In this document: piece after piece, positions 1 through 64,000 of the stretch | Numbering within the stretch: position 1 is the stretch's first letter | Layout: each line of letters starts with the position of its first letter | NCBI GenBank assembly: GCA_001725325.1 | Contig: MEFY01000001.1 | Location: 434,001 to 498,000, forward strand | From: Leifsonia sp. SCN 70-46 | Lineage (GTDB): Bacteria; Actinomycetota; Actinomycetes; Actinomycetales; Microbacteriaceae | Direction of reading: 5' to 3' | Length of the DNA: 64,000 bases | The notes under the pieces: model-generated | Told to the model about the DNA's origin: nothing | Databases searched by the model: none | Seen by the model: the letters and a program-made list of their open reading frames with translations, nothing else | Translations under genes and position numbers: made by a program

Positions 1-501
1 GTCCTGCACGAGGCCGATCGTCGCGACATCCGCCATCGCCTGGGCGAGCACGGCGTCCTGCGGCGGCAGCGGGCCCACGCGCTCGGAGAACAGGTTGAGG
101 GAGCCGAGCGTGACGTCCCGCAGGCGCAACGGGATGGCCCGCATCGAGCGGAAGCCCTTCGCGAGGGCGAGGTCGGCGAACTCCGGCCACTCGTCGCGCC
201 TCGCGGCGATGTCGTCGACGGCGATGCTCGACCCGGTCTGGAACGCCTCGAAGCACGGGCCCGTGCGCGTGCCGAGCTGGATGATCTCGACATCCTTCGA
301 GCGCGCATCGCTCGTCGCGGCGACATGCAGCGCGCCGTCCGCGTCGGCGAGCACGATGCCGGCCTCGACCACCGACGTGAGCGACGTGCTGTGCTCGACG
401 AGCAGCTGCATGGTGTGCAGGATGTCCCGTCCGGGCGCGAGGGAGTCGGCGAGTGCCACGAACGCGGCGACAAGCTGACCCTCACGGTCGGCGGAGCTCA
501 T
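1..501 (-). CDS. GAF-domain sensor protein, C-terminal part beyond window
   Basis: The reading frame begins with ATG at 501 and runs open off the left edge, so 167 residues are visible. They form one GAF-like sensor domain, including a TGPCFEAF stretch and the late AIPLRLRDVTLGSLNLF segment typical of GAF domains in actinobacterial GAF-ANTAR proteins. The ANTAR RNA-binding domain, if present, would lie beyond the edge, so the function as an antitermination regulator is inferred only. A -10-like TACCCT lies five bases before the ATG, which suggests leaderless or nearly leaderless translation. Confidence 0.75.
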   Translation of the reverse strand, partial: MSSADREGQLVAAFVALADSLAPGRDILHTMQLLVEHSTSLTSVVEAGIVLADADGALHVAATSDARSKDVEIIQLGTRTGPCFEAFQTGSSIAVDDIAARRDEWPEFADLALAKGFRSMRAIPLRLRDVTLGSLNLFSERVGPLPPQDAVLAQAMADVATIGLVQD

Positions 502-545
502 CCCTCAGGGTAGCCCCGGCGCGACACGCCCGGCGGGGGACGATT

Positions 546-574
546 TTGTACCCCGGCCCGCGCCGGGTTACAGT
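546..574 (+). promoter_or_regulatory. candidate sigma-70-type promoter with no obvious gene
   Basis: TTGTAC (546-551), a 17-base spacer and TACAGT (569-574) form a good vegetative promoter on the + strand. No convincing coding region follows before the convergent methyltransferase gene, so it may drive a small RNA. Confidence 0.45.
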
Positions 575-580
575 CATGTC

Positions 581-712
581 CGAAGCCCCAGCCCCCGGCT
601 CCTCTCGTCGCTCTGACCCCGCCGGATGCCCCGCCCCCGCCTCCGCACGTCAGATGACCGCACGGCGGAACGTGGCTTCACGGATCCGCCTCGAACCGCC
701 GTGCGGTCTTCT
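581..712 (+). ncRNA. candidate C-rich small RNA
   Basis: Between the promoter at 546-574 and the 13-bp inverted repeat at 656-708 lies about 130 bases of C-rich sequence (several runs of four or five C) without a convincing reading frame. Promoter, short C-rich body and terminator-like hairpin match the layout of a small RNA. C-rich loops recall actinobacterial 6C RNA, but I cannot confirm the paired structure of that family. An alternative is plain 3' UTR of the convergent methyltransferase gene. Confidence 0.3.
656..708. terminator. 13-bp inverted repeat, probable terminator
   Basis: Arms 656-668 and 696-708 are perfect reverse complements of 13 bp around a 27-base loop, which itself contains a small CGTG/CACG hairpin. 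It sits just beyond the stop of the methyltransferase gene and would also end the proposed + strand small RNA. Confidence 0.5.
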
Positions 713-726
713 GGCGGAGGGCCCAG

Positions 727-1431
727 CTACTTGGTCGCCGTGCCGTAGCTCACGTAGTGCCACGAGCGCGGCAGGATGCGGTTGAAGACGCGGTCGTCCG
801 CCGCCGCGAGGGCGTTGCGCACGCGCTCCCCCGGGCCGAACATCGACAGGAACCCGGTCGTGTGCAGCTCGTGGCTCGAGTACTGCGCGAGGTGCGGCTC
901 GAGCTCCGCGACGGTCACGTAGCGCCACGAGGTTCCCCGCACCTTGTAGGCGATCGCGCGTGCGAGGCGGTGGAAGACCGTCGCCCTGAGGTTCTCGGCG
1001 AAGATGAGGATGCCGCCGGGCTTGAGCGCACGGCGGATGCCGGCCATCGCCGCATCCTGGTCGGCCTTGGTGCCGACGCCGCCGATCACGGACTTGAAGA
1101 CGATGAGGTCGAACTCCTCCTCGAAGGGGATGCTCGTGGCGTCGACATCCTGGTAGCTGATGCCGCTCACGCCGTACCGGTCGTGCAGCGGACGCGCCTG
1201 GCCCTCGGTGTTCTGCCAGTTGGTGCACAGCACCTCGTGGCCCTGCAGGGCGAGCCACAGCGACGGGCCGCCCGGGCCGGCGCCGATCTCGAGGCAGCGC
1301 AGCGTCTTGCCCTTCGGGACCACGCGCTCCCAGAAGAGCGCGGCGGTCGACCAGGTGCGCACATCCCACGTGACGATGTCGCGCATGAGCGCGGAGTCGC
1401 GGGTGAGCGGGCGGAGATCGTCGGCGCTCAT
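727..1431 (-). CDS. class I SAM-dependent methyltransferase
   Basis: This 234-residue protein has the class I methyltransferase motif I (CLEIGAGPGGPS, about residues 45-57), an acidic end of strand 2 region, and a post-motif segment ALKPGGILIFAENL, all consistent with a Rossmann-fold methyltransferase acting in the cytoplasm. The substrate cannot be read from the sequence. The start at ATG 1431 is supported by TAGCCT exactly six bases upstream, which fits a leaderless message. It is transcribed away from the divergent membrane protein gene at 1519. Confidence 0.8.
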   Translation of the reverse strand: MSADDLRPLTRDSALMRDIVTWDVRTWSTAALFWERVVPKGKTLRCLEIGAGPGGPSLWLALQGHEVLCTNWQNTEGQARPLHDRYGVSGISYQDVDATSIPFEEEFDLIVFKSVIGGVGTKADQDAAMAGIRRALKPGGILIFAENLRATVFHRLARAIAYKVRGTSWRYVTVAELEPHLAQYSSHELHTTGFLSMFGPGERVRNALAAADDRVFNRILPRSWHYVSYGTATK

Positions 1432-1437
1432 TCCAGC

Positions 1438-1443
1438 AGGCTA
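1438..1443 (-). promoter_or_regulatory. -10 element, leaderless methyltransferase gene
   Basis: TAGCCT on the minus strand, six bases before ATG 1431. Confidence 0.55.
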
Positions 1444-1518
1444 TCGGAAACGCGATGCCCTGAGGCCTTCTCGCTCCAGTAGGCTCGGGGCCGAACTTGC
1501 ACCTGAGGAGGGCAGCCC

Positions 1519-2418
1519 ATGGCGGAAGAGACCGCAAAGAGCGGCAAGAAGGTCGTCAAAGTCGAGAAGGCGGAGCCGAGCCAGAAGGCGAAGGATCTCG
1601 CGAACGAGGCGGTCAAGAACAACACCGACGGCGTGTGGAAGCCCACGCCCGAGGCGAAGAGCAAGGCGACCACGTTCCGCATCGTCGCCGTGATCTTCTG
1701 GGTGGTGGCGATCGCCGCCGAGGCCGTGACGATCTTCTGGCTGCTCAAGCAGACCAGCCAGAGCTGGTTCATCTGGGCGCTCATCGGGGCCATCGTGCTC
1801 ATCGGTGTGCTCGCGACCGTCGGTTCGCAGTTCTGGAAGAAGGCCAACCAGCTCGACCCGGCCAAGAAGTCGGAGCCCGCGCGGTTCTTCATCCAGAACC
1901 AGCTGGGCGTCATCATCGCGATCATCGCGTTCCTGCCGCTCATCATCCTGATCTTCCTCAACAAGGACATGGACGGTAAGCAGAAGGGCATCGCCGGCGG
2001 CCTCGCCATCGTCGTGCTCATCGCGGCCGGTCTGCTGAGCGCGGAGTTCAACCCGAACTCGGTCGAGGACGAGACGGCGCAGCAGGTCGCGAACGAGGGC
2101 CAGATCGGCGACTACGCCGCGATCGTCACCGAGCTCACCGGAGAGGACCACGTCACGTGGACCAAGTCGGGCGAGGTCTACCACCTGTGCGAGGACGCGT
2201 CCGCGGTCAACCTCACCTCCGCCGACAACCAGATCTACTCGGGCGACGTCGCCACGGCGCACACGGCCGGCAAGCACGGTCTCACGCTCGAGATCACCAA
2301 GGAGCTCGGCGAGTGCGGCTTCGCGGTCCCCGACAACGTGGACGACATCATCGCGCAGGTGCGCGAGCTGCGCGCCACGGAGGCGGCGCCCGAGCCGGCT
2401 CCCGAGTCGACCAACTAG
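1519..2418 (+). CDS. membrane protein of unknown function
   Basis: The 299-residue product has a Lys/Glu-rich cytoplasmic N terminus (about 50 residues), four hydrophobic segments between about residues 53 and 175, and a soluble C-terminal domain with two cysteines (VYHLCED and GECGF) that could form a disulfide outside the cell. I do not recognise a named family. The start is supported by a GAGGAGGG ribosome-binding site before ATG 1519. A strong terminator follows at 2427-2457, so the gene appears monocistronic. Confidence 0.75.
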   Translation: MAEETAKSGKKVVKVEKAEPSQKAKDLANEAVKNNTDGVWKPTPEAKSKATTFRIVAVIFWVVAIAAEAVTIFWLLKQTSQSWFIWALIGAIVLIGVLATVGSQFWKKANQLDPAKKSEPARFFIQNQLGVIIAIIAFLPLIILIFLNKDMDGKQKGIAGGLAIVVLIAAGLLSAEFNPNSVEDETAQQVANEGQIGDYAAIVTELTGEDHVTWTKSGEVYHLCEDASAVNLTSADNQIYSGDVATAHTAGKHGLTLEITKELGECGFAVPDNVDDIIAQVRELRATEAAPEPAPESTN

Positions 2419-2426
2419 CGATCCCC

Positions 2427-2457
2427 GAAAGGCCCCGCCCCTGTGGCGGGGCCTTTC
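2427..2457. terminator. intrinsic terminator
   Basis: A 13-bp perfect stem (arms 2427-2439 and 2445-2457) closes a five-base loop. The arms begin and end with A/T runs, so it can work in both directions. It ends the gene at 1519-2418. Confidence 0.85.
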
Positions 2458-2476
2458 TGCGTCTAGGGTCGGAAGG

Positions 2477-2917
2477 ATGACCCCCGTCTCCCTCCCCGCG
2501 ACCGTCGCGCGCTACCTCCTCGCCCTCGTGCTCGCCTTCACCGGCGTCGGGCATCTGACGTTCGCGCGCGCGGGCTTCCGGGGCCAGGTGCCGGCATGGG
2601 TTCCGCTCGACACCGACTTCGTGGTGCTCGCGTCGGGTGTGGTCGAGCTCGCGTTCGCCGTCGCCCTCGTCGCGCTTCCCCGCTGGCGCGTGGCCGTCGG
2701 GTGGCTGCTCGCGGCTTTCTTCGTCGCGATCTTCCCGGGGAACATCTCGCAGTTCCTCACGCACACGGACTCGCTCGGGCTCGACACGGATCTCGCTCGC
2801 GGTCTGCGGCTGCCCTTCCAGCCCGTGCTCGTGGTCGTCGCGCTGTGGTCCACGGGCGCGTGGAAGTGGTGGCGCTCGTGGCGGCGCGAGCGGCGCGCTC
2901 ACGCGGCCCGCTCCTGA
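2477..2917 (+). CDS. DoxX-like small membrane protein
   Basis: The 146-residue protein has four hydrophobic segments and a DoxX-like N terminus (a helix followed by GVGHLTFARAGF), with a basic C-terminal tail rich in Arg. Members of this broad family are small quinone- or redox-associated membrane proteins, but no specific role can be assigned. TAGGGT lies seven bases before ATG 2477 and GGAAGG also precedes it, so translation could be leaderless or use a short leader. Its end overlaps the convergent HNH gene by 19 bases. Confidence 0.65.
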   Translation: MTPVSLPATVARYLLALVLAFTGVGHLTFARAGFRGQVPAWVPLDTDFVVLASGVVELAFAVALVALPRWRVAVGWLLAAFFVAIFPGNISQFLTHTDSLGLDTDLARGLRLPFQPVLVVVALWSTGAWKWWRSWRRERRAHAARS

Positions 2918-4221
2918 CGCCGTACGGGGTTCTTGCTCTCGAGGAGCATTCTCGGGCCGATGTCCGGTGGTGGGATGAGCCAGTACCGGGCGCCGTCGCG
3001 CTCGATCTGCCACCCGTTGTTGTGGAACAGCAGGTGGTGGTGCCGGCACAGCAGGATCCCGTCGGCGATGTCGGTGCGGCCGCCGATGGCCCACGGGGTG
3101 ATGTGGTGGGCCTCCGTCCAGGACGGCGGCCGGTCGCATCCCGGTGCCCGGCACCCGCCGTCGCGGGCCGCGAGCGCCCGCCGCTGCCGTCGGGTGAACA
3201 ACCGCTGCTCCCGCCCCACATCCAGAGCCTGTCCGTGCTCGTCGAACGCCACCTCGGTCACCCCGCCCGAGCACGCGAGCCGCTGCACGGTCTGGATCGA
3301 GACGGCGTCCGCCTGACCCTCCAGGAACCCGTGCCCGGCACCCGTGCCGACGTGCACGGTGATCGTCGCACCGCCCGAGCCCAGCAGCTGGCTCGAGTCG
3401 GCGGCCGCACCGTGGCGCAGCAGCTCCAGGAACACGTCCGAGGCCAGCTGCTCGGTCGTGCGGTCGTCCGCCAGCAGCGCCTCGGTCACGGCCCGGTCCT
3501 CCTCGCCCACGAACCGCGGGCCGCCGCGGCGCGGGGAGGTCGCCCGGTCGAACAGGCTCCCGAACACGGCGCTGGTCTCCGGGTCCATCACCCACACCGC
3601 ACGTGACATCCCATCCGGCAGACGCGTGAACCGCAACGACCGCCGCCCACGACGCGCCGCCTCCCGGTCCGCGATACCGGCCTCATCCAATTCGTCCCGC
3701 ACCTGCCGGGCACGCCGCAACAACCTGTCCGGATCGAGCACGGCACCCTCACCGCACAACAGAGCCGCCGCCTCGCACAGAACCGCCTCCGAGACACCCT
3801 CCGACGGGGACCCGAGCCCCGTGCGGATCGCATCCGCCGACGCCACCGACAACACCCCCGACAGCACGCCCTCCGACACCCCGCCCAGCCACGGCTCCTC
3901 GGCCGTGACCACGAGCCGCCCCACCCGCACCGCGGTGGCCGCCTCCCGCGCCGACGACCGGATCGTCACCCGCACAAGCTCCTCAGGCGTGCGCGCCCCC
4001 AGCCGCTGCGCCAGACCGGCACTGCCCAACTCCCGGGCCGACCGCCGGCCTATCTCCCCCGCGATCACCGCCAGGTGCGCCTCGACCGCCTGCCTCACAC
4101 GCGCAGCCTCCTCCGAGGCGGCCAACAGGTCCGCATCGGCCAGCCCAGAGTAGACGTCCGCCGACAGCGGAACACCCTCGAGCACGGCGAGCGCCGCCGC
4201 GAAGCCGGGGTGCGAAGTCAT
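2899..4221 (-). CDS. DUF222 (13E12-type) HNH endonuclease-like protein
   Basis: The 440-residue protein combines an Ala/Arg-rich DUF222 N-terminal region (about 1-300) with a C-terminal HNH nuclease domain (about 345-410) whose metal and catalytic residues are visible: CRAPGCD, EAHHITPW and CRHHHLLFHNNGW. Such genes are widespread and often multicopy in actinobacteria, where they are called the 13E12 repeat family. A perfect SOS box (4240-4255) and a -10 TAAAAT six bases before ATG 4221 indicate a DNA-damage-induced, leaderless message. The exact nuclease target is unknown. Confidence 0.85.
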   Translation of the reverse strand: MTSHPGFAAALAVLEGVPLSADVYSGLADADLLAASEEAARVRQAVEAHLAVIAGEIGRRSARELGSAGLAQRLGARTPEELVRVTIRSSAREAATAVRVGRLVVTAEEPWLGGVSEGVLSGVLSVASADAIRTGLGSPSEGVSEAVLCEAAALLCGEGAVLDPDRLLRRARQVRDELDEAGIADREAARRGRRSLRFTRLPDGMSRAVWVMDPETSAVFGSLFDRATSPRRGGPRFVGEEDRAVTEALLADDRTTEQLASDVFLELLRHGAAADSSQLLGSGGATITVHVGTGAGHGFLEGQADAVSIQTVQRLACSGGVTEVAFDEHGQALDVGREQRLFTRRQRRALAARDGGCRAPGCDRPPSWTEAHHITPWAIGGRTDIADGILLCRHHHLLFHNNGWQIERDGARYWLIPPPDIGPRMLLESKNPVRRQERAA

Positions 4222-4227
4222 ACATAT

Positions 4228-4255
4228 ATTTTAGAACACTCGAACACATGTTCGA
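4228..4255 (-). promoter_or_regulatory. LexA-controlled leaderless promoter with SOS box
   Basis: TCGAAC-ACAT-GTTCGA at 4240-4255 is a perfect match to the Gram-positive/actinobacterial LexA box (TCGAAC, four bases, GTTCGA). The -10 TAAAAT (minus strand, 4233-4228) lies six bases before ATG 4221, so bound LexA would cover the -35 region of the DUF222-HNH gene. Confidence 0.85.
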
Positions 4256-4368
4256 CGTCCCGAGTGAGATGTGGGGATAACTAGGAGGGATCGCGCTCCG
4301 CGAGGGACCGGAACGTCCGAACACCCGCGCTGGGAGCGTCAACGCACCGACGGGGGCGCCAGTACTCC

Positions 4369-5439
4369 CTAGACGTTGAACCTGAACTCGACCACGTCGC
4401 CATCCTGCATGACGTAGTCCTTGCCCTCGATGCGGGCCTTGCCGCGCGAGCGCGCCTCGGCGATGGAACCCGAGGAGACGAGGTCGTCGAAGCTGATGAC
4501 CTCGGCCTTGATGAAGCCCTTCTCGAAGTCGGTGTGGATGACCCCGGCGGCCTGCGGCGCCTTGTCGCCCTTGTGGATGGTCCACGCGCGCGACTCCTTG
4601 GGGCCGGCCGTGAGGTAGGTCTGCAGGCCGAGCGTGTCGAAGCCGATGCGCGCGAGCTGGTCGAGGCCGCTCTCCTCCTGGCCCGTGGAGGCGAGGAGCT
4701 CCGCGGCGTCCGCGGGGTCGAGGTCGATGAGCTCCGACTCGAGCTTCGCGTCGAGGAAGATGGCCTTGGCGGGGGCGACGAGGGCCGCGAGGGATGCGAG
4801 CGCCGAGGCATCCCCGAGCACCGCCTCGTCGACGTTGAAGACGTAGATGAAGGGCTTGGCGGTGAGCAGGCCGAGCTCCTTGATGAGGGGGAACTCGCCC
4901 GCGGACGAGAGCGGCCGGCCCGAGTCGAGCACGGCGCGCGCCTTCTGCGCCTCCTCGAGCACGGCGGGCTCGATGCGCTTGGTCTTGAGCTCCTTCTCGT
5001 ACCGCTCGATCGCCTTGCCGAGCGTCTGCAGGTCGGCAAGGATGAGCTCGGTGTTGATGGTCTCCATGTCGGAGGCCGCGTCGACCTTGCCGTCGACGTG
5101 CACGACGTCGGGGTCGGCGAAGCCGCGGATGACCTGCGCGATCGCGTCGGCCTCGCGGATGTTCGCGAGGAACTTGTTGCCGAGCCCCTCCCCCTCGGAC
5201 GCGCCCTTGACGATTCCCGCGATGTCGACGAACGAGACCGGCGCCGGCAGGATGCGCTCGCTGCCGAAGATGCCCGCGAGCACCTCGAGGCGCTTGTCGG
5301 GCAGGTTGACCACTCCGACGTTGGGCTCGATCGTCGCGAAGGGGTAGTTCGCGGCGAGCACCTGGTTCTTGGTCAGGGCGTTGAAGAGCGTCGACTTGCC
5401 GACATTGGGGAGACCGACGATCGCGATAGTGAGAGCCAC
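4369..5439 (-). CDS. ychF: redox-regulated ATPase YchF (Obg-like)
   Basis: This is a full-length 356-residue YchF/OLA1 protein. The P-loop GLPNVGKST (about residues 8-16) is followed by the family's altered G4 motif (FNVDE in place of NKxD), which explains ATP rather than GTP preference, and a C-terminal TGS-like domain ending in DVVEFRFNV. YchF binds ribosomes and is implicated in translation and stress responses. The start is GTG 5439, eight bases after TAGGCT. It is divergent from the flavoprotein gene at 5478. Confidence 0.95.
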   Translation of the reverse strand: MALTIAIVGLPNVGKSTLFNALTKNQVLAANYPFATIEPNVGVVNLPDKRLEVLAGIFGSERILPAPVSFVDIAGIVKGASEGEGLGNKFLANIREADAIAQVIRGFADPDVVHVDGKVDAASDMETINTELILADLQTLGKAIERYEKELKTKRIEPAVLEEAQKARAVLDSGRPLSSAGEFPLIKELGLLTAKPFIYVFNVDEAVLGDASALASLAALVAPAKAIFLDAKLESELIDLDPADAAELLASTGQEESGLDQLARIGFDTLGLQTYLTAGPKESRAWTIHKGDKAPQAAGVIHTDFEKGFIKAEVISFDDLVSSGSIAEARSRGKARIEGKDYVMQDGDVVEFRFNV

Positions 5440-5465
5440 GGGAGTACAGCCTATCCGCGTGCCTC

Positions 5466-5471
5466 TAGAGT
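5466..5471 (+). promoter_or_regulatory. -10 element, leaderless flavoprotein gene
   Basis: TAGAGT six bases before ATG 5478. Confidence 0.55.
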
Positions 5472-5477
5472 CTTCGC

Positions 5478-6587
5478 ATGGACGCCGTCGTCATTGGAGC
5501 AGGGCCCGCGGGCCTCGCCGCCGCCGCAGAGCTGCAGCGGGTCGGGTACAAGGTCATCGTCATCGACAAGGCGGACAGCGTCGGGTCGAGCTGGGCGAAG
5601 CACTACGACCGCCTGCACCTGCACACGTCGCGCCGCCTGAGCGAGCTTCCCGGGCGCAGGATGCCCCGCAGTTACGGCCAGTGGGTGGCGCGTGACGACT
5701 TCCGCGCCTACCTCGCGGACTACGCCGCGGCGGAGGGCCTCGACGTGCGCCTCGGCGTCACCGCCACGGGGCTCGCGAAGGGCTGGACGGTCGAGACGAC
5801 CGAGGGCCCGCTCGCCGCCGACGTCGTGGTCGTCGCCACGGGCTACAACCACACGGCGAAGGTGCCGGGATGGCCCGGGCTCGACCGGTACCGCGGCCGC
5901 GTCGTCCACTCCTCCGAGTACCGCAACCCCGCCGAGCTCGGCGCGCGCGCGGTTCTCGTGGTGGGGCCGGGCAACAGCGGCTCGGAGATCGCGGCAGACC
6001 TCGCCGCCGCGGGCGTGGCCGTGCAGCTCGCGGTGCGGACGCCGCCCAACATCGTGCGGCGCCAGGTGCTGGGCATCCCGACGCAGAGCCTCACGCTCTC
6101 GACGGCGCCCCTGCCGACGAAGGCAGCGGACAAGGTCGCGCGCGTCATGCAGATCCTCACCGTGGGCGACCTGAGCCGGTACGGCCTCTCGAGGGCGCCG
6201 CGCGGGGTTTTCTCGCAGCAGGAGCTCGACGATGTCACGCCCACCATCGACGTGGGGCTCATCGACGCGCTCAAGGCCGGGACCGTCACGGTCGTGGCCG
6301 CCGTCGAGTCGTTCGACGAGGATGCGGTCCGCCTCGCGGACGGCAGCACCGCCAGCCCCGACGTCGTGCTCGTCGCGACGGGGTTCCGGCGCGGGCTCGA
6401 GCCGCTCGTGGGCGAGCTCGGCGTGGTCGCGCCGGGCGGGCGTCCCCTCATCAACGCCGACGAGCAGCTGCCGGGGCTCGAGGGCCTGTTCTTCCTCGGG
6501 TACTCGAACCCGATCACGGGCAACATCCGCCAGGTCGCGATCGACGCCAAGAGGATCGCCCGGAAGGCGGCGCGCCCGAACGGCTAA
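5478..6587 (+). CDS. FAD/NAD(P)-dependent oxidoreductase, flavin monooxygenase-like
   Basis: The 369-residue protein starts with an FAD-binding Rossmann motif (VIGAGPAGLAAA) and has a second dinucleotide motif for NAD(P)H (VVGPGNSGSEIA, about residues 161-172). An SSWAKHYDRLHLHT segment resembles the group of flavin-containing monooxygenases that includes the YUCCA and CzcO-like proteins. The substrate is not evident. The gene is leaderless by the position of its -10 element and is followed 28 bases later by the exonuclease gene, which may have its own start signals. Confidence 0.8.
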   Translation: MDAVVIGAGPAGLAAAAELQRVGYKVIVIDKADSVGSSWAKHYDRLHLHTSRRLSELPGRRMPRSYGQWVARDDFRAYLADYAAAEGLDVRLGVTATGLAKGWTVETTEGPLAADVVVVATGYNHTAKVPGWPGLDRYRGRVVHSSEYRNPAELGARAVLVVGPGNSGSEIAADLAAAGVAVQLAVRTPPNIVRRQVLGIPTQSLTLSTAPLPTKAADKVARVMQILTVGDLSRYGLSRAPRGVFSQQELDDVTPTIDVGLIDALKAGTVTVVAAVESFDEDAVRLADGSTASPDVVLVATGFRRGLEPLVGELGVVAPGGRPLINADEQLPGLEGLFFLGYSNPITGNIRQVAIDAKRIARKAARPNG

Positions 6588-6615
6588 CGTCGGACGCCCA
6601 TGTGAATCTAGGGAC

Positions 6616-7212
6616 GTGCCCCTGGACTTCACCGCGATCGACTTCGAGACCGCCAACAACTCGGCGGCGAGCGCGTGCTCCGTCGGCATGGTGAAGGTGC
6701 GCGACGGCCGGGTCGTCGACACGGCCTACTGGCTCATCAGGCCGCCGCTCGGGCACGACGACTTCCTCGAGTGGAACGTGCGCATCCACGGCATCATGGC
6801 CGTCGACGTCGCCGACGCGCTGCTGTGGAGCGAGCAGCTGCCCGACCTCACGGCGTTCGCCGAGAACGACCACCTCGTGGCCCACAACGCGGGCTTCGAC
6901 ATGGGCGTCATCGCGGCGGCGTGCGCCGCGTCGTACGTGCCCACCCCCACCTACGACTACCTGTGCAGCCTGCAGGTCGCGCGCAAGACGTACAACCTCG
7001 ACTCGTACAAGCTGCCGGTCGCGGCGATGGCCGCGGGCTTCGAGGACTTCGAGCACCACAACGCCGCGGCGGATGCCGCGGCCTGCGCGGCCATCATCGT
7101 GCATGCCGCGCGGCGCCACGACGCCGGCAGCATCACCGAGCTCGCGGAGCTGACCGGGGCCCGCGTGAAGACGCTGGGCGCGCGCGCGGAAGACGTTATA
7201 CGAACGTTCTGA
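6616..7212 (+). CDS. DnaQ-like 3'-5' exonuclease
   Basis: The 198-residue protein has the DEDDh exonuclease motifs: AIDFETAN (ExoI, acidic pair), HNAGFDMGV (ExoII) and EHHNAAADA (ExoIII with His and Asp). It resembles the epsilon/RNase T domain proteins found as separate genes in actinobacteria, with roles in repair or RNA processing. I place the start at GTG 6616, because the motif I strand begins immediately after it and upstream sequence belongs to the preceding gene. No upstream -10 in the usual position is visible. Confidence 0.8.
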   Translation: MPLDFTAIDFETANNSAASACSVGMVKVRDGRVVDTAYWLIRPPLGHDDFLEWNVRIHGIMAVDVADALLWSEQLPDLTAFAENDHLVAHNAGFDMGVIAAACAASYVPTPTYDYLCSLQVARKTYNLDSYKLPVAAMAAGFEDFEHHNAAADAAACAAIIVHAARRHDAGSITELAELTGARVKTLGARAEDVIRTF

Positions 7213-7232
7213 GCCGGGCCTCCGCCGCTTGG

Positions 7233-7238
7233 TACGTT
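7233..7238 (+). promoter_or_regulatory. -10 element, leaderless lipoprotein gene
   Basis: TACGTT six bases before GTG 7245. It fixes the start of the lipoprotein. Confidence 0.6.
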
Positions 7239-7244
7239 AGGCGA

Positions 7245-7973
7245 GTGAAGCTCAAACTCACGCCGGTCGCCCTCGCCCTCCTGCTCCTGGCAGGATGCGC
7301 GGGCACGCCCGCAGCCGCCCCGACCGAGACGCCCGCCCCGACGCCGTCGACCACGCGCACACCCACGCCGACTCCCGAGCCCGTCGGGCTGGCGGCCATC
7401 AGGATGGACGCGGCGGGACTCACCCTGCTCGACGGGTCCGGCGACCAGGTGGACTTCATCGGCTTCCTGGATGACCCTGACCAGGCGATCGCGCGTCTCA
7501 CCGAGGCGCTGCAGGCCGAACCCGTCATCGAGGCCACGTACAAGCAGTCCAGCAGCGGGACTCCCACTACCGTCTACCGCTGGGGCGGCTTCCTGTTGCA
7601 GGTCGCGAGAGACCCCGCCCTGCCCGACGAGCGTCGGATGGGCGCCAACTTCGTCGAACCGACGCTCGGCACGATTCGTCTGGTCGGCCCCGGGGACGTG
7701 AGCGTGGGCGACCCGATCAGCACGCTTCCCGAGCCCGTCGTAGTGGGCTCCTATGAGGGTTCGCCGAACGGCCCTCGCCACCTGTTCGGCGACCCGCTCC
7801 CGGTGACCAGGTATTCCGAGCCGTATGACGAGTACGTCCAAGGGTTCGACACAGCCTCGACCCCCTGGGACGCCCCGGCCGAGGACCACCTCGTCGAACT
7901 CCTGGCTCCCGTCACCTACTACGGCGGGCCGGGTTTCCGCCGGCTCGGGCAGTGGGAGGGGTGGGGCGCCTAG
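7245..7973 (+). CDS. secreted lipoprotein of unknown function
   Basis: Starting at GTG 7245 the 242-residue product has a short basic N terminus, a hydrophobic stretch and a lipobox (LLAGC), so it should be lipid-anchored on the outer face of the membrane. A Thr/Pro-rich linker of about 30 residues follows, then a soluble domain I do not recognise. The reading frame is open far upstream, but the lipobox and the -10 TACGTT six bases before the GTG decide the start. Its stop shares the bases CTAG with the convergent mmsA gene. Confidence 0.7.
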   Translation: MKLKLTPVALALLLLAGCAGTPAAAPTETPAPTPSTTRTPTPTPEPVGLAAIRMDAAGLTLLDGSGDQVDFIGFLDDPDQAIARLTEALQAEPVIEATYKQSSSGTPTTVYRWGGFLLQVARDPALPDERRMGANFVEPTLGTIRLVGPGDVSVGDPISTLPEPVVVGSYEGSPNGPRHLFGDPLPVTRYSEPYDEYVQGFDTASTPWDAPAEDHLVELLAPVTYYGGPGFRRLGQWEGWGA

Positions 7974-9460
7974 TTCTGCGGGAACCCCAGGTTGATGCCG
8001 CCGTGGCTCGGGTCGAGCCAGCGCGACGTGATCGCCTTCTCGCGCGTGAAGAACGCGACCGACTGCGGGCCGTACGCCTTGGCGTCGCCGAAGAGCGAGT
8101 CCTTCCAGCCGCCGAAGGAGTAGTACCCGACCGGCACGGGGATGGGCACGTTGATGCCGACCATGCCCACGGTCACCTCGCGCTGGAAGCGGCGGGCCGC
8201 CCCGCCGTCGTTCGTGAAGATCGCGGTGCCGTTGCCGTACTGGGAGGAGTTGATGAGCGCGACGCCCTCCTCGTAGGTCTTCACGCGCACGATCGACAGC
8301 ACCGGGCCGAAGATCTCGTGCTTGTAGACGTCCGACGTGGTGGCCACGTTGTCGATGAGGGTCGGTCCGAGCCAGAAGCCGTCCTTGCCGCCGTCGACCT
8401 CGATGCCGCGGCCGTCGACCACGACCGTGGCCCCGTCGGCGATGGCGACGTCGATGTACGACGCGACCTTGTCGCGGTGCTCGCGCGTGATGAGCGGGCC
8501 CATGTCGCAGCCACGGGTTCCGTCGCCGACCTTGAGGCCGGTCATCCTCGACTGGATCTTCTCGATGAGATCGTCGGCGATCGGCTCGACCGCGACGAGC
8601 ACCGAGATGGCCATGCAGCGCTCGCCCGCGGAGCCGAAGCCCGCGTTGACCGCCGAGTCGGCCACGAGGTCGAGGTCGGCGTCGGGCAGCACGAGCATGT
8701 GGTTCTTCGCGCCGCCGAGGGCCTGCACGCGCTTGCCCGCCTTGGCCGCGTTCTCGTAGATGTACTTGGCGATGGGCGTGGAGCCCACGAAGCTGATCGA
8801 GGCGACGTCGGGGTGCTCGAGCAGCGCGTCGACGGACTCCTTGTCGCCGTGCACGACGTTGAAGACGCCGTCGGGCAGGCCGGCCTCCTGGAGGGCCTTG
8901 GCCATCCAGATCGCGGCGGACGGGTCCTTCTCCGACGGCTTGAGCACGACGGTGTTGCCCGCCGCGATGGCGACGGGGAAGAACCACAGCGGCACCATGG
9001 CCGGGAAGTTGAACGGGCTGATGATGCCCACGACGCCGAGCGCCTGCTTGACCGAGTACACGTCGACGCCGGTCGAGACGTTCTCGCTGTGCTCGCCCTT
9101 CATGAGGTGCGGGATGCTCGTCGCCCACTCGACCACCTCGAGGCCGCGCGCGACCTCGCCCAGGGCGTCGGACGTCACCTTGCCGTGCTCGTTCGTGAGG
9201 ATCGCGGCGACCTCGCCCTTGCGCGCGTTGAGGATCTCGCGGAACGCGAAGAGCACCTGCTGCCGCTTCGCGAGGCTCGTCTCCGACCACTCGGGGAACG
9301 CCGCCTTCGCGACCTGCACGGCCGCGTCGACGTCGGCCACCGACGCGAGGCGCACCTCGCGCGACACGGTGCCCTCGGCGGGGTTGTAGACGGGAGAGGT
9401 GCGGGTCGAGGCTCCGGCGAACGCGGCGCCGCTCACCCAGTGGTCGAGGATGTCAGTCAT
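7970..9460 (-). CDS. mmsA: CoA-acylating methylmalonate-semialdehyde dehydrogenase
   Basis: The 496-residue protein is a full-length aldehyde dehydrogenase of the MmsA/IolA group. It shows ISPFNFPAMVPLWF, the NAD-binding FVGSTPIAKYIY segment, and the catalytic cysteine in GSAGERCMAIS, which is diagnostic for the methylmalonate/malonate-semialdehyde branch that releases CoA esters (valine, beta-alanine or inositol breakdown). It lies 63 bases downstream of a LysR gene in the same direction, with an inverted repeat in the gap, so LysR-type control is likely. Confidence 0.9.
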   Translation of the reverse strand: MTDILDHWVSGAAFAGASTRTSPVYNPAEGTVSREVRLASVADVDAAVQVAKAAFPEWSETSLAKRQQVLFAFREILNARKGEVAAILTNEHGKVTSDALGEVARGLEVVEWATSIPHLMKGEHSENVSTGVDVYSVKQALGVVGIISPFNFPAMVPLWFFPVAIAAGNTVVLKPSEKDPSAAIWMAKALQEAGLPDGVFNVVHGDKESVDALLEHPDVASISFVGSTPIAKYIYENAAKAGKRVQALGGAKNHMLVLPDADLDLVADSAVNAGFGSAGERCMAISVLVAVEPIADDLIEKIQSRMTGLKVGDGTRGCDMGPLITREHRDKVASYIDVAIADGATVVVDGRGIEVDGGKDGFWLGPTLIDNVATTSDVYKHEIFGPVLSIVRVKTYEEGVALINSSQYGNGTAIFTNDGGAARRFQREVTVGMVGINVPIPVPVGYYSFGGWKDSLFGDAKAYGPQSVAFFTREKAITSRWLDPSHGGINLGFPQN

Positions 9461-9505
9461 ACCGACAGTCTCGCCGGGCGATCATCTGCGATCAAGCGCT
9501 ATTCG

Positions 9506-9522
9506 TGCAGAGTGAATCTGCA
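9506..9522. promoter_or_regulatory. inverted repeat, candidate LysR operator
   Basis: TGCAGA-GTGAA-TCTGCA is a perfect 6-5-6 inverted repeat between the LysR stop and the mmsA start, about 46 bases upstream of mmsA. Position and size suit a regulator binding site, though a role in LysR termination is possible. Confidence 0.45.
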
Positions 9523-9523
9523 G

Positions 9524-10432
9524 TTATGCACCCAACTCGTCGGCCCGGTCGAGCACCTCGGCCTTGATCGCATCGCGCACGAGGGTGACCGCCTCGACGT
9601 CCTCGCTCTCGCGCCGCACGGCGAGCGAGAACTGCAGGCGGAACTCGACCTCGCGCGGGAGCACGGGCACGAGCCCAGCATCCTTCTCGCCCATGAAGGC
9701 GTGCAGGAGGCCGACCCCGGCTCCCGCGCGCACCGCCTCGAGCTGGGCGAACACGTTCGTCGAGCCGAAGCCCACGCGCATGCCGTTGAGCACGGGTGCG
9801 AGGTCGAGCTCGTGCACGGTGAGGAGGGCGTCCACGTAGAAGACGAGCGAGTGGTTCTCGAGGTCGGCGAACGTGGTGATGGGCGCGTGCGCGGCGAGGT
9901 AGGCGGGTGACGCGTACAGGCGCAGCGAGTAGGGCGCGAGCACCTCGGACTTGAGGCGCGACGCCGCTGACGACCCCACGGTCACGGCGATGTCGTAGCC
10001 CGACCCGCGCAGGCTCAGCGGGCGCGTGCTCGTGACGAGCTCGACGACGATGCCGGGATGCTCGCGCTGCAGCCGCGCGAGGGCGGGCGCGACGAACAGC
10101 GATCCGAAGCCGTCGGGCGCCACGACCCGCACCGTGCCGCGGACCCGGTCGCCCTCCCCCGACGCCGCGGCGACGACCTGCTCCACGACCTGCTCGAGGC
10201 TCGACGCCCGCTCGGCGACCTCGCGCCCGATCGCGGTGAGCTCCCAGCCGTCCGCCCCGCGGTCGAGCAGGCGCACGCCGAGCGCCGCCTCGAGCCTGTC
10301 GATGCGCCGCTTGACCGTCGTGTGGTCGACGTCGAGCAGCGCCGCCGCCGACACCATGCGCCCCGCGCGCGCGACGGCGAGCAGGTAGCGCAGGTCGTCG
10401 GTGCTGACATCGAGTGGGCGGGGGTCCGGCAT
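9524..10432 (-). CDS. LysR-family transcriptional regulator
   Basis: The 302-residue protein has a LysR-type N-terminal helix-turn-helix (LRYLLAVARAGRMVSAAALLDVDHTTVKRRIDRLE in outline, about residues 14-50) and a C-terminal periplasmic-binding-like effector domain. It sits directly upstream of mmsA in the same orientation and probably regulates it. The start ATG 10432 has TACTGT six bases upstream, so the message appears leaderless. It is divergent from rmuC. Confidence 0.85.
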   Translation of the reverse strand: MPDPRPLDVSTDDLRYLLAVARAGRMVSAAALLDVDHTTVKRRIDRLEAALGVRLLDRGADGWELTAIGREVAERASSLEQVVEQVVAAASGEGDRVRGTVRVVAPDGFGSLFVAPALARLQREHPGIVVELVTSTRPLSLRGSGYDIAVTVGSSAASRLKSEVLAPYSLRLYASPAYLAAHAPITTFADLENHSLVFYVDALLTVHELDLAPVLNGMRVGFGSTNVFAQLEAVRAGAGVGLLHAFMGEKDAGLVPVLPREVEFRLQFSLAVRRESEDVEAVTLVRDAIKAEVLDRADELGA

Positions 10433-10438
10433 GGGTCC

Positions 10439-10444
10439 ACAGTA
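10439..10444 (-). promoter_or_regulatory. -10 element, leaderless LysR gene
   Basis: TACTGT on the minus strand, six bases before ATG 10432. Confidence 0.5.
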
Positions 10445-10473
10445 ATGTCCGCCCCCGCTGTCACACTCGGGGT

Positions 10474-11826
10474 ATGGAACTCCTCCCGCTCCTCGCCGCC
10501 CTGCTCGTCGGTCTCGTGCTCGGCGCCCTGGTGGGCCTGCTGGTCGCTCGGTCGCGCGTCACCCCGCCCGCCCTCGCGGCGGCGCAGCACGCCGCCGCGA
10601 TCGCGACGCTGCAGGCGGAGGAGGCCGCGCGCCGCGCGTCGATCGAGGCCAACCTGGCCGCGACCGAGGCGAGCATCGCGGGCCTGCGCGAGCAGCTCGA
10701 CGACGCGCAGAACCGCTACCACGAGGCCGTCGACCGAGCCCGTGCCGAGGCGCAGGAGCGTGCGGCCGAGAGCAAGATCCTCCAGGCGCTCACGCCCGTG
10801 CAGGAGACGCTGCGCACCATGGAGCGCAAGGTCGTCGACCTCGAGAGCCAGCGCAGCCAGCAGTACGGCCAGATCGCCGAGCAGCTCGCCCAGACGCGCC
10901 TCGCGGGCGACCAGATCCGCGCGACCACCGAGTCGCTCGCCTCGGCGCTGCGCAGCAACAGCACCCGCGGGGTGTGGGGCGAGACCCAGCTGCGCAACGT
11001 CGTGCAGGCCGCCGGCCTCATCGAGCGCGTCGACTTCGACGTGCAGCACAGCATCACCTCCGACGCGGGCGCGGGCCGCCCCGACATGGTCATCCACCTG
11101 CCGGGCGGCAAGAACATCGCCGTCGACGCGAAGGTGCCGTTCACCGCGTACCTCGAGGCGAGCCAGATCTCGGTCACGGCCACGGGCGAGGAGGGCGCGC
11201 GCCGCGAGGCCCTGCTCAAGCAGCACGTCAAGGTGCTCCGCGGCCACATCGACACCCTCGCGAGCAAGGCCTACTGGCAGGGGCTCGACGCCTCGCCCGA
11301 GCTCGTCATCGCGTTCATCCCGAGCGAGTCGCTCGTCTCGTCCGCGCTCGAGGCCGACCCCGCGATCATGGACTACGCCTTCAACAAGCGTGTCGCCCTC
11401 GCCTCGCCCGTGACCCTGTGGTCGGTGCTCAAGACCGTGGCGTTCTCGTGGCAGCAGGACGTGCTCACCGACCAGGCGAAGACCCTGTTCGACCTGAGCA
11501 AGGAGCTGTACTCCCGGCTCGCGACGCTCTCCGAGCACGCCGACAAGCTGCGACGTTCCATCGACACGACGGTCAACAGCTACAACCAGTTCGCGAACTC
11601 GCTCGAGACGCGCGTGCTCGTGACGGCGCGCAAGCTCAACGCCCTCGACGAGTCGAAGGTCATCGGCACGGCCACGACCATCGAGAGCGCGCCCAAGCAG
11701 CTCACGGCTGTGGAGATGGAGCTCGAGGCGCTCGACGAGCTGCCGGGAGTCGCGCGCGAGCCGTTCGTGGGCGCCGAGCTCGAGATCCCCGACCTGCCCA
11801 AGCTGAGCGACAAGAAGCGCGCGTAG
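10474..11826 (+). CDS. rmuC: DNA recombination protein RmuC
   Basis: The 450-residue protein has one N-terminal membrane helix (about residues 3-25), a coiled-coil region (about 30-150) and the conserved RmuC nuclease-like domain with GVWGETQL and VDAKVPFTAY. RmuC proteins limit DNA inversions and rearrangements and carry a restriction-endonuclease-like fold. The start at ATG 10474 places the membrane helix at the N terminus. An upstream in-frame start at 10414 would lie inside the divergent LysR gene and is unlikely. Confidence 0.9.
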   Translation: MELLPLLAALLVGLVLGALVGLLVARSRVTPPALAAAQHAAAIATLQAEEAARRASIEANLAATEASIAGLREQLDDAQNRYHEAVDRARAEAQERAAESKILQALTPVQETLRTMERKVVDLESQRSQQYGQIAEQLAQTRLAGDQIRATTESLASALRSNSTRGVWGETQLRNVVQAAGLIERVDFDVQHSITSDAGAGRPDMVIHLPGGKNIAVDAKVPFTAYLEASQISVTATGEEGARREALLKQHVKVLRGHIDTLASKAYWQGLDASPELVIAFIPSESLVSSALEADPAIMDYAFNKRVALASPVTLWSVLKTVAFSWQQDVLTDQAKTLFDLSKELYSRLATLSEHADKLRRSIDTTVNSYNQFANSLETRVLVTARKLNALDESKVIGTATTIESAPKQLTAVEMELEALDELPGVAREPFVGAELEIPDLPKLSDKKRA

Positions 11827-11907
11827 CTCGACGGGAGGACGCCGTGTGTGGCGCGTGACCCTGTACGAACGGGGTCCGCGGCGACAAATGCCGTCACCGG
11901 GACAGCG

Positions 11908-12891
11908 CTAGTCGAGCCACTTCTCCGCGAGGTGGTCGGCGTGCACGCGGCGGATCGTGCCCGAGTGCGAGCGCAGCACGATGCTCTCGGTGCGGATGAT
12001 CGGCCCGAGGCGCTTGACGCCGTTGACGAGGCCGCCGTCGGTGACCCCCGTCGCGACGAAGAAGGTGTTGTCGCTCGTGACGAGTTCGTCGGCCGTGTAG
12101 ACGTGGTCGAACTTGAGGCCGGCCGCGAGGCCCTTCTCCCTCTCGAGCTCGGTCTTCGGCGCGAGCATCGTCTGGATGAAGCCGCCGAGCGCCTTGATCG
12201 CGCACGCCGTCGCGACGCCCTCGGGGCTGCCGCCCGTGCCCACGCACATGTCGATGCGCGTGCCGTAGAGCGCGGCGTTGATGCCGCCCGCGACGTCGCC
12301 GTCGAGCATGAGGCGCGTGCCCGCACCCGTCGCACGGATCTCCTCGATGAGCTCCTCGTGCCGCGGGCGGTCGAGCACGGCCACGACGATCTCGTCGACG
12401 GGCTTGCCCTTGGCCTTCGCGAACTCGCGGATGTTGTCGCCGATGCTCTCGCGGATGTCGAGCACCCCGATGCCCTCGGCACCGGCGACGAGCTTCTGCA
12501 TGTAGAAGACCGACGACGCGTCGAGCATGGTGCCGCGGTCGGCCACCGCGATCATGGAGATGGCGTTCTGCCGCCCCGCCGCCGTGAGCGAAGTTCCGTC
12601 GATGGGGTCGACGGCGATGTCGCACGAGGGGCCGTCGCCCGTGCCGACGTGCTCGCCGTTGTAGAGCATGGGGGCGTTGTCCTTCTCCCCCTCGCCGATC
12701 ACGACGACGCCGTCGAAGTCGACGGTTCCGAGGAACTTGCGCATGGCGTCGACCGCCGCGCCGTCGGCGCCGTTCTTGTCGCCCTTGCCGATGAAGGGCA
12801 CCGCACGGATGGCCGCGGCCTCCGTCGCGCGCACGAGCTCGAGCGCGAGGTTGCGGTCGGGGTGCTGGAAGAGTGATTCGGTGGTCGCCAC
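11908..12891 (-). CDS. glpX: class II fructose-1,6-bisphosphatase
   Basis: The 327-residue protein contains the lithium-sensitive phosphatase motif DPIDGT (in AVDPIDGTSLTAAG) and matches GlpX along its full length, including the GKGDKNGADGAAVDAMR N-terminal region. It performs the last specific step of gluconeogenesis. I choose GTG 12891 as start because GAAGGA lies eight bases upstream and the frame further upstream overlaps the divergent fba promoter. Divergence from fba (fructose-bisphosphate aldolase) puts two consecutive steps of one pathway together. Confidence 0.92.
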   Translation of the reverse strand: MATTESLFQHPDRNLALELVRATEAAAIRAVPFIGKGDKNGADGAAVDAMRKFLGTVDFDGVVVIGEGEKDNAPMLYNGEHVGTGDGPSCDIAVDPIDGTSLTAAGRQNAISMIAVADRGTMLDASSVFYMQKLVAGAEGIGVLDIRESIGDNIREFAKAKGKPVDEIVVAVLDRPRHEELIEEIRATGAGTRLMLDGDVAGGINAALYGTRIDMCVGTGGSPEGVATACAIKALGGFIQTMLAPKTELEREKGLAAGLKFDHVYTADELVTSDNTFFVATGVTDGGLVNGVKRLGPIIRTESIVLRSHSGTIRRVHADHLAEKWLD

Positions 12892-12966
12892 AGGTCGGAT
12901 CCTTCGGGGATGGAGAGGGGGCGCTGTGGTGGGATTCGACGGAATCAGCAGGTACAGCCTAGTCAG

Positions 12967-12972
12967 TAGACT
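12967..12972 (+). promoter_or_regulatory. -10 element, leaderless fba
   Basis: TAGACT six bases before ATG 12979. Confidence 0.6.
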
Positions 12973-12978
12973 CTCCCC

Positions 12979-14004
<1,026 letters not shown>

Positions 14005-15150
14005 TCAGCCCCGGTCGTCCTTGGGGACGTTGAACGAGAGCTTGAGCAGCGTCTCCCGGTCGATCGTGAGGTCCTCCACGGCCGTGCGCAGCGTGAGGTA
14101 GTACGGCGCGAGGTGCATGATGCGCCTGCCCTCGGGCAGCGCCATGTCGAGGCTCACGCCCACGGCCGTGCTGCCGTCGGGCGCCTCACGCAGCTCGACC
14201 ATGAGCGAGCCGCTGTCGATGCCCGGGGTGTCGATGACGGCGCGCAGCATGCCGCGCATCGCCGTGCGCTGCGCGCCGTTGAGCCGGTTCGCGAGCCGGT
14301 CGGGGTCGACGACGACGAGCCGCGACTCGCTCGCTATCGAGTCGAGCCACGTGACGTTCGACTGGGTCACGAGCTCGTCGCGCATGCGGCGCGCGAGCTG
14401 GCCCGCGAGCGCGCGGTCGGCGGGCGTGATGCGCCCCGCCGTCGCGATGCCCTCGAGGAAGGGCGCAGCGCGCGCCGTGAGCTTCGCGATGACGACGCGC
14501 TCGACCTGCTCCGCCGCCTCGTCGCGCACGGTCTGGCCCGCCACGATGAGGCGCGACGGGCTCTCGAGCATCCTGATCATGGTGCTCACGACGGCGTAGG
14601 AGAACACCGCGGTCGCGACGAGCCCCAGCAGGGGCGGGTAGGCGATGATCGCCGCGGTGCCGAGGGCGCCCCAGCGGTCGCTCGCGGGATGCACGAGCGC
14701 GACCGACACGAGCACCGCGACGAGGGTCGCTCCCCCGCCGACGGTGAGGATCTGCCGCACGGGGATGTACGGACCCAGCGTCGCGATCATGAGCGCGAGG
14801 AGCCCGGGCGCCCACCAGAACTCCACGGCGAGGGTCGAGTCGGAGTAGCCGATCGCGGAGAGGATCATGCCCGCGACCGCCGGGAGGATCGTGAGCGACG
14901 CCGTGAACCACGTCAGGTCGCGACGCACGGGCCGCGTGGCGATATGCACGGCGACACCCGACGACGAGCACAGCACGGCCGCCGCGAACTGCAGCCACGG
15001 CCTGGTCGTGTCCTGCCACGTCATGGCCGCGAGCAGCACTCCGTAGAAGAGCCCCAGGGCGGCGAACGAGATCGGAACGAGCGGGCCCGTGAACCAGCTC
15101 AGCGGGTCGATCTGCCGCGCGGAGGTGCGGAACCGCCTACTCGTCGCCAT
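14005..15150 (-). CDS. membrane protein partner of histidine kinase, kinase-like but degenerate
   Basis: The 381-residue protein has about six membrane helices in its first 200 residues, then a helical region and a C-terminal alpha/beta region resembling a histidine kinase catalytic domain. I see no phospho-accepting H-box and no N or G boxes, so it should not bind ATP or phosphorylate. It starts inside the 3' end of the upstream kinase gene (14-base overlap) and is surely cotranslated with it. A plausible role is regulatory partner or signal input for that kinase. Confidence 0.6.
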   Translation of the reverse strand: MATSRRFRTSARQIDPLSWFTGPLVPISFAALGLFYGVLLAAMTWQDTTRPWLQFAAAVLCSSSGVAVHIATRPVRRDLTWFTASLTILPAVAGMILSAIGYSDSTLAVEFWWAPGLLALMIATLGPYIPVRQILTVGGGATLVAVLVSVALVHPASDRWGALGTAAIIAYPPLLGLVATAVFSYAVVSTMIRMLESPSRLIVAGQTVRDEAAEQVERVVIAKLTARAAPFLEGIATAGRITPADRALAGQLARRMRDELVTQSNVTWLDSIASESRLVVVDPDRLANRLNGAQRTAMRGMLRAVIDTPGIDSGSLMVELREAPDGSTAVGVSLDMALPEGRRIMHLAPYYLTLRTAVEDLTIDRETLLKLSFNVPKDDRG

Positions 15151-16405
15151 GGCGGGACTCCTCGTGCGCGGCGACGACCTCGGCGATGGGCACGCGGATC
15201 ATGACGGAGGTGCCCGCCCCCGGCGCCGACCAGATCTTCGTGGTGCCGCCCGCGGCGCGGATGCGGTCGATGACCGAGAAGCGCACCCCCAGGCGGTCGG
15301 CGGGGATCGCCTTCGGGTCGAAGCCCTCCCCCTGGTCGGACACCATGACCGTGAGCTCGTCGTCGGTGTACGCGAGGTCGACCTCTGCGACGTTCGCGCC
15401 CGAGTGCCGCAGCACGTTCTCGAGGCACGCGCGGATGGAGTCGACGAGGGCCGTCGCCACCTCGGGTGCGAGCCGGTAGATGCCGAGCCCGCTGCCCGTG
15501 ACGTGCACTGTGAGCCCGCGCCACTGCAGGTCGCTCATCATGAGCATGATCTGGTTGCGGAGGTCGGAGTCCTGGTCGTCCACGACGGTGGTCTCGGCGG
15601 CCTCCTTCGCCCACTCGGCGCTTGTGAGGGTCGCGATGTCGGCGCGCAGGCGCGCGGTCATCCGCTCGTCCAGCTCGTCCGGCGCGTTCATGATGAGCGA
15701 CAGGTCGTTGAGCAGGGTGTCGTGCACGACGGCCGTGACGCGGGAGCGCATGTTCTCCTCGACGGCGAGGCGCCGCGTCTCCTCCTCGAGCTGGTCGAAG
15801 TTGGGCACGAGGCGGCGCTGGCTGCGCTGGATGGCGGCGAGCACGAGGTAGGCCGACACGAAGAGGCCGAGCATGAGCAGGGGGCCCCAGCCGGTCTTGA
15901 TGGGCAGCCCCGTGATGGCGGCGACGGCGACGCTCACGGCCGTGGAGAAGAGGTAGCCGCCGAGCGTCCAGGCCAGGCCCGTGAGCCACGTCGTCGACGC
16001 GACACCCACGAGCACGAGCGACACGGCGGGCCGGTTGAGCACGAAGAAGGCCGACGTGAGGAAACCCGGGTCGATGGCGAGCAGCGTCACCTGGTAGAGC
16101 ACGGCGCCCACCCCGCCCACGACGAGGAACGACAGCACGACCCACGGCCTGGGGATGACGGCGGCGCCGACCGCGAGGAGCACGAGCAGGAAGAGCAGGA
16201 TGACCGGCCCCGGCAGCTCGTGGGCCTCGCCGCGGCTCACGAGCAGCTCGATGAGGATGGGGATGGTGAGCACGAGGTTCATCGCGTTCACGGCCCACGC
16301 CGCGCGCGCGATGCCGCTCGTGATGACTCGCGCCGCGACCTCGCGCGGCAGCACCGCGACTCGCACCCGGATCCGCCTCTCGTCGCCCCGACAGGGCTGC
16401 ACCAT
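15137..16405 (-). CDS. sensor histidine kinase, NarX/DesK-like
   Basis: The protein (422 residues from ATG 16405; 434 if GTG/ATG 16441 is used) has an N-terminal membrane region with about six helices, an H-box of the HisKA_3 type (VVHDTLLNDLSL), an N-box (CLENVLRHSGA) and a G-box (DQGEGFD), so the kinase is complete. Kinases of this type normally pair with a LuxR/NarL response regulator, but none is encoded next to it. The only operon partner is the degenerate kinase-like gene downstream. Confidence 0.8.
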   Translation of the reverse strand: MVQPCRGDERRIRVRVAVLPREVAARVITSGIARAAWAVNAMNLVLTIPILIELLVSRGEAHELPGPVILLFLLVLLAVGAAVIPRPWVVLSFLVVGGVGAVLYQVTLLAIDPGFLTSAFFVLNRPAVSLVLVGVASTTWLTGLAWTLGGYLFSTAVSVAVAAITGLPIKTGWGPLLMLGLFVSAYLVLAAIQRSQRRLVPNFDQLEEETRRLAVEENMRSRVTAVVHDTLLNDLSLIMNAPDELDERMTARLRADIATLTSAEWAKEAAETTVVDDQDSDLRNQIMLMMSDLQWRGLTVHVTGSGLGIYRLAPEVATALVDSIRACLENVLRHSGANVAEVDLAYTDDELTVMVSDQGEGFDPKAIPADRLGVRFSVIDRIRAAGGTTKIWSAPGAGTSVMIRVPIAEVVAAHEESRHGDE

Positions 16406-16446
16406 TGTGCCATCCGGGGGGAGCTCGGGCCCTCCCGGCACCCCGG

Positions 16447-16938
16447 CTAGGAGTTCTTCGTGACCCAGTCGAGGTAGGTCGGGTCGTTGAGCATGATGAT
16501 GAGCACGAGCACCCCCGCGAGGATGCCCGCCAGCACATAGCCCGCGAGGGGCACCCAGTACGCCCGGCGGCGCCGCTGGATGAACAGCAGCGAGACGATG
16601 ACGGCGGCGGCGAGCACGACGACCCGCACGACGTTGATGGCGAGGCCGAGCGGCTCGGCGAGCGGGCTCGCCGACGTGCCCCCCACGCCCAGCTGCGCGT
16701 ACACCGCGGTGAGCTGGCCCGAGATCGAGGCGAAGAGCGGGAACGACCCGACGACGTCGGTCACGCCGACCAGCAGCAGAAGGGTCGTGAGGATGACGTC
16801 GCCCGTGCGCAGCGGCTGCTGCGGTGCGGGCTCCGGGGCCGGGGGTGCCGGCTCCTCGACGGGGGCGACGGGGGCGACGGGCTCGGCGGGCAGCGGTGCG
16901 TACTCGCCGTACTTCGGGCGCGGCCGGTCGTCGGTCAT
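16447..16938 (-). CDS. small membrane protein, Pro-rich N terminus
   Basis: The 163-residue product has a cytoplasmic proline- and alanine-rich N terminus (residues 1-40) and four membrane helices. I do not recognise a characterised family. ATG 16938 overlaps the ispH stop by four bases (ATGA), so it is translated from the ispH message. Confidence 0.7.
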
Positions 16939-18023
16939 GAGTCCTTCTGCCAGTCGAGCTTGCGGATGCGGCCGCCGAGCGCGCGCTCGTCCTGGTTGCC
17001 CTCGGCGTCGCGCCGCAGCTCCTTGGGCAGCGAGAACATGAGGTCCTCCTCGGCCGTGACGACCTGGCTCACGTCGCCGAAGCCCGCGTCGGCGAGGTCG
17101 TCGAGCACCTCCTGCACGAGCACCTCGGGCACCGACGCGCCGCTCGTGACGCCGACCGTCGAGATGCCGTCGAGCCACTCCTGCTGGATCTCGCTCGCGT
17201 AGTCCACGCGGTGGGCGGCCTTGGCGCCGTACTCGAGGGCGACGTCGACGAGGCGCACCGTGTTGGAGCTGTTCGCGCTGCCGACGACGATGACGAGCTC
17301 GGCATCCTGCGCGACCTTCTTGATCGCGACCTGCCGGTTCTGGGTCGCGTAGCAGATGTCGTCGCTCGGCGGATCCTGCAGGTGCGGGAAGCGCTCGCGC
17401 AGCAGGCGCACGGTCTCCATGGTCTCGTCGACGCTCAAGGTCGTCTGCGAGAGCCACACGAGCTCGTCGGTGTCGGGCACCTCGATCGTCGCGACGTCGG
17501 CCGGGCTGTTCACGAGGGTCGTCTGGTCGGGCGCGTGGCCCATGGTGCCCTCGACCTCCTCGTGGCCGGTGTGGCCGATGAGCAGGATGTGCCGGCCCTG
17601 CTTGGAGAAGCGCGTGGCCTCGCGGTGCACCTTGGTGACGAGCGGGCATGTCGCGTCGATAGTCTGCAGCCGGCGGTCGGCGGCGCCCTGCACGACGGCG
17701 GGCGAGACGCCGTGGGCGCTGAAGACGACGTGCGCGCCCTCGGGGACCTCGACGACGTCGTCGACGAAGATGGCGCCCTTCTTCTCCAACGTCGACACGA
17801 CGTGGATGTTGTGCACGATCTGCTTGCGCACGTAGACGGGGGATCCGAAGTTCTCGAGCGCCTTCTCGACGGCGATGACGGCCCTGTCGACACCCGCGCA
17901 GTATCCCCGGGGCGCGGCGAGCAGCACCCGCTTGGGTCCGGGGGCGGGGGTATCCTTGAGCCGGTTCCGCACGACAGGCATGCGCGGCATCTCGAGTGCC
18001 ACCGCGTCGCCGTTTGAGATCAC
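16935..18023 (-). CDS. ispH: 4-hydroxy-3-methylbut-2-enyl diphosphate reductase
   Basis: The 362-residue protein is IspH/LytB, the last enzyme of the MEP isoprenoid pathway. The three cysteines that hold its iron-sulfur cluster are visible in [23 protein letters not shown] and [11 protein letters not shown], and the ATQNRQ motif is intact. The GTG start at 18023 is supported by TAGAAT six bases upstream, giving a leaderless message. It is divergent from xseA, as in other actinobacteria. Confidence 0.95.
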
Positions 18024-18029
18024 CCGCCA

Positions 18030-18035
18030 ATTCTA
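18030..18035 (-). promoter_or_regulatory. -10 element, leaderless ispH
   Basis: TAGAAT on the minus strand, six bases before GTG 18023. Confidence 0.6.
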
Positions 18036-18049
18036 CCGGGAGCGCCTGA

Positions 18050-19258
18050 GTGACCATCGAGACACCGCCCCCGACCGTCGACGCGCCGTGGGGCGTCGCG
18101 CTCTTCTCCGCCAAGATCAAGGGCTGGATCGACCGGCTCGGCACGGCGTGGGTCGAGGGCGAGATCACGCAGTGGGGCGTCTCGGGCGGCAATGTCTACG
18201 GCAAGCTCAAGGATGTCGACGACGACGCGACGATCTCGTTCACCATCTGGTCGTCCGTGCGGGCGAAGATCCCCGCCGACCTCGCCCAGGGCGCGCGCGT
18301 CGTCGCGCTCGTCAAGCCCAACTACTGGGTCAAGGGCGGAACGCTCTCCATGCAGGTGTTCGAGATGCGCCACGTGGGCCTCGGCGACCTGCTCGAGCGC
18401 CTCGAGAGGCTTCGGCAGAAGCTGCGCGCCGAGGGCCTCTTCGAGCACAAGAGGCCGCTGCCGTTCCTGCCGCACCGCATCGGGCTCATCACGGGCAAAG
18501 ACAGCGATGCCGAGAAGGATGTGCTGCGCAACGCCCAGCTGCGGTGGCCCGCTGTCGACTTCCGGGTGGTCCACGCCGCGGTGCAGGGCGAGCGGGCGGT
18601 GGGCGACGTCATCTCGGCCCTCAAGACCCTCGACGCCGACCCCGAGGTCGACGTCATCATCGTCGCGCGCGGCGGCGGCGACTTCCAGAACTTGCTCGTG
18701 TTCAGCGACGAGGCCCTCGTGCGCGCCGCCGCCGCGTGCACGACGCCCATCGTTAGCGCCATCGGGCATGAGGCCGACCGGCCGCTGCTCGACGAGGTCG
18801 CCGACCTGCGCGCATCCACGCCGACCGATGCCGCGAAGCGCGTGGTGCCCGACGTGGCGGAGGAGCTCGCGCGCGTGCAGCAGGCCCGCAGCGGCATGCG
18901 CCTGCGGCTCACGCAGCGCCTCGGCACGGAGCGCGACCGCCTCGAGGCCGTGCGCAGCCGTCCCGTGCTCGCCAACCCCGTGTCGATGATCGACTCGCGC
19001 GCCGAGGAGCTCGGCAGGTACGTCTCGCGCGCGGAGGAGCTCGTCGAGCGCCGCCTCGAGCGCGCCGCCACGGGCATCGCCGAGCTCACGGGGCAGCTGC
19101 GCGCCCTCTCGCCCAAGCGCACGCTCGAGCGCGGCTACGCGATAGCCCAACTGCCCGACGGCACAGCCCTGCGCGACGCCTCCTCGGCGCCTGCGGGCAC
19201 GCCCCTCGTGCTCACGGTCGCGGTCGGCTCCGTGAACGCGACGGTGGACCGCGGATAG
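18050..19258 (+). CDS. xseA: exodeoxyribonuclease VII large subunit
   Basis: The 402-residue protein has the N-terminal OB-fold (WVEGEITQWGVSGGNVYGKLKD) and the central catalytic domain with IGLITGKDSDAEKDV, ARGGGDFQNL and AIGHEADRPLLDEVAD, then a long helical C terminus. With XseB it degrades single-stranded DNA from both ends. The start is GTG 18050 with a GGGAG ribosome-binding site. xseB follows nine bases later. Confidence 0.95.
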   Translation: MTIETPPPTVDAPWGVALFSAKIKGWIDRLGTAWVEGEITQWGVSGGNVYGKLKDVDDDATISFTIWSSVRAKIPADLAQGARVVALVKPNYWVKGGTLSMQVFEMRHVGLGDLLERLERLRQKLRAEGLFEHKRPLPFLPHRIGLITGKDSDAEKDVLRNAQLRWPAVDFRVVHAAVQGERAVGDVISALKTLDADPEVDVIIVARGGGDFQNLLVFSDEALVRAAAACTTPIVSAIGHEADRPLLDEVADLRASTPTDAAKRVVPDVAEELARVQQARSGMRLRLTQRLGTERDRLEAVRSRPVLANPVSMIDSRAEELGRYVSRAEELVERRLERAATGIAELTGQLRALSPKRTLERGYAIAQLPDGTALRDASSAPAGTPLVLTVAVGSVNATVDRG

Positions 19259-19267
19259 GATCGGGGC

Positions 19268-19477
19268 GTGGCAACTACAGACGTGGGCGGGCTGAGCTAC
19301 GAGCAGGCGCGCGACGAGCTCGTGCGCGTGGTCGCCGAGCTCGAGCAGGGGTCGTCGACCCTCGAGGAGTCCCTGGCCCTGTGGGAGCGCGGCGAGGCGC
19401 TCGCCCAGCGCTGCGAGGAGTGGCTCATCGGCGCCCGCGCCCGCCTCGACGCCGCACGGGCCACGAAGGCCGAGTGA
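19268..19477 (+). CDS. xseB: exodeoxyribonuclease VII small subunit
   Basis: The 69-residue helical protein shows the family pattern [19 protein letters not shown] and [15 protein letters not shown]. It forms the small subunit that associates with XseA. GTG 19268 is the start; its stop overlaps the next ATG by one base (TGATG), so the operon continues into the DUF4245 gene. Confidence 0.93.
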
Positions 19478-20115
19478 TGGCGGCACGCGACCAGAGGCCG
19501 GTCGTCGCGGAGCTCGGCAGGCCCGAGACGCCCGACGAGACCGCCGCCCGCAAGGCCGAGACCTCCCGCAGGCACCGCGCGAACCAGACGCTGCTCAACC
19601 TCGTCGTCGCGCTCATCGGCTCGCTGCTCATCGTGGTGTTCCTCGTAACGGTGGTAGTGCGTCCGACTCCCGAGACGGCGAACGACGACGTGGACTACGC
19701 GACGATCGCCGCCCAGGCGCAGCCGCAGTCCGACGAGCCGCTCGTCTCCCCCGTGCTGCCCGAGGGCTGGACGGCCAACGACGCGCGCTTCCAGCAGAAG
19801 CAGCAGGTGCCCACGTGGTACATCGGCTTCCTCACGCCCCAGCAGCAGTACATCGGGCTCGACCAGGGAATCGGCGCCAACCCGAGCTGGCAGGCCGCCC
19901 TGCTGCAGAACGCGGCCGAGACCGGCACCGTCACGATCGAGGGCGTCGAGTGGACGGTCTACGACCGGCGCGACGCCCAGAAGACGGGCAACTACGCATA
20001 CTCTCTCGCGACAGTCCACGACGAGAGCACGGTGCTGCTGCACGGCAGCGCCGCAGACGACGAGTTCATGCTGCTCGCCACGGCGATAGCGGCACAGTGG
20101 GAGGCAGAGGGATGA
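19477..20115 (+). CDS. DUF4245 membrane-anchored protein
   Basis: The 212-residue protein has a cytoplasmic N terminus, one membrane helix (about residues 39-61) and a soluble extracytoplasmic domain with the VLPEGWTANDARF and WTVYDRRDAQKTGNYAYSL features I associate with DUF4245. The function is unknown. The same neighbourhood (XseBA, DUF4245, fumarase, GlpX) is seen in mycobacteria (Rv1100 region). It is translationally linked at both ends. Confidence 0.8.
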   Translation: MAARDQRPVVAELGRPETPDETAARKAETSRRHRANQTLLNLVVALIGSLLIVVFLVTVVVRPTPETANDDVDYATIAAQAQPQSDEPLVSPVLPEGWTANDARFQQKQQVPTWYIGFLTPQQQYIGLDQGIGANPSWQAALLQNAAETGTVTIEGVEWTVYDRRDAQKTGNYAYSLATVHDESTVLLHGSAADDEFMLLATAIAAQWEAEG

Positions 20116-20723
20116 CGACTCCGGCACAGGCCTGGGCTGAGATGCTCGCGGGCAACGAGCGCTTCATCGCGGGCACCCCGTCGCACCCGCGGCAGGACGT
20201 CGACCGCCGCACCGAGATCGCCCAGGGCCAGGCTCCCGACGTCGCGCTCTTCGGCTGCAGCGACTCGCGCCTCGCCGCGGAGATCATCTTCGACAAGGGC
20301 CTCGGCGACCTCTTCGTCGTGCGCAACGCCGGCCAGGTCATCTCCGACTCCGTGGTCGGCTCGCTCGAGTACGCCGTGGGCGTGCTGGGCGTGCCCCTCA
20401 TCGTCGTGCTCGGCCACGACGAGTGCGGCGCCGTGCGCGCCGCCATCGACTCCGTGGGCGTCGACGCACCGGCCCTGCCGCCCTTCGTCGCGGGCCTCGT
20501 CAACCGCATCGTGCCCGCCGTGCGCCGCGTCAAGGCCAACGGCGAGAACCTCGACTCGCAGGATGTCGGCCGCGAGCACCTGCGCGCCGCCATCGCGGAG
20601 CTGATCGGCTCCTCCGAACTCATCAGCGACGCGATAGCCGCCGGTACGCTGGCTGTCGTGGGCGCGAACTACCGCCTGCTCGAGGGCCGCGCCGTGCCCG
20701 ATGTCATCATCGGCTCGGTATAG
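20112..20723 (+). CDS. beta-carbonic anhydrase
   Basis: The 203-residue enzyme has the zinc ligands of beta-carbonic anhydrases: CSDSR (Cys and Asp-Arg dyad) near residue 49 and HDECGA (His and Cys) near residue 101. It interconverts carbon dioxide and bicarbonate. Its ATG overlaps the upstream stop by four bases, so bicarbonate supply is part of the xse-DUF4245-fum transcription unit. Confidence 0.92.
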
Positions 20724-20749
20724 GGCCTACCCGCAACACGAAAAGGACC

Positions 20750-22144
<1,395 letters not shown>

Positions 22145-22145
22145 G

Positions 22146-22937
22146 TCAGTCCGGAACGTCCACCTTTCGGATGGCCGTGCCGTCGAGCGTCTCGACGGTG
22201 CGGTCGCCCAGCACCTCCGAGAGCGTGATGGGGATGAGCACCGACCCCGTCACGGAGCCGTTCGCCGGGCATCCCGCGACATGGTCGGGTGCGGGCGGCG
22301 CCTCCTCGGAGTCCGCGGCGGGCTTGGGGTTGGGGAGCCCGTAGTAGATCGCGATCTGCACGGTCGTCTCGGTCTCGATGACGACGGCGGTGCGCGGGAT
22401 GCACAGCACGGGGCCGCGCACGTTGACCACGAGGTCGGCGGGGCCGACGCCCGAGAAGCCCTCGTCGGGCGTGAGTCCGATGTACCCCGGGGGCGTCGAG
22501 TCGCCCAGGAGCTCGAACTCGGTGAGCCCGAGGATGTACGTGGGGATCTCGTCGAGCTCGTCGAGATCCTGGTAGCCGACGACGGGCACCTCGACGAGGC
22601 CCTCGGGCACCTCCGTCGTGCCGCGCACCGACCGGTTGACGAGCTGCGGATCGGGCGAGCCCCACATGACCTGGATGGGCGTGCGCGCGACCTCCTGCTG
22701 CGGCAGCGACGCGAGAACACCCGGTCCGGCTCCCAGCACCGCGACGACGCCGATGCCGAGCAGGCCCACGCCCGAGAGCAGGCGGCGCCAGCCGTACGAG
22801 GCACCGCCGGGCTCGTGCGCGTACGAGTTCGTGACGCTCCACGCGGAGAGCGCGCGCCACTGGCTGCGGGGCGCGAGGAGGCCCCAGAGGAAGAAGACCC
22901 CGAGGCTCGCTGCGATCACCCCGAAAACCATTGCCAC
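22146..22937 (-). CDS. membrane-anchored protein of unknown function
   Basis: The 263-residue protein has an N-terminal membrane helix (residues 1-23), a conserved-looking RALSAWSVTNSYAHEPGGASYGWRR-type loop that I describe only in outline, a second helix (about 50-70) and a soluble C-terminal domain. It is not a family I recognise. GTG 22937 is chosen because TAGTGT lies seven bases upstream. Confidence 0.6.
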   Translation of the reverse strand: MAMVFGVIAASLGVFFLWGLLAPRSQWRALSAWSVTNSYAHEPGGASYGWRRLLSGVGLLGIGVVAVLGAGPGVLASLPQQEVARTPIQVMWGSPDPQLVNRSVRGTTEVPEGLVEVPVVGYQDLDELDEIPTYILGLTEFELLGDSTPPGYIGLTPDEGFSGVGPADLVVNVRGPVLCIPRTAVVIETETTVQIAIYYGLPNPKPAADSEEAPPAPDHVAGCPANGSVTGSVLIPITLSEVLGDRTVETLDGTAIRKVDVPD

Positions 22938-22944
22938 GGGGTAG

Positions 22945-22950
22945 ACACTA
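22945..22950 (-). promoter_or_regulatory. -10 element, leaderless gene at 22937
   Basis: TAGTGT on the minus strand, seven bases before GTG 22937. Confidence 0.5.
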
Positions 22951-22955
22951 CGTGG

Positions 22956-23008
22956 TTTGTCCCCCGGTGGGTGGCCGCCTCACCGCGAGGCGGCCACCCA
23001 CCGACAAA
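22956..23008. terminator. very strong hairpin downstream of phoH
   Basis: A 15-bp perfect stem (22966-22980 with 22988-23002, seven-base loop) is extended by TTTGTC/GACAAA outer arms with a four-base C bulge. It lies 21 bases beyond the phoH stop and should terminate phoH transcription before the next gene. Confidence 0.7.
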
Positions 23009-23028
23009 TCCTCATCCGAAAGGATGAC

Positions 23029-24393
23029 TCAGGCGAGCTCGTTCGACTCGAGCATCTCGGTCACGAGTGCCGCGATGGCCGAGCGCTCCGAGCGCGTGAG
23101 GGTGATGTGCCCGAACAGCGCGTGGCCCTTGAGGGTCTCGATGACGCTCGCGACGCCGTCGTGCCGTCCCACGCGCAGGTTGTCGCGCTGGGCGACGTCG
23201 TGGGTGAGCACGACGCGCGAGTTCTGGCCGATGCGGCTGAGCACGGTGAGCAGCACGTTGCGCTCGAGGGACTGCGCCTCATCCACGATCACGAAGGCGT
23301 CGTGCAGCGAGCGGCCGCGGATGTGCGTGAGCGGCAGCACCTCGAGGATGCCCCGCTCGACGACCTCGTCGAGCACGTTCTGCGACACGACCGAGCCGAG
23401 CGTGTCGAACACGGCCTGCGCCCACGGGTTCATCTTCTCGGCGGCGTCGCCGGGGAGGTAGCCGAGCTCCTGCCCGCCCACGGCGTACAGCGGTCGGAAC
23501 ACCATGATCTTCTTGTGCTGCTGCTTCTCGAGCACGGCCTCGAGGCCCGCGCACAGCGCGAGCGCCGACTTGCCCGTGCCCGCGCGGCCGCCGAGCGAGA
23601 CGATGCCCACCTCGGGGTCGAGCAGGAGGTCGATCGCGAGGCGCTGCTCCGCCGAACGCCCGTGCAGCCCGAAGATGTCGCGGTCGCCGCGCACGAGCGA
23701 GATCTCGCCGCGCCCCGTGACGCGGCCGAGGGCCGAGCCGCGGTCGGAGTGCAGGATGAGGCCCGTGTTCACGGGCAGGTCCTGCACGAGGCGGGAGTGC
23801 AGCTGCTCGTTGTCGTAGAGCTGGGCCATCTGCTCGCTGCCCAGGTCGAGGTCGAGCTGGCCCGTCCAGCCGGAGTCGACGGCGAGCTCGGCGCGGTACT
23901 CCTCGGCGGCGAGGCCGATCGAGGCGGCCTTGACGCGCAGCGGCAGGTCCTTCGACACGACGGTGACGGCGAGGCCGTCGTTGGCAAGGTTGAGCGCGAC
24001 GGCGAGGATGCGCGAGTCGTTGTCGTTCAGCTGCAGCCCCGAGGGCAGCACCGACATGTTGGAGTGGTTGAGCTCGACGCGCAGCGACCCGCCGTCGCCG
24101 GCCGCGATGGGGAAGTCGAGGCGCTCGTGCTTGACGCGCAGCTCGTCGAGGTTGCGCAGGGCCTGCCGGGCGAAGTACCCGATCTCGGGGTCGTTGCGCT
24201 TCGCCTCGAGCTCCGTGATGACGATCACGGGCAGCACGACGTGGTGCTCGGCGAAACGGAACATCGCCTTCGGATCCGAGAGGAGCACCGAGGTGTCGAG
24301 GACGTAGGTGCGCTCGAGCTGCCGGGCTCCGCCACCCCCCGCCCCTATCTCGTTCCTCTGGGACTTCGGGTTGGCTAGCTCGGCCACGTGCAC
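23029..24393 (-). CDS. phoH: PhoH family ATPase with N-terminal PIN domain
   Basis: The 454-residue protein joins a PIN ribonuclease domain (about residues 28-160, first acidic residue in YVLDTSVLL) to a PhoH-type RecA-like ATPase with Walker [10 protein letters not shown] (about 268-276) and Walker B VIVDEAQS. This is the PhoH2 architecture shown in mycobacteria to unwind and cleave RNA. The start is GTG 24393, preceded by GGATGGA and by two hairpins in what looks like a 105-base leader. Confidence 0.9.
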
Positions 24394-24400
24394 TCCATCC

Positions 24401-24510
24401 CCGGGTGCCGAGCACCCGGATCCAGTCTGCGAAGACGGCCGGTGGTGCGTTGTCAGACGAACTTACGTGGCCGTCTCGATCAGGCGCCGTGCCTGATACC
24501 TCTGACGCTA
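24401..24510 (-). promoter_or_regulatory. phoH promoter and structured leader
   Basis: A -10 TAGCGT (minus strand, 24510-24505) would start RNA near 24498. The leader then begins with a 7-bp hairpin (24479-24497) and ends with an 8-bp, three-base-loop hairpin (24401-24419) that stops right at the GGATGGA ribosome-binding site. This arrangement could control access of ribosomes to phoH. Confidence 0.45.
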
Positions 24511-24577
24511 GGCCTCGAATCCGGCGGCGCCGTAACCGACACGCCCCGAATTGTGTCGGGCAGGTAAACGCTTCGCG

Positions 24578-25699
24578 TCAGAGGATGACGGCGCTCGCGA
24601 ACGACGTGAAGGCGGCGCGCAGCATGGCGAACGTCTCGTCGTCGGTGGTCGCGTGCGGGCTCAGGCGCACGGTGCCCTCGCGCGACGTGGTCGTGAGGCC
24701 GTGGTTGTGCAGCGACGCCGTGAGGAGCGTGAGCTGGTCGGCCTCGGGGGCGATGACGACGATGCCCGCGCGCTCCTGCTCCGCGCGCGACGAGACGACC
24801 TCGATGCCGAACTCGTCGGCGAGGTCGATGATGCGCGAGACGTTCTCGGCGATCCGGCCGCCGATGACGGGCACGCCCACCTCGGCGAACTCCTCGAGCG
24901 CCGCGGCGAAGCGCGCCTCGGCCACGGGGTCGGGGTTGCTGATGGCGAACGCGCGCGCGCCGCGCGCGGGTGGCAGCACCTCGGTGGGCGTGCCCTCGGC
25001 GTCCGACGCGTTCCAGCCCGAGAACACGGGCACGAGGGATTCGGCCGCCCGGTCGCTCAGCGCGAGGAAGCCCGTTCCCCATCCGGCGCGCACCCACTTC
25101 TGCCCGCCCGCGACGACGACGTCGGCCAGCTGGTAGGGCGCGTCGACGATGCCGAAGCCCTGGATGGCGTCGACGATGAGCAGCCGGTCGCCGATGACGT
25201 CGCGGATGCCCTCGAGGTCGGCGAGGTAGCCCGTGCGGTAGTCGACGAGGCTCACCTCGACGGCCACGGTGGCCTTGTGCAGCTGGCGCTTGAGGTTGCC
25301 GGGCGTGACGCGCCCGTGGTCGGTCTCGAGCCAGCGCGGCTTCACCACGCCGAGCGCGTCCGCGGCGCGCGAGACCGCGAACGTGTTGCTCGGGAACTCG
25401 GCGGGTGAGAGCAGCACCTCGCCCGTGAGCCCGAACATGGTGTGCATGAGCCCCTGGCTCGTGTTCGGCTGGAACACGACCTGGTCGGCGCGGAACCCGG
25501 TCACGGCCGCGACCGCGGCCCTCACGCGGGCATCCTGCTCGTCGAAGCTGTCGAGGGTGCCGAAGCGCCCGCGACCGAGGAGGCTCGACATCGCGCTCTC
25601 CTCCTCGCGCACCGTGCGGCCCACGGGCGCGCGCCGCGCGAAGTCGAGGTAGCCCGGCTCGTCGGTGAAGCGCTGCAGGTAGTCGTCGAGGGTTGTCAC
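24578..25699 (-). CDS. class V aminotransferase-fold PLP enzyme
   Basis: The 373-residue protein has the class V aminotransferase pattern, with the presumed PLP lysine in VVAGGQKWVRAGWGTG and the cofactor aspartate in LLIVDAIQGFG. Class V enzymes include cysteine desulfurases, kynureninases and isopenicillin epimerase-like proteins; the substrate cannot be told. GTG 25699 overlaps the uppS stop by four bases and has AGGAGG within the end of uppS, so the two genes are translationally coupled. Confidence 0.8.
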   Translation of the reverse strand: MTTLDDYLQRFTDEPGYLDFARRAPVGRTVREEESAMSSLLGRGRFGTLDSFDEQDARVRAAVAAVTGFRADQVVFQPNTSQGLMHTMFGLTGEVLLSPAEFPSNTFAVSRAADALGVVKPRWLETDHGRVTPGNLKRQLHKATVAVEVSLVDYRTGYLADLEGIRDVIGDRLLIVDAIQGFGIVDAPYQLADVVVAGGQKWVRAGWGTGFLALSDRAAESLVPVFSGWNASDAEGTPTEVLPPARGARAFAISNPDPVAEARFAAALEEFAEVGVPVIGGRIAENVSRIIDLADEFGIEVVSSRAEQERAGIVVIAPEADQLTLLTASLHNHGLTTTSREGTVRLSPHATTDDETFAMLRAAFTSFASAVIL

Positions 25700-26481
25700 T
25701 GTCCGAACCTCCTCTGTCGCCGCGAGAAGTCGCGGAGGGCGCGGAGGAAGTCGACCTCGCGCAGGTCGGGCCCGAGGGCCTCCACGAAGTAGAACTCGCT
25801 GTGCGCGCTCTGCCACAGCATGAAGTCGCTGATGCGCTGCTCCCCCGACGTGCGGATGACGAGGTCGGGGTCGGGCTGCCCGCCCGTGTAGAGGTGCTCG
25901 CTGATGAGCTCGGGGGTGAGGATCTCGGCGAGCGCGTCGAGCGTGCCGCCCTCGCTGCCGTGCGCCTTCACGATGCTGCGCATGGCGTCGGCGATCTCGC
26001 GCCGCCCGCCGTAGCCGATGGCGAGGTTGACGTGCAGGCCCGTGTTGCCCTGCGTGCGCTTCTCCGCCTCGGCGAGGCGCTTGCGCAGGTCGTCGGGCAG
26101 TCCCTCGGCGTTGCCCACGTGCTGCACGCGCCAGTCGCGGAAGTGCGAGAGGTCTTCGGCGAGGTCGCCGATGATCTCGAACAGGCTCTCGAGCTCGACC
26201 TTGTTGCGGCCCGTGAGGTTGTCCGTCGAGAGCAGGTAGAGGGTCGCGACCGAGACGCCCAGGTCGTCGCACCACACGAGGAACTCGCGGTATTTGGCGG
26301 CTCCCGCGCGGTGTCCGTGCGCGGCGGTCTCGAGCTCGCGCAGGCGCGCCCACCGGCGGTTGCCGTCGATGATCATGGCGACGTGCCGCGGGAGGTTCTC
26401 GGCGGTCAGCCCGCGCCGCAGCCTGCCCTGATAGAGGCCGTAGAGGAATCCACGGCCCAGGGGGAACTGACGCTCTGACAC
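25696..26481 (-). CDS. uppS: Z-isoprenyl diphosphate synthase (UppS family)
   Basis: The 261-residue cis-prenyltransferase carries MIIDGNRRWAR (aspartate that binds the diphosphate), TLYLLSTDNLTGRN and DLVIRTSGEQRISDFMLWQ. It condenses isopentenyl diphosphate onto a prenyl primer, either to the long carrier lipid for peptidoglycan or to a short Z-farnesyl product as proposed for the mycobacterial paralogue beside hemolysin III. The context here (hemolysin III divergent) matches the latter. GTG 26481 follows TAGCGT by six bases. Confidence 0.9.
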   Translation of the reverse strand: MSERQFPLGRGFLYGLYQGRLRRGLTAENLPRHVAMIIDGNRRWARLRELETAAHGHRAGAAKYREFLVWCDDLGVSVATLYLLSTDNLTGRNKVELESLFEIIGDLAEDLSHFRDWRVQHVGNAEGLPDDLRKRLAEAEKRTQGNTGLHVNLAIGYGGRREIADAMRSIVKAHGSEGGTLDALAEILTPELISEHLYTGGQPDPDLVIRTSGEQRISDFMLWQSAHSEFYFVEALGPDLREVDFLRALRDFSRRQRRFGQ

Positions 26482-26487
26482 AGGGAT

Positions 26488-26493
26488 ACGCTA
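26488..26493 (-). promoter_or_regulatory. -10 element, leaderless uppS
   Basis: TAGCGT on the minus strand, six bases before GTG 26481. It is back to back with the hemolysin III promoter. Confidence 0.6.
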
Positions 26494-26520
26494 GCCCAGC
26501 TTTCCGTTATGCAACTCGCG

Positions 26521-26526
26521 TACGCT
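26521..26526 (+). promoter_or_regulatory. -10 element, leaderless hemolysin III gene
   Basis: TACGCT six bases before ATG 26533. This argues against the upstream in-frame ATG at 26509. Confidence 0.6.
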
Positions 26527-26532
26527 GGCGCC

Positions 26533-27249
26533 ATGACGCTGCCCGACGTGCCGAACCTGCCTCTCCTCGAGGACGAGCTGGAGCACGGCGGGCCCGCGAA
26601 GGCCGCCGACGTGAAGCCCACGTGGCGGGGCTGGATCCACGCGGGCACGTTCCCCGTGGCCATCGCGCTCGGCATCATCCTCGTCGTGCTCGCCGACGGG
26701 GTGGCCGCCAAGGTCAGCACCTCGATCTTCTTCGCGTGCTCCCTGCTGCTGTTCGGCACGAGCGCGCTGTACCACCGCATCAACTGGAGCCCCAAGGTCA
26801 AGGCGGTGTTCAAGCGCATCGACCACGCCAACATCTTCCTGCTCATCGCGGGCTCGTACACGCCGATCACGGTGCTGTGCCTGCCGCCCGAGAAGGCGAC
26901 GCTGCTGCTGTGGCTCGTGTGGGGCGGCGCGGGGCTGGGCATCCTCTTCCGCGTGTTCTGGATCGGGGCGCCGCGCTGGCTCTACGTGCCGCTCTACGTG
27001 CTGCTCGGCTACGCGGCCCTCGCGTTCATCGTCGACTTCTTCCAGGCGAACGCCGTCATGATGACGCTCATCCTCGTGGGCGGGCTGCTGTACACGGCGG
27101 GCGCGGTGTTCTACGGCCTCAAGCGGCCGAACCCGATCCCCGGCGTGTTCGGGTTCCACGAGATCTTCCACACGGCGACGCTGCTCGCGTTCCTGTGCCA
27201 CTGGACGGGCATCCTGCTCGTGGCGGTCAATCCTCCCGTGCTGGGCTAG
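26533..27249 (+). CDS. hemolysin III / PAQR family membrane protein
   Basis: The 238-residue protein has seven membrane helices and the PAQR metal-site pattern: SALYHRINW near helix 2, IDHANIFLLIAGSYTPI, and FGFHEIFHTATLLAFLCHW near the C terminus, which supplies the histidines. Bacterial members (TrhA) influence membrane energetics and fatty acid homeostasis; the hemolysin name is historical. The start is ATG 26533 by the leaderless rule. Its 3' end overlaps the convergent gene at 27227 by 23 bases. Confidence 0.88.
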   Translation: MTLPDVPNLPLLEDELEHGGPAKAADVKPTWRGWIHAGTFPVAIALGIILVVLADGVAAKVSTSIFFACSLLLFGTSALYHRINWSPKVKAVFKRIDHANIFLLIAGSYTPITVLCLPPEKATLLLWLVWGGAGLGILFRVFWIGAPRWLYVPLYVLLGYAALAFIVDFFQANAVMMTLILVGGLLYTAGAVFYGLKRPNPIPGVFGFHEIFHTATLLAFLCHWTGILLVAVNPPVLG

Positions 27250-27499
27250 CCCCTTCAGCCTGCCCGGCCTGCTCGGCGGCGATCTTCTCGCGCGCCTCGG
27301 CGCGGTAGCGCACGCGGCGCACGCGGCGCGTCATGTCGACGATGAGCAGCACCGTCACGGCGGCGATGAGGAAGATCGCGATGAAGCCCACGACGCCGGG
27401 GGTCACCATGTTCTCGTCGCCCGTGAACTCGGGCACGGGGCTGGGGGTCGGGTCGGCAGCCCACACGATCAGGTAGCCGGCCAGCACGGGAAGGGTCAT
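27227..27499 (-). CDS. small two-helix membrane protein next to mca
   Basis: The 90-residue product has an N-terminal hydrophobic segment, a Pro-rich loop, a membrane helix (about residues 35-58) and a basic, then acidic tail. It follows mca after three bases and is part of its operon. A similar small membrane gene (Rv1083) sits beside mca in M. tuberculosis, so this is probably its counterpart. The function is unknown. Confidence 0.7.
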   Translation of the reverse strand: MTLPVLAGYLIVWAADPTPSPVPEFTGDENMVTPGVVGFIAIFLIAAVTVLLIVDMTRRVRRVRYRAEAREKIAAEQAGQAEGASPARED

Positions 27500-27502
27500 T
27501 GC

Positions 27503-28378
27503 TCAATCCTCATCGATGATGCCGGCGAACAGGTCGCTCTCCGGAAGGGCTGACTCGACGGACGACTCGACGAGCTGGAAGTCCTCGTACGGCCACGCCT
27601 CGCGCTGCACGTCGTTGGGCCAGAAGAAGAACCTGTCGTCGGGCGCGACCTGGCTGGCGTGGGCGCGCAGCGCGGCGTCGCGGGTCTCGAAGTACTCCCC
27701 CACGGGCACCTGGGTCGTCGCCTCGAACGGGCGGTCGCGCATCCACTCCCGCAGCTCGCCCATGTCGGCGGCGCGCTCGTGCCCCGCGGTGACGAGGGCG
27801 TCGTGCACGGCGCCCACCTTCGCCGGGTTGAAGATGCGGTCGAAGTAGACCTTGGGGATGTGCCACGCCGGCCCCTGCTGCGGGTAGCGCGCGCCGTCCG
27901 CGGCCGCGCGCCACGCGTACATCGCGAGCTCGTGGGCGCGGATGTGGTCGGGATGCGGGTAGCCGCCGTTCTCGTCGTACGCGACGAGCACGTGCGGGCG
28001 CAGCTCGCGGATGACGCGCACGAGCGGCTCGGCCGCGATCTCGAGCGGCACGAGGGCGAAGCATCCCGCGGGCAGGAGGTCGGAGCGCTCGCGCGTGTAG
28101 TCGTCGGGCAGGCCCGAGTCGACGTAGCCGAGCCAGCGGTGCTCGACGCCCATGATGCGCTGCGCCTCGGCCATCTCGAGGCGGCGCAGGCCGGCCATGT
28201 CGCGCTCGGCCATGGCTCGGCGCTCGAGCGCCTCGTTCTGCACGTCGCCGCGCTCGCCGCCCGTGCAGCTCACGATCGTCACGCGCGCGCCCGACGCCGC
28301 GTAGTAGGCGTACGTCGCCGCGCCCTTGCTCGACTCGTCGTCGGGGTGGGCGTGGACTGCGAGCAGCCGCCGGGACAC
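27503..28378 (-). CDS. mca: mycothiol S-conjugate amidase
   Basis: The 291-residue zinc hydrolase of the GlcNAc-PI de-N-acetylase family has the metal motifs AHPDDE (about residues 10-15) and HPDH (GGYPHPDHIRAH). Length and the WPYEDFQLVESSV C-terminal region fit Mca rather than MshB. Mca cleaves mycothiol conjugates of toxins to mercapturic acids for export, so the organism makes mycothiol. The start is GTG 28378 with an AGGAG four bases upstream. Confidence 0.92.
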   Translation of the reverse strand: MSRRLLAVHAHPDDESSKGAATYAYYAASGARVTIVSCTGGERGDVQNEALERRAMAERDMAGLRRLEMAEAQRIMGVEHRWLGYVDSGLPDDYTRERSDLLPAGCFALVPLEIAAEPLVRVIRELRPHVLVAYDENGGYPHPDHIRAHELAMYAWRAAADGARYPQQGPAWHIPKVYFDRIFNPAKVGAVHDALVTAGHERAADMGELREWMRDRPFEATTQVPVGEYFETRDAALRAHASQVAPDDRFFFWPNDVQREAWPYEDFQLVESSVESALPESDLFAGIIDED

Positions 28379-28427
28379 GTGACTCCTAGGGATTAGCCTT
28401 GAAGCACCAAGCCTAACGGAGACCCCC

Positions 28428-28820
28428 GTGACCGATCTCGACGCCCGCTACGGACGCACGCCCTCGTCGCGCGCGCGCACGCGCGTGGTCGTCATCGTCA
28501 CGGCCCTCGCCTTCGCCGTCGTGTTCGGCGCCTGGCTGCTGTGGGCCGGGGTGCTCGGCGCGCCCGCGCAGCTGCAGGCCGAGGACACGGGGCACCGCGT
28601 CGTCGACGAGTCGAACGTCGACGTGACGTGGCGCTTCACCGTCGAGCCCGGCACGGATGCCCGCTGCGCCGTGCAGGCCCTGAACTCGTCGTTCGCCGTC
28701 GTGGGGTGGCGCATCGTCGACGTCCCGGCGTCCGACGCCCGCGCGCGCGACATCACGGAGCGCGTGCGCACCACCGAGCACGCCGTGACCGGGTTGATCT
28801 ACCGCTGCTGGCTGACCTAG
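28428..28820 (+). CDS. DUF4307 membrane-anchored protein
   Basis: The 130-residue protein has a short cytoplasmic N terminus beginning LDARYGRTP, one membrane helix (about residues 20-43) and an extracytoplasmic domain with two cysteines (DARCAVQAL and YRCWL) likely joined by a disulfide. It corresponds to DUF4307, found between mca and greA in actinobacteria (Rv1081c position). The function is unknown. Confidence 0.82.
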   Translation: MTDLDARYGRTPSSRARTRVVVIVTALAFAVVFGAWLLWAGVLGAPAQLQAEDTGHRVVDESNVDVTWRFTVEPGTDARCAVQALNSSFAVVGWRIVDVPASDARARDITERVRTTEHAVTGLIYRCWLT

Positions 28821-28873
28821 GCTGAGCTATTCCGGCCCGGGGTGGCCGGTTTCCCTTTGTGTAGGAGGCATTC

Positions 28874-29362
28874 ATGGCTAACGACAACTCGGTCACCTGG
28901 CTGACCCAGGAAGCGTTCGACCGCCGCACCGCGGAGCTCGAGCAGCTCTCCGGCGAGGGCCGCCTCGAGATCGCGAAGAAGATCGAGGCCGCTCGCGAGG
29001 AGGGCGACCTCAAGGAGAACGGCGGGTACCACGCCGCCAAGGAGGAGCAGGGCAAGATCGAGGCGCGCATCCGCGTGCTCACCGAGCTGCTGCGCCACGC
29101 GGTGGTCGGCGAGGCCCCCGAGTCGACGGGCGTCGTCGAGCCCGGCACGGTCATCACCGCGACGATCCTCGGAGACGAGTCGACGTTCCTCATCGGCAGC
29201 CGCGAGATCGTCGGCGACAGCGACCTCGACGTCTACAGCGAGGGCAGCCCGCTCGGCACCGCGATCATCGGCAAGAAGGTCGGCGACGAGACGAGCTACA
29301 CGGCCCCCAACGGCAAGACCATCTCGGTGAAGATCCTCAAGGTCGAGACCTACAGCGCGTAG
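28874..29362 (+). CDS. greA: transcription elongation factor GreA
   Basis: The 162-residue protein has the GreA coiled-coil with AAREEGDLKENGGYHAAKEEQG, whose acidic tip residues stimulate RNA cleavage in stalled RNA polymerase, and a C-terminal FKBP-like domain (YTAPNGKTISVKILKVE). A TAGGAGG ribosome-binding site lies upstream of ATG 28874. Its TAG stop directly abuts the TAG stop of the convergent lipoprotein gene (TAGCTA). Confidence 0.95.
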   Translation: MANDNSVTWLTQEAFDRRTAELEQLSGEGRLEIAKKIEAAREEGDLKENGGYHAAKEEQGKIEARIRVLTELLRHAVVGEAPESTGVVEPGTVITATILGDESTFLIGSREIVGDSDLDVYSEGSPLGTAIIGKKVGDETSYTAPNGKTISVKILKVETYSA

Positions 29363-29806
29363 CTACCGGCAGGGCGAGAACACCGCGATCACGAGCAGTC
29401 CGTCGTCGACGGTGACGGTCGCCGTGATGCCCGCGGTGTCGACCCACGCTTCCTGCACGTCGCCCGGCGGGTTCGGCACGACCGACCAGCGCTCGTCGGC
29501 GAACGAGCCCGAGAAGCCGTCGACGAGCTCGCCCGCCGCCGTGTCGTCGGCCTGCACGGCGAGGGTGCCCGCGGCGATGTAGACGGTGTGCTGCCTGTCG
29601 GACTCCGTGTCGCACGACTCCGACACGGGGTCTTCGACCTCGAGCGTGTGCAGCACGGCCTCGTCGGCGGCCGACGCCACGGCGACGAGGGCGCCGAAGT
29701 CGTCGGCAGCCTGGTCTATCGCGACCTCGGGGTCGGGGCCGAAGCATCCCGCCAGCAGGATGGCCGTCGCGAGCGCGACACCGCCGGCCGCGAGCGCCCG
29801 CCTCAC
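29363..29806 (-). CDS. small lipoprotein of unknown function
   Basis: The 147-residue product has a signal sequence with lipobox LLAGC, then a soluble domain with two further cysteines (SESCDTES and the C-terminal FSPCR). I do not recognise it. GTG 29806 overlaps the stop of the upstream metallopeptidase-like gene by four bases, so the two secreted products are made together. Confidence 0.7.
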   Translation of the reverse strand: MRRALAAGGVALATAILLAGCFGPDPEVAIDQAADDFGALVAVASAADEAVLHTLEVEDPVSESCDTESDRQHTVYIAAGTLAVQADDTAAGELVDGFSGSFADERWSVVPNPPGDVQEAWVDTAGITATVTVDDGLLVIAVFSPCR

Positions 29807-30726
29807 GGCCTGCTCGCTTCGGCGACCTCGTAGGCCGCGGGATCGGGCTCGGCGACCTTCGCGCCGAGGCCCGCGAGATAGTCCTCGATGAACCCCTCGT
29901 ACCAGCCGTCGATCGTGCACGGCGAGCTCGAACCCACGTACTCCTCGAGGGGGATGCCGTGGACGTAGACGGCGCGGCAGCTCGCGTCGGCCTCCCAGCG
30001 CTCGGTGTACGAGCCGCGGTCGATCCCGGCGATGTCGGCGAGGTACTCGACCTGCAGGTAGTTCTCGTTCTGGTACCAGTGCATGGCCTCGTGCACGAAT
30101 ATCGACCACACGAGGTCTTCCGCGCCCGGGTCCCACGCCATGAAGAGGGTGTTCGGGTAGGCGCCGTTGAAGCAGCCGCCCGCGTAGACGTAGCCGTCCT
30201 CGCCGCCCGTGCCCGCGTAGCCGCAGTTCTCCGAGCCCGCCTCGAAGAGCACAGTCACGTCGGTGGCGCCTATCGAGTCGAGGAAGGCACGACCGTGGGG
30301 GTCGTCGCCGGGCATGGCGTCGCCGCCGGGGTTGGCGACCGAGGCCGACGGGGTCGCGGTGCCCGCGAGGTCGTCGGCCGCCCACGTCGCGGTGTTCGTC
30401 CAGTTGTCGAGGTCGGTGCGGTACTGCGAGCGCGCGGTGTCGAGCTGGGCGAGGAGGTCGGAGCGCTCGACGACCTCGGCCTGGATGCGCTGCTCGTCGA
30501 GCGCGCTCAGCTGCGGCGGCGCGGGCGGGGCGAAGGTGCCCATCAGGGCGAGCACGACGACCACGGCCCCACCCGCGAGCAGGAGCACGGGGATGCCGAT
30601 CGCGAGCGAGAGCACGAGCGCGAGCCGGCGGTGCCGGGGCTGCACGGGCGGCAGCGGCGGCGGGGTGTAGAGCTGCGGCTCGAACTGGAACGGCGCCGCC
30701 GGCGGGGTCGGCGGGTACTCGGTCAC
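29803..30726 (-). CDS. membrane-anchored HExxH protein, putative zinc metallopeptidase
   Basis: The 307-residue protein has a Pro-rich cytoplasmic N terminus, one membrane helix (about residues 36-64) and an outward-facing domain with HEAMH (212-216), the gluzincin zinc motif, and a downstream ERWEAD segment (around 242-246) that could supply the third ligand. Several cysteines suggest disulfides. No named peptidase family is recognised, so activity is inferred. GTG 30726 is fixed by TAGCGT seven bases upstream. Confidence 0.6.
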   Translation of the reverse strand: MTEYPPTPPAAPFQFEPQLYTPPPLPPVQPRHRRLALVLSLAIGIPVLLLAGGAVVVVLALMGTFAPPAPPQLSALDEQRIQAEVVERSDLLAQLDTARSQYRTDLDNWTNTATWAADDLAGTATPSASVANPGGDAMPGDDPHGRAFLDSIGATDVTVLFEAGSENCGYAGTGGEDGYVYAGGCFNGAYPNTLFMAWDPGAEDLVWSIFVHEAMHWYQNENYLQVEYLADIAGIDRGSYTERWEADASCRAVYVHGIPLEEYVGSSSPCTIDGWYEGFIEDYLAGLGAKVAEPDPAAYEVAEASRP

Positions 30727-30733
30727 GCGGAAG

Positions 30734-30739
30734 ACGCTA
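30734..30739 (-). promoter_or_regulatory. -10 element, leaderless HExxH gene
   Basis: TAGCGT on the minus strand, seven bases before GTG 30726. Confidence 0.55.
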
Positions 30740-30763
30740 CCAGCCGGGGGCGACGGAAGATGA

Positions 30764-31999
30764 TCAGAAGTCGACTCGCGGTTCGAAGCCCTCGTCGCGC
30801 AGGCGCGCGAGCACATCCTCGGCGTGCTCGGGGCCGCGCGTCTCGATGTGCAGCTCGAGCTCCACCTGGCTGATCTGCAGGCCGCCGTTGTGCCGTGTGT
30901 GCAGCACCTCCACGACGTTGGCGTTCGCGTCGGCGACGATCCCCGACACGCGCGCGAGCTGGCCCGGCCGGTCGGGCAGCGGGATGCGCAGCTTGAGGTA
31001 GCGCTCGGAGGTCGCGAGCCCGTGCGAGATGACCCGCTCCATCATGAGCGGGTCGATGTTGCCGCCGCTCAGGATGACGACGGTCGTGCCGGTCGCGGTC
31101 ACCTTCCCCGCGAGGATCGCGGCGACGCCCACGGCGCCCGCGGGCTCGACGACGAGCTTCGCGCGCTCGAGCAGCACGAGCAGCGCCTGGGCCGTGTCGT
31201 CGTCGGTGACCGTGACGACCTCGTCGACGTACGCGCTCACTATCGAGAAGTTGAGCTCCCCCGGCCGCGCGACGGCGATGCCGTCCGCGATCGTCGGGGT
31301 GATCGTGATCTCGGTGGGCTCGCCCGCCGCGAGCGAGGCGGGGTAGGGCGCGGCGTTCGCGGCCTGCACGCCGATGACGCGCACCGTGCGGCCGTCGAGG
31401 GCCGCGCGCTGCTTGAGGGCGCTCGCGACTCCCGAGATGAGGCCGCCGCCGCCGATCGGCACGACGACGGTGTCGACGTCGGGCCGCTGGTCGAGCACCT
31501 CGAGGCCCACGGTGCCCTGGCCCGCGACGACATCCTCGTGGTCGAAGGGCGGGATGAGCACGGCACCCGTCGTGCGGGCGAACTCGGCGGCCGCCCGCAG
31601 CGGCTCCGTGACGGTGTGGCCGCGCAGCACGACGTCGGCGCCGTAGTCCTTGGTCGCCTGCAGCTTGGGCAGGGCGACGCCGAGCGGCATGAAGATCGTG
31701 GCGTGGATGCCCAGCTCGCGCGCCGCGTACGCGACGCCCTGCGCGTGGTTGCCCGCGGACGCCGCGACGACTCCGCGCGACTTCTCCTCGTCGGTGAGCC
31801 GCGAGATGCGGTTGTATGCCCCGCGGATCTTGTACGAGCCCGTGCGCTGCAGGCTCTCGCACTTGAGGAACACGGGGGCGCCGAGCACGCCGCTCAGGTA
31901 CGTCGACCCCTCAAGGGGCGTGAGGTGCACGACGGACGACAGGCGCTCACGCGCCTCCTGGAAGTCGGAGAGGCTGGGGCCGACGACGGGTTCAGGCAT
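30764..31999 (-). CDS. ilvA: threonine ammonia-lyase
   Basis: The 411-residue PLP enzyme has the cofactor lysine in RTGSYKIRGAYNR and the glycine-rich phosphate loop IGGGGLISG. A C-terminal ACT-like domain (about 335-411) suggests allosteric control. It deaminates threonine to 2-oxobutanoate for isoleucine synthesis or catabolism. Its ATG overlaps the end of the AI-2E family gene by eight bases, so both come from one message. Confidence 0.9.
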   Translation of the reverse strand: MPEPVVGPSLSDFQEARERLSSVVHLTPLEGSTYLSGVLGAPVFLKCESLQRTGSYKIRGAYNRISRLTDEEKSRGVVAASAGNHAQGVAYAARELGIHATIFMPLGVALPKLQATKDYGADVVLRGHTVTEPLRAAAEFARTTGAVLIPPFDHEDVVAGQGTVGLEVLDQRPDVDTVVVPIGGGGLISGVASALKQRAALDGRTVRVIGVQAANAAPYPASLAAGEPTEITITPTIADGIAVARPGELNFSIVSAYVDEVVTVTDDDTAQALLVLLERAKLVVEPAGAVGVAAILAGKVTATGTTVVILSGGNIDPLMMERVISHGLATSERYLKLRIPLPDRPGQLARVSGIVADANANVVEVLHTRHNGGLQISQVELELHIETRGPEHAEDVLARLRDEGFEPRVDF

Positions 32000-33143
32000 C
32001 GGGCAGCACGTCTTTCGCGCTCGGCACCGGGGTGGTCTTCCACTCCCCCGACGCGATGTACTTCACCACGACGTTGCCCACCGCGATGACGGGCACGGCG
32101 AACAGGGCGCCCGGGATGCCCGCGAGGAACGATCCCGCCGCGACGGCGAACACGACCGCGAGCGGGTGGACCTTGACCGCGGAGCCCATGACGAGCGGCT
32201 GCAGGATGTGCCCCTCGACCTGCTGCACGAGCAGCACGATGCCGAGCATGATGAGCGCGGGCAACGGCCCGAGGTAGACGAGGGCGATGAAGACGGCGAC
32301 GGCTCCAGTGAGCACGGCGCCCACCACGGGGATGAACGACGCGAGGAACACCGCGATGGCGATGGGGATGACGAGCGGGAAGCCGCCGAACACGAGGCCG
32401 AGGATCCACGCGCCGAGGCCGATGCCCACGGCGTCGACCGCCGCGACGAAGATCTGCACCTTCACGAAGGTCTTGAGCGTGATCCAGCCCGCCTGGCCGG
32501 AGCTGTCGAGCGCCTGGCGCGACCGGCGGGGGAAGAGCCGCACGATCCACCGCCAGATGCCCTTGCCGTCGATGAGGATGAAGAGCGTCGCGAAGAGCAC
32601 GAGCAGGAGGCCCGCGAGCACGTGGCCCGCGGTCGAGCCCACCGAGAGGGCGCCGGAGAGCAGCACCTGCCCGTCTTTCTGGAATGCCGCGACGGCGCCG
32701 TCGATGTAGCCCTGGATCTGCTTGTCGTCGAGCTGCAGGGGCGACGTCGCGAGGAAGTCCTTGAACTGCTCGTACGCCGTGATCGACCGCTTCTGCAGGT
32801 CGGGGTAGCCGCTGCGGATCTGCGACACGATGACGAAGACGAGCCCGCTCACCACCGCGATCGTGCTCACCATGGCGACCGCGACCGCGAGGCCGCGCGG
32901 CCAGCGGTGCCGCACGAGCCAGTTGACGAGCGGCACGAGCAGCGCCGACAGCAGGATCGCGATCATGAACGGCACGACGATGTCTTTGAGCTGGGCGATC
33001 GCGAAGATCACGACCGCGACGACCCCCACGACGAGGAGGATGCGCCACGAGTACGCCCCCGCGACGCGCAGCGACGGCGGGACCGTCGCCTCGACCTGCT
33101 CAGCCGTGACGGGGGTCTCGCGCTTCGTGCGTCTCAGTGCCAT
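31992..33143 (-). CDS. AI-2E family transporter
   Basis: The 383-residue protein has about seven membrane helices and the layout of the AI-2E/PerM family: two N-terminal helices, a long non-membrane segment, then helices including the GAVLTGAVAVFIALVYLG region. Members export small molecules or act as sodium-proton antiporters; the AI-2 link applies only to some. ATG 33143 is leaderless, with TAAGCT six bases upstream overlapping the stop of the ABC ATPase gene. Confidence 0.85.
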   Translation of the reverse strand: MALRRTKRETPVTAEQVEATVPPSLRVAGAYSWRILLVVGVVAVVIFAIAQLKDIVVPFMIAILLSALLVPLVNWLVRHRWPRGLAVAVAMVSTIAVVSGLVFVIVSQIRSGYPDLQKRSITAYEQFKDFLATSPLQLDDKQIQGYIDGAVAAFQKDGQVLLSGALSVGSTAGHVLAGLLLVLFATLFILIDGKGIWRWIVRLFPRRSRQALDSSGQAGWITLKTFVKVQIFVAAVDAVGIGLGAWILGLVFGGFPLVIPIAIAVFLASFIPVVGAVLTGAVAVFIALVYLGPLPALIMLGIVLLVQQVEGHILQPLVMGSAVKVHPLAVVFAVAAGSFLAGIPGALFAVPVIAVGNVVVKYIASGEWKTTPVPSAKDVLPDA

Positions 33144-33152
33144 TCCGCTAGC

Positions 33153-34225
<1,073 letters not shown>

Positions 34226-34229
<4 letters not shown>

Positions 34230-35044
34230 GAGTTGCTGTTCCTGTTCCGTGCGAGGCGGCCGATGAGGAGGAGGAGCACGAACGCGAACGCGAGTGCGAG
34301 GAGGGCGAAGATCGCCGCGACCCACGGGTCGGACTTCGAGACCTGCAGGAGGGCGGTCTGCAGGTTCACCCGGTTGAGGATGCTCGCGATCGTGAACTCG
34401 CCGAGCACGACGGCCACGGAGATGAACGCGGCGGCGAGCACCCCGCGACGCAGGTTGGGCAGCAGGACCCGTCCGACGACCGTAGGCCAGCCCGCCCCGA
34501 GGGAGCGCGCGGCCTCGCTGAGCGTGATGACGGGCACGGCGTCGAGGTTCGACTGGATGGCGCGGTAGGCGTAGGGCAGCACCGTGATGCCGTACGCGAA
34601 GGCGAGCGTCCAGACGTTGCCGCCGAGGATGTGCACGACGACGCCGTACACGGGCGCGAGCCCCACGACGAGCACGATCGCGGGCACCGTGATGGGGATG
34701 ATGCACACGAACTCGAGCACGCGCTTGAGCTTCGGGAACCTGATGTGCACGAGGATCATCGTCGGCAGCAGCACGAGGAGCACGATGGCGACGGTCACGA
34801 CCGCGAGCAGGAGCGAGTTGCCGATGCCCTGGAAGAGCCCGCGGTAGGTGCGCGCCGCATCCTCGGAGAACAGGCCGGTCCAGTGGCTGCCGGTGTAGCC
34901 GCCGCCGAGGCCGTCGCGGAACGAGAAGAGGAACAGCGCGACGATCGGGATCGCGAAGACGAGGCCGATGACGCCGAGGATGATGCCGCGCGTGACGCGG
35001 TTCGGCTCGGTGCCGAGGCGGACGCCCGTGCTCGTGGCCCTCAC
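34226..35044 (-). CDS. ABC importer permease, second subunit (PotC-like)
   Basis: The 272-residue protein has six membrane helices and the EAA loop (LSEAARSLGAGWPTVVGRVLLPNLRRG) that contacts the ATPase. GTG 35044 overlaps the preceding permease stop by four bases. An in-frame extension to 35467 exists but lies inside the upstream permease gene. Confidence 0.88.
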
Positions 35045-35955
35045 CGCTGCCACCTCGACGTGCGGTTCTGCAGGAGCGAGTATCCCCACATCACGACGAC
35101 CATGACCACGATCATGCCGAGCGCGAGCGCGCCCGCCATGTTCTCGCGGCCGAGCACCGTCTCGCTCACGAGCGCCGAGCGGATCTGCAGCGGCACGATC
35201 TGCGCGCCCTGGCTGATGAGCGCCGCGGCCGTCGCGTACGACGAGAACGCGTTGGCGAAGAGCAGCAGGAGGCTGCCGATGAAGGCCGGCGCGAGCACGG
35301 GGATCGCGATGCGCGTCCAGTAGGTGAGGCGCGTGCCGCCGAGCGTCGCGTTGGCCTCCGCCCACTGCGTCTTGAGGCCCTGGAGGGCCGGCATGAACGT
35401 GATGATCATGAGGGGCACCTGGAAGTAGATGTACACCGGGAGCAGGCCCGGCACCTGGTAGAGCCACTGGCCGTTGGCGAACAGGTCGATGCCGATGCCC
35501 TTGAGGAGCACGGTGATGAGGCCCTGGTTGCCGATCGTGGCGATGAAGGCGAACGCGAGCATGACGCCGCCGAACTGGGCGAGCACGCTCGAGAGCGAGT
35601 CGATGACGGTGCGGAGGGCGCCCTCGGCGCGCGTACCGAGGAGGGCGTAGCAGACGAGGGCTCCGAGGATCGCGCCGACGACCGCCGTGACCGCGGAGAC
35701 CCAGAAGGAGCTCACGAAGGTGGTGAGCACGGCAGGGGCGAAGATACCGATGACGTTGTCGAGGGTGAAGCCGCCGTCCTCCGTGAAGAACCCCGTGATG
35801 ACGGCGAGGGCCGTCGGGATCCCGAGGAAGATGATGACGTACACGGCGAAGGGCGTGAGCCCGAGGTATCCCGCCAGCCGCACGGGGCGGCGCCGGGGGG
35901 TGACCCCGGCGCCGCTCGTGTGCACTGGCGCAGGTGCGTCAGTGAGGGTGGTCAT
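35041..35955 (-). CDS. ABC importer permease, first subunit (PotB-like)
   Basis: The 304-residue protein has six membrane helices and an EAA-like loop (AEANATLGGTRLTYWTRIAIPVLAP). It starts at ATG 35955, two bases after the binding-protein gene stop. With the second permease it forms the membrane channel of the importer. Confidence 0.88.
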   Translation of the reverse strand: MTTLTDAPAPVHTSGAGVTPRRRPVRLAGYLGLTPFAVYVIIFLGIPTALAVITGFFTEDGGFTLDNVIGIFAPAVLTTFVSSFWVSAVTAVVGAILGALVCYALLGTRAEGALRTVIDSLSSVLAQFGGVMLAFAFIATIGNQGLITVLLKGIGIDLFANGQWLYQVPGLLPVYIYFQVPLMIITFMPALQGLKTQWAEANATLGGTRLTYWTRIAIPVLAPAFIGSLLLLFANAFSSYATAAALISQGAQIVPLQIRSALVSETVLGRENMAGALALGMIVVMVVVMWGYSLLQNRTSRWQR

Positions 35956-35957
35956 GC

Positions 35958-37073
35958 TCAGCCGATCGCCGCAGCCCACTTCGCAGCGAGGGTCGCCGCG
36001 GCGTCCTCGGCCTGCTTGGCGGTGGGCGTCACGAGGTCGCCCTTGAGCTCGCCGAGGGCCTCGAGCGCCTTGGTGTCGACCGTGCCCGCGTCCTGCAGCG
36101 TCTGGATGGTGACGGGGTAGGCGCCGCCGACGATGAACAGGTTCTGCGCCTCGGCGCTGTAGATGAACTCCTGCCAGAGGCGGGCGGCGGCCGGGTGCGG
36201 CGCGTCCTTGCTGATGGCCTGGTTGTAGAAGCTCGTGTACACCGTGCCCGGGAGGGTGGTGACCTTCCAGCCGTCGACCGTCGCGGCGACCGCGAGGTTG
36301 TTGTAGCTCCAGTCGAAGACGACCTTGGTCTCGCCCGAGGCGATCGTCGCGGCGGTCGCGTCGACGGGGAGGAAGTTGCCCGCGGCGTTGAGCTTCTGGA
36401 AGAACTCGATGCCGGGGGTGAAGTCGTCGAGCGTGCCGCCCGACTGGACGGTCGCGAGGCCGACGGCGGCGAACGCCGCGCCCGCCTGCGTCGGGTCGCC
36501 GTTGAGCGCGACGGCGCCCTTGTACTCCGACTTGAGCAGGTCGTCGAGCGACGTCGGGGCCGGGACCGAGTTGGAGTCGTAGCCGATCGACATCGAGCCC
36601 GTGTAGTCGTTGACCCAGAGGCCGGTCGCCTCCTTGTTGGCGTCGGGGATCTCCGACCAGTTCGCGACCTGGTACGGCGCGAAGTAGTCGAGGCTGTCGA
36701 GGGTCACCGCGGTGCCGAGGTCGAAGACGTCGGGGGCGGTGTCCTGGCCCTTGAGGTTGTCGGCGGCCGCGATCTCCTCGGCGGACGAGATGTCGGGGTC
36801 GGCCGAGTTGACCGTGATGCCGTACTTCTCCTCGAACAGCGCCTTGATCGCGCCGTAGTTCGCCCAGTTGTCGGGGAGGGCGATGACGTTGAGCTGGCCC
36901 TCGGCCTGGGCGGCGGCGACGAGGGCGTCGAGGCCGCCGAAGTCCTCGGCCGAGGTGGCGGTCGCGGCGTCGACGTCGGACGCGGCGGGCGTGCTGCCAC
37001 CGGCGCACGCGCTGAGCGTGATGGCGGCACCGGCGACGATGGCCAGGGCGGCCAGGTTGCGCTTCTTGAACAA
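35958..37073 (-). CDS. ABC importer substrate-binding lipoprotein (PotD/AfuA-like)
   Basis: From the likely TTG start at 37073 the 371-residue product has a signal peptide with lipobox LSAC and a type II binding-protein domain. Features such as DVFDLGTAVTLDSLDYFAPY, KGAVALNGDPTQAGAA and VFDWSYNNLAV fit the group that binds polyamines, iron or phosphonates. No substrate can be chosen. The TTG start is unusual and lacks a strong ribosome-binding site; no closer ATG or GTG fits the signal peptide. Confidence 0.82.
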   Translation of the reverse strand: MFKKRNLAALAIVAGAAITLSACAGGSTPAASDVDAATATSAEDFGGLDALVAAAQAEGQLNVIALPDNWANYGAIKALFEEKYGITVNSADPDISSAEEIAAADNLKGQDTAPDVFDLGTAVTLDSLDYFAPYQVANWSEIPDANKEATGLWVNDYTGSMSIGYDSNSVPAPTSLDDLLKSEYKGAVALNGDPTQAGAAFAAVGLATVQSGGTLDDFTPGIEFFQKLNAAGNFLPVDATAATIASGETKVVFDWSYNNLAVAATVDGWKVTTLPGTVYTSFYNQAISKDAPHPAAARLWQEFIYSAEAQNLFIVGGAYPVTIQTLQDAGTVDTKALEALGELKGDLVTPTAKQAEDAAATLAAKWAAAIG

Positions 37074-37223
37074 GGTGGTGTGTCCACTTCTGGGGCAGCC
37101 GGTCGTCCGCGCTGTGAGGACTGAGGGGGCCGGATGTCCCGCGGGAACGCTACGGAACGCCGGGGCCGCCCCGGCAGCGGCCGGGTGAACGCCGGGAGAA
37201 CACCTGCTGTCGGAGCGGTTCAC

Positions 37224-37229
37224 TAGGGT
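37224..37229 (+). promoter_or_regulatory. -10 element, leaderless YcaQ-like gene
   Basis: TAGGGT seven bases before GTG 37237 (and only one base before the in-frame GTG 37231). It favours the later start. Confidence 0.55.
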
Positions 37230-37236
37230 CGTGTAC

Positions 37237-38454
37237 GTGGACCTCTCGGCTGCCCAGGCGCGGCGCATCGCCCTCGCGGCGCAGGGCCTCGGGCGGCCGT
37301 CCGGGCCCGTCGGCACGCGCCAGCTCAACCTCGCGCTGCAGCGGCTCGCGGTGCTGCAGATCGACTCGGTCAACGTCTTCGAGCGCAGCCACTACCTCCC
37401 GCTCTTCGCGCGCCTCGGCGCCTACGACAAGGCGCAGCTCGACAGGCTCACGCTCGCGCGCCGGGCGCCCTACGTCGAGGCGTGGGCGCACCAGGCCGCG
37501 TTCATCCCGCTCGAGACCTGGCCCCTGTGGCAGTGGCACCGCGACAACGAGCTCGCGGACACGGGCAAGACCAAGAGCTGGGATCGCACCGACCGCCGCA
37601 TGACCGACTTCGTGCTCGGCGAGCTCACGGCCAAGGGGCCGCTGCCGGCGTCGAAGATCGAGCACGAGGCCAACAGGCGCTCGGGGCCGTGGTGGGGCTG
37701 GTCGGAGGTCAAGACCGCCCTCGAGACCATGTTCTTCGACGGTCGCGTCGTCGTCGCGGGCCGCAAGAACTTCGAGCGCTACTACGACCTCCCCGAGCGA
37801 CGGCTGCCCGCCCCCGTGCTCGACGCGTCGGTCGGCAAGGATGATGCGCTGCGCGAGCTCGTGCGCCAGGCGGGGCGGGCGCTCGGCGTCGCGACGGTCC
37901 GCGACCTCGCCGACTACTGGCGCCTCTACCAGGCTGACACGAAGACCGCGGTGGCCCAGCTCGTCGACGCCGGCGAGCTCGTGCCCGTGAGGGTGGAGGG
38001 CTGGGGGGCGCCTGCGTACCTGCACCGCGACGCGCGCATCCCCCGCCGCATCGAGGCCATGGCCCTGCTGTCGCCGTTCGACCCCGTCGTGTGGGAGCGG
38101 GCGCGCACCGAGCGCATGTTCGGCTTCCGCTACCGCATCGAGATCTACACACCGGGCCCGCAGCGCGTGTTCGGGTACTACACCCTGCCCGTGCTGCAGG
38201 ACGAGGCGCTCGTCGGGCGCGTCGACCTCAAGTCAGACCGGCAGGCGCGCGCCCTGCGCGTGCAGTCGGCGTGGACCGAGCCGGGCCACTCCCCCGACGT
38301 GCCGCGCCTCGCCCGGCTGCTGCGCGAGACGGCGGCGTGGCAGGGCCTCGAGTCGCTCGTCGTGCAGCGCTGGGGCGACCTCGCGCCCGCGCTCGCCGCG
38401 GAGCTCGGCGCTCCGCTCGTCGAGCGCGCCCGGGAGCCCGACGTCGAGGGCTAG
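37237..38454 (+). CDS. YcaQ-like DNA glycosylase, winged-helix (HTH_42) family
   Basis: The 405-residue protein belongs to the winged-helix family that includes E. coli YcaQ and Streptomyces AlkZ. The catalytic Gln-hydrophobic-Asp triplet is visible as LQIDSVNVFERSHYLPLF (Gln 41, Asp 43), which is the YcaQ form rather than the Gln-x-Gln form of AlkZ. YcaQ unhooks interstrand crosslinks caused by nitrogen mustards and similar agents. Start GTG 37237 is chosen over 37231 from the -10 position. It shares CTAG at its stop with convergent htpX. Confidence 0.88.
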   Translation: MDLSAAQARRIALAAQGLGRPSGPVGTRQLNLALQRLAVLQIDSVNVFERSHYLPLFARLGAYDKAQLDRLTLARRAPYVEAWAHQAAFIPLETWPLWQWHRDNELADTGKTKSWDRTDRRMTDFVLGELTAKGPLPASKIEHEANRRSGPWWGWSEVKTALETMFFDGRVVVAGRKNFERYYDLPERRLPAPVLDASVGKDDALRELVRQAGRALGVATVRDLADYWRLYQADTKTAVAQLVDAGELVPVRVEGWGAPAYLHRDARIPRRIEAMALLSPFDPVVWERARTERMFGFRYRIEIYTPGPQRVFGYYTLPVLQDEALVGRVDLKSDRQARALRVQSAWTEPGHSPDVPRLARLLRETAAWQGLESLVVQRWGDLAPALAAELGAPLVERAREPDVEG

Positions 38455-39341
38455 AAGCTGCGGCCGCTCTCGATGAGGCGCTTCACGCGGTCGGCGATGG
38501 GCGGGTGCGTGGAGAACAGGCGGTCCATGAGGCCGGGCTTGGTGGGGTCCGCTATCCACATGTGCGCCATCGTGGAGTTCTGCTTCTGCATGGGGCGCCC
38601 GTACTGGCCGAGCTTCTCGAGGGCGGAGGCGAGGGCGTCCGGGTGTCGCGTGGTGAGCGCGCCCGTCGCGTCGGCGAGGTACTCGCGCTGGCGCGAGATC
38701 GCGGCCTGCACGACCGCGGCGACGAGCGGCGCGATGAGCATGGCGACGAGGCCGAGGATGAGGATGACGGGGTTGCCGCCACCGCCGCCGTTGTTGTTGT
38801 TGCCGCGCCCGCCGAAGAACGCGAAGCGCAGGAAGATGTCGGAGATGAACCCGACCGCGACGACGAGGCCGAACACGATCATCGAGACGCGGATGTCGTA
38901 GTTCTGCACGTGCCCGATCTCGTGGGCCATGACGCCCTCGAGCTCGGAGTCGTCCAGCAGCTCGAGGATGCCCGTGGTCGCCGCGACCGACGCGTGCTGC
39001 GGGTCACGACCCGTCGCGAACGCGTTCGGCGCCGGGTCGTTGATGATGTACACCTTGGGCATGGGCGTGCCCGTCGTGATGGAGAGGTTCTCGACGATGC
39101 GGTACAGCCGGGGGTTGTCCTCTTTGCTGATCTGCCGCGCCCCGCTCAGCGAGAGCGCCTGGCTGCTCGCCGCGAAGTACTGGAACACCGCGTAGCCCGT
39201 CGCGATCACGAGCGTGATCACGACGATCGACGGGTCGCGGTAGATGTACGCCGCGAGCAGGCCGAGGCCCCCGATGATCAGGATGAACAGCGCGATGATG
39301 AAGACGGTGTTGCGCTTGTTCTTCGCGATATTGCGATACAT
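38451..39341 (-). CDS. htpX: HtpX-like M48 membrane metallopeptidase
   Basis: The 296-residue protein has two N-terminal membrane helices, the zinc motif HEIGH (in GVMAHEIGHVQNYDIR), two further helices separated by an Asn/Gly-rich loop (GGRGNNNNGGGGG) and the third ligand region REYLADATGA. HtpX proteases clear damaged membrane proteins. It follows lemA by 13 bases in the same direction, a common pairing. Confidence 0.92.
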   Translation of the reverse strand: MYRNIAKNKRNTVFIIALFILIIGGLGLLAAYIYRDPSIVVITLVIATGYAVFQYFAASSQALSLSGARQISKEDNPRLYRIVENLSITTGTPMPKVYIINDPAPNAFATGRDPQHASVAATTGILELLDDSELEGVMAHEIGHVQNYDIRVSMIVFGLVVAVGFISDIFLRFAFFGGRGNNNNGGGGGNPVILILGLVAMLIAPLVAAVVQAAISRQREYLADATGALTTRHPDALASALEKLGQYGRPMQKQNSTMAHMWIADPTKPGLMDRLFSTHPPIADRVKRLIESGRSF

Positions 39342-39354
39342 GCAGCCCTAGGGA

Positions 39355-39921
39355 TCAGAACTGGACGCGGGGCGGCTCGGCGATCGACGCCGAGTCGGTG
39401 ACCTCGAAGAACTCGCGCTCGGTGAAGCCGAGGCCGCGCACGAAGAGCGTGTTGGGGAACACCTTGATCTTCGTGTTCAGCTCGCGCACGCCGCCGTTGT
39501 AGAAGCGGCGCGATGCCTGGATCTTGTCCTCGGTGTCGACGAGCTCGCCCTGGAGCTGGAGGAAGTTCTGGCTCGCCTGCAGCTGCGGGTAGGCCTCGGC
39601 CACCGCGAAGATCGACTTGAGGGCCGACTGCATGTGGTTCTCGGCGACCGCCGCGTCGGCGGGGCTCGAGACCGCGAGGGTCTCGGCACGCGCCTTGGTC
39701 ACGTTCTCGAAGACCTGCGACTCGTGGGCGGCGTAGCCCTTGACCGCCTCGATGAGGTTCGGGATCAGGTCTGCACGGCGCTTGAGCTGCACCGTGATGT
39801 CGCTCCACGCCTCGTCGACGCGCACGTTGAGCGTGACAAGGCCGTTGTAGGTCGACCAGAGGTAGCCGCCGATGATGATGACGAGCAGGACGATGACGCC
39901 GACGACGATGAGGATCTCCAT
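39355..39921 (-). CDS. lemA: LemA family protein
   Basis: The 188-residue protein has an N-terminal membrane helix and the LemA helical bundle with DEAWSDITVQLKRRADLIPNL, and ends with the family's FEVTDSASIAEPPRVQF. Function is unclear but it is often linked to HtpX-type proteases, as here. ATG 39921 is preferred over GTG 39927 because TATGAT, almost the consensus -10, lies six bases upstream. Confidence 0.9.
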   Translation of the reverse strand: MEILIVVGVIVLLVIIIGGYLWSTYNGLVTLNVRVDEAWSDITVQLKRRADLIPNLIEAVKGYAAHESQVFENVTKARAETLAVSSPADAAVAENHMQSALKSIFAVAEAYPQLQASQNFLQLQGELVDTEDKIQASRRFYNGGVRELNTKIKVFPNTLFVRGLGFTEREFFEVTDSASIAEPPRVQF

Positions 39922-39927
39922 GCCCAC

Positions 39928-39933
39928 ATCATA
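39928..39933 (-). promoter_or_regulatory. -10 element, leaderless lemA-htpX operon
   Basis: TATGAT on the minus strand, six bases before ATG 39921. Confidence 0.65.
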
Positions 39934-39939
39934 CGGTCG

Positions 39940-41310
39940 CTAGCTGCGAGAGCGCAGTACCCCCTGCAGCCAGCGGTACGAGGCCTTGGGCGTGCGGTCC
40001 TGCGTGCGCGGGTCGACCGCGATGAGCCCGAACTTCTCGCGGAAGCCCGCAGCCCACTCCCAGTTGTCCATGAGCGTCCACACGTAGTACCCGCGCACGT
40101 CGACGCCCGGGGCCCCCGCGACCGCGGCCGCTATGTGCGACTCGAGGTACGCGATGCGGTCGGTGTCGGGGATCGACCCGTCGGCGGCGGGGATGTCGGC
40201 GAAGCTCGCGCCGCCCTCCGTGATGTACACCGGGGGCAGCTTGCCGGCGTAGCGCTGCCCGTAGTCGGCGAGGCTCTCGGTGAGGAACTCGGGGGCGATC
40301 GGCCATCCGAACGCGGTCTTCGGGAACTCGGGCCAGGCCGCAAGGTGGAACGGGAGGTCGCGCATCCCCTCAGCGTCCGTGCCGTCCGGCGTCGCGGCGT
40401 CGGCCGGGGCGCCGGCCCCGATGCGCGTGGGCATGTAGTAGTTGAGCCCGTAGAAGTCGAGCGGCTGCGAGATGACCTTGAGGTCGTTGTCGTCGACGTC
40501 GTGCAGGGCCTTGAACTGCTTGCGCGCGAGGAACGGCACCTTGGGGTAGTGCCCGAGCAGCACGGGGTCGGCGTAGATGCGGTTGTGCACGAGGTCGAAC
40601 ACCTGCGCGTACTGGCGCGTGACGAAGTTGTCCTTTGCAGGATGCACGGGCGAGTGCACGTTCGTGATGCCGATGCCGCCCGTGACCGACTCCGAGCGCA
40701 GCGCCTGCACGGCGAGGCCGTGGCCGAGCAGCTGGTGGTGGGCGGCGAGGAGCGCGTCGAACATGAGGGTCGCGCCGGGGGCGTGCACGCCGAGCGCGTA
40801 GCCGTTGAGGGTGACCGTCGTGGGCTCGTTGATCGTGACCCACTTGTCGACCCGGTCGCCGAAGGCCTCTCCCGCGAGGAGGGCGAAGTCGGCGAAGCGG
40901 TAGGCCGTGTCGCGCGTCATCCACCCGCCCTTGTGCTGCAGGGGCTCGGGCATGTCCCAGTGGAAGAGCGTGGCCATGGGCTTGATGCCCGCCGCGAGCA
41001 GCTCGTCGAGGAGCTTGTCGTAGAAGGCGAGCCCGGCCTTGTTGGCGGGCCCCGTTCCGCCCGGCTGGATGCGCGGCCAGCCGAGGGAGAAGCGGTAGGA
41101 GTCGACGCCGAGCTCGGCCATGAGCCGCACATCCTCGGGGCGGCGGTGGTAGTGGTCGGCCGCGACCGACGCGTCGGAGGCGTCGGCGATGCGGCCCGGC
41201 TGGGCCATGAACGCGTCCCACGTGGAGGGCCCGCGGCCGTCGGCCCGCACGGCGCCCTCGATCTGGAACGCGGCGGTCGAGACGCCGATGTCGAAGCCCG
41301 GGGGGATCAC
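39940..41310 (-). CDS. GH1 family beta-glucosidase
   Basis: The 456-residue enzyme is a full-length glycoside hydrolase family 1 member: N-terminal FDIGVSTAAFQIEGA, acid/base glutamate in WVTINEPTT and nucleophile glutamate in YITEGGASF. The usual nucleophile motif is TENG, so the Asn-to-Gly change is slightly unusual. It lacks a signal peptide and acts inside the cell, probably on glycosides brought in by the MFS carrier of the same operon. GTG 41310 overlaps the upstream stop by four bases. Confidence 0.9.
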   Translation of the reverse strand: MIPPGFDIGVSTAAFQIEGAVRADGRGPSTWDAFMAQPGRIADASDASVAADHYHRRPEDVRLMAELGVDSYRFSLGWPRIQPGGTGPANKAGLAFYDKLLDELLAAGIKPMATLFHWDMPEPLQHKGGWMTRDTAYRFADFALLAGEAFGDRVDKWVTINEPTTVTLNGYALGVHAPGATLMFDALLAAHHQLLGHGLAVQALRSESVTGGIGITNVHSPVHPAKDNFVTRQYAQVFDLVHNRIYADPVLLGHYPKVPFLARKQFKALHDVDDNDLKVISQPLDFYGLNYYMPTRIGAGAPADAATPDGTDAEGMRDLPFHLAAWPEFPKTAFGWPIAPEFLTESLADYGQRYAGKLPPVYITEGGASFADIPAADGSIPDTDRIAYLESHIAAAVAGAPGVDVRGYYVWTLMDNWEWAAGFREKFGLIAVDPRTQDRTPKASYRWLQGVLRSRS

Positions 41311-42611
41311 GATCCCAGCACCCTCTCGAGGTAGGCGTTGCCGAACACGCGGTCGGGGTCGAGCCGGTCGCGCGCCGCGACGAAGTCGTCGAACCGAGGA
41401 TACGCGGGGCGGAGGTCGTCCGCGGTGCGGAAGTGCATCTTGCCCCAGTGCGGGCGGCCGCCGTGCTCGCGCGCTATCGCCTCGACGGCGCGGAAGTACT
41501 CGGTCGGATCCTCGCGGTAGTAGCGGTGCACGGCGATGTAGCCCGTCTGCCGGCCGTGCGCCGTCGAGAGCCAGTTGTCGTCGGCCGCCGCGACGCGCAC
41601 CTCGACGGGGAACGTGATGCGCCACCCGTGCGCGTCGATGGCGTCGCGGATGGCGCGCAGCGCGTCGGGGATCGCCTCGACGGGCATGGCGTACTCCATC
41701 TCGCGGAATCGCACGCGGCGCGGCGAGGTGAACACGTCGTGCCACCCGTCGGTGACCGTGCGCTCCGCGACGAGCTTGTTCGCGGCGCGGTTGAGCGGCG
41801 GGATGACGCCGGGCGCGAGCCGCCCGAGCTGGCACATGAGCACGTAGACGCCGTTGGGCATGAGCTCGTCGTCGATCCACGCCGCGACCGGGGACTGCGG
41901 TGCGCGCGGCGTGTCGGCGGGCAGGCGCGTGTTCGTCTTGGTCAGGGCGTGCGTCGTGTGCGGGAACCAGTAGAACTCGAAGTGGTCGGCGGATGCGCCA
42001 CGCTCGAGCCACCCGTCGAGCACGTCCTCGAGCGGCTCCGGCCGCTCCTGGGCGCGCATGACGAACTCGGGGACGCACCGCAGCGTCACGTCGACGAGCA
42101 CCCCGAGCGCGCCGAGGCCCACGCGCGCGGCGGGCAGGAGCTCGGAGCCGCCGTCGAGGTGCACCACCGACCCGTCGGCGGTCACGAGCGTGAGGGCCTC
42201 CACCTGGGTCGCGATGCCGCCGAAGCGCGCGCCCGTGCCGTGGGTGCCCGTGGAGATCGCGCCCGCGATCGTCTGCTTGTCGATGTCGCCCATGTTCTCG
42301 AGGGCGAGGCCGTGCGGGCCGAGGAGCGCCGGCAGCTGGAAGAGGTTGGTGCCCGCGCCGAGCGTCACGAGGTCGCCGTCGACGGCGAGGACGCCGTCGA
42401 GCGCGCCGATGTCGAGCTGCACGCCGTCGGTCGCCGCGATGTCGGTGAAGCTGTGGCCCGCACCGACGGTCTTGATCGGCAGCCCCCTGTCACGCGCGAA
42501 CGCGACGGCCTCGACGACGTCGTCGGGCGACGACGCGAGCACGCGGTGCTGCGGGTGCGACACGTGCGACCGCCCCCAGTTGCGCCAGCGGCCGCCCCGC
42601 TCCACCCTCAC
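41307..42611 (-). CDS. D-arabinono-1,4-lactone oxidase-like flavoprotein
   Basis: The 434-residue protein has an FAD-binding PCMH domain (VGAGHSFTDIAATDG; DKQTIAGAISTGTHGTG) and the C-terminal ALO domain ending HWGKMHF...FGNAYLERVLG. Family members oxidise aldonolactones or sugar alcohols using oxygen. It is the fourth gene of the TetR-led operon, overlapping its neighbours by four bases on both sides, so it likely acts on the sugar released by the glucosidase or on a related polyol. Confidence 0.85.
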   Translation of the reverse strand: MRVERGGRWRNWGRSHVSHPQHRVLASSPDDVVEAVAFARDRGLPIKTVGAGHSFTDIAATDGVQLDIGALDGVLAVDGDLVTLGAGTNLFQLPALLGPHGLALENMGDIDKQTIAGAISTGTHGTGARFGGIATQVEALTLVTADGSVVHLDGGSELLPAARVGLGALGVLVDVTLRCVPEFVMRAQERPEPLEDVLDGWLERGASADHFEFYWFPHTTHALTKTNTRLPADTPRAPQSPVAAWIDDELMPNGVYVLMCQLGRLAPGVIPPLNRAANKLVAERTVTDGWHDVFTSPRRVRFREMEYAMPVEAIPDALRAIRDAIDAHGWRITFPVEVRVAAADDNWLSTAHGRQTGYIAVHRYYREDPTEYFRAVEAIAREHGGRPHWGKMHFRTADDLRPAYPRFDDFVAARDRLDPDRVFGNAYLERVLGS

Positions 42612-43825
42612 AGGAACGCCTTCCCCTCACCACGGTACGTCGGCATGGTGTCCACGATACGGTCGCCGTCGACCATCGCGAACTCGTTGAGGTGCTCGCT
42701 GATCTCCCCGGACTTCGTGTGGCGCAGCCACACGCGGTCGCCGACCCGCAGGGATGCGGCGGCGGGCCCGCGCAGGGGCGACTGCACCTCGCCCGCGGCC
42801 TCGCGCGCGACGTACCGCAGCCCCTCGGGCCACACGAGCTGCGGCAGCCGGTCGGGTGCCGGCGGGCCGGACGCGATCCAGCCGCCGCCCAGGAGCGTCG
42901 CCATCTCGGGCGTGGGCTTGCGCACGACGCTCAGGGCGAAGGCCGCGGCGGGGGCGGGCGTGAAGTGGCTGTAGCCGTCGAACAGGTGCGGGCCGAACAG
43001 GCCGCTGCCCGCGGCGATCTCGGTGACCGACGGGTCGGCCGCGGTGCGCTCGAGCGACCCCGTGCCGCCACCGTTGACGAACTCGAGGTCGGCGATCTCG
43101 CGCACGGCCGCGACGACGGCGCCGCGCCGCTCGCGCAGCTCGGCGGTCGAGCTGCGCTGCATGTAGTCGACGAGGCGGCCGTAGACGGGCCTGCCGGGCG
43201 GGCGGTTCACCACTCCCGCGATCTGCGCCTCGTAGGCCATGATCCCGACGAGGCGGAAGCCCGGGCGCGCCGCTATCGCGCGCGCGAGCGCACGGGCATC
43301 CTCGACGCCCTGCACGGGCGAGCGGTAGACCCCGAGGTAGCCGAGCAGCGGCGAGCGCCACGACGCGTTCAGCTCGAGCGCGACGCGGATGGTCTCGCGC
43401 TTCGCGCCGAGCACCGCGTCGACGGCGTCGAGCTGGGCCGTCGAGTCGACCATGAGCGTGACGCGGCTCGCGAGCTTCTCGGAGCTGCCGAGCCGCTCGA
43501 TCGCCGCACGATCGACCGACGGGTAGCCCACGACGACGTCGTCGACGGTCTCGGCGAGCCACAGGGCCTCGGGCAGCGTGTACGCGAGCACGCCCCGGTA
43601 CCCGGGCAGGGCGAGCACCGACTCGATGACGCCGCGCACGCGGATCGACTTCGAGGCGACCCGGATCGTCGTGCCGGCCGACCTGCGCAGCATGTCGTGC
43701 GCGTTGTGCGCGAGGGCCGGCACCGACACCGCGCCGAACGGGGTGTCGAGCCCCGCGGTCGCGGCCGAGAGGCCCGGCCAGTAGGTCGCCGGGTCGTAGG
43801 CGAAGGGTGCGCTGTCGAGCTTCAC
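42608..43825 (-). CDS. PLP-dependent amino acid deaminase/aldolase (alanine racemase-like fold)
   Basis: The 405-residue protein has the fold type III N-terminal barrel of alanine racemase and D-threonine aldolase-like enzymes: the likely PLP lysine lies in RVASKSIRVRGV, and a C-terminal beta domain has LRVGDRVWLRHTKSGEISEHLNEF with metal-binding His residues like those of D-threonine aldolase and D-serine dehydratase. The substrate is unknown. The presence of an amino acid enzyme between a sugar-type carrier and sugar enzymes suggests an amino-sugar or glycosyl amino acid substrate, which is inference. Confidence 0.8.
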   Translation of the reverse strand: MKLDSAPFAYDPATYWPGLSAATAGLDTPFGAVSVPALAHNAHDMLRRSAGTTIRVASKSIRVRGVIESVLALPGYRGVLAYTLPEALWLAETVDDVVVGYPSVDRAAIERLGSSEKLASRVTLMVDSTAQLDAVDAVLGAKRETIRVALELNASWRSPLLGYLGVYRSPVQGVEDARALARAIAARPGFRLVGIMAYEAQIAGVVNRPPGRPVYGRLVDYMQRSSTAELRERRGAVVAAVREIADLEFVNGGGTGSLERTAADPSVTEIAAGSGLFGPHLFDGYSHFTPAPAAAFALSVVRKPTPEMATLLGGGWIASGPPAPDRLPQLVWPEGLRYVAREAAGEVQSPLRGPAAASLRVGDRVWLRHTKSGEISEHLNEFAMVDGDRIVDTMPTYRGEGKAFL

Positions 43826-45063
43826 TTGACGCTCCTGATCGGTAGCACGGCGAGGGCGCCGAGGGTCGCGGCGATGGCCGACAGCACGAACAGCCCCGGG
43901 AAGCCCACGAGGGCCGCGACGATGAGCGCGCCGAAGAACGGGGCCACGGCCTGGGGAACCGCTGTCGCGATGTTCATGATGCCCAAGTCTTTGCCCCGCG
44001 TGTGCGGATCCGGAAGGACTTGCGTCGCGAGCGCCTGGTCCACCGAGAGGAAGCAGCCGTAGCCGAGGCCGAGCAGGCCCGCGGCGAAGAACGCGACGCC
44101 CACGTCGGGCACGAAGGCCAGGGTGAGGGCCGCGACCGCCTGCAGCGCGGCCGCGACGAAGACGAACGGTCGGCGGCGGCCGATGCGGTCGGAGAGCTTG
44201 CCCAGCACGAGGGACGCGAGGATGACGAACACCATGTAGACGAGGGTGAGCAGGATGAGCGTGCCCTCGGGATCGTCGACCTTGAGCCCGTGCTCGAGGA
44301 ACTGGTACAGCAGCGCCGTGCCGAACGCGTTGCCGAAGTTGACGAGGATGCGGCTGAGCAGCGTCCACCCGAAGTCCGGGTAGCGGCGCGGGCTGATCCA
44401 GAAGCCCTCGAGGAAGCTCGACCACGTGAGGCGGTCGGCGGCGGGCAGCACCGGATCCTTCACGAGCAACAGGAACGGCACCACGAGCAGCACGAGCAGC
44501 ACCGCGAGGGCCAGGTAGCCGAGCGCCTGGTCGACGATGAGGGCGGTCACGAGCACGAGGCCGAGGATCGTGCCGATCGCCTGCGGAGCCGAGATCCACC
44601 CGGAGACGAACCCGCGCTGGTTGACGGGCACCTGATCGGAGATCGTCGCCGTGAGCGCGGCCGTGAGCACGCAGAAGCCCGTGAGGGCGAGCGACCAGAA
44701 CACGCCGACGCCCACGAGCGAGGTCTGCAGGCCGAGGATGCCCAGCGACGCGCCGAACAGCAGGGCTCCCCCGGCGATCCACGGGCGGCGGCGGCCGAAG
44801 CGGCTCGTCGTGCGGTCGGAGAGTGCCCCCGTGAGCGGGTAGGCGATGAGCGCGCACACGCCCGCGATGCCCGAGATGATGCCGAAGGCGAGCACCTTCT
44901 GCACCCAGTCGTCGGTCGTGAGCTGTGCCTCGACCTGCACGGGCAGCAGCAGCTGCACGGGAGTGAGCTGGGCCATCCAGATGCCGAGCCACGCCGTCGC
45001 GAAGACGGCTATCCAGCCGCCCGTGACGGCCTTGGTGGGTTCCGCGAGTGCTGCAGTGGTCAT
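43822..45063 (-). CDS. MFS transporter (sugar-like)
   Basis: The 413-residue protein has twelve predicted helices and the MFS loop signatures GALSDRTTSRFGRRRPW and GKLSDRIGRRRPF in both halves, a pattern common in the GPH/SUC-like sugar carriers. It is the first transport gene of the operon, overlapping the TetR gene by four bases, and probably imports the operon's substrate. Confidence 0.88.
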   Translation of the reverse strand: MTTAALAEPTKAVTGGWIAVFATAWLGIWMAQLTPVQLLLPVQVEAQLTTDDWVQKVLAFGIISGIAGVCALIAYPLTGALSDRTTSRFGRRRPWIAGGALLFGASLGILGLQTSLVGVGVFWSLALTGFCVLTAALTATISDQVPVNQRGFVSGWISAPQAIGTILGLVLVTALIVDQALGYLALAVLLVLLVVPFLLLVKDPVLPAADRLTWSSFLEGFWISPRRYPDFGWTLLSRILVNFGNAFGTALLYQFLEHGLKVDDPEGTLILLTLVYMVFVILASLVLGKLSDRIGRRRPFVFVAAALQAVAALTLAFVPDVGVAFFAAGLLGLGYGCFLSVDQALATQVLPDPHTRGKDLGIMNIATAVPQAVAPFFGALIVAALVGFPGLFVLSAIAATLGALAVLPIRSVK

Positions 45064-45668
45064 GTCGTGCGCTCCCTTGCGCGTGCGAGCGCGGCGAGGG
45101 AGTCCGCCGCGAAGTCGAGCACCCGTTCGGCGGCCGCGGTGTCGCGGTCGGCGAGCCAGGCGAGGGTCACCCCGTCGGTGACGGTGACGACGAGCCGCGC
45201 GACATCCTCGACGGGCATCGCCCATTCGACGTTGGAGACGGCGGCGCCCTCGACGAGCACGCGCGTCACGCCCGCGCGGTAGGCGTCGTACTGCTCGGCC
45301 GCGAGGTGCTCGAGGCCGGGCGTGCGCAGGGCGTAGTGCATGAGCTCCTGCATGACCTGCTCGTGGCCCGGGTCGGCGACGACGTACTCGAGGTAGGCGC
45401 CGAGCCCGTCGCGCAGCGCGCGGCGGATGTCGCTGCCGAGCCGCAGGGACGAGAACACCGACTCCACCTCGGCGTCGACGACGTGGGAGACGAGCTCGCG
45501 CATCATCTCGGAGTGCGAGCGGAACGCGTAGTGGAAGCTCGCGAGCGACATGCCCGCCTCGGCGACTATCGCGCGCGTCGTGGCCCCCGAGACGCCGTGC
45601 CGCGCGATGACGCGGAGGGCCGCCTGCACGAGCATCTCCCTGCGCTCGGATGAGGGGATGCGGGCCAT
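45060..45668 (-). CDS. TetR-family transcriptional regulator
   Basis: The 202-residue protein has an N-terminal TetR helix-turn-helix (MLVQAALRVIARHGVSGATT, then IVAEAGMSLASFHYAFRS) and a helical ligand domain. It leads the five-gene operon and likely represses it in the absence of an inducer. An imperfect palindrome overlaps the expected promoter directly upstream. Confidence 0.9.
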   Translation of the reverse strand: MARIPSSERREMLVQAALRVIARHGVSGATTRAIVAEAGMSLASFHYAFRSHSEMMRELVSHVVDAEVESVFSSLRLGSDIRRALRDGLGAYLEYVVADPGHEQVMQELMHYALRTPGLEHLAAEQYDAYRAGVTRVLVEGAAVSNVEWAMPVEDVARLVVTVTDGVTLAWLADRDTAAAERVLDFAADSLAALARARERTT

Positions 45669-45669
45669 A

Positions 45670-45685
45670 GTGGGTCAACTGTCCC
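45670..45685. promoter_or_regulatory. palindrome upstream of TetR operon, candidate operator
   Basis: TGGGTCAACTGTCCCA matches its reverse complement at 12 of 16 positions and ends just upstream of ATG 45668. It contains TTGACC on the minus strand. It is a good candidate for autoregulatory TetR binding. Confidence 0.5.
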
Positions 45686-45739
45686 AGACGAGCGTCCCGT
45701 CCGCAACCGGTGAAGGTCCTGCGAATACCGCATACACGT

Positions 45740-45768
45740 TTGACCTGCACCCGAGCTTGGGCTGGGAT
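45740..45768 (+). promoter_or_regulatory. promoter of Ig-like membrane protein gene
   Basis: TTGACC (45740-45745), a 17-base spacer and TGGGAT (45763-45768). RNA would start at or within a few bases of ATG 45773/GTG 45776, so translation is near leaderless. Confidence 0.5.
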
Positions 45769-45772
45769 TGAG

Positions 45773-47740
45773 ATGGTGAGCACCTTGTCCGACCCACAGC
45801 ACAGCTCGGTCCGCCGTCGCGGCGCCGTGCTCGTCGTGCTGCTCGCGGGGCTGCTGCTCGCCCTCGCATCCGCGCCGCAGGCCGCCCAGGCCGCGCCGTT
45901 CGCCGTCACCACCGCCCCCGGCACGCTCTTCTCGGGCGCCGTGACCGTGAGCGGCGCCAAGGATGCCGCGGCCACCGTCACCGTCTCCGTGCAGGGCGGC
46001 GGGCCCGGCTGCACGGGCGCCGACGCCGACCCCGAGAAGTGGACGTGCGACGTCACGGGGCTCACGAGCGGCAGCTACACGCTCGACATCACCGACGGCA
46101 CCACGACCACGACGCTTCCCGTGCGCGTGCTCACGGCCCCCGTCATCACGACGACGGGCGTGACGGCGGGAACGCTCAACGGCACGGGCTACCCCGGCGC
46201 GGGCATCGAGCTCACGGGCGACTTCACCAAGTCGTGCGGCGTCGTCCCCTCCAACGGCGCGTGGAGCTGCGCGCTCGGCGTCGGCAGCGGCACGTACCAC
46301 CTCGTCGCGACGCAGACGTGGGGCAACGTGAGCTCCGAGCGGGGCGGGTCGACGGCGTCGACGCCCGTCGTCGTGGACGCCATCCCGCCCGCCGTCCCCG
46401 CATTCCTCGCACCCGCCGCGGGCTCGCGCGTCGTCGGCCAGCCGACGGTGTTCTCGGGCACGGGCGAGACGGGCGCGCGCGTCGAGGTCTACGTCGACTC
46501 CGTACGCGTGTGCGTCGCCCCTGTGTCGAGCGGGTCGTGGTCGTGCAGCGCCGCGCTCTCCGACGGCACCCGTGTCGTGCAGGGCATCCAGTACGACATC
46601 GCGGGCAACTCGAGCGGCACGAGCGCCGCCTACAGCATCACCGCGGGGCCCGCGCCCGTCACGCCCGCGGAGCCGCCGAGCCGCCCGAACCCCAACCCCG
46701 CGCCCGTGCCGGCGACCCCGCTGCCGACGTCGGCGCCCGTCGCCAACGCGCCGTTCCTGCCACCGCCCGTGGGCGGCACCTCCGGCCTGCCGCCCTTCGA
46801 GACGTGGGAGCTGCCCACCGACTACGGCGCCGCGATCCCGAGCGTCTCTGCCACCAACCCCACGTCGTGGCTCCTCGGCCTCGCGCTCGGCCTCGGCTTC
46901 GCCGTGCTCGTCGCCCTGCCGCTGCGGCTGCTCGTCTCCACGTTCCGGCGCAAGCGCGGCTATGCCGTCGCCGAGCCGCGCCCCGAGGAGCCCGCGCTCC
47001 TGAGCCCGCGCGTCACCGCGGTGCTCTTCCTCGCCGCCGCGGTGCTGCTCGCCGCGCTCGCGGGGGGCGTGCAGGCCGAGGTCCGCTACCTGCGGCTCGC
47101 GATCGCCATCGGCCTCGCCCTCACCGCCCTCAACGGCGTCGCCGTGCTCGCGGCGAAGCTCATGGCCCGCACGGGGCTGATGGGCGCCGCCGGCACGGCC
47201 ACGGGCATCCGCCTCGCCCCGCTGCTGCTCGCGGTCGCCGCCGTCACCGCCCTCGTCTCGCGCGTCGCCGGGATCCAGCCGCCCATCGTCGTGGGCATCG
47301 TGCTCGCCGTGCGCTTCGCGCCGGAGGTCGCGGCCCGCGCTCGCGGCATCGTGTCGCTCGTGCAGGTCGCCGCGATCGTGCTGCTCGGGTTCGTCGCCTG
47401 GATCGGCCAGAGCGCCCTCGGCCCGGTCGACGGCTTCCTCCCCTCCCTCGTGAGCGAGACCCTCGCGGCCCTCACGATCGCGGCGCTCGGCTCTGCGATG
47501 GTCATGCTCCTGCCGGTCAGCAGGATGCCCGGCCGCCTCATCTACTCCTGGTCGCGCACGGCGTGGGTTGCCGTGACGCTCGTGACCGCGACCGTCGCGG
47601 GAGTCGTCATCGCGGGCGGCAGCGGATTCCCCGTGCCGTGGGTCATCGGCGGCGCCCTCGTGTTCGCGGCCGTGAGCGTGGGAGCGTGGGCGTACGTGCA
47701 CCTCATCGAGCCGCACGTGCCTGTCAGGGGCCAGTCGTAG
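45773..47740 (+). CDS. large surface protein: three Ig-like modules plus multi-helix membrane domain
   Basis: The 655-residue product has a signal peptide (to about residue 41, AQAAPF), three consecutive Ig-like modules (about 42-305) each with a paired cysteine in a W-x-C type strand (EKWTCDV, GAWSCAL, GSWSCSA), a long Pro-rich linker (about 310-360) and a C-terminal half with about eight membrane helices. This joins adhesin-like outer modules to a polytopic membrane part, and I do not recognise it. The C-terminal part carries no transporter signature that I can identify. Confidence 0.65.
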   Translation: MVSTLSDPQHSSVRRRGAVLVVLLAGLLLALASAPQAAQAAPFAVTTAPGTLFSGAVTVSGAKDAAATVTVSVQGGGPGCTGADADPEKWTCDVTGLTSGSYTLDITDGTTTTTLPVRVLTAPVITTTGVTAGTLNGTGYPGAGIELTGDFTKSCGVVPSNGAWSCALGVGSGTYHLVATQTWGNVSSERGGSTASTPVVVDAIPPAVPAFLAPAAGSRVVGQPTVFSGTGETGARVEVYVDSVRVCVAPVSSGSWSCSAALSDGTRVVQGIQYDIAGNSSGTSAAYSITAGPAPVTPAEPPSRPNPNPAPVPATPLPTSAPVANAPFLPPPVGGTSGLPPFETWELPTDYGAAIPSVSATNPTSWLLGLALGLGFAVLVALPLRLLVSTFRRKRGYAVAEPRPEEPALLSPRVTAVLFLAAAVLLAALAGGVQAEVRYLRLAIAIGLALTALNGVAVLAAKLMARTGLMGAAGTATGIRLAPLLLAVAAVTALVSRVAGIQPPIVVGIVLAVRFAPEVAARARGIVSLVQVAAIVLLGFVAWIGQSALGPVDGFLPSLVSETLAALTIAALGSAMVMLLPVSRMPGRLIYSWSRTAWVAVTLVTATVAGVVIAGGSGFPVPWVIGGALVFAAVSVGAWAYVHLIEPHVPVRGQS

Positions 47741-47743
47741 CCT
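47738..47743 (+). promoter_or_regulatory. -10 element, leaderless hydrolase gene
   Basis: TAGCCT seven bases before ATG 47751; its first three bases are the stop codon of the preceding gene. Confidence 0.5.
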
Positions 47744-47750
47744 GAGCGGC

Positions 47751-48452
47751 ATGGACATCGTGCTCATCCCCGGGTTCTGGCTGCAGGGCGATACGTGGAG
47801 CGAAGTCACGCCTCCGCTCGTCGCGGCGGGCCACACCGTGCACCCGCTCACGCTCCCCGGCATGGAGTCGGCAGCGGCCGACCGCTCGGGCATCGGCCTG
47901 CGCGACCACGTCGACGCCGTCATCGCCATCGTCGACTCCCTCCCGGGCGAGGTCGTGCTCGTGGGCCACTCGGGCGGCGGGGCCATCGCCCACGCGGTGG
48001 TCGATGCGCGGCCCGACCGCGTGGCCCGCGTCGTGTACGTCGACAGCGGCCCTCTCGCCGACGGCGGCGTCATCAACGACGAGCTGCCGGTCGTGGTCGG
48101 CGAGATCCCCCTGCCCGACTGGGACGTGTTCGAGGAGGAGGACCTCGTCGACCTCACCGACGAGCTGCGCGAGCGCTTCCGCTCCCTCGCGATCCCCGAG
48201 CCCGCGCGCGTCGCGAGCGACAAGCAGGTGCTCACCGACGAGCGCCGCTACGACGTGCCGGTCACGGTCATCGCGTGCGAGATCACGAGCGACATGATGC
48301 GGCAGTGGATCGACGGCGGCCACCCGTACGTGGCGGAGCTCGCGTCCATCAGGCACTACGAGCTCGTCGACCTGCCGACGGGGCACTGGCCGCAGCTCAC
48401 GCGCCCGGCCGACCTGGGGCGCACCATCCTCGCGGCGGTGGACCGGGGCTAG
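47751..48452 (+). CDS. alpha/beta hydrolase
   Basis: The 233-residue protein has the oxyanion region LIPGFWLQGDTW, nucleophile elbow GHSGGG (about residues 71-76), and late histidine in LPTGHWPQL, so the catalytic triad is probably complete. It is a small cytoplasmic serine hydrolase of unknown substrate, similar to esterase-like RsbQ/salicylate-esterase groups only in general plan. Confidence 0.82.
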   Translation: MDIVLIPGFWLQGDTWSEVTPPLVAAGHTVHPLTLPGMESAAADRSGIGLRDHVDAVIAIVDSLPGEVVLVGHSGGGAIAHAVVDARPDRVARVVYVDSGPLADGGVINDELPVVVGEIPLPDWDVFEEEDLVDLTDELRERFRSLAIPEPARVASDKQVLTDERRYDVPVTVIACEITSDMMRQWIDGGHPYVAELASIRHYELVDLPTGHWPQLTRPADLGRTILAAVDRG

Positions 48453-48455
48453 TCT
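48450..48455 (+). promoter_or_regulatory. -10 element, leaderless lipoprotein gene
   Basis: TAGTCT six bases before GTG 48462. Confidence 0.5.
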
Positions 48456-48461
48456 GGCGGT

Positions 48462-49127
48462 GTGATGCTGAGACGGGCTCGGGTCGCCGCGATCGTCCTC
48501 GCCGCGTGCCTCCTGCTCGGCGGCTGCGTAGCGCTCCCGGGAACGTACGACCGCGTCGACACGGCGGTGCGCGATCTGGGCCTAGACGAGGTCGGGCCGC
48601 TCTCGCAGGAGCAGCACCGCGGCGGCGTGCTGTTCTCCGGGCCGCCGACCTACTCGGCGATCGTCGGGGGCGCGCACGCGGAGGAGGCGCTCCGCGAGTG
48701 GCTCGGCGAGAACGGCTACGTGCTCATGACCGACCGTGACGGCGCGAGCACGTGGGACCTCATCACGGCGGAGGGGCACATCCTCGTCTCCCTCGCCCCG
48801 GTGCGCGCGGGAGAGCCCGTGCGCCTGCGCGAGTCGGGCAGCACGTTCACGTCCGACGTGGACGGCGCCGTGATCGAGCTCGACTCCCAGGCTCGGCGCA
48901 GCTTCCGCCCGCAGGAGACGGAGGGACTCGCCCCGTGCCCCGGCACCGGACCCGTGCGCGTGGCCGACCTCGACGACGGGCGGGACCGCACGGACTGCGA
49001 CCTCGCGGGCCGCACCCTCGTGTTCCCCGACGGGTACGAGATGGCGGCGAACGCCATCCTCGTGACGGGCGCGTCGATGACGAGCGATCGGCCCTACGAG
49101 TACCACCAGTGGAACCTCGGCGTGTAG
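48462..49127 (+). CDS. lipoprotein of unknown function
   Basis: The 221-residue product starts with a signal peptide and lipobox (LLLGGC), followed by a soluble domain with two cysteines near the C terminus (LAPCPGTG, RTDCDLAG). No family is recognised. The GTG 48462 start is supported by the leaderless -10; a second start codon (ATG) follows immediately. Confidence 0.65.
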   Translation: MMLRRARVAAIVLAACLLLGGCVALPGTYDRVDTAVRDLGLDEVGPLSQEQHRGGVLFSGPPTYSAIVGGAHAEEALREWLGENGYVLMTDRDGASTWDLITAEGHILVSLAPVRAGEPVRLRESGSTFTSDVDGAVIELDSQARRSFRPQETEGLAPCPGTGPVRVADLDDGRDRTDCDLAGRTLVFPDGYEMAANAILVTGASMTSDRPYEYHQWNLGV

Positions 49128-49129
49128 GC

Positions 49130-49237
49130 ATGGTCGTCGCGCGCGTGTCGTGCGAGGGCGACGGCACCGAATGGTGGGGCCGCGGGTACGCGGTCGCGCT
49201 CATCCAGCTCGAGGACGGCACGTCGCGCTGCGACTAG
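49130..49237 (+). CDS. possible 35-residue small protein
   Basis: An ATG two bases after the lipoprotein stop opens a 35-codon frame (MVVARVSCEGDGTEWWGRGY, continuing to a C-terminal TSRCD). It ends in CTAG shared with the convergent small gene at 49234, as two other convergent gene pairs in this window do. No homologue is recognised and it may be chance. Confidence 0.25.
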   Translation: MVVARVSCEGDGTEWWGRGYAVALIQLEDGTSRCD

Positions 49238-49461
49238 CGGCGGCGCCCCGCCCGCATGACGGCGCCGCGCTCGCGGTGCGACATGGCCGACCACAGCGAG
49301 AGCGACGAGAGCACGCTCAGCACGCTCGCGAACGAGCCGATCGACAGCACGGAGAAGGCCGAGCCGATCGAGCCGACGGAGAGGAACGAGCCGACGCTGC
49401 CGATGGACAGGAACGAGCCGCGGCTCGCGATCGAGAGGAACGACGTGCGGGGGCGGCTCAC
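49234..49461 (-). CDS. 75-residue serine-periodic repeat protein
   Basis: From GTG 49461 the product is almost entirely a repeat: residues 7-60 are six units of nine residues (SFLSIASRG, SFLSIGSVG, SFLSVGSIG, SAFSVLSIG, SFASVLSVL, SSLSLWSAM), with serine at every third position without exception, followed by a basic tail. Large hydrophobic residues fill the other positions. The fold could be a membrane-inserted Ser-zipper helix or a small beta-solenoid. Its start overlaps the DHFR-like gene stop by four bases, so it is translated with it. Confidence 0.65.
   Translation of the reverse strand: MSRPRTSFLSIASRGSFLSIGSVGSFLSVGSIGSAFSVLSIGSFASVLSVLSSLSLWSAMSHRERGAVMRAGRRR
49282..49443 (-). repeat. 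six 27-bp in-frame repeats coding S-x-x triplets
   Basis: Six units of nine codons in tandem inside the 75-residue gene. The DNA copies are diverged but the amino acid periodicity is strict. Confidence 0.7.
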
Positions 49462-50105
49462 GCCGTCCTCCGGAAGGTGATGTGCACGACGCCCGACTCG
49501 GCGGCCTCGGACGAGACCGAGTAGGACTTCTCGAGGCCCCGGAGGTCGTCCCACAGCCGCACCCCGTCGCCGAGGAGGATCGGCACGACGGCCACGTGCA
49601 GCTCGTCGATGAGGCCCAGGCCGAGGTACTCCCGCACCGTCGAGGGCCCTCCCCCGATGCGCACGTCCTGACCGCCCGCCGCCTCCACGGCGAGCGCGAG
49701 CACCTCCCGGGCCGAGCCCTGCACGAAGTGGAACGTCGTGCCGCCCTCCATCTCGAGCGACTCGCGCCTGTCGTGCGTGCGCACGAACACGGGCACGTGG
49801 AACGGCGGGTTCTCGCCCCACCAGCCCCGCCAGTCGGGGTCGTCGCGGTAGAGGCCGAGCCCGAACATCCCCGAGCCCATGACCTCCGCGCCGATCTCGA
49901 CGAAGTAGTTCGCCGCGTAGCGCTCGTCGACCCCGGTGGTGCCGCTGCCGTCGGTGATGCCGAGCACGCGCTCGCGGAAGGTGCGCGTCGACGTGTACGC
50001 GTCGACGAGCCGGCCCCAGTCGGTGCCGAACGGGTTCTCGGGGGTTCCGTCGGTCGTCGTCCCGAAGCCGTCGAGGGAGATGTTGAGGTCGGCGCGCACG
50101 GTCAT
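49458..50105 (-). CDS. dihydrofolate reductase-like (RibD C-terminal domain) protein
   Basis: The 215-residue protein has the RibD_C/DHFR-like pattern: N-terminal LNISLDGF, a middle GAEVMGSGMF, FHFVQGSAREVLALA and DVRIGGGPSTVREYLGLGLIDELHVAVVPILLGDGVRLW. It probably uses NADPH on an unknown substrate; genes like this are common in actinobacteria and are not true folA. ATG 50105 is leaderless with TACCCT six bases upstream. Confidence 0.85.
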   Translation of the reverse strand: MTVRADLNISLDGFGTTTDGTPENPFGTDWGRLVDAYTSTRTFRERVLGITDGSGTTGVDERYAANYFVEIGAEVMGSGMFGLGLYRDDPDWRGWWGENPPFHVPVFVRTHDRRESLEMEGGTTFHFVQGSAREVLALAVEAAGGQDVRIGGGPSTVREYLGLGLIDELHVAVVPILLGDGVRLWDDLRGLEKSYSVSSEAAESGVVHITFRRTA

Positions 50106-50111
50106 GGGGTC

Positions 50112-50117
50112 AGGGTA
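50112..50117 (-). promoter_or_regulatory. -10 element, leaderless DHFR-like gene
   Basis: TACCCT on the minus strand, six bases before ATG 50105. Confidence 0.5.
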
Positions 50118-50124
50118 CGCCGAA

Positions 50125-50150
50125 GGGGGACCCGCCGCAGCGGGTCCCCC
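50125..50150. terminator. terminator of the fasciclin gene
   Basis: An 11-bp perfect stem (50125-50135 with 50140-50150) with a four-base loop lies 20 bases beyond the fasciclin stop. Confidence 0.75.
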
Positions 50151-50169
50151 TCCTAGGGTGTTGCGTCGA

Positions 50170-50823
50170 CTAGCTGGCCGGAGGGGTCAGCACGGTGTCG
50201 ATGAGGTACACGGTCGCGTTGGCCGTGTGCACGCCGCCGCAGATGACCTTGGCGTTGTCGACCATGATGTTGTCGCCGCTGCCGGTGACCGTGACGGTCG
50301 CACCGTTGACGGTGACGTGCATGCCGTCGATGTCAGACGGCAGGATCTGGCCGGGCACCACGTGGTACGTGAGGATGCTCGTCAGGAGCGCGGCGTTGGC
50401 CGGGTCCTTGAGCGCCTCGACGGTCGCGGCGTCGAGCTTGGCGAACGCGTCGTCGACGGGCGCGAACACCGTGAACTCAGAGCCGTTGAGGGTGTCGACG
50501 AGGTTGACGTCGGGGTTGAGCTTGCCCGAGACCGCGGCGACGAGCGTCGTGAGCAGCGGGTTGTTCGAGGCGGCGACGGCCACCGGGTCCTGCGCCATGC
50601 CGACGATGGAACCGCCACCGCTGGGGTTGGCGTCCGCGTAGGCCGCGCAGCCCGAGCCGACGAGGTCGGCGGTGAAGTCGTTCTCCATCGAGGGCTCGCT
50701 GGCAGCGGGCGCCGGGGTGTCGGTCTCGGCGGACGGTGCCGCCATGGTGCAGGCAGAGAGGCCGAAGGTGGCCACGGCCGCCAGCGTCAGTGCTGCGAAC
50801 GTAGAGCGCGTCTTGAGTCGCAT
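50170..50823 (-). CDS. fasciclin (FAS1) domain lipoprotein, MPT83-like
   Basis: The 217-residue product has a signal peptide with lipobox LSAC, a Pro/Ala linker and one FAS1 domain with [18 protein letters not shown] and [10 protein letters not shown] signatures. It closely follows the design of mycobacterial MPT83/MPT70. AAGGAG precedes ATG 50823. It is divergent from the DipZ gene, its classic partner in mycobacteria (mpt83-dipZ-mpt70). Confidence 0.9.
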
Positions 50824-50893
50824 GTGATTTCTCCTTGTGACGAGTTGTGGGCCGGCGCTTGCCTGCCTTCGAGGGGGTCTTCGGACCATCGGC

Positions 50894-50922
50894 CCCAAAG
50901 GTTTGGGTGAAAGATCTCACCC
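50894..50922. promoter_or_regulatory. two adjacent inverted repeats between fasciclin and dipZ
   Basis: CCCAAA-GG-TTTGGG (50894-50907) and GGGTGA-AAGATC-TCACCC (50905-50922) are perfect and overlap by three bases, in the shared upstream region of two divergent genes. They may be operators or protein-binding sites. Confidence 0.45.
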
Positions 50923-50976
50923 CGTCGCCCGGGTGCTCGGTTCCGAATGGTGCGTAACTCGACCAACGGAGGAATC

Positions 50977-52695
50977 GTGCTCAGCCTCGCTCTCATCGGC
51001 TTCCTAGGAGGCCTCATCACCGGTATCTCGCCGTGCATCCTGCCCGTGCTGCCCGTGATCTTCCTCTCCGGCGGCGCCATGAGCGCCCGCTCCGGGGATG
51101 CCTCCGAACCCACCGTCTCGCGGTGGCGCCCCTATTTCGTCATCGCGGGACTAGTCGTCGCCTTCAGCGTGTTCACGCTCATCGGCTCGCTCATCCTCGC
51201 GCTGCTCAACCTGCCGCAGGACTTCCTGCGCTGGGCCGGAATCGTCGTCCTGGTGCTCATCGGCATCGGGCTCATCGTCCCGGCGTTCCAGCACATCCTC
51301 GAGAAGCCGTTCTCGTGGATCCCGCAGAAGAACGTCGGCACCGAGCGCGGCGGGTTCATCCTCGGCCTCGCCCTCGGCGCCGTCTACGTGCCGTGCGCGG
51401 GACCGGTGCTCGCGGCTATCACGGTCGCCGGCTCGACGGGCCGCATCGGCCCGGAGACGATCGTGCTCACCGTCACGTTCGCGCTCGGAGCCGCCCTGCC
51501 GCTGCTCATCTTCGCCCTCGCCGGCCGCCGCGTCGCCGAGCGCGTCAAGACGTTCCGCAAGCACCAGAAGGCGATCCGCCTCACGGGCGGCATCCTCATG
51601 ATCGCGCTGTCGATCGGCCTCGTCTTCAACGTTCCGCAGCTGCTGCAGCGGCTCATCCCCGACTACACGAGCGCGTTGCAGGACCAGTTCAGCAACTCCG
51701 ACCAGATCGCGGAGCAGCTCGACCTCGGCGGCCTCGAGAACGACCAGAACAAGGATCTCGACAAGTGCACGAACGGTGCGGCCGAGCTCGAGAGCTGCGG
51801 CACGGCGCCCGACATCACGGGCATCCAGCAGTGGTTCAACACGGAGGACAACCAGCCCGTCGACCTCGCCGACCTCAAGGGCAAGGTCGTGCTCGTCGAC
51901 TTCTGGGCATACTCGTGCATCAACTGCCAGCGCTCCATCCCGCACATCGTGGCCTGGTACGACGCGTACAAGGATGCGGGGCTCGAGGTCATCGGCATCC
52001 ACTCGCCCGAGTACGCCTTCGAGAAGGTCCCGGCCAACGTCATGGCGGGTGCGAAGAACTTCGGCATCACCTACCCCGTGGCCCTCGACAACAACCTCAG
52101 CACCTGGACCAACTACCGCAACCGCTACTGGCCCGCGCACTACCTCATCGACGCTGACGGCACCGTGCGCCACATCAAGTTCGGCGAGGGCGGCTACCAG
52201 AACACCGAGAAGCTCATCCGCGAGCTGCTGCTCGAGGCGAACCCGAACGCCGTGCTCCCCGCGGCCACCGAGGTCGCCGACGACACCCCCGAGTCGGGCA
52301 GCACGACGCCCGAGACGTACCTGAGCCTCGGCAAGGTGCAGAACTTCGGCGGGACCGAGAAGTACGCGTCCGGGGCGAACGAGTACTCGTTCCCGAAGAC
52401 CCTCGCGGACGACAGCTTCGCGCTCGACGGCAACTGGACGCTCGACTTCCAGAACGCGACGCCGACCGACAAGGGTGCCCGCATCAAGCTCAACTACACG
52501 GCGAGCGAGGTGCGCATGGTCCTCGGCGGAACGGGGACCGTGACGGTCAAGGTCGACGGCAAGACCCAGGTGATCAAGGTCTCGGGCACGCCGGACTCGT
52601 ACTCGATCATCCCCAAGGGCGACACGATCTCGCAGGGCACGCTCGAGGTCACGGTGAGCCCGGGCGTCGAGGCCTATTCGTTCACCTTCGGATAG
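50977..52695 (+). CDS. dipZ: DipZ-like cytochrome c biogenesis/thioredoxin fusion protein
   Basis: The 572-residue protein joins a CcdA-type membrane domain (helices in about residues 1-235, with paired cysteines in [10 protein letters not shown] and YVPCAGPVL) to an extracytoplasmic thioredoxin-like domain with active-site CxxC ([11 protein letters not shown]) and a C-terminal beta domain. It carries reducing power across the membrane to secreted proteins. GTG 50977, behind GGAGGAATC, is preferred over ATG 50947. The divergent fasciclin gene suggests shared function. Confidence 0.9.
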
Positions 52696-52785
52696 ACCGC
52701 CGCTCGGGAGCGGAGCCCGGCACCTGTGCACCTGCCTGCGGGCAGGGGCACGGGTGGCCGGGCTTCGCCGCGCCCGCCGGTTCGG

Positions 52786-52870
52786 TAAGCTGGCGGGAGG
52801 TGAGCCGGGAAGTCTGGTCGGCGGGCAGGGTGACTGCTCTCGTGCAGTCCTCACGCTCGGAAGGTAGCCC
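52786..52870 (+). promoter_or_regulatory. structured leader of nhaA, candidate cation-responsive RNA
   Basis: A -10 TAAGCT (52786-52791) would start RNA near 52798, giving a leader of about 73 bases. It contains GCCG/CGGC closing an 11-base loop (52804-52822), a 6-bp hairpin GACTGC/GCAGTC (52832-52849), and GTGAG/CTCAC (52800-52804 with 52850-52854) enclosing both. The ribosome-binding site GGAAGG follows at once. Together this is a compact three-stem fold next to a cation antiporter gene. I cannot assign it to a known riboswitch class. Confidence 0.5.
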
Positions 52871-54133
52871 ATGAGCCTCCCACCGTCCCGCTTGCCCCAG
52901 CCCCTCCACGAGATCTGGCGCGGGGTGCACCACACCCTCCAACACGACACCGTCGGGGGTGCACTCCTTCTGACAGCGACCGTACTGGCTCTCATCCTCG
53001 CGAACTCGCCGGCTGCGGCGTTCTACGAGAGTGTGCGCGACGCCAGGTTCGGCCCCGAGGCGCTCCACCTCGACCTCTCGGTCGGGCAGTGGGCGGCCGA
53101 CGGGCTGCTGGCCATCTTCTTCTTCGTCGTGGGGCTCGAGCTGAAGGAGGAGTTCGTCGTCGGCAAGCTGCGCAACCCGCGCACCGCCATCCTGCCGATC
53201 ACCGCAGCCGTGGGAGGTGTCGCCGTACCCGCGCTCATCTACACGCTCGTCACCCTGCAGTCCGGCGAGGGTGCCCTGCGCGGGTGGGCGATCCCCGCTG
53301 CGACGGACATCGCCTTCGCGGTCGCCGTGCTCGCAGTGGTGGGCCGCAACCTGCCGCCCGCACTGCGCACCTTCCTCCTCACCCTGGCCGTGGTCGACGA
53401 CCTCTTGGCGATCTCCATCATCGCGATCTTCTACACGGACGACCTGCAATGGGTGCCGCTCGCCCTCGCCCTCGTGCCGATCGGCGTGTTCGCCCTCGCC
53501 GTGCGCCGGGGCATCCGGAGCTTCTGGATCCTCTTCCCGCTCGGCGTGATCACGTGGGGGCTCGTGCACGCGTCCGGCATCCATGCCACGGTCGCGGGAG
53601 TCGTCCTCGGCTTCATGGTGCCCGTTGTCGCGACCACGAGGGCACGCGTGAAGGTGGGGGCCGATGCCGAGGGCGCACCGATCTACGAGGGCTTCGCCGC
53701 CCACTTCGCCGACCGCTGGAACTCGGTGTCGACCGCGGTCGCCGTGCCGGTCTTCGCGTTCTTCTCGGCGGGGGTCGCGATCGGCGGGCTGGCGGGGCTG
53801 GGCGAGTCGTTCCGCGACCCCATCGCCCTGGGGATCATCGGGGGCCTCGTCATCGGCAAGGTCGTCGGCATCACCGGAACCACGTTCCTCGTGACGCGCC
53901 TGCCGGGACTCGCACTCGACCCGGCGCTGAAATGGATCGACATGGTGGGGATGGCCTTCATCGCCGGGGTCGGTTTCACCGTGTCGCTGCTGGTGGGAGA
54001 GCTCTCGTTCGGTGCCGGAAGCGAATCGGACGGCCACGTCAAGGTGGGCGTCCTGGCCGGGTCGCTCATCGCCGCGACGATCGGAGCGACCATTCTCAGC
54101 GTGCGGAACCGAAGCTACCGTCGGCTCGCCTGA
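52871..54133 (+). CDS. nhaA: Na+/H+ antiporter NhaA
   Basis: The 420-residue protein has the NhaA features: [29 protein letters not shown], and the ion-binding double aspartate in [10 protein letters not shown], with about twelve membrane helices. It exports sodium or lithium in exchange for protons. GGAAGG lies six bases before ATG 52871. Its last 100 bases are partly duplicated 1.35 kb downstream. Confidence 0.93.
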
Positions 54134-54211
54134 GGCTTCACACCCACTTCGGTGTCGCGAGGAGCAGCGGCCGCCGTGCCACGGATCTGGACTCGGCGAC
54201 CGACTGCAGTC
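54037..54211 (+). repeat. direct repeat, left copy (nhaA 3' end)
   Basis: This copy covers the last codons of nhaA and the following 78 bases. The right copy at 55391-55521 has the same order of segments with small deletions; 47 bases (54161-54207 and 55471-55517) are identical. Confidence 0.85.
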
Positions 54212-55262
54212 ACGCGGGGGTCGCCGCAGCGGCCCCCTCGAGCGGAGCGCGCTCGAACTCGAACACCAGCCGCGCGGGGATCTTGCCGGAGAGCACCTGC
54301 TCGATAGACGCATTGACGTCCTCGATGTGGCGGCTCTCGCCGATCACGCGGGTCCTGCCGAGCGCGTGAAGGGCGAAGACCTCCGCGAGGTCCTGACGGG
54401 TCCCGACGATCGACCCGATGATGGAGATGCCCTTGAGCACCGTCTCGAAGATGGGGATGTTCATCTCTCCGGCGGCCGGCAGTGCCACGCAGATGAGGCG
54501 GCCACCGCGGCGGAGTGAGGCGAACGCCTGCTCGAAGACGGAGGAGCTCGCGGCGAGTACGACGGCGACGTCGGCGCCGCCGAGTGCCTGGATGGCGGTT
54601 GCCGGGTCGGTCTCGCTCGCGTTGACCGTGTGCGCGGCGCCAAGCTCCCGGGCGAGCTCGAGCTTCGCCGCCTCGACGTCCACGGCGACGACCGTGCCGC
54701 CCATGATCCGGGCGTACTGCACGGCGAGATGGCCGAGGCCCCCGATGCCGAACACCGCTACCCGCTCCATCGGACGGACATTCGCCACCTTGAGGGCCTT
54801 GTAGGTGGTGACCCCGGCACACGTCAGCGGTGCGGCGTCGAAGGCGCTGACGCCGGCAGGGACCGGCACCACGAACTTGGCCGACGCGACCGCGTACTCC
54901 GCGAACGCCCCGTCGACGGAGTAGCCGCTGTTGCGCTGCGACTCGCAGAGAGTCTCACGCCCGTCGATGCAGTACTGGCACTCGCCGCAGGCGTATCCGA
55001 GCCACGCGATCGCCACGCGCTCCCCGATTGCTCGCGACGTGACGCCGTCGCCGACGGCTTCGACGATTCCCACACCCTCATGGCCAGGGACGAACGGGAG
55101 GCCGGGCTTCACCGGCCAGTCGCCGTGCGCGGCATGGATGTCGGTGTGGCACAGGCCGCTCGCCTCCATGCGCACCAACACTTCGCCCGCGGCAGGGACC
55201 GGCATGGCGCGGTCCTCCACGACGAGAGGAAGATCGAAGCTCGATACGACTGCAGCTCTCAT
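54210..55262 (-). CDS. adhP: zinc-dependent alcohol dehydrogenase, AdhP-like
   Basis: The 350-residue enzyme matches AdhP-type alcohol dehydrogenases along its length: catalytic zinc region GLCHTDIHAAHGDW and PGHEGVGIVE, structural zinc cysteines in CGECQYCIDGRETLC, and NAD motif GIGGLGHLAVQYA. It oxidises ethanol and similar alcohols or reduces aldehydes. ATG 55262 follows GGAAGG and fits the family's usual start; a longer frame to 55292 is less likely. It lies between two copies of the nhaA-end repeat. Confidence 0.92.
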   Translation of the reverse strand: MRAAVVSSFDLPLVVEDRAMPVPAAGEVLVRMEASGLCHTDIHAAHGDWPVKPGLPFVPGHEGVGIVEAVGDGVTSRAIGERVAIAWLGYACGECQYCIDGRETLCESQRNSGYSVDGAFAEYAVASAKFVVPVPAGVSAFDAAPLTCAGVTTYKALKVANVRPMERVAVFGIGGLGHLAVQYARIMGGTVVAVDVEAAKLELARELGAAHTVNASETDPATAIQALGGADVAVVLAASSSVFEQAFASLRRGGRLICVALPAAGEMNIPIFETVLKGISIIGSIVGTRQDLAEVFALHALGRTRVIGESRHIEDVNASIEQVLSGKIPARLVFEFERAPLEGAAAATPA

Positions 55263-55390
55263 GATTCGACGCCCTTCCATGGGCCCGCACACTTTGTGGG
55301 CTCACAGAGGCACTCTGCTCTCCGTCACGAGCTTGGGGCAGGGTCTAAGGTCCCGTCACCGAACGTCCGACGCCGCGAACCGGGAGGCTG

Positions 55391-55521
55391 CGTCAAGGTG
55401 GGTGTTCTGGCCGGGTCGTTCGCCGCGACCATTCTCAGCGTGCGGAACCGCAGCTACGGGTGCCCCGCGCGGAGCAGCGGCCGCCGTGCCACGGATCTGG
55501 ACTCGGCGACCGACTGCTGTC
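55391..55521 (+). repeat. direct repeat, right copy (truncated nhaA 3' end)
   Basis: The segment repeats the nhaA tail and its downstream sequence with several short deletions relative to 54037-54211. It does not code for a functional piece of NhaA. Confidence 0.85.
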
Positions 55522-55654
55522 AAGCAGGGCCGCCGCGATCCGGACATGATTCCCTAGATCGAATCCTCCCAGCGCGCGGGCCAAACCCGTCGCCCTTGCG
55601 CGACGCTGGCCGATGTGCACTGGGGGCACCGGGCGGGCCGGCCGCACCGCGTCG

Positions 55655-55676
55655 TGCCCCCGACAGGGACTCGAAC
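55655..55676 (-). mobile_element. tRNA 3'-end fragment, probable attachment-site remnant
   Basis: Read on the minus strand the 22 bases are a T-loop GTTCGAGT, a T-stem half CCCTG and a G-rich acceptor strand ending GGGGGCA. The paired 5' half of the T-stem and the rest of a tRNA are missing, so this is only a 3' end. Such fragments mark one end of elements integrated into tRNA genes. By orientation, the element would extend to higher coordinates, with the complete tRNA at its far end. Confidence 0.55.
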
Positions 55677-55780
55677 TCGTATCTACGACTGTTTGGGGTG
55701 CATTGAACTCACAAGAACCCCGGAAAATCAACGGTCTTGGGGTGGTGTGATCACCCCACATCACATGGTTTTTCGTACGG

Positions 55781-55800
55781 ATGTGGGCAAAATGTGGGCA
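55781..55800 (+). repeat. direct repeat, candidate integrase arm site
   Basis: ATGTGGGCA occurs twice, separated by AA. A related inverted motif (CCCCACAT) lies at 55753-55761. Short repeats of this kind flank the core of phage and ICE attachment sites. Confidence 0.4.
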
Positions 55801-55904
55801 CGGGTTGGGACCGCCTTCGCGAATTATCTTTAGCATCAGCTCGTGGACACCTGACGAATAGTCGGGCCGGACGGATAGCTTTGTCCCGACAGAATTGAGC
55901 GAAA

Positions 55905-58121
55905 TTGGCACGTCCGTATAGAGCGCTATTCAGAGGTCGAGTTTCGATCCGCCCGTGGCGCGTAGGCGCTCTCGTGAACGTGCGATCGGCTACGGAAGTC
56001 GAAGAAGCCATTCGATCGCTCACCAATGTGTGGGGTGGCGTTTTTCTACCGATATTGGACATTGATGCTCCACTCTCGGAGCTTCGCTTAACAGCCCGCA
56101 TGCTCGATTTAGACAGTTTGTTCGCAGAGTCACCGGCTGGTGACTTGGAAGACCTGCTTCGGATCCCCGGGTACATGTGGCGAGGTCGCGGGGACTGGGG
56201 TCCGTTCGCGGACGACGAGGCCGGATTTCGCAAAGGCCTACTTGATGTCACCGCGATAGCCAATACCAGTATCGAAAGGCGGGCGCGACGTGTACCTCGC
56301 GAGAAGACGCTGGCGTGGCTCGCTTTCGCAGGATGGGGAGCGGACCTTGAGCATGAATCTCGTCCCATCGAACTAACCCGAGCCGGCCTTGTCTCGCGAC
56401 TGTCATACGTGGATCCGATCCCTCAAGGGCTATTTGTAATTCGCCCAGAATCCGCTGCGGACGTGGCATGGTTCTGGACCTGCAGGTCGCTGGGCGGCGA
56501 GTGCTATCCGTTGGAAGTCGGCCAGTCAGTTCTAAACGACGTGGTGTTCGGCGAGTTGGACAGCAAAGGAATCCCCAGCGGCCCTACGCCCGCGCCGAAT
56601 GTCCCTGGCCCGCCGAGATTGGATGTGTGGGGGTGGGACGATCTGACTTTGGATCAGAAGTCGCAAATTGACACTTGGGTCGTCGGGCAAGGAGGGACCG
56701 TACGAGGTCTGGGTCGAGAACATGCAATGGCGGGGGCGTGGTTTCCCGGATTTGAGAAGGTCGCATCAAGGAGCTTTCGCAAGGAAGCGGATCCAGATTC
56801 CCTCCGGATAAGCGTCGAGCTTCCTGCCTTTCCCTTCAAGGATCTTGGGTTCCTGCCGGGCATCGTCGCAGCTGAGATTGATTTTCACGAGGCTAGCGGC
56901 CTCGATCCGAGGTTGACCGCGGCCGTTCCGCCGCACCGACGCCATGCGAAGCTTATTGAAGGCGCGCTCGGCAGTGCCGTGGATCACGTTCGGGTGTCCG
57001 CGGTTGGACCAGTGCTTGGCGTGCAAGCCGGTGCCGACGAGGTAACCGTTCCTCTGGCCAGCAATCTCGATGTCATGCGACTTCTATTCGACGATCCCCC
57101 AGTGCGAACGAGCCAATCCGACGACGGGAAGTTCCAGAGCCGAGTCGCCGAAATGTTCGGGGGAGGGATGAGCGGCGCACTAACGCAACCCGGCATACGA
57201 GCAGCCATAGAGCGCGTGGCTGATAAGGGTGCAGGCGTGACACTAAGCGAATTGACGAACGTATTTGCGAAGGCGCGAGGTGACTGGCCCGATCGGATCT
57301 ATCGAAGCCGCCTGTCACAAGCGGATTACGACCGAGCAGAAACTCGTAGGCTCCTCAATTCAGGTCTCCTAATCCCCATGCTCGACCTACAGTGCACTTC
57401 TTGCCGGGTTGTCAGCAAGGTTCATCCAAATGACTTAAACACCTCTGTTCGATGCGAGTTCTGCAACGAAGACTTCAACTTGGCAATCGCATTGGCGTTG
57501 GCAAAACCGACTTGGCGTTATCGACTTGCGGCACACCTTCCGTCCGAGAAGATTCGGGCGATGCTCCCCGCAGTTGCCGCTCTTTCAGTTCTGTCAGCAA
57601 TGCACGTGGTTGAGGGGCCGCCCATGAGCCACGTGTTGGGATTGGAGGTGACTATTCCGAATCGCAACCCCGTCGAAGTTGATGTTGCGGCCATCCTCCA
57701 CGAAGACGATTGGACTGTGGTTCTCGGCGAAGTAAAAAGTCACCATCCGATCGACCAGAATGACGTGGAAAATTTAGCCCACCTTCAGGATCTGCTGCTG
57801 GAAAAGGAAACCCTCTCCGTCGTTATGTTCGCAACCCTCAAGCTCGAATTCAACGAGGATGAGCGGAATCTATTTCGAACCCTGATCGAGCAAACGACAA
57901 GATCGGTCGAACGAAATGGAAGCAGGCTGCCAATCATGCCTCTCCTGTTCACCCAGCACGAACTGTCGGTGCCGTGGGGTGACGAAGCGCATCCATGGAG
58001 ATGGCGGAAGGCGGGTCAGGGTGGGATCTTTGGAACGGCCATCGAATCCTGCAGAAAAAACTTGGGACTAATCGACTTCAAGATGTCCAAGGGCGGAACT
58101 GAATACGTCTGGTCAGAGTAG
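55905..58121 (+). CDS. 738-residue protein with zinc ribbon and PD-(D/E)XK-like nuclease site
   Basis: This long low-GC gene has no family I recognise. The first about 490 residues are a mixed alpha/beta region with unknown fold. A zinc ribbon follows (Cys 497, 500, 517, 520 in CTSC and CEFC), then a C-terminal region with EVDVAAIL, a spacer, and VVLGEVKS: Asp 593, Glu 609 and Lys 611 fit the PD-(D/E)XK nuclease core. It starts at TTG 55905 with a weak ribosome-binding site. AT-rich codons including TTA and its position behind the att-like site indicate horizontal transfer. A solitary anti-phage or restriction role is a reasonable hypothesis. Confidence 0.75.
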   Translation: MARPYRALFRGRVSIRPWRVGALVNVRSATEVEEAIRSLTNVWGGVFLPILDIDAPLSELRLTARMLDLDSLFAESPAGDLEDLLRIPGYMWRGRGDWGPFADDEAGFRKGLLDVTAIANTSIERRARRVPREKTLAWLAFAGWGADLEHESRPIELTRAGLVSRLSYVDPIPQGLFVIRPESAADVAWFWTCRSLGGECYPLEVGQSVLNDVVFGELDSKGIPSGPTPAPNVPGPPRLDVWGWDDLTLDQKSQIDTWVVGQGGTVRGLGREHAMAGAWFPGFEKVASRSFRKEADPDSLRISVELPAFPFKDLGFLPGIVAAEIDFHEASGLDPRLTAAVPPHRRHAKLIEGALGSAVDHVRVSAVGPVLGVQAGADEVTVPLASNLDVMRLLFDDPPVRTSQSDDGKFQSRVAEMFGGGMSGALTQPGIRAAIERVADKGAGVTLSELTNVFAKARGDWPDRIYRSRLSQADYDRAETRRLLNSGLLIPMLDLQCTSCRVVSKVHPNDLNTSVRCEFCNEDFNLAIALALAKPTWRYRLAAHLPSEKIRAMLPAVAALSVLSAMHVVEGPPMSHVLGLEVTIPNRNPVEVDVAAILHEDDWTVVLGEVKSHHPIDQNDVENLAHLQDLLLEKETLSVVMFATLKLEFNEDERNLFRTLIEQTTRSVERNGSRLPIMPLLFTQHELSVPWGDEAHPWRWRKAGQGGIFGTAIESCRKNLGLIDFKMSKGGTEYVWSE

Positions 58122-58239
58122 TTTGACCCTCCCTCCAGTCATGCAAATTGCCGTAGTTGCGCCATTCACGCTGTGCGGCGAGAACTGGCACGCCCTGCCT
58201 TCGCGAGCATGCCGCATCTCCACTTGGCCCTAAGGGCCA

Positions 58240-58432
58240 CGGTGATCGGAGCGCATCCCTCGGCGGCGATGATCACGGTGATCGCCCCCGCGTCCAACCT
58301 CGAGGTCGTCATCCCAACCAAATCACCCGAGTCGGCGCAGGAGCTCGAGGACGCCGCCCCACCTGCTCTGCCCCTACTCCAACGCCACGCGAGGCAATAT
58401 CGACGTGACCATCGTCGTCTCCGACGACTGAC
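58240..58432 (+). pseudogene. ohr (organic hydroperoxide resistance) remnant, truncated and frameshifted
   Basis: The frame ending near 58360 reads ASNLEVVIPTKSPESAQELEDAA; after removing one C from a run of four at about 58358-58361 it continues HLLCPYSNATRGNIDVTIVV to a stop at 58430-58432. CPYSNATRGN is the C-terminal active cysteine motif of Ohr/OsmC peroxidases. The N-terminal half, including the first catalytic cysteine, is not recognisable. It lies right after the low-GC gene, so insertion probably truncated it. The rest of 58122-58481 holds nothing I can identify. Confidence 0.7.
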
Positions 58433-58481
58433 TTCTGGGCGGTAGGGGGCGTCCGCAGAATTTCCTAGCGGCGCGGACCCC

Positions 58482-59333
58482 TTATTGAGCTGCCCTCGGA
58501 GTGCGCGATCTCCAGAGGAACGTCGCAAGGACAGGGATCGTGTATAGCACCCAGGCGATGGCCTGTGCCCACGTTGTCTCCGGCGTGAAGTTGAGCGTGC
58601 CACGCAGGAGGGTGCCATACCAACTGGTTGGCGGGATCACCGCGGTGACGTCGAACGCGAGGGATTGCAGACCCGGGATGAGGCCGGCCTCCTGCAAGTC
58701 GTGCACACCGTATGCCAGCACCCCGCCCGCAATGATGATGAGCAGCACGCCCGAATAGGTGAAGAACTTCGAGAGGTTGATACGCAGAAGGCCCCGGTAA
58801 ATGAGGAAGCCGAGCACTACTGCGGACAAAATCCCGAGACCTGCACCTAGGAGAGGAACAGTTGTCGAGCCCGTCGACTGCACCGCCGTCCAGAGGAAGA
58901 GGGCCGTCTCGATCCCCTCGCGGCCGACCGCGAGGAAAGCGACGAGGACGAGCCCCCATGCTGCGCCGTCGAGGTGCTTGTCGATGTCGCCGTGGAGCTG
59001 GCCCTTCAGATCGCGTGCGGTGCGGAGCATCCAGAAGACCATCCACGTCACGAAGCCGGTGGCGATGATGGAGAGAGAGCCACCGATGATCTCCTGCGCC
59101 TGGAAGCTGAGTCCGTAGGTGCCGAAGGTCAGGAGCGCACCGATTCCCAGCGCGAGCGCTGTCGCGAGGCCGACGCCCAGCCAGAGCTTGGCGAGGGAGT
59201 CCCGGCGGTCGATCTTGACGACGTAAGCGATGAGGATTGTAACGACAAGGGCCGCTTCGAGCCCCTCGCGCAATCCGATGAGGTAGTTGGCAAGCACAGG
59301 GTTACGTAAGTCGATCGGAGCGCGATCGTCCAT
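58482..59333 (-). CDS. FTR1-family high-affinity iron permease (EfeU-like)
   Basis: The protein (283 residues from ATG 59333) has seven helices and both iron-binding RExxE motifs: GLREGLEAALVV near the N terminus and VGREGIETALFLW in the middle. It takes up ferric iron released by a partner oxidase or peroxidase. The usual partners EfeO and EfeB are not encoded nearby. A TTG start at 59351 is possible, but GAGACT lies six bases before ATG 59333, which suits a leaderless start. Confidence 0.88.
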   Translation of the reverse strand: MDDRAPIDLRNPVLANYLIGLREGLEAALVVTILIAYVVKIDRRDSLAKLWLGVGLATALALGIGALLTFGTYGLSFQAQEIIGGSLSIIATGFVTWMVFWMLRTARDLKGQLHGDIDKHLDGAAWGLVLVAFLAVGREGIETALFLWTAVQSTGSTTVPLLGAGLGILSAVVLGFLIYRGLLRINLSKFFTYSGVLLIIIAGGVLAYGVHDLQEAGLIPGLQSLAFDVTAVIPPTSWYGTLLRGTLNFTPETTWAQAIAWVLYTIPVLATFLWRSRTPRAAQ

Positions 59334-59406
59334 GAGAGAAGTCTCAGGCAAATACCGAAGGCGCTACCTACGCACATTGGGCGCCAGGCCGACAGTTGGT
59401 TCAGGA

Positions 59407-60006
59407 TCACGGCTCGCTGGCATCAAGAGCTAGACGCTCCGCTCGAGCAGTGCGCCAGACCGCACGAGCCGCATCGGCGTTCAGGAACCCGATAAGCACC
59501 CCGACAACGATGTCGGGCCACCCTGATGTCGAGATCAGCCCGACGACGGCCGCCAAGATCATCGCGACGTTCGCAAGAGAGTCATTCCGTGCGGACAACC
59601 ATGCAGCTCGAACCATGCTTCCCGGATGCTGCCTGTGTCTCGCCAGGAGGATGGCGCAACCGAGATTCACCACAAGGGCACCGGTCGCTGCGAGGGAGAA
59701 CGCCGTGAACTCCGGCGGAGTGGGCTGCAGGATCTTCTGCACGGCAGTCCAGACCGTGGCAATGGCTGGCACAAGGATGACGAAAGCAAGTACCCCGCCG
59801 ATGGTGGCGCGAGCTCGGCGCGACCACGCGAACGCGAAGAACACCAGCAGGTTGACGCTGGTGTCCTCGAGAAAGTCGACACTGTCCGCGAAAAGCGACA
59901 CTGAGCCGATGAGGCGGGCGACAGTAAATTCAATGACGAAGTAGCCGAAGTTCAGGAGGGCGACGATGAGCACGACCCGTCGAACTGCGGCGTCCTTCGG
60001 ATCCAT
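59407..60006 (-). CDS. short CDF-like cation transporter
   Basis: The 199-residue membrane protein has five to six helices and the cation diffusion facilitator-like motif FADSVDFLEDTSVNL in helix 2 and SARNDSLANVAMILAAVVG in helix 5, which hold the metal-binding acidic residues. It lacks the cytoplasmic C-terminal domain of full-length CDF proteins. It probably exports zinc, cobalt or a similar ion. ATG 60006 follows TATGCT by six bases. Confidence 0.78.
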   Translation of the reverse strand: MDPKDAAVRRVVLIVALLNFGYFVIEFTVARLIGSVSLFADSVDFLEDTSVNLLVFFAFAWSRRARATIGGVLAFVILVPAIATVWTAVQKILQPTPPEFTAFSLAATGALVVNLGCAILLARHRQHPGSMVRAAWLSARNDSLANVAMILAAVVGLISTSGWPDIVVGVLIGFLNADAARAVWRTARAERLALDASEP

Positions 60007-60012
60007 GCCCGG

Positions 60013-60018
60013 AGCATA
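60013..60018 (-). promoter_or_regulatory. -10 element, leaderless CDF-like gene
   Basis: TATGCT on the minus strand, six bases before ATG 60006. Confidence 0.6.
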
Positions 60019-60114
60019 CCCGCGGACAAGCTGAGAAGACTCTCACCGTCATACCCTGTGGTCTGCATGAGATCGCCACCTGCGGCTTCCACACTGTCGT
60101 GGAAGGAGGTGTCC

Positions 60115-60795
60115 ATGCGCGTTCTCGTCGTGGAAGACGACCCCGCTATTCAACGGTCTCTAGCGCAGACCCTGCGCGAGGCCGGCTACGCGGTCGACCT
60201 CGCCGGAGATGCTGCGGATGGCCTTCGTGCGTTCATGATCGAGCCCGTGGATGTCGCGGTACTCGATGTCCGCCTGCCGGGCATGCCCGGCGGTGGCATT
60301 GAGTTGTGCCGTCGCATCCGAGAGATTTCGCCGGAAGTGCCGATCCTCATGCTGACTGCGATCGACTCGGCGGCCTCGAAAGTGCTGGGCCTAGATGCGG
60401 GAGCCGATGATTACCTGACCAAACCGTTTCACATTGAGGAGCTGCTCGCGCGAGTTCGAGCGCTTCTGCGCCGAGCTCCACGCGCACGCGCGGAAACGGT
60501 CGCGGTAGGGACCATGCAACTCGAGCCCAGCACAAGGTCGGTCATACGGCTCGGGCGCCGGATCGAGTTAACGGCCAAGGAGTACGCGGTGCTCGACTAC
60601 CTAATGCGCAATGCCGGCACGATCGTGAGCGCCTCGGATTTGATCGATCACGCTTGGGACAGCAACTACGAGGGATACAGCAATGTCGTCCAGACCTACA
60701 TCCGCTACGTGCGTCGCAAGCTGACGATCCAGGGGCAGCCCGACCCGATCACGACCTTCCGCGGCAGCGGCTATTCGATCGACGCCGACTCATGA
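60115..60795 (+). CDS. OmpR-family response regulator
   Basis: The 226-residue protein has a receiver domain (acidic pair VVEDD, phospho-acceptor in VAVLDVRLPG, lysine in YLTKPFH) and a C-terminal winged helix with VVQTYIRYVRRKL and RGSGYSI. GGAGG precedes ATG 60115; an upstream ATG at 60058 would lack a ribosome-binding site. Its stop overlaps the kinase ATG by four bases. Confidence 0.92.
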   Translation: MRVLVVEDDPAIQRSLAQTLREAGYAVDLAGDAADGLRAFMIEPVDVAVLDVRLPGMPGGGIELCRRIREISPEVPILMLTAIDSAASKVLGLDAGADDYLTKPFHIEELLARVRALLRRAPRARAETVAVGTMQLEPSTRSVIRLGRRIELTAKEYAVLDYLMRNAGTIVSASDLIDHAWDSNYEGYSNVVQTYIRYVRRKLTIQGQPDPITTFRGSGYSIDADS

Positions 60796-61727
60796 TCTTT
60801 CGACGGGCGAAGCTGCGCCTCGCGCTCTCCTACGCAGCCGTGCAGCTCGCTCTGTTCGCGGCCTTCGGTTTCGGCATCTACTACTACGTGACAACAGCCT
60901 TCGACTACGACGTCGCTGAGGGCGACTCGGCCGTCGCCACCGCTGAGGCCGGATTCGCGACCCTTCGAAACGGGATCGTCATCACCTATCTGGCCCTCGT
61001 GGTGCTCATACCCGTGACGAGCTACGCGCTCGCATCACTGGCGATGCGGCCGATCCTCGCGAGCTTCGAGGCACAGCAGCGGTTCATCGACGACGCGTCC
61101 CACGAGTTCCGCACACCCCTGACCGCGCTTCAAGCTCAGCTCGAACTAGGACTGAGCCGACAACGGTCCACACCCGAGTACCGCACGATCCTCGGACACT
61201 CCTTGCACTCCACCGCGCAGCTCAGCGAGACTCTGGATGGTCTCCTCCTGCTGTCCCGCGGAGCGCATGACGCCAACGTCGCGATGCGCGAGACGGAGGT
61301 TGGCTCGATCGTCGCAGATGCCGTCGACCAGCTCGCTCCCGCCGATGCGGCGCGAGTGCTTCAACCGAATCCACCGGAACTTCGCATCTCAGCTGCGCCA
61401 TCGATGCTCACACGCGCGATCGTGAACCTGCTCACCAACGCACTGCGGTACTCCACCGCCGGATCTCTGGTGTCGATAAGCGCCTCCAGGCACGGTGGCA
61501 TGGTGCGGATCAGCGTCGAAGATCACGGCACTGGCATGTCTCGCGAAGATCAGGATCGGGCATTCGACAGGTTCTGGCGGGGCGACGACTCCCGCTCGAG
61601 CGAGGGCCGGGGCCTCGGTCTTTCCATCGTGAAGGAGATCGTCGGCCTGCACGGTGGGCGGGTCGAACTCGAGTCTGAGCTGGGAGTCGGCACAACGGCA
61701 TCCGTGGAGCTTCCGCTCTCACGGTGA
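60792..61727 (+). CDS. sensor histidine kinase
   Basis: The 311-residue kinase has two membrane helices with a short loop of about 30 residues between them, then H-box DDASHEFRTPLTAL, N-box IVNLLTNALRYS, and G-boxes EDHGTGM and GRGLGLSIV. The small outer loop suggests membrane-internal or small-ligand sensing rather than a large sensor domain. It is cotranslated with the response regulator. Confidence 0.92.
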   Translation: MIFRRAKLRLALSYAAVQLALFAAFGFGIYYYVTTAFDYDVAEGDSAVATAEAGFATLRNGIVITYLALVVLIPVTSYALASLAMRPILASFEAQQRFIDDASHEFRTPLTALQAQLELGLSRQRSTPEYRTILGHSLHSTAQLSETLDGLLLLSRGAHDANVAMRETEVGSIVADAVDQLAPADAARVLQPNPPELRISAAPSMLTRAIVNLLTNALRYSTAGSLVSISASRHGGMVRISVEDHGTGMSREDQDRAFDRFWRGDDSRSSEGRGLGLSIVKEIVGLHGGRVELESELGVGTTASVELPLSR

Positions 61728-61744
61728 TCCCACGAAGGGCTTTC

Positions 61745-61750
61745 TAGCGT
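61745..61750 (+). promoter_or_regulatory. -10 element of the acidic repeat gene
   Basis: TAGCGT, giving a leader of about 38 bases with a GGGAGAAG ribosome-binding site before ATG 61795. It lies 17 bases after the kinase stop, so the gene can be expressed alone. Confidence 0.4.
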
Positions 61751-61794
61751 TGTTGACATGGCGGTATTCGATCGCCGGAACAGGGAGAAGACAC

Positions 61795-62055
61795 ATGAGC
61801 AAGCTCAAGACCGCGCTGGCAACCTCGGCTGTCATCGTGCTCTCGGTGGTGGGAGGCGGGCTGGTCATGGCCCTGCCCGCTCAGGCCGCGACGAAGGCTA
61901 TCGTCCAGATCACCGGTGTCGACGATGGCACCAACGACGGCGAGACCAACGACGACGGTGTGGAAGATGGCATCAACGACGGCGAGACGGCCGACGACCA
62001 GGGTGTCGAGGACGGCACCAACGACGGCGAGACGAACGACGACGCCGGCAACTAG
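61795..62055 (+). CDS. small secreted acidic triple-repeat protein
   Basis: The 86-residue product has a Sec signal peptide (residues 1 to about 32, ending in PAQAAT) and a mature part made of three tandem units of 14-15 residues (44-57, 58-72, 73-86), each with DG-T/I-NDGET-N/A-DD. There are no basic residues in this region, and the Asp/Asn/Gly spacing recalls calcium-binding loops. It is encoded between two two-component systems and near iron and divalent cation carriers, so a metal-binding or metal-sensing role outside the cell is plausible. No family is recognised. Confidence 0.75.
   Translation: MSKLKTALATSAVIVLSVVGGGLVMALPAQAATKAIVQITGVDDGTNDGETNDDGVEDGINDGETADDQGVEDGTNDGETNDDAGN
61921..62052 (+). 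repeat. three tandem repeats of 42-45 bp
   Basis: In-frame units in the acidic protein gene; the second unit has one additional codon. Confidence 0.75.
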
Positions 62056-62070
62056 CTAGAGCAGAGGCGG

Positions 62071-62097
62071 GGTCGGTCGACGATCCGTCGGCCGGCC
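62071..62097. terminator. hairpin terminator between convergent genes
   Basis: An 11-bp stem including two G-U pairs (62071-62081 with 62087-62097) and a five-base loop lies between the acidic protein gene and the convergent kinase gene. Confidence 0.65.
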
Positions 62098-62101
62098 CTC
62101 G

Positions 62102-63451
62102 TCATTCCAGCGGGAAGGACACCTCGACCGTGAGCCCGTCACCGGGCCGGTTGTCGAGGGCTATGTCGCCACCGGACACCGACACGATTCCGGCGACGAT
62201 CGAAAGGCCGAGGCCCGCGCCTCCGCCGGTACGCGCATAGTCGGCCCGTGAGAACCTGTCGAATGCGAGGGGTACGAAGTCTTCGTCCATGCCTCCGGCC
62301 GTGTCGGCGACTCGAAGCAGCACGTGCGTATCGCGCGCAGCGAGTGAGAGCTCGATGAGCCCCGTCTCCCCCATCGCGGCGAGGGCGTTGCCCACGAGGT
62401 TGTCGCATACGCGGCCGAAGTCGGCATCGCTCACCGCGACCGTGCGGTCGTCACCGAGAGCAGTCGAATATTCGATGCGGATGTCGCGGCCGCCCACGCG
62501 CTGCCGCCCGCGATCAGCGGCATCGGAAAGCTCGCGTGCGAGCTCGAGGATTGTCGCGGAGCCGGGCGTCGCTTGCGCGTCGATGCGGGAGAGTTCAAGC
62601 ATCGAAGTGGCTAGGGCCGACAGCCGCGCAAGCGTGCGCTGAGCCGCCTGCACGTCAGCTTGCATCTTGGGAAGGGTGTCGGCCTGCCGCTGGGCGAGCT
62701 CGAGCTGCGTCTGGATGATCGCGAGAGGCGTGCGGAACTCGTGTGACGCATCTGAGACGATCTGCCGCTCTCGCTCGGCCGAAGTGCGTAGTTGGCTGAT
62801 GAGCTCGTTGAGCGTGATGGCGAGGTCGGAGATCTCGTCGCGGGCGGGGCCCACCGGCAGCATCTCGTCGCCCGGTGCGGAGACCAATGTGGCAGCGCTG
62901 CGCCTCAGGCGATCGACGGGGCGGAGGGCGGCGGTTCCGATGAACCATGTCGCCGCACCGAAAGCGAGGTTGATCGCGGCGATGCTTGCGATGAGCAGGA
63001 ACGCGACCTGGTTGAGCACGGAGGTCTCGACGTCGTCGCGGTTGGCCGTGATGACCTTCCAGACACCCTTGTCGGTTTCGACACTCGTGACTCGAACGAG
63101 GAAGGTGACGGATCCGGTGGAGACGTTGCGGGTCGCGTCGGGCCCGTCGGTGAGGGCATCGAGTTGAGCGGTAAGCGCATCCGGGAGCGTGTTCACCTGA
63201 GTGACAGCGTCGGGGCTGACGACGGCTACGAGCTGGTCGGCACCCGGCGGGTCTACTTCCTCAGTGCCATCCGCTGTCAGGGCCGTCAGGTACGGACCCT
63301 CGACGTTCTCGAGCACCCTCACTTGGCCGTCGTAGACGATGCGCTGCACCTGGGTGAAGATGACGATCCCCGCGACTATCGAGATGAGGACGGCGATGAT
63401 GAGACTGCCACCCGTGATCCGTGCCCGGATGGTGAACCGGGAAAGGTTCAC
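62102..63451 (-). CDS. sensor histidine kinase
   Basis: The 449-residue kinase has two membrane helices flanking an outer sensor domain of about 120 residues (about 35-150), a HAMP-like segment, H-box SDASHEFRTPLAII, N-box VCDNLVGNALAAMG and G-box GGGAGLGLSIV. The N-box is slightly divergent. GTG 63451 overlaps the upstream response regulator stop by four bases. Confidence 0.92.
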   Translation of the reverse strand: MNLSRFTIRARITGGSLIIAVLISIVAGIVIFTQVQRIVYDGQVRVLENVEGPYLTALTADGTEEVDPPGADQLVAVVSPDAVTQVNTLPDALTAQLDALTDGPDATRNVSTGSVTFLVRVTSVETDKGVWKVITANRDDVETSVLNQVAFLLIASIAAINLAFGAATWFIGTAALRPVDRLRRSAATLVSAPGDEMLPVGPARDEISDLAITLNELISQLRTSAERERQIVSDASHEFRTPLAIIQTQLELAQRQADTLPKMQADVQAAQRTLARLSALATSMLELSRIDAQATPGSATILELARELSDAADRGRQRVGGRDIRIEYSTALGDDRTVAVSDADFGRVCDNLVGNALAAMGETGLIELSLAARDTHVLLRVADTAGGMDEDFVPLAFDRFSRADYARTGGGAGLGLSIVAGIVSVSGGDIALDNRPGDGLTVEVSFPLE

Positions 63452-64000
63452 TTCGTCGTCGCGATCAGCTGGAATCCCACGCCGCGCGCGGTCACGATAC
63501 TCACGGGAGACTGCACGGTGTCGAGCTTCTTACGGACGTAGCTGACGTACTGGTCGACGATGTTCGGGTCGATGTACGACACCGAGCCCCAGATCGAGTC
63601 GATGATCTCCGCGCGCGGCATGACTCGCGTGGCGTTCTCGGCCAGCAGGCGCAGCAGGTCGAACTCGGTGCGACTAAGTCTTAGTTCTTTTCCGCCCGCG
63701 GTGATCTCGTGGCGGGTCAGGTCGATCTGCAAGCCGCCCACATCGAGCCGGGACGCGCCGATCGAGTCACGCCGACGGAGCGCCCTCAACCGAGCGGCGA
63801 GTTCGGCGAACTCGAACGGCTTCGTCAGGTAGTCGTCCGCCCCGACGTCGAGCCCGCGCACCCGATCGTCGACGGCATCCCGTGCCGTCAGCAGGAGGAT
63901 TGCCAGGCCGTTGGTCTGCTCCCGCAGCCGCCGGCAAAGCTCGAAGCCGGACATGCCGGGGAGCATCACGTCCAGCACCGCGATGTCGTAGGGTCCCTCG
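63448..64000 (-). CDS. OmpR-family response regulator, N terminus beyond window
   Basis: About 184 residues are visible: phospho-acceptor region in VLDVMLPGMSGFELCRR, lysine in YLTKPFEF, and a winged helix with TEFDLLRLLAENATRV, IVDQYVSYVRKKL and TARGVGFQL. The first receiver strand lies beyond the right edge. It is the upstream partner of the kinase at 62102-63451. Confidence 0.9.
   Translation of the reverse strand, partial: EGPYDIAVLDVMLPGMSGFELCRRLREQTNGLAILLLTARDAVDDRVRGLDVGADDYLTKPFEFAELAARLRALRRRDSIGASRLDVGGLQIDLTRHEITAGGKELRLSRTEFDLLRLLAENATRVMPRAEIIDSIWGSVSYIDPNIVDQYVSYVRKKLDTVQSPVSIVTARGVGFQLIATTK

Follow-up and report, generated by a model that had tools for sequence, protein, structure and literature searches.

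Can2/Card1, as presented in PMC9704534, is a homodimer that joins a CARF domain to a PD-D/ExK nuclease, is activated by cOA4, and acts with phage clearance or dormancy as the outcome. PDC-S01 is described as the fusion of an ATPase with a PD-(D/E)-X-K member (PMC12988326), and the CnuC/McrC-type proteins of CoCoNuT combine a PD-(D/E)xK nuclease with a zinc ribbon in one protein, carry DUF2357, and operate in systems that include a McrB-like GTPase (PMC11090510). The protein analyzed here, encoded in the window (the whole 64,000-nucleotide stretch of DNA), shares with Can2/Card1 a layout in which a sensor-sized N-terminal region comes before a PD-(D/E)XK-like C-terminal part with ExD...ExK, and the two nuclease parts align in register with nonsignificant scores; Can2/Card1 is the closest working analogue of the family protein. 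In contrast to Can2/Card1, a zinc ribbon precedes the nuclease in the window protein, and no type III CRISPR genes were seen beside the window gene. The N-terminus is also longer, judged against the usual size of a CARF domain. A CARF domain was found neither in the window protein by Pfam nor among the PDB matches of its N-terminal profile, while Card1_endonuc (PF09002) did not match the window protein (no Pfam family at E ≤ 1) and was detected in 0 of 60 genomes of the phylum.

The likeness to PDC-S01 is confined to the PD-(D/E)XK part, where a PADLOC search of the window protein gave its one, weak match (residues 590 to 642, E 0.0078) that covers only positions 347 to 397 of the 422-position profile; PDC-S01 contains an ATPase domain, whereas Pfam finds no ATPase family in the window protein. 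PADLOC returned nothing for the relatives P0002 (E ≤ 0.1) and P0003 (E ≤ 1) or for the members L044, L045, and L046 (E ≤ 0.01). With the CoCoNuT CnuC/McrC-type proteins, the window protein shares the presence of a PD-(D/E)xK-like part and a zinc ribbon in a single protein, but neither the GTPase partner nor DUF2357 was found for the window gene, a McrB-like GTPase being absent among its neighboring ORFs inspected by eye and not being a recurrent neighbor across the loci compared. Moreover, the EIDLVA...EVK strand pair of UPF0102-type proteins, which we take to be PD-(D/E)XK, aligns exactly, whereas the PDB chain concerned has 134 residues and contains neither ribbon nor N-terminal part.

On the basis of domain order, conservation, and gene neighborhoods, the gene probably encodes a single-gene, horizontally moved, stand-alone sensor-nuclease antiviral protein. 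The C-terminal PD-(D/E)XK domain would cut nucleic acid, with metal held by D593 and E609 together with K611, and the zinc ribbon would help nucleic acid binding or hold the nuclease domain in place. The N-terminal 400 residues would hold the nuclease inactive until they detect infection by way of a small-molecule signal or a phage component, whereupon the freed nuclease would break down phage DNA or nucleic acid of the host cell itself and stop phage multiplication. Far more tentative is the proposal that these 400 residues constitute a new infection sensor, possibly tandem Rossmann-like, fused via the zinc ribbon to a Card1-like nuclease; a crude strand-helix-strand pattern occurs around RVxxV...WGG...DPDxVV and a later GDxxxDFALA stretch. 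Were this true, the protein would be a one-protein counterpart of CARF/SAVED-nuclease immunity without an adjacent CRISPR or nucleotidyltransferase gene, and an N-terminus acting as a sensor would add a new kind of trigger to nuclease-based immunity. The family is nuclease-like, has no name in the libraries searched, and offers exact residues to mutate and a clear domain order.

The original prediction had located a gene here with CxxC pairs at residues 497/500 and 517/520 and with E591, D593, E609, and K611; all of these positions were reproduced, and the gene is a real ORF of 738 aa (Table 1). That the gene is more than chance is indicated by a homologue with 29% identity over 421 residues (E 2.5e-43) from a different family within the class. 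Its TTG start is reasonable because the IRPxR stretch (residues 15 to 19) is common to relatives, so the protein must begin upstream. The GC content of the gene is 57.3% (65/46/60% by codon position) versus 69.5% for the window; low GC was thus borne out, whereas the label "AT-rich" holds in a relative sense only. The two lines sampled earlier have 48.3% and 41.7% GC, sixty-mers with ≤48% GC number 5 of 1,066 across the window, with four of those five at 55.6 to 58.15 kb, and the TTA codons that had been pointed out number four. A search for a sigma-70-like promoter gave no match in 55600 to 58500, which says little for an actinobacterium.

Table 1. Features of the window gene and of its upstream flank
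Feature	Position in window	Strand	Basis
738-aa sensor-nuclease candidate gene	55905..58121	+	ORF, TTG start, TAG stop
N-terminal part, residues 1-404, loosely conserved	55905..57116	+	alignment, PDB profile search
Linking part, residues 405-496; S405, G408 invariant, GG at 419-420	57117..57392	+	alignment
Zinc ribbon CxxC-x16-CxxC, residues 497-520	57393..57464	+	invariant Cys, PDB profile matches
PD-(D/E)XK-like nuclease core (putative), residues 545-650	57537..57854	+	conservation, weak profile matches, low-confidence model
E591	57675-57677	+	invariant residue of putative nuclease core
D593	57681-57683	+	invariant residue of putative nuclease core
E609	57729-57731	+	invariant residue of putative nuclease core
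K611	57735-57737	+	putative nuclease core, kept in 13/14
Copy of tRNA-Leu(TAA) 3' end plus ~12 nt beyond; attachment-site scar	55642..55676	-	94% over 35 nt
Two TGTGGGCA direct repeats just inside the tRNA copy	55782..55800	+	sequence comparison

Alignment of 14 members revealed that S405, G408, C497, C500, C517, C520, L541, E591, D593, and E609 are invariant, with K611 missing from P0003 alone. A separate C-terminal alignment of 14 members yielded the same invariant set (the four Cys, L541, E591, D593, and E609), which also holds in the nine members left after dropping those >50% identical. Among 160 gapless C-terminal columns, seven of the eight invariant ones are the four Cys plus E, D, and E (hypergeometric 1.7e-11, a rough value given the relatedness of the sequences and the use of profiles of earlier members to find several of them). 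Finding members by profiles of earlier members favors shared motifs; G147 was found without such profiles (single-sequence search), as were the plasmid members (G848 protein alone), and the genus members L111 and L112, found later, also carry CxxC...CxxC and ExD...ExK. Given the invariance across the alignments and in these later members, the two putative metal sites define the family and form its conserved core. In the N-terminal part (12 rows), R363 and P383 are invariant, and R19, W43, G44, P49, D70, R126, P224, and P318 are kept at >90%.

The lost Lys of P0003, broken copies (the G803 fragment and the G199 fragment with a stop), and defense neighbors confirmed in only 6 of 16 members are compatible with a catalytically decayed nuclease or a nonantiviral stress/DNA repair nuclease hitchhiking in islands. 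We regard this as very unlikely, since the putative catalytic residues are among the few C-terminal invariants of the nine nonredundant members and the distribution is patchy, unlike that of core repair genes.

In PDB searches with a profile of ribbon plus nuclease, Sec24 and rubredoxin came out on top (best E 0.0022), knuckles of Elf1 and thioredoxin-2 were also among the best matches, and Can2 was listed as well (E 0.26); the predominance of knuckles among the best matches and the invariance of the four Cys in 14/14 support the predicted zinc ribbon. The nuclease-only profile gave four sequences at E ≤ 10, none individually significant, including VC1899 (E 1), UPF0102 RPA0323 (E 1), and a CARF-domain dual-activated nuclease (E 1.7). 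These three, presumably all PD-(D/E)XK proteins, align ExD...ExK in register. The kind of PDB sequences matched, each match being weak, and the conserved acidic residue plus (D/E)xK (E591, D593, and E609 in 14/14; K611 in 13/14) favor the proposed PD-(D/E)XK site. A single-sequence model, of low confidence and too poor to prove a fold, predicts the order helix-strand-strand-strand(ExD)-strand(ExK)-helix-strand, in which E591/D593 and E609/K611 might lie on adjacent strands, and no row stood out in VIA-align. The N-terminal ~490 residues have no recognized fold, as had been claimed, the N-terminal profile giving no meaningful PDB match. Full-length phmmer against the PDB returned just one row, at chance level, and the window protein (P0001) matched no family of Pfam, NCBIfam, or PHROGs at E ≤ 1. 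Pfam likewise gave nothing for P0002 (E ≤ 0.1) or L044 to L046 (E ≤ 0.05), and for P0003 only three rows under the cutoff, two of which are zinc-ribbon models.

A solitary gene with a PD-(D/E)XK-like core and a zinc ribbon could also encode a restriction enzyme that works alone, either modification dependent or sequence specific (type II/IV style), with an N-terminus that would read the DNA and a nuclease that would cut it without any signaling step, and methylase genes do lie near three relatives (G147, L045, and L070), that of G147 being hsdM-like by similarity to the L045 methylase. This explanation seems doubtful to us: no methylase was seen by eye beside the window gene, Pfam finds no recognized base-reading domain, and hhalign gave no significant match to Mrr, McrC, or HsdR (in register but with Prob <1% for HsdR and McrC, not in register for Mrr), a comparison of little weight, since HsdM, the negative control, reached scores similar to those of the nucleases.

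The distribution of the family is patchy and actinobacterial. Single-sequence searches with the window protein detected it in 2 of 394 genomes of the class and 1 of 398 genomes of its family, itself counted each time, while profile searches found members in 3 of 396 phylum genomes, 1 of 166 in the order of G147, 3 of 27 genus genomes, and 12 of 296 class genomes; in the last count, one row is a fragment containing a stop and another is probably chance. Plasmid records added members from Kitasatospora, Streptomyces, and Rhodococcus. Altogether, there are 16 long members (the window, G147, G848, three plasmids, G242, G056, G162, G198, G078, G010, G052, G250, G695, and G1271) and two fragments (G803 and G199); G199 (L054) was rejected as a full member for its stop, and G243 (L058) was dropped from the family count as probably chance (E 3.9e-4). 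Plasmid rows H4 to H7, annotated as 3-keto-5-aminohexanoate cleavage protein, were dropped because they match only the first 41 to 66 residues of the P0003 (G848) ORF, and four partial plasmid rows (H11 to H14) were left out of the counts. N-termini are uncertain in some members: in G848, those first 41 to 66 residues of the ORF correspond to another gene, the start of the Streptomyces longwoodensis gene is late, and the alignment shows an extra N-terminal stretch for the G052 ORF.

No match to three family queries occurred in 50,697 phage records, and none to P0001 or P0002 in plasmid tblastn; eight scans of viral contigs by short exact patterns, which can miss distant members, gave no relative, and a scan of genome contigs gave one, the G803 fragment again (WHSV01000125.1). 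On this contig, from an uncultured actinobacterium (L004/L043), the broken copy is followed by tyrosine-integrase-like pieces in another frame, as seen by eye. Literature text and accession searches, with most subscription papers outside their scope, did not include a description of the family among the matches listed.

Profile-confirmed defense genes lie within ~10 kb of 6 of the 16 members (among the neighboring ORFs scanned). For instance, the G147 gene (P0002) is flanked on one side by a type I hsdR-like gene and on the other by a GmrSD_N gene, and Phage_integrase and tRNA-Leu genes follow at distances of 6.5 and 8.7 kb, respectively; in G250 (L070), Cas3 is 2.4 kb away with Csd1 and Cas1 beyond it, forming a type I-C CRISPR-Cas locus; and in S. 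longwoodensis (L045), an HsdM-type methylase is nearby and a further gene has AAA/NACHT matches under the cutoff. TIR_2 genes occur near the members in G242, G056, and G052 (L062, L063, and L069). TIR within 10 kb was counted in 3 of 12 genomes against 0.34 expected (P 0.0027), TIR having been chosen after the loci were seen, the 12 genomes having been picked for holding members or a fragment, and the two genus members found later not being included.

The original description of the gene as solitary is supported, as no neighbor family occurs at more than 4 of 14 loci, the most recurrent one being a mobile-element gene (presumably DUF2637-like), and no partner gene recurs beyond that; as far as gene order tells, the gene acts alone for want of a recurring partner. 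Members sit on plasmids, including linear plasmids, and near tRNA attachment sites. A 44-nt tRNA-Pro fragment lies 150 bp after the gene in G695 (L111), tRNA-Arg is 0.5 kb away in G848, and tRNA-Pro is 2.5 kb away in G1271; a second tRNA fragment was not found around G147 or G848. Such surroundings could mean that the protein serves to maintain or transpose the mobile elements on which it resides, as a nuclease for integration, transfer, or stability with no antiviral role: tRNA genes or fragments are close to the window gene and the L111, L037, L038, and L112 members, the DUF2637-like family recurs as stated, and TnsB-like and ATP-binding genes adjoin once. We judge this unlikely, because the settings differ (tRNA sites, linear plasmids, conjugative-type elements, and a CRISPR-Cas neighborhood), no transposition partner recurs, and the phage records and pattern-scanned viral contigs hold no match. 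The patchy distribution and differing contexts also contradict a housekeeping gene in a fixed context, and the neighbors and the mobility indirectly support a role in defense, consistent with the stand-alone sensor-nuclease protein proposed above.

In the single locus with transposition genes (Kitasatospora, L044:7281-12542), the family gene is followed by Mu/TnsB-like transposase and ATP-binding genes near a linear-plasmid end; this gene pair was not seen at other family loci.

The attachment-site-like fragment predicted ahead of the gene is real, its 35-nt copy recurring at the 3' end of tRNA-Leu(TAA) (match at G000:C1:501432-501465); the intact tRNA gene (G000:C1:501444-501518) lies 11.8 kb on in the same contig, and the window gene begins 228 bp after the copy. 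The two TGTGGGCA repeats may represent an integrase arm-site-like stretch. Window 55709-55802 is 74% identical to G000:C2:1294534-1294627, the flank of a TIR_2 gene in the same genome; since the two loci share a flank and differ in gene (window gene versus TIR), the comparison suggests that the attachment end could be a slot for defense cargo. At the second locus (L042:3460-4786; G000:C2, ~1294460-1295790), a tRNA 3'-end-like stretch (by eye), the shared flank, and the TIR_2 gene follow one another. Elsewhere in this genome (L113:2157-3425), a gene that is tyrosine-integrase-like by eye lies against tRNA-Lys, and a 19-mer of the repeat stretch recurs in the last 81 bases of its ORF; it may be related to the element behind the window scar.

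The tRNA-Leu stretches of ten congeners (12.6 to 19.9 kb each) gave no tblastn match to the window protein. At the same tRNA-Leu, G1265 has homologues of the CDF, membrane, RR2, and HK2 genes of the interval but lacks the window gene, and no integrase gene was seen by eye in the window interval; the 11.8 kb, therefore, do not have to belong to a single element. An exact 23-nt copy of the 3' end of tRNA-Leu (L099:16375-16397) lies ~13 kb from the tRNA in G1269, and tRNA-Leu may be an attachment site there too.

By eye, the ORFs neighboring the window gene are alcohol dehydrogenase-like and FTR1 permease-like. Window 54021-54219 is repeated 1.3 kb on at 55375-55529 in three blocks of 81 to 94% identity; the repeated part is the 3' end of an nhaA-like gene and what follows, brackets the alcohol-dehydrogenase-like gene, and may be another scar of insertion or duplication next to the att copy. 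The genome has two FTR1-type iron-permease-like genes that are 57% identical (window 58482-59351 and G000:C1:410871-411683), and the copy beside the window gene has 68 to 72% matches in 11 congeners. Window 61654-62055, between two two-component systems, holds a small secreted-looking ORF with acidic DGxNDGETxDD repeats at its end.
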